The notes beneath the pieces were generated by a model that had not been told where the DNA came from, searched no databases, and saw only the letters and a list, made by a program, of their open reading frames with translations. Positions 1-64,000 of a stretch of 64,000 nucleotides of DNA are shown in pieces; positions within the stretch are counted from its first letter, which is position 1, and every line of letters begins with the position of its first letter. The DNA lies in NCBI RefSeq assembly GCF_019059575.1, contig NW_024881701.1:496001-560000 (forward strand), written 5' to 3'. This stretch comes from Amphibalanus amphitrite. Lineage: Eukaryota > Arthropoda > Thecostraca > Balanomorpha > Balanidae. Position numbers and translations under genes: made by a program.

Positions 1-362
1 TGGTGATCGGTGCCCAAATGTCCTTATGTTCGATACTCAATGCTCAATGTTCAACGCTCATTGTTCGATCGATAGTTGACCGCGTTCGAGCCGTGTTCGT
101 CTGTTGGGTGGATATCAAACGTTACAAGATGATGGCGGCAGAGGGATTTTCTCACGGGCCTGGCAACTAATTGCGCTTCTGTGTTCAGCGAGAGGGCAGG
201 AAATGCTGCGGTTACCGAACAATTTGCGGCGGAAGTTGGAATATTGATAGTTGCAGTCACGATACAGCTGACTATGGTTATCTCACCGTTGAATTCCAGG
301 CATTAATTTGATTAATTCAACGAAAACATGCTATCCGCGAGCAGCCATGAGAACTGCATCTT

Positions 363-1308
363 TTAAAGGGACCCTCCCACCTTCAAAAAAGTTAATGAAT
401 TGGCATGAAAGTGATGTCGCTCGGTTCAGAAAGAGCAAAAACGAATATCTACCAAATTTCATCGAAAAATATTCACCGGTTTTCAAGATATTAGACTTTT
501 ACTTTTGTTTACTTTTTGGGATCTCCGCTGTTCCTTGCGACTTTATTTGAAAGTGCGGCATTTGTTGCGCGCAAAGCAGCGTATACCACCGCGTGCTACA
601 AAACGTTTTAGTCAAACATTTAACAGACGTTCGAAAGCCTGATGACGTCATCAGATTCCCGTAATGGTTAAGAGATAGGGACCACGCTGGTCCCACCCTG
701 CAAGTAAAGGGAAGAAATTTCTTGAACACCATAAAGCTGCGGGGGTTGCGACCAGGATAAATGGTGGTTTCTGAGCCTGGCCGCAAACTTGGCTATCTCA
801 ACTCAAAACTAATGTTAAAGGGACCCTCCCACCTTCAAAAAAGTTAATGAATTGGCACGAAAGTGATGTCGCTCGGTTCAGAAAGAGCGAAAACGAATAT
901 CTACCAAATTTCATCGAAAAATATTCACCGGTTTTCAAGATATTAGACTTTTACTTTTGTTTACTTTTTGGGATCTCCGCTGTTCCTAGCAACTTTATTT
1001 GAAAGTGCGGCATTTGTTGCGCGCAAAGCAGCATATACCACCGCGTGCTACCAAACGTTTTAGTAAAAGATTTAAAAATCGTTAGATCTCCGCTGACGTC
1101 ACAAATTCTAAGGGGGCATACCAATGCACTAGCCCCTTAGAATCCGAAAACTGCAAGTTTGAAATTCCATATCTCCGAATTAAAGCATTTGTCGATATTG
1201 TGAGTGCCCAAACCGGTATTTGCAGGCCATGGCCACCAATTTGGCTATCTCAACTCAAAACTAATGTTAAGGTGGGAGTGTCCCTTTAAGGTGGGAGGGT
1301 CCCTTTAA
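363..1308. mobile_element. TTAA element A (non-autonomous), interrupted by element B
   Basis: Left end TTAAAGGGACCCTCCCACC at 363; right end GGTGGGAGGGTCCCTTTAA at 1290-1308, an exact inverted match. The right end is cut off from the rest by element B, which sits in the internal TTAA next to the TIR. Without B, element A is about 470 bp, the same as B. TTAA target and short TIR with GGG near the end fit a piggyBac-like MITE; no transposase is present. Confidence 0.8.
814..1289. mobile_element. TTAA element B, nested in element A
   Basis: Flanked by TTAA at 814-817 and 1286-1289. TIR AAAGGGACCCTCCCACC against GGTGGGAGTGTCCCTTT. The outer ~200 bp and the last ~40 bp are nearly the same as in element A; the middle differs, so A and B are two subfamilies. 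Confidence 0.8.
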
Positions 1309-2349
1309 CCCTCGCCCTGGCAGGGGGGGGTCGATGCGACCCCCCCTAAGGTTTTTCGAAGATAGCGTAAAAACGGCGGCGCGCAGCGCCGCCAAATTTG
1401 GCACAGCCTATGGGGCAACCTTTTTACATATGACCTGAAAATTTCAGGTCCGGGTGACCTTGGGTCAGGTCACCAGGTCAGAAAAACCGGTACAAGGTCA
1501 TGGTCAAATTTCAATTTTCTTTTTGCACCTGTCCAACTCACAGTTTTGTACTGATTTCCTTCAAACTTTCAGAATGTGCTAAGTTCACCGAGTTGTATAA
1601 CATATAGTTCGGGTTTTTTGAGGTCACTGACCTGAGGTCAGTTAGAGGTCATTACGTCGTAATGTTAAGCCTATGGGAAAATACTAAATTCGGAAAATAA
1701 TGGAGATATCCGCTTCTTTCTATCACTTTTGTCCTTTGAAACCACAGTACTTAGCAGCAGGTCACTTGGTGCTTCTTTGCTCGGTGTACTTATCCATGGG
1801 TCAGGTCAAATGAGGTCAACTGAGGTCAAATGACGTTTTTGCCAATAACTTGGCACATAATGACGCTAGAGCTTAAAAAATGGTATCATTGTGTTCCTGG
1901 TGATCAGCCGAATCGAATGATATGCGATATGATGCAATTTGGTTAACTAGAACTTAATTTTTTAAGTTAAGTTTACTTAAAATTTAAGAAAAACTTTAAG
2001 TACACTTAAGCAAGCTAAAAAGTATATCATTCGACGCGCCTTGACATGCTGAGTTCACTGGTGCTTTTCTTTTTGCTCTATCTTAATTAGATCAAAAGTT
2101 ATAAGCGAAAAACGTTTGACCTGTTTTTAGCGAAATTTTTACATTTATACCCCCCAAAACCCCCCTAAATATTGACCTAGAGCAACCAAATTTGCACAGG
2201 GGCGAGAACTCATGGGGGCCCACCTACCTACCAAATTTGGTGTTTCTAGGTGCCATAGGAGCCAATCGCGAGGGGGGGGGGGGGTCGCATCGACCCCCCC
2301 CCCCTGCCAGGCCGTGTTATGAAAAATGCCCTGCCAGGGCGAGGGTTAA
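1305..2349. mobile_element. TTAA element C, AGGTCA-rich, G-tract ends
   Basis: Ends TTAACCCTCGCCCTGGCAGG and CCTGCCAGGGCGAGGGTTAA are inverted repeats. Just inside each end is a G run, a short spacer (TCGATGCGA) and a C run, itself a hairpin. Its left TTAA is the right TTAA of element A. AT-rich inside, with many AGGTCA/TGACCT hexamers; no open frame. Confidence 0.82.
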
Positions 2350-2511
2350 ACTGGTCGCTGAAAAAATGTGTTGTTTTAATTAAGATAATATAGATTTGTT
2401 AATTTTGTTGGCGTTTTTTTCCGGCTTGTTGGTAGCTGATAATATTTGAACCCGCGAGTGATTGGGAGCTGTAATTTTATCGAAGGACTCTATCATATCC
2501 GCATGTCTTGC

Positions 2512-2800
2512 GTCCGACTGCCCGTCCGTCCATCCGTCAGTAAGTCCATCCCTCCGTGCGTCTGTCCGTCCGTCAGTCCGTCTAGCTTGTCTCCGTCTGT
2601 TCCTCCGTTCGTCACATCCGTTAGGCGACTCGTCTTTGATTCAACCGTCCACCGTCACCCTCGCCATTCCGTCCGTCCGTCCCTCTGTCCATCCGTCCGT
2701 TCCATCTCTCCGATCTTCTGTTCATCCGTTCGTCACGTCCGTCAGACGACTCGTCTTTGATCCACTCGCCCATCAACCGTCTACCGTCACCCTCGCCGTA
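2512..2800 (+). repeat. Degenerate (CCGT)n with a ~125-bp duplication
   Basis: CCGTCCGT-like repeats. The phrase GACTCGTCTTTGAT plus ACCGTCACCCTCGCC occurs at 2626-2665 and again at 2748-2798, so a larger unit was duplicated. Confidence 0.7.
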
Positions 2801-3412
2801 TCGTCCGCCGGACGCGTCTCCCTCGTCGTTTTTTGCCTCCCCTGCGCCTTCCCTCGGCCGGTCTCGGCTCGATGCACCATCTGTTCGCCACTCAAAGGAG
2901 AGTATTGATTGAATTTAATCATTTTTATTGCGGTCTCCCCCGGCTCGTAAACCTCCGAGTGGCCCATCCTGGATGCCGAATTGGCCGCGATGCGGCAATA
3001 TTTTGGATTCCTGCTGGTCTAGCTATATGGAAAGTCAATTTACGCTAGCCAATATCACTGAGAGTCAATTGATATCTAACTGGCAGTCAAATGCTAATTT
3101 ATTTGAATTTTGTAACACCTTTTGGAAGGGTTTGATAGCTACATACATTTTATTCTCACCTTACCCTTATGTTAGGTGAATAAAGCACATCCAATCCTCT
3201 TTCGCTAGTACCCGTATGTGTGTGGTATAGCCATTCCTCAGTGCCCCTCCTTTGTCTGTGAGGTGGAGTTTGGCGGCGGCGGTAGCGGCGGGCAGTGCCG
3301 GTCGGCTGCCGCCGGATCCACTCAGATCCGGCGGCAGCGGCCGCTCGACTCGTGGGAACCGCCACCCGTGGACGCTCCATGGGCCGCGTCACGGACACGG
3401 CTCACAGACCGC

Positions 3413-3570
3413 CGTCACGGAATAGTCACGGACTGCCGTCACGGAATAGTCACGGAACGGTCACGGTTGGTGTACAGACAGGCGTCACGGTTGGAGTCAC
3501 GAAACAGTCACGAAATAGGCTCACAGTGCAGTCACAGATGAACGTCACGGTGCAGAATCACAGGTAACAT
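3413..3570 (+). repeat. Degenerate GTCACGG repeat
   Basis: GTCACGG/GTCACGA heptamers recur every 7-16 bp, with CCGTCACGGAATAGTCACGG twice (from 3412 and 3435). Confidence 0.7.
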
Positions 3571-5076
3571 CAGTGACAAGTGTTACACAACAGACGTCAT
3601 GGATCGCCATCACTGACCGCATCTGAACTGATGCCATGAGCTGTTCGTGATATATTATATTTCATAGCATGTCACGGGAAGGTCACGAATGCCTCACGGA
3701 TACCGACTGGATACGTTGCGATGCTGTGTTCTGCTGGATGACTTCAAAGTGTCATGGTTACGGCATGTAACATCACAAAAGCGTCTCCGTGGGACGCGGG
3801 ATCTTTTGCGAAACAGCTCGTCACATCGTCACTCTCTTGCATCACGGACTATAGTTTTGTCTACACATCACAGTGCCACGTGAGCTTTATAAAGCCACGT
3901 CAGCTTTTATCAAGACAAGAATGGTTGTTGTAACTTGGGCATTGGCGAAGGCTTCCTTGCCATCTTCTTTCAGGGCAATCAACATCATGAAGCGATCTAA
4001 AACGCGCCTGAATGGTGAAAAGAAGGAACACGCTTCTGGTAAACGCCAAAGTCTCATAATTCCGCCTATATTGTACGGATGCACTCGAGCACGGATGATT
4101 TCCATATGCCAGTGAAAGGCGTAACTCATTGTTCGTATCGGGTGAATGGGACCATGACATCCCAGGCGCCTTTTTGTGTGTCGTCCATTTTCCGACATTA
4201 TAGTGTGTGAAACGCCCCATGCTGCGGCTAGATGCGCTCCTTTACATTTCAATGGATGGCAAACTCCGATTCTAAATCCGGCATTTGACACGCTTTTGCA
4301 GCGTGTTTGAACAGGATATTCAGCTTCTCTGTAATAGGTACAACTGAAGCCGTTGACATACGAGTAGGTATGCTATGATACTGAATATGCATATTTTACA
4401 TATGTATATCTTTTAAGACTTGAAGATGAGGGCCATATAACATTCTGCCTTGAAACGTCGGTAACATGTGTAACTACTTGACAAACTTTTTGTCAAACCA
4501 TGAGTGGCATGGTGGTTAGTAAACTCTATGGAATGGTATGCAATGAGCGTGACCGGTGTGAGCGCTATGGGTGCGCCGTAATGTCTGCTCCACCAGGCTG
4601 CCTTTGCTGTGGTTGCGTGGACCATTGGGTTGCGTGCTGGTCTCTTTCTGCTCGCGCAATGTGATGTCTGACAAGTCAGCGCTTTCCTCTCTCGTCTTTG
4701 TGTGAGCTTGTTAACGACGTGTGCCTTTGTTGCGTTCATATTGTCTTGTTTTCCCTACTGGGTTGCGTTTTTGTTGTTAATTGGTCTGTGTTTGTGTGCT
4801 GTTCTGGTCTTGCGCTGTTCTTCGTTCGTTTGTCCTTTCAGTTATTGTCTTGTTCATGAAACATTTCTTTAAAGTAAAATTGTTCAACGTGTGAGATAGA
4901 TAATATGTCACCTGCAACCCTCGTTAACTTCACAGCTGCGACCTTAACAGTCCACACTAAAATGCGTCGTGATATGTAATTAGCACGTTTTGCAGATACG
5001 ACTACAGACAAGAGTTACGGACGCGAGGAAAGTACTGTGTCCCCTCCCCTTCTCATTCTCTCACTGTGTGTTTCAG

Positions 5077-43686
<38,610 letters not shown>

Positions 43687-44207
43687 CCGCGAGGGGAATG
43701 CGGGTGTGAAGTGGGTGATTAGACGAGCAGGGCGGGGGAGACGGGACGATGTGGGACACCGGAGCGTGGGGCGAGGATGGCGAGGCGTCAAGTGGTTAGT
43801 TTTATGAAGAAATGTTTGTTTAAGAAGCAAGTTTTAAGTTTTAATTCGCGTTTTACTTCGTTATTGTTCCTGTCGTTTTAAATATGTACTCAAAGAGCTT
43901 AGCGCTACCAAAAACCCTCGAGAATGACTCTCGAAAATGTTTGACGTTCTCGCACGTTGCCGAATGTGTTACACATCAGGATTCGTTCGTAGTTCCGCTG
44001 GTGATCCCGCCTTATCCCATCTCCGCCCGCCTGCTGTAAACTGTGATATTCTCTTCTCCGATGTGCCGCGGCGCTCGGCTGGGGTGCTGCTGGGCCCGCT
44101 GGACCACGAGGAACCTCGGCTGGTCCGGCCCGCTCGGCGCCTCACTCCTGAAAGGAGCTAGCTGCCATCGGGACGCTGCGTCTCTCGTAGATCTGATACC
44201 GAGTCGT

Positions 44208-44213
44208 TTTATT
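44208..44213 (-). terminator. Tpr: Candidate Tpr polyadenylation signal
   Basis: TTTATT on the plus strand, AATAAA on the minus, 1.08 kb after the Tpr stop. Confidence 0.35.
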
Positions 44214-44761
44214 TTGGTTACAAGTGTTTTGTGAGCTCGGCGCGAAGGCCCTGGCGATTCCGGGTCCGCGCTAGTGTGGTTGTTTTGCATGTTACGGCAT
44301 ACCGCCTGTTGTCTGCCTGTTTGTGTGCGATCAGTGGAACTACTGCAATATCTGGTGACGCGTAGCGCGTCAGTGCCAGTCGGGACCAGGGGGCGACGTG
44401 TCGCGCCGCCGCGGCGCGCGCCCAGCCGTATCGTTACCGGTGCCTTTAGAGGGTGCCTCCAGTCACTGGCGAGCGGAGGGCGGCCGGCGGTGTCAGACCC
44501 AGCAGTGTCCCTCGGAGCGGGCTCTGCCCGACGGCCGCCGCCGGCGACGCCCCCCGTTCAATATTCTTATTTTTGTATTTATAAGCAAATACATCGGGTG
44601 ACACTTTGGACGAGCGTGTTTTCACGTAATGGTGTTATGATAGTGTTTTTCCGGGGGAGGGGGGGGGGGGGTGCATGGCGATTACGAAAGCTCAGGGCAT
44701 TTTGCGTCCATGGGGTTCCTTTCAAAAGCATGAATGTCGAGTATGACCACGAACATGGTCT

Positions 44762-44830
44762 GCTGCGTGGCCTGTCGGTAAGGTGTCCGACTGGTCAGTC
44801 AGTGGCAGGCAGTTCGAGCCTAGAAGAGCG
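44762..44830 (+). mobile_element. tRNA-like SINE head or decayed tRNA gene
   Basis: GCGTGGCCTGTCGGTAAGG resembles a pol III A box with D-arm, GTCCGACTGGTCAGTC an anticodon arm, and AGTTCGAGCC a B box, in the right order and spacing. The acceptor stem does not pair, so a working tRNA is unlikely. Confidence 0.45.
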
Positions 44831-45020
44831 CTCACTGTAACGCGCGCCACTGCAGATCGAAGACTGTTGCCAGTTATTTGCAATATTGGCTCAGTCTTAC
44901 TTTTCCGGTAGAACCGTGCGCGGGCGATGTGGCTGGGTACAGTCACGACTCACGTGATGCTTCGACGCAAGTCCCGTTTTGCGAGCACCCGAACCCGTAA
45001 CCACCTATTCAACCCTTCGG

Positions 45021-45026
45021 AATAAA
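45021..45026 (+). terminator. Frl: Candidate formin polyadenylation signal
   Basis: AATAAA, 1.33 kb after the formin stop and the only exact plus-strand hexamer before the Tpr stop codon. Confidence 0.35.
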
Positions 45027-45293
45027 TAGCTTAACATGCTTGGTAGTAAATGCAGTGTAACTAGAGGTTAATAATCAGCTGGCGCCTGGCGTCCATCAGA
45101 CAGTAGTTTCGAGATCACCCGAGAAACTCCACCAGTCCTCATAAACCACAAGGTGAAAAACAGCGGTATATTCATACAGAAAAGCACGTATCATCAGCGA
45201 AATAATCACCTCACATCGCCGGTCATCTGACAGCCTCGCTCTCCAGTCTCAGTCCTTTCCACCATCCTCCCAATCTCGGTCCTTCCTCCCCAC

Positions 45294-45496
45294 TCAGCGG
45301 GCGCCGCGCGCCGGGCCCCGTCCGCGCGGCCCGCGGCTGCGACGGGCGCGGCCGGCGCCGCGGCTCGGGGACGGCGCCGCCGGCTGCTCCCGGGAGCTGT
45401 GCCGGTCCCAGACGATCGGCTGCGGCCGCTGGAGACGGGGCGCCGAGCGTCGGCGGGTCGGCGCCGGCTGCTGGGGGACCGCCGCCGGCTGCTCGC
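45294..45496 (-). CDS. Tpr: Tpr last exon 19 (basic C-terminus and stop)
   Basis: Acceptor CCCGACAG; stop TGA at 45294-45296. Basic and Pro-rich: PTRRRSAPRLQRPQPIVWD, then SRGAGRARRSRGPRGRG. Vertebrate TPR also ends in an Arg/Gly-rich tail. Confidence 0.88.
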
Positions 45497-48400
45497 CTGT
45501 CGGGAGAGAGGGGGTTAGACAGGAGATGGGCACAAGGAAGGGAGAAAATCTAAAAAAAAAATCGTGGTCTGTACACTCCAATGGCGACCAAAATGCATGA
45601 GAAACGTTTAAGTGACTGGGCAGGAAGTTATGTATGGTAGACAATCGGTTACAACAATATACCAGAATTATCCATTCACAATTTAAAACGCGTTAAGTAA
45701 TGGCATCTTTTGAACATTTAACTACCTCTGTCTCCAGCATCCACAAATGCATTCACCGAGCACTAAATCGCTCTGCTCCTCTCCCTCTTAACCCAGTACC
45801 CCGCTCGTGCCCCCTCCCACCGGTACGTACCGGCCGCCTGCAGCGGGTCCTGGTCGCCGCCGCGGCTGTTCAGCTGGGTGATATCCATCCGCGTGTCATC
45901 CAGACCCGCCGCTGAGGCCAGCGGCGCCTGCTGGTCCCCGCCGGACGGCCCGGCGCCGGCGCCCCCCGCCACCGGCTGCAACGCACCACAGCGACATCTT
46001 TAGATGGACGACAGCTGGGGTGGCACGTGGAGCAGCACGGAATGGGTCGGAGCGGTGAGCGACCAAGGCTCATATCTCGTGAAAACATTGCTGAAGATCA
46101 TATTGTATCAAAAATAAGAAGCCAAGAAAAGCGTTCATTACTGCCACAAGTTGACAAATCTTCCCATTTTGTTAAAGAACCACATCACCGCACAGGTGCA
46201 CAAACGGTGCACAAACTTTCCCAGCCTGCCACCCTTAAACATATGACTACAGCACCTCGCCTCCCCTCTGACGCACCTGCGGCGACGGGACGGACTCGGC
46301 GAAGGCGTCGCCGCGCCGGGGCACCATCAGCGTCGGCGTGCTCGGCACGATGCTGTCGCCGTCGTCGAACTGCCCGGTGGCGGTCGAGCCGGCGCCGGCG
46401 GTCGCCGACGCCCCGCCGAACGGCTGCAGGTGGGGCCGGCCGGCCGAGCCAGCGGCGGCGGCGGCCCCCGCGCGGCCGGCCGCCGCACCCTGGCTGGCGT
46501 CCTCCTCCTCAACGTCCCCCACCTCGTCCTCCTCGTCCCCGTCCTCGTCTTCGGGGACGTCCTCCTCCTGACTGATCTCGTCCATGGGCTCGGCGGCGCC
46601 CGAGTCGCCGGCCTCCTCGCCGCGCGGCACGTACTCCACCGTCTGAGGGAGGGAGGAGTGGTGTTAGAACGGTCCGTGCTCCACCGTCTGAGGTAGGCGG
46701 GAAATGGTGTTAGAACGGCACGTACTCCACCGTCTGAGGTAGGGAGGAATGGTGTTAGAACGGTCCGTACCCCACCGTCTGAGGGAGGGAGAAAAGGTGT
46801 TAGAACGGTCCGTACTCCACCGGAGGGAGAAAAGGTGTTAGAACGGTCCGTACTCCACCGGAGGGAGAAAAGGTGTTAGAACGGTCCGTACTTCACCGGA
46901 AGGAGAAAAGGTGTTAGAACGGTCCGTACTCCACCAGAGGGAGAAATGGTGTTAGAACGGTCCGTACTCCACCGGAGGGAGAAATGGTGTTAGAACGGTC
47001 CGTACTCCACCGTCTGAGGAAGGAAGAAATGGTATTAGAACGGTCCGTAATCGACCTCTGAGGGAGGGATGGAATGGTGTTAGAATGGGAGCGAATGCTG
47101 TCTGAGGAGCGCGTACGTCACAGTCTCCAACAAGGGAGACGCTGTTACAACGGTGCGTTCTTCACTGTCTATATGGGAGAAGAAATCACAGTCACATTAT
47201 TTTGGCCTTCGTTCACCCGCCTTGGCGGAGTTCATGCAGCCATTACTGCTGGTAGGATGAGCCTACGACAGCCTCCACTGTCAAATCAAATGAACGGTGA
47301 GCTGACATGGCTGGCCTCTCCTCTCCTAGAAACAAACACACGACCAAGCAGCGTATGTCCTAGGCCTGTATGAGGGCAAAGGCGTCTCGTATCGCTGGTA
47401 AATCGCCGCTTGGGGACTCCCGACGGCACTATTTATAGTGAAAACGTGCTGGTGACCTAGGAAGAAGCTATAACCGTTTGTCGCATGAAGTATGTGGAAT
47501 ATGTCCACATGTGAAGGTCAATAGTACGCTAATACCTAGTACCCTGATATCACACTCCGACCTTTGATGCACGGTGACTCTATCCATTGGTTATCGTTTA
47601 TTGACATTGATCTTCAGTTCATACAAAAGAGCTAAATCCTGTCGGGCTATCCATCGATAGATGCTCTGTTTGGAGATTCGAGATTGAGCGAACGTTGCTT
47701 TGTTTATTGATGAATCCTCGGGCTCCGGCCTGCCGGCGGCGGTGGTCGTCGGGATATTCCCCGTCCCTGCCGACGCGCTGTGACATGTCACCTCGGCGAT
47801 AGGCCCGGCACCAACTCACAGGTCGGCGGACCGGGGTGCTCTCCGACCTCGGGTGTCTGACGGTGAATCCCGAATACTGGCCCGCTCAGGAGGGAGGGAA
47901 AGTTCTGTCGGCAGCGGTCAGAACTCGGGCATTATCCGGCCAGTAGCGGTGGAGGTGGCTGTGCTGTGAAGCTGTGCGATTAGGACGGTCCGACGCGGAC
48001 AGAGGTGACGGAAATTCGATTGAAGTTCAGTGCCAACTACCGCATATTATTAGAAGACATATTATCATATATAGTGTAGTTTCATCAAAGGTGGCTGGCG
48101 TTGGTGGCGTATCCAGCTCGACACCACCAAGTCAGAAAACACCGAGGAAATATTTGCTGAGAGTCCCCGGCCCAGAGACTCGTCCAAAGGAGCGATATCT
48201 ATACTGAGCACACATCAGTTGTCGGGCTGACCGGACGTCAGCCATCACAACCAACGCCGTGCCAAACCGAGCGGCAGTCTCTGCAGAGGTTTGGTAGGTA
48301 CCAGCCGACCATACGCCATGTCCATGACCAGCAGTGGCACAGCCGAGGACCGCGCGATCCCGCTGTTCGCCCTGTCTCCTAAGGAAGGTCCGCAGCTAAT

Positions 48401-51400
48401 GGCGGCGCAGGGCGCGCAGACCGCCGCGCTCCGAGCCTTTGTCGAACGGCTGAACGCTGCCACAGTTACCGGAGACCCGCTGACAGACGAGGAGCTCCAA
48501 CAGACGCACAGAGCGGCACTGAGCGAGTCCCGCCGCGCGTTCAGAGCCGCCGGCGGACGTGGCGAGCCGACCGCCTACCAACAGCTAACGACAGCCCTCA
48601 CAGAGCACTACGGACGCGCGGAGAGCCTAAACCGGCGGCGCCGGGAGCTGGTAGACGGCCGAGCCGCCTCCCAGAGCGCGGCGCTGGCGGCCGCCTGCTG
48701 GGACCAGTACGGGGCCGAGATGCGGCGCGCCGTGGCGAGCCCCGCCGTCACTGAACAGCGGCTCCGTGAACTGCACACCGCTGCCGCCCGGAGAGCGCTA
48801 CAACGCTACGAGCGCGGTCAGATCAGCGCCGGTGGGGCAGCCGCCGCGCCGCGTCAGGAGCTACAGCAGTGGATCGAGGGACGACTGAGCACGTGCCTCG
48901 TCAGGAGCGCGGCCCGGGCGGCGTCCGCCGAGCGGCGCCAGCGCGATCGGGACGCAGCCGCTGCCGAGCAGGCGCGGGCGGAGCGGGAGCGGACCGAGCA
49001 GCGGGAGCGGGAGGAGTCCGACACCACCGCTGCCGCGGAGCTACCATCCCAGCAGGGGGCGGTGCGCCACGCCGATTCGAAGCTAGTTCAAACTCTCGCT
49101 GGCCACCGGGAGGTCACACATTTAGTAGAGAGGGTCATGTTAGAGCATGTAGAACATGTTAAGGAGGCGGTAGTTTCCGTAGTGCCGCGAGCCGAGCGGG
49201 TTTGGCACGAGGCAGCTGAGGGTGTGGCTAAGACCACTCAAACTGTGGCGCGGGCCGTTGGTAGCCTGTTTAGACGGTGAGCAGTCAAAGCGAGAAATAA
49301 ACAGAACACCCTGCAATGGAACGGCTGCCACCTGTCGCAGACAGAACCAGAGGAAATAACCCACCGTTTCCATCAGAAAATGGCTGTGAGCTTACAACAG
49401 TGAATGCTAATGGCTGTGTGGTTATGGCGGTGAATGACAGTCGCTGTCATAAAGACGGTGAAAATTGGATTGAGGGCGAATGAGGCAAAATACATGTGAT
49501 GGATAATAAACCGAGGCCTCTGCTGAATGTAGAGTTGTATGAAGGAATACCATAAAACATGAGATGTTTTCTATGTTTATAATATAAAACACGCTTTCAA
49601 TTTCAATTGAATTACATGCCCATATCTTTATCAAGCAATCCAGCTTACTTTCCAGTCGGTTCGATCCACCTGGTACTGAACAATGGTCATGTCATCACAG
49701 CGCAATTCTGGAAAAGCGGACAAAAGTTTGATGGCAATTCGCCATATTCTCCAGTTAGAAGTTCATCCTTTCTCAATGCTCACAAAACCCTCATGAAGCC
49801 GGAGCAGCCTCCTGCTCTTTCGTGGAATGATGAGTCTTCCCATCTGGTGAGCAGGGAGTAGAGAGCCACACTGCTGGTGCCATTGCCACACGGCCCAATA
49901 ATGGGCCATGCATTCAGCCTCAATATAAGTGACGCGGTTGCCAGTCTAACAAAGACAAAATCTCCTTCAGATAAGGCTGAGCCATCCCCGAGGTACGAGA
50001 ACGGGGGACTATCTTGGCCAGCCAGCTCACATCCTGTTGACAGCTACGAGTACAGTTTGGTGGACTTAACGGTCTTAGTTGTCACCTGTCACCGCCTCGT
50101 GACGTCATCACCACTCAACAAACAGACAGGCGCTCTCAGGAACCCCAGCTTTCTTTATAAACATCATCGAAGGATGCATCCGTCCACAAACATCTGAACG
50201 TATCTGCACCATATATTGTATATTCAAGCGTATTTTAGCACACAAACACCCAACATTTCAACTTTCCGGGACGATCCCCACCTCAAATCAACAAACTCAT
50301 CCTGGTAATCTAAGCATAAGACTATCAATCAACGATGAACACTAACAAACCACTTCATTTGGCGACTGTAGGCCTGATGACACATGGACAGTCTTTCCTG
50401 CTCCGAAGATAATATAAGCGCAGTCACAAGCAGTTCCCCACTCCAAAGCGAGCACGACGGACGGTGGAGCGCTGGGAAGCGCAGATACCGTGCAGCGACT
50501 AAAACATTTGGTTGTGCTGCTGTGTACTGTGTTGTGCTGCAGCTGTGGTAACTCGGTGGAATAGTGGGAAAGCCGACAGTTTTCACCAAATAGTTACCAT
50601 AAGAGAGGAACGCTTGCTCGGCGCTAGGAAATTCATATCAGGAGAAGAAAATCACAAGTGGAGGCGTCCACCGACGACCAGCCTACGCGACAAAGCCCGA
50701 AGTGGACAGATCGCACTAAAAACCAAACAACAAGCATGTCTGACAAGGGTGAGAGCGGAGCCGTTGCCCAAGTGGTCACGAACGTCGGCAAAGTAGCCAC
50801 CAGCGCCACAGTTGAAACGGGCAAGACGGTAGCGCGCACGGCCACCAAGACGGCCATCGCCGGGGTGGACGCGACAGTCGACTCGACAGCACAGGTTGTC
50901 GAAACTGTGACTGCCGTTACTGGGCTCGAAGTGGACATATCAGCCGTACGGGACGCAACCAAAGCAGCCACCGCTGCGGCCGACCAGCTAGTGGAACAGA
51001 CGACGGAAGAGGTCGGCAAAATAGTCACCAACGTGGCTGACGGGGTAGTCGGAGCGACTGCTAGCGCCTTGGACAGCGTGATCGGCAGCTTCTGGAAGTG
51101 AGAGCGGATCGTCGTCCACCGCCAGTGTCGTGGCCTCCATCGGCTGGACGCGTGGCCCGGTGTCGAGAACGGCTTTCAGCAGTAAATTTAGGGAGATGTT
51201 GGACTGCTAATAGCATGTAGAAAAGTAAAGACCGGTTCGTGTTGGATTGTTATATCAGGATCAGCTCGATTGTGATAATTCCGAAGTGAGATGTAATGCA
51301 ATTATTAGAGCCAGATTCGGTGTGCGCCAGTGACTTAATGATATGATACAGAATGGTCAGCAACAATACCAATGCCTTGTGCTAATTTAGCCTACGTATC

Positions 51401-54400
51401 TAATAAGACGCTATAAAAAATTTGCAAAAAAATAAGAGAAAAGGAAGAAACAAAGATATTAACTCGGATGCTGTTCATTGCTTAGTCAACACAGAGCGAA
51501 GATAAGAAGCGCGTATGTGTATGATGAGATCACATCCAAACTAGCCACCTCAGCCTGTTCTTTCCACCGAATATTTACAAGCTGAGGCGCCAAGTAAATT
51601 ACGCAGTAGCACATGCAGCAAATAACTCACACCGGTCACGACGGATACACACACCATAAAAATACCTTATCATCCCTGCATTTAAACAGTGAGTGAAGAG
51701 CTGTCCCACCGAAAACAAACGCCGTTAGTCACAACCGGCATGGCCAGGATTACCTTGATTTACTTCGGTTTTCTTTTTCACTTGCCGATCATCTCACTTT
51801 TCATCATTTCATACCACACATTTTGACTGCTGGATGATGGATTGACATACTTGAAACCGGAAACTTCAGACCAATTGTGTAAAAGATTTAAACCAATAAG
51901 ACAAAGCAGACTTCAGCGCACCAGACGATCGCTGAAACCTGTCGCGCGCCTATTCGAACAGTGGAACCTGCCAACCTCTATGTGAAGCCGTTCCCAAAAC
52001 CACAAGGTTCACTTCGAACACTTCGAACAAGACTCGACATCCTCACAGGTTGAGGGGATCCCCTTAATCGACTCGGGCACACTGTGTGGCCGACCAGACG
52101 CCATCCGGGATTTTACGTGAGCTCATCCAAGGCTTCGTGATGTTACTCGAGACTCATCAATATGTAACTGACCCGAACTAGTAGAGTACATTACTGGTAA
52201 TCATAGCACGATAAAACCGTAAGTAAAGCTATAGATACACAAACGCCATCAATCAATGACAGGACATGTGATATCACCCGCAGCTGATGTCACATTTTCC
52301 TGCTCTGATAAATATGGACTGTTTTCGGGTCAGGCGCGCCCAGCATGCGTTTGCCATGGGCGCCTGGAGGATACCCATAAAAGCGGATGACGCCACCGTC
52401 CTTCAGTCACACGGCGACCCAACGGTCGGGGGGCGCCGAGAGGTGCGTGACCAGACGAAACACCGCGCAGTGGCAGAGACGGTGCGCCGGACTCCCGTTA
52501 TTCTCAAGTGGCAGGGTCAGAGACAGACGACCACTTTCCCCAAGGAATCGGTCACACAACGGCACACTCGGCGCTAAAAACTCTCTGAGAAGAAAAGTAC
52601 AAGTGATACAGCTTCAAAAATCCCACCGAAGGGCTTTCATCCGTAATGAAGCGGAAGCGTCCAGCAAAGTCACCTCAGAATCCCAGCATGTCTGGCAAGG
52701 GTGTGGGTTCGTCGGCCGGCGGAGGGGCTGTGGCCCGGACCATCACACAGGTCAGGCAGAAAGTCACAGATGTCGCATTCGGGGTCAGTAAGACGGCAGT
52801 GCGCACCACCACCAAGGCAGCTAGCTATCCCCTGTCCTGTGAGGTCGAGTTCTCTCAAGCTGGTACGATCCTCCGGAATCAGTACCTATTCCACTTACGT
52901 TCAGTTCGGAAAACACATGTCATTCAGCTGGAAGCTGATTGATGTAGTTACATCGAAAAACGTCATGAAGGCCGCGCTGTCTTCCTCGTCAAAAGCTGGA
53001 CATCCTGAGTACCTACTTCTCGGAATTCTTGCATTAGTTGTAATACTGTTTGTCGAGCATTGATGCCATTTTACTTGCAAAGCTCATTTTCGACAGTCGC
53101 GACTTGTACGAACAATCTGTACAAGTTTTCGGACCTTCCAAAACTTGTACGGATCCTGTCCGTAGTGTCCGTAGTGGTGGCGACGCCCATATCTTAGAGT
53201 GCATAGTCGAGTGTGCATGCAATTGCAAGTTTGATAAGCGCTGCATGTGCATTGCACAAGCGTTGCACCTCATCACCAGGGCCAATTGGCATTTGTGATA
53301 TTCACTACATGAATGCATGAATATAGTTCCCCACTCTCAAGTGAGCACGACGGACGGCGGAGCGCTGGGAAGCGCAGATACCGTGCAGCGACTAAAACAT
53401 TTGGTTGTGCTGCTGTGTACTGTGTTGTGTTGCAGCTGTGGTAACTCGGTGGAATAGTGGGAAAGCCGACAGTTTTCACCAAATAGTTACCATAAGAGAG
53501 GAACGCTTGCTCGGCGCTAGGAAATTTACATCAAGAGAAGAAAATCACACGTGGAAACGTCCACCGACGGCCAGCCTACGAGACAAATCCCAAAGTCGAC
53601 AGATCGCACTGAAAACAAAACAACAAGCATGTCTGACAAGAGTGAGAGCGGAGCCGTTGCCCAGGTGATCACGAACGTCGGCAAAAAAGTAACTACCGTC
53701 GCTGTCGAAACGGGTAAGACGGCAGCGCGCAACGCCCCCAAAACAGCCATCGCTCAGGTGAATATGACGATCGACACGACGGCACAGGTTGTCGAAGCTG
53801 TGACTGCCGTTACTGGGCTCGAAGTGGACATATCAGCCGTACGGGACGCAACCAAAGCAGCCACCGCTGCGGCCGACCAGATAGTGGAACAGACGACCGA
53901 GGAGGTCGGCAAAATAGTCACCAGCGTGGCTGACGGGGTAGTCGGAGCGACTGCCAGCGCCTTCGACAGCGTGATCGGCATCTTCTGGAAGTGATGGCAC
54001 ATCCTGTCTATCGCCCAAGACGGTGCGCGCCGGGGGCGGTTTGAACAGTGAGGTGGGGGGGGGGGGGGGCAACGGGGATTGCGATTAACCTGAAATAACG
54101 CGTGATTATTGCTTAAGCGAATTCCACTTCGCGCTTGTACTTCCTAATAACATTTTAGCACTAACTAACGAAGGTGCTTTGTGGTCGAGATGTCACTGGA
54201 TTCTGGGAAACTGGCAGGGCTGATATTAATAAAATAATTAATGGGGCTCACAAATGAAATCTTTTAATCGATTGACTCTGACAGAATGACTGAAAATATT
54301 ATGAGTCTGACGATGACTGTACATCCTCGCGAAACAGCATACATAGCGAATCACTCCGATGAACATTTAGCAAATAATTCGCTGCGGTCACAACAATCCC

Positions 54401-57400
54401 GTGCTTTCCAGAATCGCATTTTCTTCGACGCAGCTGATAATAAATTCATCCACCGTGACTGGGCAACAGGAAACAATAATGCTCTCACATCAGGTGGCTG
54501 TGTGGAACTGAGATAAGGACAGATTAGAACCCCGGGGGCGGCGTCCCATTGCCGTGCCTCTACTCACGTCATCATCGTCGTTGAGCTCTGTCTCGGCTGC
54601 CGGCTCGTCCTCTGCATCCTCCTCGTAATCGTCCTCCTCCTCCTCTTCTGCCTCCTCGTCGCCCGCCATCTCCTCCTCTTCTTCCTCCGCCTCTTCCTCT
54701 ATCTCCGGTTCCTCGCCGTCGTCTTCCTCCTGTGATACACCGTGTTACACCGTGAGCGAGACATCCTTGGCGACTTAATATGTATAAATAGCGAGACGGT
54801 GAAATAGAAATATAATAATAGTAGCAGCCTGCCATAAACATAAATATGCAATAAGAAGCATCTCCTCTTAGGGTGGTATTTGCGTCGAGTGAAATACTTA
54901 TTTTTAAGCATATTGCTATTTGGAGACTGAGCCGAGGGTACGATAATAATAACTGTAACTAACTAAAACAAAACTTGAGCAGAAAGACGTCGAGCGTTAT
55001 TAGACAGTTTGACGAAATACGAACCATTACTGTGCGACAATCCAAAGATCCCAGCGTTTACCAGAGTCAATCCCTGCGCTCCCCAGACAATTCCTGTTGA
55101 CTCGCCCGATGATCTCAGTCTCAGAGCTCAGCAGAGACAACCCCTGCACTGATCGGATATAATCGCCATATTCACATGATACAATCCCTGCACTCGAACG
55201 AGACAATCCCAGCACTTACCTGCTTCTCGTCATCCGATAAAAGCACGATGATCGGAGAGTCTGCCCCCGACGGAGCCGCGGTAGCGGCCGGGGCGGCAAG
55301 GGCGGCGGCAGCGGCGGTGGCGGCGGCAGCGGGGGCGGGGGCGGCGACAGTCTCCCCAGCAGGAGCGAGGGCGGCGGCTGTCGGCGGCTGGCTGTCCGTT
55401 CCAGAACCACTCTCAGACGCAGTCGATTCCTCTGTGCGAGGACGTTTCACCTGAGGGGTATTTCTGGTCAACTTCAGTCCTTACAAACAGCTAACCGTAT
55501 TTGAAAACGATTTGATATTCACCTCTTCCATCTCCTCTCAAATCTCCTCAAATCTCCTCCACTCTCCTCCCAGGCCCAGCCCTTTTCCTCAGGTCAGTCC
55601 CACCTACACTCGCCCCAGCTGAGCCCCACCATACGTTCTCCTTTCTGTAACCACTTCGCTTCCCAAGTCCACCATCACGCCCCACTCACCGCCTGCACGG
55701 CTGCCTCTCCGGGGGCTGAGCCAGAGCCCGACGCCGCACTGGTGCCCGCCACCACTGCGAACGCCCGCTTCCCCGCCTGCGGAGGCTGCTGCGGCTGCTG
55801 GGACTGCTGTGGCTGCTGGGACTGCTGGGGCGGCTGGGCAGGCTGGCTCGGCTCCTGCTGCTGCTGTGCCGGGCTCTCCGGCGGCGCGCCAGCCGCCGGC
55901 TGGGACTGGACCGGCGCCGCGGCGGCCGCCGGGGCCGCAGCTGTGGCAGTGACCGCAGCGGTCGCAGTGGGGGCGGCAGAGACGGGCGGGACGCGTGGCG
56001 ATGTCTCGGCCGGCGCCGTCTGACTGCGGGGGGTGACGGTGGCCTGGGGCAGTGTCTCGGTGACCTGGGCCGGGGTCGGAGCCACCGTGGCCACAGTCAC
56101 AGTGGAGGTGGAGGCGACCGGCTCGCTGGTCACGCTGCGGAAACAAAGCATGGCGGGGGTAGGGTTATACGTCGGGATACGAAACCCCTAGGACGACAGG
56201 TGGAGGCGACTCAGAAGCGACAGATGGGATGGAGAATCAAAAAGACCAAGCAATACAGTTGTTATTCATATTCAATCACGATGCATCTGCCTGTCCAAAG
56301 CCATCACGTACCACCGCCTGAAAACTTGTCCGCATCGCATTTCTCCACTCACAACTTGGCATCGGGTGTCTCTCCCGTGAGCGTCCTACGCAAACCATCC
56401 AGCACCCCCTCCCTTCCCCTTCATCAACACTATTTCGCCGCCCTACCTGCCGGTGACGCTGGGCGGCACGGTGGCCGTCGTTTTGGCCGGCTGCACGGCC
56501 ATTGGTCGGATGCTGGCGGTGGGCGTGGTGCGACTGGGCGTGGCCGGGCCCGGGTGGGGCGCCGGCAGCTGCGCGGCCCCGCCCGCGCCCCCGCCGCCGG
56601 CCATCGGACGGATGTTGGCGGTCGGCGTGCGGCCCGACTGGTCACCGGCACAGTCGGGGGCCGCCGCCGGCTTGGCCTGCTGCTGAGGGAGGGGGAGGAG
56701 TCAGGTTAACACCCCGCGGGACAGGTCAGAGGACGGCTGGGTTGGGTCTCGTCGTCACACTAACTGCAATACATTCGTTCTTAAAATGTCATATTGCATC
56801 AACACCTCGACCAGACACTGCCTTAGTCACCTATTTGAATCGGGCCAAACATCGATTCCAGTCGCTTACCTGTTTGACGGTCATTTGTTTCTCGAGCGCC
56901 TGCAGCCGTTTCTTGGCCTCGGATAACTCCCGCTCGAGCTGCTGCTGTTTGTTGTCGTACTGAGACTTTAAAGCGGCCACCCGCATCTCTGCCTCGTCCT
57001 GGGCCGCTGAAGACGCGCCCTCTGCGTGGGGAGGGCGAGGTCAGGTCAGGTGAGGGTGGGAGGAGAATGAGAAGCTGTGGCGGGATACAGCTGCTGTGCG
57101 AGATAATGAGCTCGAATCGTAACTAAACAAGACGGTCGTTCAATGGTTTTTGACGAGTTTTTCTCAGTGCTCAGTCTCATCATCGTCCAACTAATAGCCA
57201 AATAATAAGCCAATTAAAATACCAAACCTTTTGCCAACAGTTCTCTGCCCATCCCTTACTTAACCTTGATGAATACTCGTCACCCCGCTTGCGCCCTCCT
57301 CTCCCATCCCTCTCCATCATTCTACCCCTTCCCTGTCCCCCATCCCACCTCTCTACTCTCCCCTCCTCCCTGCGCCGTACCATTGTCGGCTCTCTCCCGC

Positions 57401-60400
57401 AGGTCCTTGTTCTCCTGTGTCAGCTGGGAGACCTTCTGGCGGAACTTCTGCAGCAGGGTGCGGGTCTTCTCCTCGTGCTGGCGGGACGTGGCGCGCACCT
57501 GTTCCAGCTCAGTGCGCGCCGCCGTCAGGTCGGCCTGGGTCGACGTCAGACTCTCGCGCGCCGTCTCCAGCTCGGCGGCCTGCTGGGAGGTGCGCGCAGC
57601 GTCGGCGGCCGGCGCGGCGGCGGCGGCCGTCTGGGCGGCCGCCAGCTCCTCCTTCAGCTTGGTGTGCTCCGTCTGCAGCTCCTCGAACTGGGACTTGTAC
57701 CGGCGGCCGATCTTCTTCACCTGAGAGGACGTGAAGAGCAGTCAGATGGCGATGGAAAATATGACAGCGATTGGTGGTTACGGAAGCCGAGCACTCAAGT
57801 CTTGTGGGACACTATACTTCAATGTGAGAAAAGCAGCGAAATCAACGTCACAGACAAAAAAAAAAAAAAAAATGCAGCAGCGAAAGATGAGTCAAGCTCT
57901 AACATCCTAATGGGGGTGGATGGTTCGAATGGAAACGGACGACGCAACCCAGAGCATCATTGGGTATAATGATAAATCGTTTTCAGCACACTTCTCCCGA
58001 TGAACACATCACGTGTCCCCGCATTTTACCTGCACCATGCTGGTCCGCATCTCGTTCAGCTGGGCGTCCCGTTTGGCAGTCTCCGCATTAGCCTTCTCCA
58101 CGTCACCCTTCAGCTGTTCAGCCTGCTGCTCGGCCTGCTGCTGCGCCTGCTGGAGCTGCTGCTGCACCTGCTGCAGCTGCTGCTGCGCTCCCGAGGTCGC
58201 CTGCTGCGCGGCCGTCATCTGCTGCTGCGATGTCTTCAGCTGAGCCTGCAGCTGCGTCACCTGATCAGACACGGGCGGAAGGAAGGAAGATCAGTCATCG
58301 AACTAACTGCTACCGTAATAATATGACTTTGTCTGATAGTTCACGATACTTGTAATATTACTGAGCCAACGAAACAAGACCTCCGCATATATGCTGCCCA
58401 TTTAATTACAAAAAAAAACACGAGGATACTCTCGGAGACAAAGACAGCCACAGGGAGAAAAACATCGGCGTACCAAACACGTCGCAGCGTCTATGCACGA
58501 CCAGCCTTCCTGTTTTATACGCTCACCATTCATTCGTCTCACTCACCATCTGTTTGTTGCGCTCGGCCTCCTGTTTGTGTTTCTCGGTCTCCTGTTTGAG
58601 CTGCGACAGCTCGCTGGTCAGCTGGCGCAGCCGCTCTGTCAGCTGCGCGCGCTGCTCGGTGACCGCCTGGGACGACTGCCGGACGCGGCTCAGCTCTCCC
58701 TGCAGCCGGGTCAGCTGCTGCTGCTGCTCCTCGGTACGCTTCGTCAGCGCCTCCTTGTCCTGTCTGTGAGCGACGGCCGGGGGAGAGGAGATTAGTGAAA
58801 GGACCGAGGATAATTAGTCTAAGATATGCAGCAAAACATAGCGTAACACGAGCGACCATGACCATCATACAGTCGTTCAGAGCTGAATAAGCAGCTGCAG
58901 CTGTGCTAACGCACAAAAAAGGTAAGTTCATAGCTCAAGTCCATAGCCTAGCTAGCAGAAATCGAGTGTCGCTGTACCACCTGTCAAACATGGGGTAAGA
59001 TCCGGTGCACCAGAGCAGGCTCCCGATTTTCCAAATCCGACAACAAACATTCTGACAAGTATGAAAAAGCGTCAGTCGCCGCGCCGGCCGAACTCACTGT
59101 AGCTTCTTCATTTCCTCGGGGTTGGCCTTGTTGGCCCTCTCGGTGAGCTGGGCGGTCCGCTGCCGCCAACGGGCCACCTCGCCCCTCAGCGTCGTACACT
59201 CGCTGTCCAGGACGTCAATCCGGCACTGCTGATCGCGGTTCTTCTCCTGGGGAGGAACGATGCTGGTCAGCAAAATAGGAGCATAATGGATCGAAATGCT
59301 AATAGCAGATAAACATGCCTGGAACTGAGATGTTTGTTTGTTTTGTTGGGTTAGGCCCTTTCGGTCTGACAAGACCATTTCAGAGCCGGGAGGATGACAG
59401 GATATAGCCCGGGAGACATTGGTCTGGGCAGGCACCCTAGTGAGTCGCCGGGGCTGAGCCCGTCCAGAGGACAGGCCACCCAGCCCCAAGGTACTCACTG
59501 CACCCGGCTACGGGTGCGCTCCCTCGGGAGCAGCGGTGCCGCTCCAAGGGAGTAGCCCGCATGAGATAAAGTTGCCTGTCCAGCCCGGAAGGGGTTGCGG
59601 CGTGGAGGAGAAGGATTTCAGTATTCTGAGGATAGAAGCACGGAACGGTGTGGAAACCGAGATACGCCTGCGAACCATATGGTGAACGTTTGGAAAAGCT
59701 TAGGATCCCGAAAAAAAGTAAATTTACTTCAACATCACTTACAGCCATCAGCTTATAAAGCTGATTGAAACACTTCTAACACATAGCCGCATCAAGCATG
59801 GTCATTAATTACTTAGCAGTGTCTTCCCTTCGCAGCCTTCCCAATAAATACCCAGGGCCCAGACCGGCCTACCTGCAGCGGCTCGATCTCGACCCTGGTG
59901 GTGTCCAGCTGCACTTGCAGTTCCTGACAGCGCCGCGAGAGGTCGTCCCGCTCGACCCGCAGCACCCGGTTACTATCAGTGAGCGCGTTGAGCGTCTCCA
60001 CCTTCCTGAGAAGCTCTGCCAGTCGCGCCGAGGACTCCACCGAGGCCTGCGAGCTCTGTCGCTCCTGGTCGAGCCGCGTCTGACTGGCCTCCAGCTGCTG
60101 TTTGGTGAGCTGCAGCTGCGCGCGCAGCCGCGCCGTCTCCGCCCCGGCAGTCTCCGCGCGCGTCTCGGCGATCTCGCGCTGACGGCGCAGGTAGCGGATG
60201 ATCTCGAGCAGCTGTTCCGAGGTGCGCGCGTCCGCCTCGGAGAAGGAGGTGTTGAGGGAGCCGCCGGTGGTGTTTGCGTCCGGCTCGGCGGGCGCCAGCC
60301 GCGCCTGCACGGCAGTCAGCTGGGAGTTGAGCTGCTCCAGCTGGTCGTGCAGCAGGCTGTTCTGCTGCAGCAGCTCGTCGTGCTGCTGCCGCTGCTGGGT

Positions 60401-63400
60401 GGCCTGCTGATCGAGCAGCGCCTGGCGCTCCTTCCAGCCGGCCTCCGCCTCGGCCAGGCGGGCGACGGCGGCGCGGCGCTCGTCCTCCGCCGCCGCCAGC
60501 TTAGCGGTCGTCTCGTCCAGCTGGGCGCGCGCCTGTTTGAGCGCCTCCAGATCAGCCGCGTGCAGGATCACCTCGTGCTGGTACTTGTCCTGCGCCTCGG
60601 CGCGCGTGGCTGCCTCCTTCTGGGCGTTCTCGCGCGCCTCCTTCTCCAGGCTCTGGGCTGTCTCCAGACGTGTCGTCAGCTCCTGCAGCTCCTGACGCGT
60701 CTTCTCCAGGTTGGCCTTCAACCGGGTGCTACCGGCCTTGACCTCAGCGGTGGCGGCCAGCTGCGTCTCCAGCTGCTGCTTCTCGGCGGAGAGGGTCTCC
60801 ACCACCTGCTGCAGCTCAGAGAGCATCGCCTGGCTCTCCTGCAGCCTGCAGAGGACGGGTACTTCGATCAGCGCAGCTATAATGTACGGCAAACCGGAAA
60901 ACTGGCTAGTGAGCACTATTATAATTTATAGGTGATGTTTGCTTCAATAGCTTAACAGCATTACACCATTTGACCAGTGACTACTCACCGCGTCTCCATG
61001 GTGGTCTGGCACTCCTGTACGGTGCGCTGCGACTCCATGAGCCGCTGTTCGGCCGCCTCCGTCAGTCCGCGCTGCTGCTGCGCGCGCTGCTGCGCCGCCT
61101 CCGCCTGCTGCTTGGCTGTTTCCAGCTGCGCCCGCGCCTGCTGCAGCTGCAGGCGCGTCTCGCGCAGCTCGGCGGAGGGAGCTGCAGGTGAGGAGGCAGC
61201 GGCGGCCGGCGGCGGCGCAGCCGCTGCCGTCGTCTGTGCCTCAGTCAGCTGCTGTTTGAGCTGCTGGACACGCGCCTCGGCGGCCACCTCCGCCTCGCGC
61301 GCCTTCCGCACCACCACGGCCTCCTCCTCTGTGGAGAGGGAGAGTAAATGTCAAACTCCTCGGCAAAAACATTGGCATGTTTATATCATCATGTAGTTCA
61401 ACAGAGCTGCGAAAGTCGATACAATACTAATACTACGATGAAACCCTACTAAATTCAGCCACGAAATGCATGGAAACTTGCTAACGTTGTAACTTATCCC
61501 TCAGAACGAGCAATTCAAACAAAAATAACTGGGAAGAAACGATGCACCGAGACTTACTGATGCAGACAACCCACCACCCGGCTCGTCCTCTTACACATTT
61601 ACGACCAGAAGTCGACAGGCTCTGTCCCTAGAATACTGACCGAGTTTGTGTCTGAGCTTAGCCACCTCGGCCTCCCACAGTTTGATGGCCTTATTGTGCG
61701 TATCGGCGTCCGTCTCCAGCTTACGGGTCAGCGCCGCCACCTCGCGCTTCAAGGTGTCGTTCTGAAGCGGCGAACGGGCAAGGTCCGGAAACAATGAAGA
61801 TGAGGGCTTCGGACAGAGAAAGCTTTCCGTCCACTGCCGAGTATAATCCTAGTTGCCTAGCCCACTCACTTTTTAGACTTCGGTTGTCTTCCACCACACA
61901 AATGTTGGAAGTTTTCACAAAACATCTCACACTTAACAAATTAGTTTTAGTCTCAGGATGTCATCGCATAGCCGATACCCGCATCTTCATCACACCTTTA
62001 ACCACTTAACTTTTCTACCAAGACCCTCCCGACTTCACCAAAGTCCAGCCACCCCCTTATTACTCCCACGCCATTCCAGCGTACCTGGTTCTCCAGTTGG
62101 GCCGCCGCGCTGGTCTGCGCCCGCTCCAGGTTATTCTTGATCGCCTCCATGTTCGAGAGCAGCAGCGAGGTCTGAGTTCGCTCGCGCTGCGCCGCCTCTC
62201 GTTCAGCGAGCAGCCGCGCCTCGGACTCTCTGAGCATGGTGCGCTCCTGCTGGAGGTGTTCGCAGCGCACCTCTGCTCGGGAGAGACGCTCCTGGGCTGA
62301 GCTGACACTCTGACGGGTGGAAAGGGTAGACTGTCACAGGGGAGCTGAGAGGAGATGTCTATGGGACAAGTAGAGACACATACGGGGGAGTAAAGAAAAG
62401 TGACATTGGAAATATTGTAAAAAAAAGAAAGAAGAATAAATGGTCTCATATGCAGGGTGGATACTCTGGACCAGAATGTTCATAAAACATACTAGATCGC
62501 CTAGGCATTACCGGTAGCAGAGTGAATTGATTCACGAGTCATGGGCTGGAAGTCATCGAGCAGAGATTCGGAGAATGGATTCAATCAGCTTCAGCAGACG
62601 CCCCACAGCTCTCAAACCTCCAACCCCTGTAGGCCAAACCCTCCCATCCCGTGTCTCATCTCACCTCTCGCAGTGTAGCGATCGTTTCCTCGTACTTGGC
62701 CACGGTGACGGCGGCCTTCTTATACTTGTCCTCGAGCGCCGCCGCCTGTCGCTTGTACTGGTCGCTGTTACTCTGAGCGATCGCGAAACGCTCGTCGTTG
62801 TACTCGAGACGCGACACGAGCTTCGTGTTCTGTACCCTGTAAACGGAAAGGGCTAGTGTGAATCGTTCAGGTACAGATATGTATGTCATACGGCGCGTGG
62901 TTGTCGGTTAAATAGCCACACGTTGTAATGTAACTGAGCTTTCTGTATCTGACAGAACTTTGTAGCCAATTGTAACAACTTTATTCGAAACCCCACAACT
63001 TTAAGTAATGCATTGCCACCAAATCAATTATCATAAACAACAACGCAGTCTACCTTAATTCTCCCCGGTGAGCACTCAGTCTGTATTCCCACCTGTGCTC
63101 GGTCAGCTGGTCCGTCAGCTTCTGTGTCTGCTCGGTCAGCATTTTGACGTTCTCGGCCTGCTCCTTCTTGTAGAAGTCGTACTCCTCGCGCAGTTCCTGT
63201 AACTGCTTCTGTAGCATCTCCACCCGGGCGGCGTCTTCTGCTGACGGCAGGGCGGCCACGGGGGAGGACTTGGCTGCCGGACTCTTGGCCGGGCTGGCCG
63301 CCACAGGTGACTTGCCGGTGACAGACTGGTCGGCGAGCTCCTGGGAAATGAGCCAGGGGGAGGTGAGGTACTTCACTCATGTTTCAGACACAGAGCCCCA

Positions 63401-63906
63401 GAATAAGTAGCGCCAGCAGAAGCTCCTAGAGATCAAATTAAAGTTTCAAGTAGCAGTTGAAGAGAATCAATTTTCAAAAATTAACGAGTACGACACGCGC
63501 ATTACTGTTTATCCATGGTTTAATCGTGCAAGCCATTTTCCTCACACTACTTTAACGCTCAGCCTCACTCACCACAAAGCATATCACCCTCCCTCCCCCG
63601 TCACCGACACCGACTAACCTGTGACTGTGTCTGCTGATGCAGCAGCGACCGATACATGTCCCTCTGCCTGACGATGCTCTCCACCATACTCTCCTGACGG
63701 AGACGCGCCACCCGCAGCTCCTCGAGCTCCTCCTGAGCGGCGCTCAGCTCCGCCTGCAGGCGCACGTGCGACTCGGAGCGGGTCACGTCGGCACCGTCAG
63801 CCTCCTCCTGCTGGATGCTCAGCTCGCGCACCACAGCCAGCAGCTCCTGGTTGCGCGCCTGCAGCTCCTCCATGTCACGGAAGGTGACCAGACGCTGCGC
63901 GATCAG
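45294..63906 (-). CDS. Tpr: Nucleoprotein TPR / Megator (19 visible coding exons, 5' end beyond window)
   Basis: Tpr forms the nuclear basket of the nuclear pore and works in mRNA export, Mad1/Mad2 tethering and spindle-matrix function. The 19 exons have GT-AG ends and matching phases; they sum to 5244 nt, or 1747 residues plus stop. Order: coiled coil (about 1-1150) with landmarks SIVRQRDMYRSLL, SNMEAIKNNLERAQTSAA, YQHEVILHAADLEALK, LEIIRYLRRQREIAETRAE and VKKIGRRYKSQFEELQ; a Pro/Ala/Gln-rich linker with two TA(N/S)IRPMA copies (about 1153-1380); KRPRTEE and IIVLLSDDE (SIM-like, about 1380-1456); acidic exons (about 1457-1570); VPSTPTLMVPRR (near the end of exon 17); Arg/Gly-rich end. Human TPR is about 2363 residues, so roughly 450-500 N-terminal residues are missing, to the right of 64000. 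Seventeen introns are 143-626 bp; the one before exon 17 is 7.9 kb and hosts nested genes. Confidence 0.96.
45831..45975 (-). CDS. Tpr: Tpr exon 18
   Basis: Acceptor GTTGCAG, donor GTACGT; 145 nt, ends in phase 1. Gly/Ala-rich start then LDDTRMDITQLNSRGGDQD. The position corresponds to the vertebrate stretch after the PSTPTL block; sequence conservation is weak, so phase and splice sites carry the call. Confidence 0.85.
46277..46642 (-). CDS. Tpr: Tpr exon 17 (acidic segment and PSTPTL motif)
   Basis: Acceptor CTCAG abutting 46642, donor GTGCGT at 46276; 122 whole codons. Acidic start (EEDVPEDEDGDEEDEVGDVE), Ala/Gly linker, then DDGDSIVPSTPTLMVPRRGD and AFAESVPSPQ, nearly the same as vertebrate TVPSTPTLVVPHR and FAEAIHSPQV. 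The acceptor is repeated as part of an 11-copy minisatellite just upstream. Confidence 0.96.
46630..47075 (+). repeat. Minisatellite covering the Tpr exon 17 acceptor
   Basis: About 11 tandem copies of a 37-46-bp unit with the core CGTACTCCACCGTCTGAGG and GGTGTTAGAACGGTC. The first copy is the exon 17 boundary itself: on the minus strand each full unit reads CTCAG followed by the first exon bases ACGGTGGAGTACG. Copies near 46690, 46735, 46778 and 47016 keep the CTCAG; middle copies (46811-46980) lost TCTGA and so the AG at the junction. Confidence 0.9.
48318..49280 (+). CDS. Nested gene 1: 320-aa helical protein with two GBP/atlastin-like repeats
   Basis: Intronless frame from ATG 48318 to TGA 49280, in the 7.9-kb Tpr intron on the opposite strand. 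The start is the first in-frame ATG (a second is two codons on). A polyadenylation signal AATAAA follows at 49296. Residues about 30-105 and 115-200 look like two copies of one three-helix unit: A(L)xxF/Y...L/M......L..LH..A...A...F/Y......Y/E..L...L; the spacing recalls the middle domain of atlastins and guanylate-binding proteins (LETLHEEA-type helices). No GTPase domain (no P-loop) is present. Residues about 205-245 are a charged Arg/Glu coiled coil. The last ~60 residues form an amphipathic helix ending EGVAKTTQTVARAVGSLFRR, similar to the end of the 121-aa nested proteins. The homology is my inference from pattern; the open frame is direct. Confidence 0.72.
   Translation: MSMTSSGTAEDRAIPLFALSPKEGPQLMAAQGAQTAALRAFVERLNAATVTGDPLTDEELQQTHRAALSESRRAFRAAGGRGEPTAYQQLTTALTEHYGRAESLNRRRRELVDGRAASQSAALAAACWDQYGAEMRRAVASPAVTEQRLRELHTAAARRALQRYERGQISAGGAAAAPRQELQQWIEGRLSTCLVRSAARAASAERRQRDRDAAAAEQARAERERTEQREREESDTTAAAELPSQQGAVRHADSKLVQTLAGHREVTHLVERVMLEHVEHVKEAVVSVVPRAERVWHEAAEGVAKTTQTVARAVGSLFRR
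49296..49301 (+). terminator. Polyadenylation signal AATAAA of nested gene 1
   Basis: Exact AATAAA 15 bp after the stop codon of the 320-aa frame. A very short 3'UTR would result. Its position supports the frame being a real plus-strand transcript. Confidence 0.55.
50411..50418 (+). promoter_or_regulatory. TATA-like box before nested gene 2
   Basis: AATATAAG lies 14 bp before the duplicated block. No good initiator sits 28-30 bp downstream, so this is weak. The second copy has only ATATAG at the equivalent place. Confidence 0.25.
50432..51101 (+). repeat. 670-bp direct duplication, copy 1 (5'UTR plus gene 2)
   Basis: This block and 53325-53994 have the same length, 670 bp, with no net indel. 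By eye about 18 of the 304 leader bases differ. Similarity starts at AGTTCCCCACTC and stops at the stop codon. Sequences outside the block are unrelated. Confidence 0.85.
50736..51101 (+). CDS. Nested gene 2: 121-aa protein of 11-residue amphipathic repeats
   Basis: Intronless frame, ATG 50736 in a CAAGCATGT context, TGA 51099-51101. The frame stays open upstream but has no earlier ATG. The protein begins MSDKGESGAVAQVV and is Val/Thr/Ala-rich, with no Cys or Pro and one Trp at the end. It can be set in 11-residue units (TGKTVARTATK, TAIAGVDATVD, STAQVVETVTA), the register of synuclein, perilipin, apolipoprotein and LEA helices that lie on membranes or lipid droplets. A role in binding lipid surfaces is inference. 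It ends DGVVGATASALDSVIGSFWK. A near copy lies at 53629. Confidence 0.75.
   Translation: MSDKGESGAVAQVVTNVGKVATSATVETGKTVARTATKTAIAGVDATVDSTAQVVETVTAVTGLEVDISAVRDATKAATAAADQLVEQTTEEVGKIVTNVADGVVGATASALDSVIGSFWK
52376..52408 (+). promoter_or_regulatory. Core promoter of nested gene 3 (TATA-like box and initiator)
   Basis: CATAAAAG at 52376-52383 and TCAGTC at 52403-52408. The spacing of about 28 bp is right for a TATA box and an arthropod TCAGT-type initiator. Transcription would start near 52404 and give a ~240-nt leader before the ATG at 52646. Confidence 0.5.
52646..53063 (+). CDS. Nested gene 3: diverged relative, two exons, C-terminal membrane anchor (model)
   Basis: Exon 1 is 52646-52838 and exon 2 is 52948-53063, with GT at 52839 and AG at 52946-52947. 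The join is in frame (102 residues; 88 if the ATG at 52688 is used, which matches the other copies). MSGKGVGS then QVRQKVTDVAFGVSKTAVRT and TTKAA align with the start of the 121-aa proteins. Exon 2 ends YLLLGILALVVILFVEH, a hydrophobic segment with a two-residue tail, typical of a tail-anchored protein. The acceptor has a poor pyrimidine tract, so the splice is uncertain; without it the frame continues 52646-52942 with an unrelated end. Confidence 0.5.
53325..53994 (+). repeat. 670-bp direct duplication, copy 2 (5'UTR plus gene 4)
   Basis: Partner of 50432-51101, 2.9 kb apart in the same orientation. Its 3' flank (54000 on) has a G run and AATAAA that copy 1 lacks, so the copies have separate 3' ends. 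Confidence 0.85.
53629..53994 (+). CDS. Nested gene 4: 121-aa amphipathic-repeat protein, paralogue of gene 2
   Basis: ATG 53629, TGA 53992-53994; exactly as long as the copy at 50736. Starts MSDKSESGAVAQVI and ends ASAFDSVIGIFWK. By eye, amino-acid changes cluster in residues about 15-58 (for instance KVATSATVE against KKVTTVAVE), while about 58-85 (AVTGLEVDISAVRDATKAAT) are the same. One Pro (NAPKTA) enters the helix. An AATAAA lies at 54228. The shared block starts 304 bp before the ATG, so the copy carries its 5'UTR and perhaps promoter. Confidence 0.75.
   Translation: MSDKSESGAVAQVITNVGKKVTTVAVETGKTAARNAPKTAIAQVNMTIDTTAQVVEAVTAVTGLEVDISAVRDATKAATAAADQIVEQTTEEVGKIVTSVADGVVGATASAFDSVIGIFWK
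54228..54233 (+). terminator. Polyadenylation signal AATAAA of nested gene 4
   Basis: Exact AATAAA 234 bp after the stop of the second 121-aa gene. No such hexamer follows the first copy closely. Confidence 0.4.
54568..54729 (-). CDS. Tpr: Tpr exon 16 (acidic)
   Basis: Acceptor GTATCACAG, donor GTGAGT; 54 whole codons, most of them Glu or Asp (begins EEDDGEEPEIEEEAEEEEEE, ends ELNDDDD). It matches the long acidic tail stretch in vertebrate TPR. It is followed in the transcript by the 7.9-kb intron with nested genes. Confidence 0.91.
55028..55219 (-). repeat. Tpr: Degenerate tandem repeat starting at the Tpr exon 15 donor
   Basis: On the minus strand the intron begins GTAAGTGCTGGGATTGTCTC and the phrase GTGCAGGGATTGTCTC returns about five times with decay, down to GTAAACGCTGGGATC near 55055. 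Unit length varies, about 35-50 bp. Confidence 0.6.
55220..55450 (-). CDS. Tpr: Tpr exon 15 (NLS-like and SIM-like segment)
   Basis: Acceptor CCCCTCAG, donor GTAAGT; 77 whole codons. Begins VKRPRTEESTASESGSG (vertebrate PKRTREEEEDSTIEAS, in the nuclear-import region) and ends SPIIVLLSDDEKQ. Four hydrophobic residues followed by Ser-Asp-Asp-Glu is a SUMO-interacting pattern; vertebrate TPR has VIVIDSDDEEE in the same place. A long Ala run lies between. Confidence 0.93.
55690..56134 (-). CDS. Tpr: Tpr exon 14 (Thr/Val/Ala- and Gln/Pro-rich linker)
   Basis: Acceptor TTCCGCAG, donor GTGAGT; 445 nt. Begins SVTSEPVASTSTVTVATVAP, then an Ala run and a QPQQSQQPQQ repeat, then GKRAFAVVAGTS. Low complexity; supported by phase (2 in, 0 out) and by the similar Thr/Gln-rich linker in other Tpr proteins. 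Confidence 0.91.
56447..56682 (-). CDS. Tpr: Tpr exon 13 (start of the disordered linker)
   Basis: Acceptor CCCTCAG, donor GTAGGG; 236 nt, ends in phase 2. Two copies of a short motif, TANIRPMAG and TASIRPMAV, match the vertebrate TANIKP and ASIRPM pair. The rest is Pro/Ala/Gly-rich. A second acceptor AG 3 nt inside could remove one Gln. Confidence 0.93.
56870..57021 (-). CDS. Tpr: Tpr exon 12 (end of coiled coil)
   Basis: Acceptor CCACGCAG, donor GTAAGC; 152 nt. Found by reading the minus strand between exons 11 and 13. Encodes AEMRVAALKSQYDNKQQQLE then RELSEAKKRLQALEKQ, matching vertebrate ITALKSQYEGRISRLEREL. Glu codon split with exon 11. Confidence 0.93.
57381..57720 (-). CDS. Tpr: Tpr exon 11
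   Basis: Acceptor CCTCTCAG, donor GTACGG; 340 nt, ends in phase 1. Begins VKKIGRRYKSQFEELQ, almost the same as vertebrate VKKIGRRYKTQYEELK, then coiled coil with EEKTRTLLQKFRQKVSQL and QENKDLRERA (family: EEKTRKAIVAAKSKIAHL...KENEELKQR). Confidence 0.97.
58030..58260 (-). CDS. Tpr: Tpr exon 10
   Basis: Acceptor CTGATCAG, donor GTAAAA; 77 whole codons. Very Gln-rich coiled coil (LQQVQQQLQQAQQQAEQQ), ending NEMRTSMVQ just before the conserved VKKIGRRYK. Confidence 0.93.
58547..58763 (-). CDS. Tpr: Tpr exon 9
   Basis: Acceptor GCTCACAG, donor GTGAGT; 217 nt. I chose the acceptor at 58764 over one 4 nt further in (58760) because only this one keeps the frame from exon 8. Coiled coil TKRTEEQQQQLTRLQGELS then LKQETEKHKQEAERNKQM. 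Confidence 0.93.
59098..59246 (-). CDS. Tpr: Tpr exon 8
   Basis: Acceptor CTCCCCAG, donor GTGAGT; 149 nt, ends in phase 2. Encodes LRGEVARWRQRTAQLTERAN and NPEEMKKLQ, matching vertebrate EEDVKRWKARNQHLVSQ...DTEEYRKL. Confidence 0.94.
59331..59600 (-). mobile_element. Probable retroposon fragment in Tpr intron 7
   Basis: Read on the minus strand it is a GC-rich body with GGTCTTGTCAGACCGAAAGG, then CCTAACCCAACAAAACAAAC at its 3' end, as in SINE/LINE tails. It is inserted in the 626-bp intron, which is about twice as long as its neighbours. Family unknown. Confidence 0.4.
59873..60845 (-). CDS. Tpr: Tpr exon 7 (largest, 324 codons)
   Basis: Acceptor TCTGCAG, donor GTAGGC; 973 nt. Uninterrupted coiled coil with YQHEVILHAADLEALKQA, NSLLHDQLEQLNSQL, LNTSFSEADART and LLEIIRYLRRQREIAETRAE, all matching vertebrate TPR motifs (LMLHAADVEAL, NRLLHDQIEKL, LEILRFIRREKEIAETRFE). 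Gly and Pro are nearly absent except around the APAEPDANTTGG linker. Confidence 0.97.
60989..61328 (-). CDS. Tpr: Tpr exon 6
   Basis: Acceptor CTCCACAG, donor GTGAGT; 340 nt, phase 1 in, phase 2 out. Coiled coil (VVRKAREAEVAAEARVQQL) broken by an Ala/Pro stretch (AAAAPPPAAAASSPAAPSA), then heptads again. The break seems specific to this lineage. Confidence 0.91.
61641..61761 (-). CDS. Tpr: Tpr exon 5
   Basis: Acceptor CGCTTCAG, donor GTCAGT; 121 nt, ends in phase 1. Coiled coil NDTLKREVAALTRKLETDAD with many heptad leucines. Matches the family's LEHEISHLKKKLENE position by order and phase. Confidence 0.9.
62085..62309 (-). CDS. Tpr: Tpr exon 4
   Basis: Acceptor CCCGTCAG, donor GTACGC; 75 whole codons. 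Encodes LSRAEVRCEHLQQERTML, SEARLLAER and SLLLSNMEAIKNNLERAQT, the best conserved Tpr block (LAVAEVRAE...SEVRL...LLTNLQTIQGILERSE in vertebrates). Confidence 0.95.
62665..62836 (-). CDS. Tpr: Tpr exon 3
   Basis: Acceptor TTTACAG, donor GTGAGA; 172 nt. Coiled coil VQNTKLVSRLEYNDERFA matching family SQNTKISTQLDFASKRYE. Arg codon split with exon 2. Confidence 0.93.
63093..63340 (-). CDS. Tpr: Tpr exon 2
   Basis: Acceptor TTTCCCAG, donor GTGGGA; 248 nt, ends in phase 2. Starts with an Ala/Ser/Pro/Lys-rich break (SPAKSPAAKSSPVAA) and then resumes coiled coil with EEYDFYKKEQAENVKMLTEQ, as in the family's YREEKAKNEKMLSEQ segment. Confidence 0.92.
63619..63906 (-). CDS. Tpr: Tpr exon 1 of visible part
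   Basis: Minus-strand acceptor CCGCCAG at its right side, donor GTTAGT at 63618; 96 whole codons. Encodes RLVTFRDMEELQARNQELL and VESIVRQRDMYRSLLHQQ, the region of human TPR near residue 480-580 (HLVSYRNIEELQ and IVRQRDMYRILL). Confidence 0.93.
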
Positions 63907-64000
63907 CTGGCGGAGGGACAGGAGGGGTGTGATGAAAGAGCTGATTAGATTAGAGTCGAGCGTGATGCGACAAGAAAATCGTTAACGTTGCTGAGCTTAC

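Follow-up and report, generated by a model that had tools for sequence, protein, structure and literature searches.

Candidate genes nested antisense in one oversized Tpr intron of Amphibalanus amphitrite: a small tandem family and an apparently unrelated helical protein

Do several open frames that lie antisense within a single, greatly enlarged intron form one gene family, and how might they have come together there? The question is raised by a 64,000-nucleotide stretch of the Amphibalanus amphitrite genome (hereafter the window, whose numbering is used throughout). The host gene, on the minus strand, is Tpr, as shown by Pfam matches to PF07926 (E 1.5e-20) and PF25785 (E 1.2e-12) on two minus-strand open reading frames (ORFs), neither of which is one of the two that flank the oversized intron. 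Nineteen minus-strand ORFs, picked by eye, were chained through splice consensus and reading frame into an approximate gene model with 18 introns. One of these is 7,925 bp long and the other 17 span 143–490 bp. The length of about 7.9 kb proposed in a first-pass annotation of this DNA therefore stands, while its range of 143–626 bp for the remaining introns differs from that of this approximate model.

46643..54567, minus strand: oversized Tpr intron, which holds the cluster (best-scoring splice pair; donor GAC/GTGAGT, acceptor CCTCAG/AC, the slash marking the splice site; frame kept)

The plus-strand frames that had been reported inside this intron are present in the ORF list. They comprise a 320-aa frame (A), two 121-aa frames (B and C), and a third, partial copy of the latter (D). 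B, C, and the partial D are paralogues within one intron of an unrelated host, and so constitute an intron-nested gene family in the sense of at least two paralogues in such a position. A pattern scan of the intron returned four AATAAA motifs on the same strand, and seven TATA-like matches. No Rfam family matched at gathering score between 44 and 64 kb.

50411..50417, plus strand: TATA-like AATATAA some 20 bp ahead of the block common to B and C, candidate promoter element of B
50432..50735, plus strand: 5' flank or leader of B, duplicated before C (direct repeat, 94% identity)
50736..51101, plus strand: candidate gene B, an intronless frame of 121 aa predicted to fold as a hairpin with two amphipathic helices (ORF, AF2, hydrophobic moments)
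52376..52687, plus strand: DNA preceding D, related to that preceding B and C (upstream DNA alignment scores)
52688..52942, plus strand: candidate gene D, third and most diverged copy, possibly a pseudogene (ATG at 52688, frame stop at 52942)
53325..53628, plus strand: 5' flank of C, copy of the B flank (direct repeat D3)
53629..53994, plus strand: candidate gene C, an intronless frame of 121 aa and tandem copy of B (ORF; gapless against B)
54228..54233, plus strand: AATAAA, candidate poly(A) signal of C (pattern scan)

That the two 121-aa frames are paralogues, as first suggested, is borne out by a gapless alignment over 121 of 121 residues and by 5' flanks that differ at only 18 of 304 sites. 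The AATATAA motif is a weak promoter candidate, being one of seven such matches. That C arose as a retrocopy was suggested by the start of its homology to B, close to the candidate start site of B; the idea was dropped, as no A-run was seen by eye where the match to B ends past the C stop.

The likeness of D to B and C is confined to its first 40–46 codons. Within this N-terminal half, 17 of 40 residues are identical with B and 21 of 40 with C, and the local protein scores are 66 (B) and 76 (C) against shuffle means of 34.5 and 33.1. Synonymous divergence from B and C is high (pS 0.52–0.56; against C, pS 0.52 and pN 0.29). The upstream DNA is also related: B and D align with a score of 88 over 52206–52605 (shuffle maximum 62), and C and D with 68 over 52376–52685 (shuffle maximum 58), neither score being reached by any of 300 shuffles. 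Beyond 52826, the DNA of D no longer resembles the remainder of B (score 20, reached by 265 of 300 shuffles). A hydrophobic tail, which ends at 53063 and has a best 19-residue hydropathy of 2.03, lies in a different frame from the N-terminal half. The two could be joined only by several predicted consensus splice models, none of which is favoured. The frame 52646–53063, once read as a single unit, consequently survives in its N-terminal match to B and C and not as one frame, given its ATG at 52688, its stop at 52942, and its tail elsewhere.

Single-sequence AF2 modelling predicts that B consists of two helices, at residues 3–62 and 69–119 (mean pLDDT 82.9, pTM 0.59). This model has no confident match in the PDB (best E 1.2). 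All four helices of B and C are amphipathic, with shuffle p values from 0/500 to 0.01, and their hydrophobic moments peak at 95.5–96.5 degrees, near but not at the 98.2 degrees of an exact 11-residue repeat. Perilipins, synucleins, apolipoproteins, and LEA proteins are amphipathic-helix surface proteins, and long helices rich in alanine, valine, and threonine are common to them and to B and C. However, none of these families was found for B or C in Pfam up to E 10, a search in which HMMER filters drop most weak matches. The nearest in kind is Phasin_2 for C, which falls below the cut-off (E 0.11) and would fit surface binding.

Divergence between B and C is unevenly distributed. Over the coding sequence dN is 0.093 and dS 0.188 (omega 0.49), but the comparison is a mosaic in which the centre has dS 0.41 and dN 0.21, and the last half dS 0.07. 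Differences occupy 29 of 132 sites in the centre versus 28 of 535 elsewhere (Fisher p 3e-8). This pattern fits best with an old duplication that has since been patched by gene conversion. Diversifying selection on the centre might be invoked instead, as 17.5 of the 23.5 amino-acid-changing differences fall there. It is disfavoured by the dS of that region, which exceeds dN: synonymous sites climb along with the others, and we regard such selection as highly improbable. A further possibility is that all three copies (B, D, and C) are unexpressed and decaying, the two full frames having stayed intact by chance. The breakage of D past about 46 codons is in keeping with such decay, as are a weak codon choice and a neutral joint probability of 0.051. 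Against it, the 121 codons of B and C contain no stop and no indel despite a central dS of 0.41 (45% of neutral simulations gain a stop), both proteins keep amphipathic periodicity, and omega is 0.49. Taken together, we consider it unlikely that the whole set consists of pseudogenes, and the reading of an old duplication with conversion is retained below.

The 320-aa frame lies upstream of this family in the intron.

48318..49280, plus strand: candidate gene A, intronless 320-aa frame (ORF, open from 48231)
48420..48647, plus strand: candidate first helical bundle of A, residues ~35–110
48660..48917, plus strand: candidate second helical bundle of A, residues ~115–200
49062..49274, plus strand: C-terminal amphipathic helix of A, residues 249–319 (helix in AF2 model; hydrophobic moment)
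49296..49301, plus strand: AATAAA, candidate poly(A) signal of A (pattern scan; one of four on this strand of the intron, 16 bp past the A stop)

When the 1,047 bp of A are shuffled 300 times, the longest open frame has 325 codons, short of the 349 of A. When the whole intron is shuffled (n = 300), the longest has 366, so frame length alone is not proof of a gene. The first and second bundles are alike (p 0.0015), and the hydrophobic moment of residues 249–319 (0.456 at 99 degrees) is reached by none of 500 shuffles.

The first-pass annotation had linked A to the others, stating that the C-terminus of the 320-aa protein resembles that of the 121-aa proteins, and that one amphipathic C-terminal module had been copied locally onto different partners, A and D included. 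Amphipathic helices do end both A and B. The protein comparisons on which the claim turns hardly rise above shuffles: A against B scores 37 (shuffles 34.7 ± 5.1, p 0.31), and a module shared by these two was rejected on this result, while A against C scores 45 (33.9 ± 5.2, p 0.04). Upstream DNA is similarly divided. The A–C score of 53 is reached by just 5 of 300 shuffles, but that of A–B is reached by 60 of 300, and A–D is also at shuffle level. The score of 119 for whole A and whole B DNA exceeds the highest of 100 shuffles (115), a result we read as composition, since the alignment is gappy and sets A coding sequence against upstream plus coding sequence of B. D, moreover, has the N-terminal half of B and C without their C-terminal half. 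Local copying of such a module is thus very unlikely. Judged by sequence, A is outside the B, C, and D family, and the local gene family originally drawn around all four frames contracts to the three with related proteins and upstream DNA.

The likeliest reading of A is a protein with a helical fold of the atlastin/GBP type but no GTPase domain. The sole Pfam match of residues 1–203 is GBP_C (E 0.019, below gathering score), which is listed for none of 10 shuffles of A. A Foldseek search of the PDB with the model of A ranks GBP1 first (E 0.043, below the advised threshold), with nine GBP or atlastin entries among the best 50 of 126 rows; 7e59 and 7e5a are GBP5. In a VIA structure search, ranks 1–7 are atlastin-1, again below the advised threshold, and 11 of the best 50 rows are atlastin-1 or GBP. 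Pairwise, residues 112–215 match GBP1 (p 0.001) and residues 20–115 match atlastin-1 (p 0.003) but not GBP1 (p 0.45), so that two of four tests give p 0.001–0.003 and two are not significant. Some controls weaken the case. GBP_C is absent from the Pfam matches of the first-bundle piece, and VIA matches over this bundle are to other three-helix proteins and designs. None of the tests settles the matter by itself, and the evidence leans towards this superfamily. Alternatively, A could be an orphan helical protein rich in alanine and arginine, whose matches reflect generic three-helix bundles and coiled coils. This has a substantial probability, somewhat short of even; against it, Pfam, both structure searches (Foldseek and VIA), and half of the four pairwise tests agree on one superfamily, and none of the 10 shuffles of A retrieves GBP_C. 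The earlier view that no named family fits the set is accordingly borne out by Pfam for B, C, and D, and less well for A.

GBPs and atlastins attach to membranes by a CaaX motif (some GBPs) or a transmembrane hairpin (atlastin). A ends in GSLFRR, lacks CaaX, has a best 19-residue hydropathy of 0.55, and carries the amphipathic C-terminal helix instead. It resembles the GBP helical domain (alpha7–alpha13) and the three-helix-bundle middle domain of atlastin in fold searches, and weakly in sequence. It differs in that its frame is without a GTPase domain and perhaps has two middle-domain-like bundles in tandem. Pfam finds no GTPase domain in A and its open upstream extension, nor in nine other surrounding plus-strand ORFs. 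The silkworm BmAtlastin-n, as described in PMC4926086, is an arthropod member of the atlastin family that has a coiled-coil middle domain and no transmembrane segments, in which it is like A; at 770 aa and with its GTPase domain intact, it differs from the 320-aa A. PMC6156764 reports that the helical domain of human GBP-1, when isolated, inhibits proliferation, which we count as a precedent. If A is truly a GTPase-less protein of this type, the fold is used alone in nature, in line with what isolated fragments of human GBP-1 have shown.

Relatives were sought in protein collections not chosen for animals. No homologue at E ≤ 1 was found for whole A among the 7,998 scored candidates sharing most words with it, for residues 24–210 among 7,992 such candidates, or for B among 441. 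Relatives of A may have been missed because low-complexity words can crowd the candidate sets. Viral collections (queries A and B) and prokaryotic genomes (query B) gave no relative at E ≤ 1e-3, so that a close viral or bacterial origin is not supported. In the open-licence literature, the titles and opening abstract lines of the top-ranked papers mention neither genes inside a Tpr intron nor a GBP that naturally lacks its GTPase domain, which is weak evidence.

Overall, an account in which an unrelated A and a tandem, converted B family share the Tpr intron, encoding lipid-binding hairpins and a GTPase-less GBP/atlastin-like protein, has in our estimation an even chance of being correct as a whole. 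Two apparently unrelated intronless genes would have settled antisense in the intron, transcribed, it is assumed, from plus-strand promoters of their own; the signals seen are TATA-like and AATAAA candidates. B would then have multiplied in tandem to give B, D, and C. D, the most diverged copy, probably split off first, and ectopic gene conversion may homogenise B and C in their 5' flank and last half. The predicted hairpins, long amphipathic helices with moments peaking near 96 degrees, would lie on lipid or membrane surfaces and work like small apolipoprotein-, perilipin-, or LEA-type proteins. A would comprise two helical bundles, a long charged helix, and the amphipathic C-terminal helix. 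Without nucleotide switching, it might act as a scaffold associated with membranes, or else either partner full-length atlastin or GBP proteins or compete with them.

Human TPR is required for mRNA export from short, intron-poor genes, according to PMC7672458. It is conceivable, if very improbable, that the intron holds a self-contained membrane-binding module, in which a two-bundle, GTPase-free protein of the GBP/atlastin type sits beside lipid-binding hairpins that evolve in concert, and that these short intronless guests, given that requirement, both depend on their host and limit it by antisense transcription, forming a regulatory loop.

Gene clusters within one intron are already known, and two are described in PMC3240667. 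In the TipE cluster, several family members occupy a single intron of an unrelated host, as here, although the protein family and host are different and TipE nesting is largely conserved across insects. Similarly, most members of a GMC oxidoreductase cluster sit in one large intron of flotillin-2 (Flo-2); those are enzymes in another host, whereas the Tpr intron holds helical orphan proteins. B, C, and D add a small and clear example of how an orphan family can grow inside a host intron while part of its sequence is homogenised.

The host gene of the nested cluster is identified from its sequence as Tpr, because two minus-strand ORFs (59.8–60.9 kb and 63.6–64.0 kb) match the Pfam families PF07926 (E = 1.5e-20) and PF25785 (E = 1.2e-12), respectively. 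The gene model is approximate, having been assembled from 19 minus-strand ORFs that were chosen by eye and joined via splice consensus and reading frame. Within it, 17 of 18 introns measure 143–490 bp and the remaining one 7,925 bp, which bears out the single oversized intron (about 7.9 kb against 17 of 143–626 bp) described in the first-pass annotation. The elements considered here are:

46643–54567, minus strand: long intron of Tpr
48318–49280, plus strand: A, intronless frame of 320 aa
50736–51101, plus strand: B, frame of 121 aa
52688–52942, plus strand: D, partial third copy of B and C
53629–53994, plus strand: C, frame of 121 aa

B and C each comprise 121 codons, are intronless, and align with one another free of gaps. 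Their 5' flanks form a 300-bp repeat with 94% identity (differences at 18/304 sites). Divergence between the two is nevertheless mosaic, with differences at 29/132 sites in codons 17–60 against 28/535 in the other codons and flank (Fisher p = 3e-8). In this central segment dS is 0.41 and dN 0.21, compared with 0.07 and 0.03 in codons 61–121. Selection on the protein as the sole cause of the mosaic was dropped, since synonymous sites climb along with the others. From the two full copies only, we infer an old duplication in which the flank and last half may later have been converted.

D, starting at the ATG at 52688, resembles B and C over its first 40–46 codons (amino-acid identity 17/40 with B and 21/40 with C). 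Its upstream DNA alone scores 88 against B and 68 against C, where the maxima of 300 shuffles are 62 and 58. Past 52826, the DNA of D no longer resembles the remainder of B (265/300 shuffles score at least as high), and its reading frame stops at 52942. The earlier view of D as a copy related in the N-terminal half thus holds, but the hydrophobic tail once assigned to it lies in a different frame. Several candidate splice models could join the two frames.

In neutral simulations of B and C, a stop was gained in 45% of runs. Amino-acid changes were as few as observed in 9.3% of the runs remaining open, that is, 5.1% of all runs; omega is 0.49. Codon choice, judged against 955 Tpr and formin codons, was weak: C scored best in its own frame, while B was outscored by one reverse frame and A by two. 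None of 300 shuffles of the DNA under A attains the length of its open frame (349 codons), whereas 300 shuffles of the whole intron reached 366 codons. B and C are probably genes, as is A; the status of D as a gene is uncertain.

A single-sequence AF2 model of B has long helices at residues 3–62 and 69–119 (mean pLDDT 82.9, pTM 0.59), and its search against the PDB returned nothing better than E = 1.2. Pfam gave no match at cut-off for either protein, the best being an endoribonuclease family for B (E = 0.069) and Phasin_2 for C (E = 0.11). The helices of both are amphipathic, with peaks at 95.5–96.5 degrees, nearer to 11-residue lipid-surface helices (98.2 degrees) than to canonical coiled coils (102.9 degrees). 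Binding to lipid or membrane surfaces is the leading guess for their role.

The first-pass annotation had also extended a common amphipathic C-terminal module to A. This is unsupported, as A has no clear resemblance to B (p = 0.31) or C (p = 0.04). Comparisons of A point instead towards atlastin and GBP proteins. GBP_C ranks second among three Pfam matches of the full frame (E = 0.082) and is the sole one of residues 1–203 (E = 0.019), both below cut-off. In Foldseek, a GBP1 oligomer ranks first (E = 0.043, below threshold), and GBP or atlastin accounts for 9 of the best 50 of 126 matches. In VIA, also below threshold, atlastin-1 takes ranks 1–7, and atlastin-1 or GBP 11 of the best 50 rows. 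Pairwise alignment relates residues 20–115, covering the candidate first helical bundle (about 35–110), to atlastin-1 (p = 0.003) and residues 112–215, including the second (about 115–200), to GBP1 (p = 0.001); the bundles also resemble each other (p = 0.0015).

Other results count against this relationship. On the full frame, GBP_C is outscored by eIF3_subunit. On the second bundle it is outscored by VbhA, whose 20-residue match (E = 0.0007) is likewise below cut-off; in the first bundle as a separate piece, Pfam did not find GBP_C. The crossed pairs fail (residues 20–115 with GBP1, p = 0.45; residues 112–215 with atlastin-1, p = 0.26). Among Tpr controls, 1/6 reached p = 0.004 against atlastin-1 with a raw score above that of A, and another p = 0.044 against GBP1; 1/10 shuffles matched an unrelated family at E = 0.024. 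The registers conflict as well: according to Pfam, VIA and the GBP1 alignment, the first middle-domain helix of GBP falls near residue 118, but it falls near residue 24 when the five shorter and two long helices of the A model are matched to the GBP layout of alpha7–11 plus alpha12–13 (PMC9005921). Our guess for reconciling the registers is a tandem middle domain. No GTPase domain was found by Pfam in A with its open upstream extension or in nine other plus-strand ORFs around it. We lean slightly towards an atlastin/GBP helical fold for A. Confidence in the reading as a whole, a B/D/C tandem family with conversion plus A as a GTPase-less atlastin/GBP-type protein, is lowered to roughly even odds by the crossed pairs, by how strongly VbhA matches and by the conflicting registers.

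For human GBP-1, the helical domain on its own is described as blocking proliferation (PMC6156764), and a silkworm atlastin without transmembrane segments as antiviral (PMC4926086). On this analogy, A might serve as a scaffold that works independently of nucleotides, or else associate or compete with full-length atlastin/GBP proteins. Homologues of A and B were found neither in a protein collection nor in a viral contig collection, and none of B in a prokaryotic one; given this composition and the uncertain animal share of the protein collection, their absence tells us little about animals.

Nesting of a gene family in a single intron is already known from the TipE family within CG18675 and from GMC oxidoreductase genes within flotillin-2 (both described in PMC3240667), so the arrangement of the Tpr cluster is not new. 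Short, intron-poor mRNAs are reported to need human TPR for efficient export (PMC7672458), so a regulatory loop between the Tpr host and its guests is imaginable by analogy.

A tandem array of 38–46 bp units (46630–47085), which carry a duplicated splice acceptor and first exon bases, adjoins the long intron at its 3' end:

about 46688, 46734, 46779 and 47014: copied acceptors

All four upstream copies identified would give TV[EG][YH][GV]PF and then a stop, and the Tpr frame is carried on from the last copy (46643) only. The copies could be decoys yielding truncated Tpr. A formin gene, apparently convergent with Tpr, is marked by an FH2 domain at 41600–42016 on the plus strand (PF02181, E = 5e-32). 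Extending out of a proline-rich ORF upstream of this domain is a 32-bp plus-strand tandem repeat of about seven copies (38362–38587), each consensus unit containing CCGAACCAGGTGAGG, with the appearance of an exon end and donor site. This repeat is reminiscent of the duplicated acceptor edge of Tpr: two exon–intron edges have become tandem arrays in one window. A 452-bp unit is also present in two tandem copies at 363–1270, with 81% matches.
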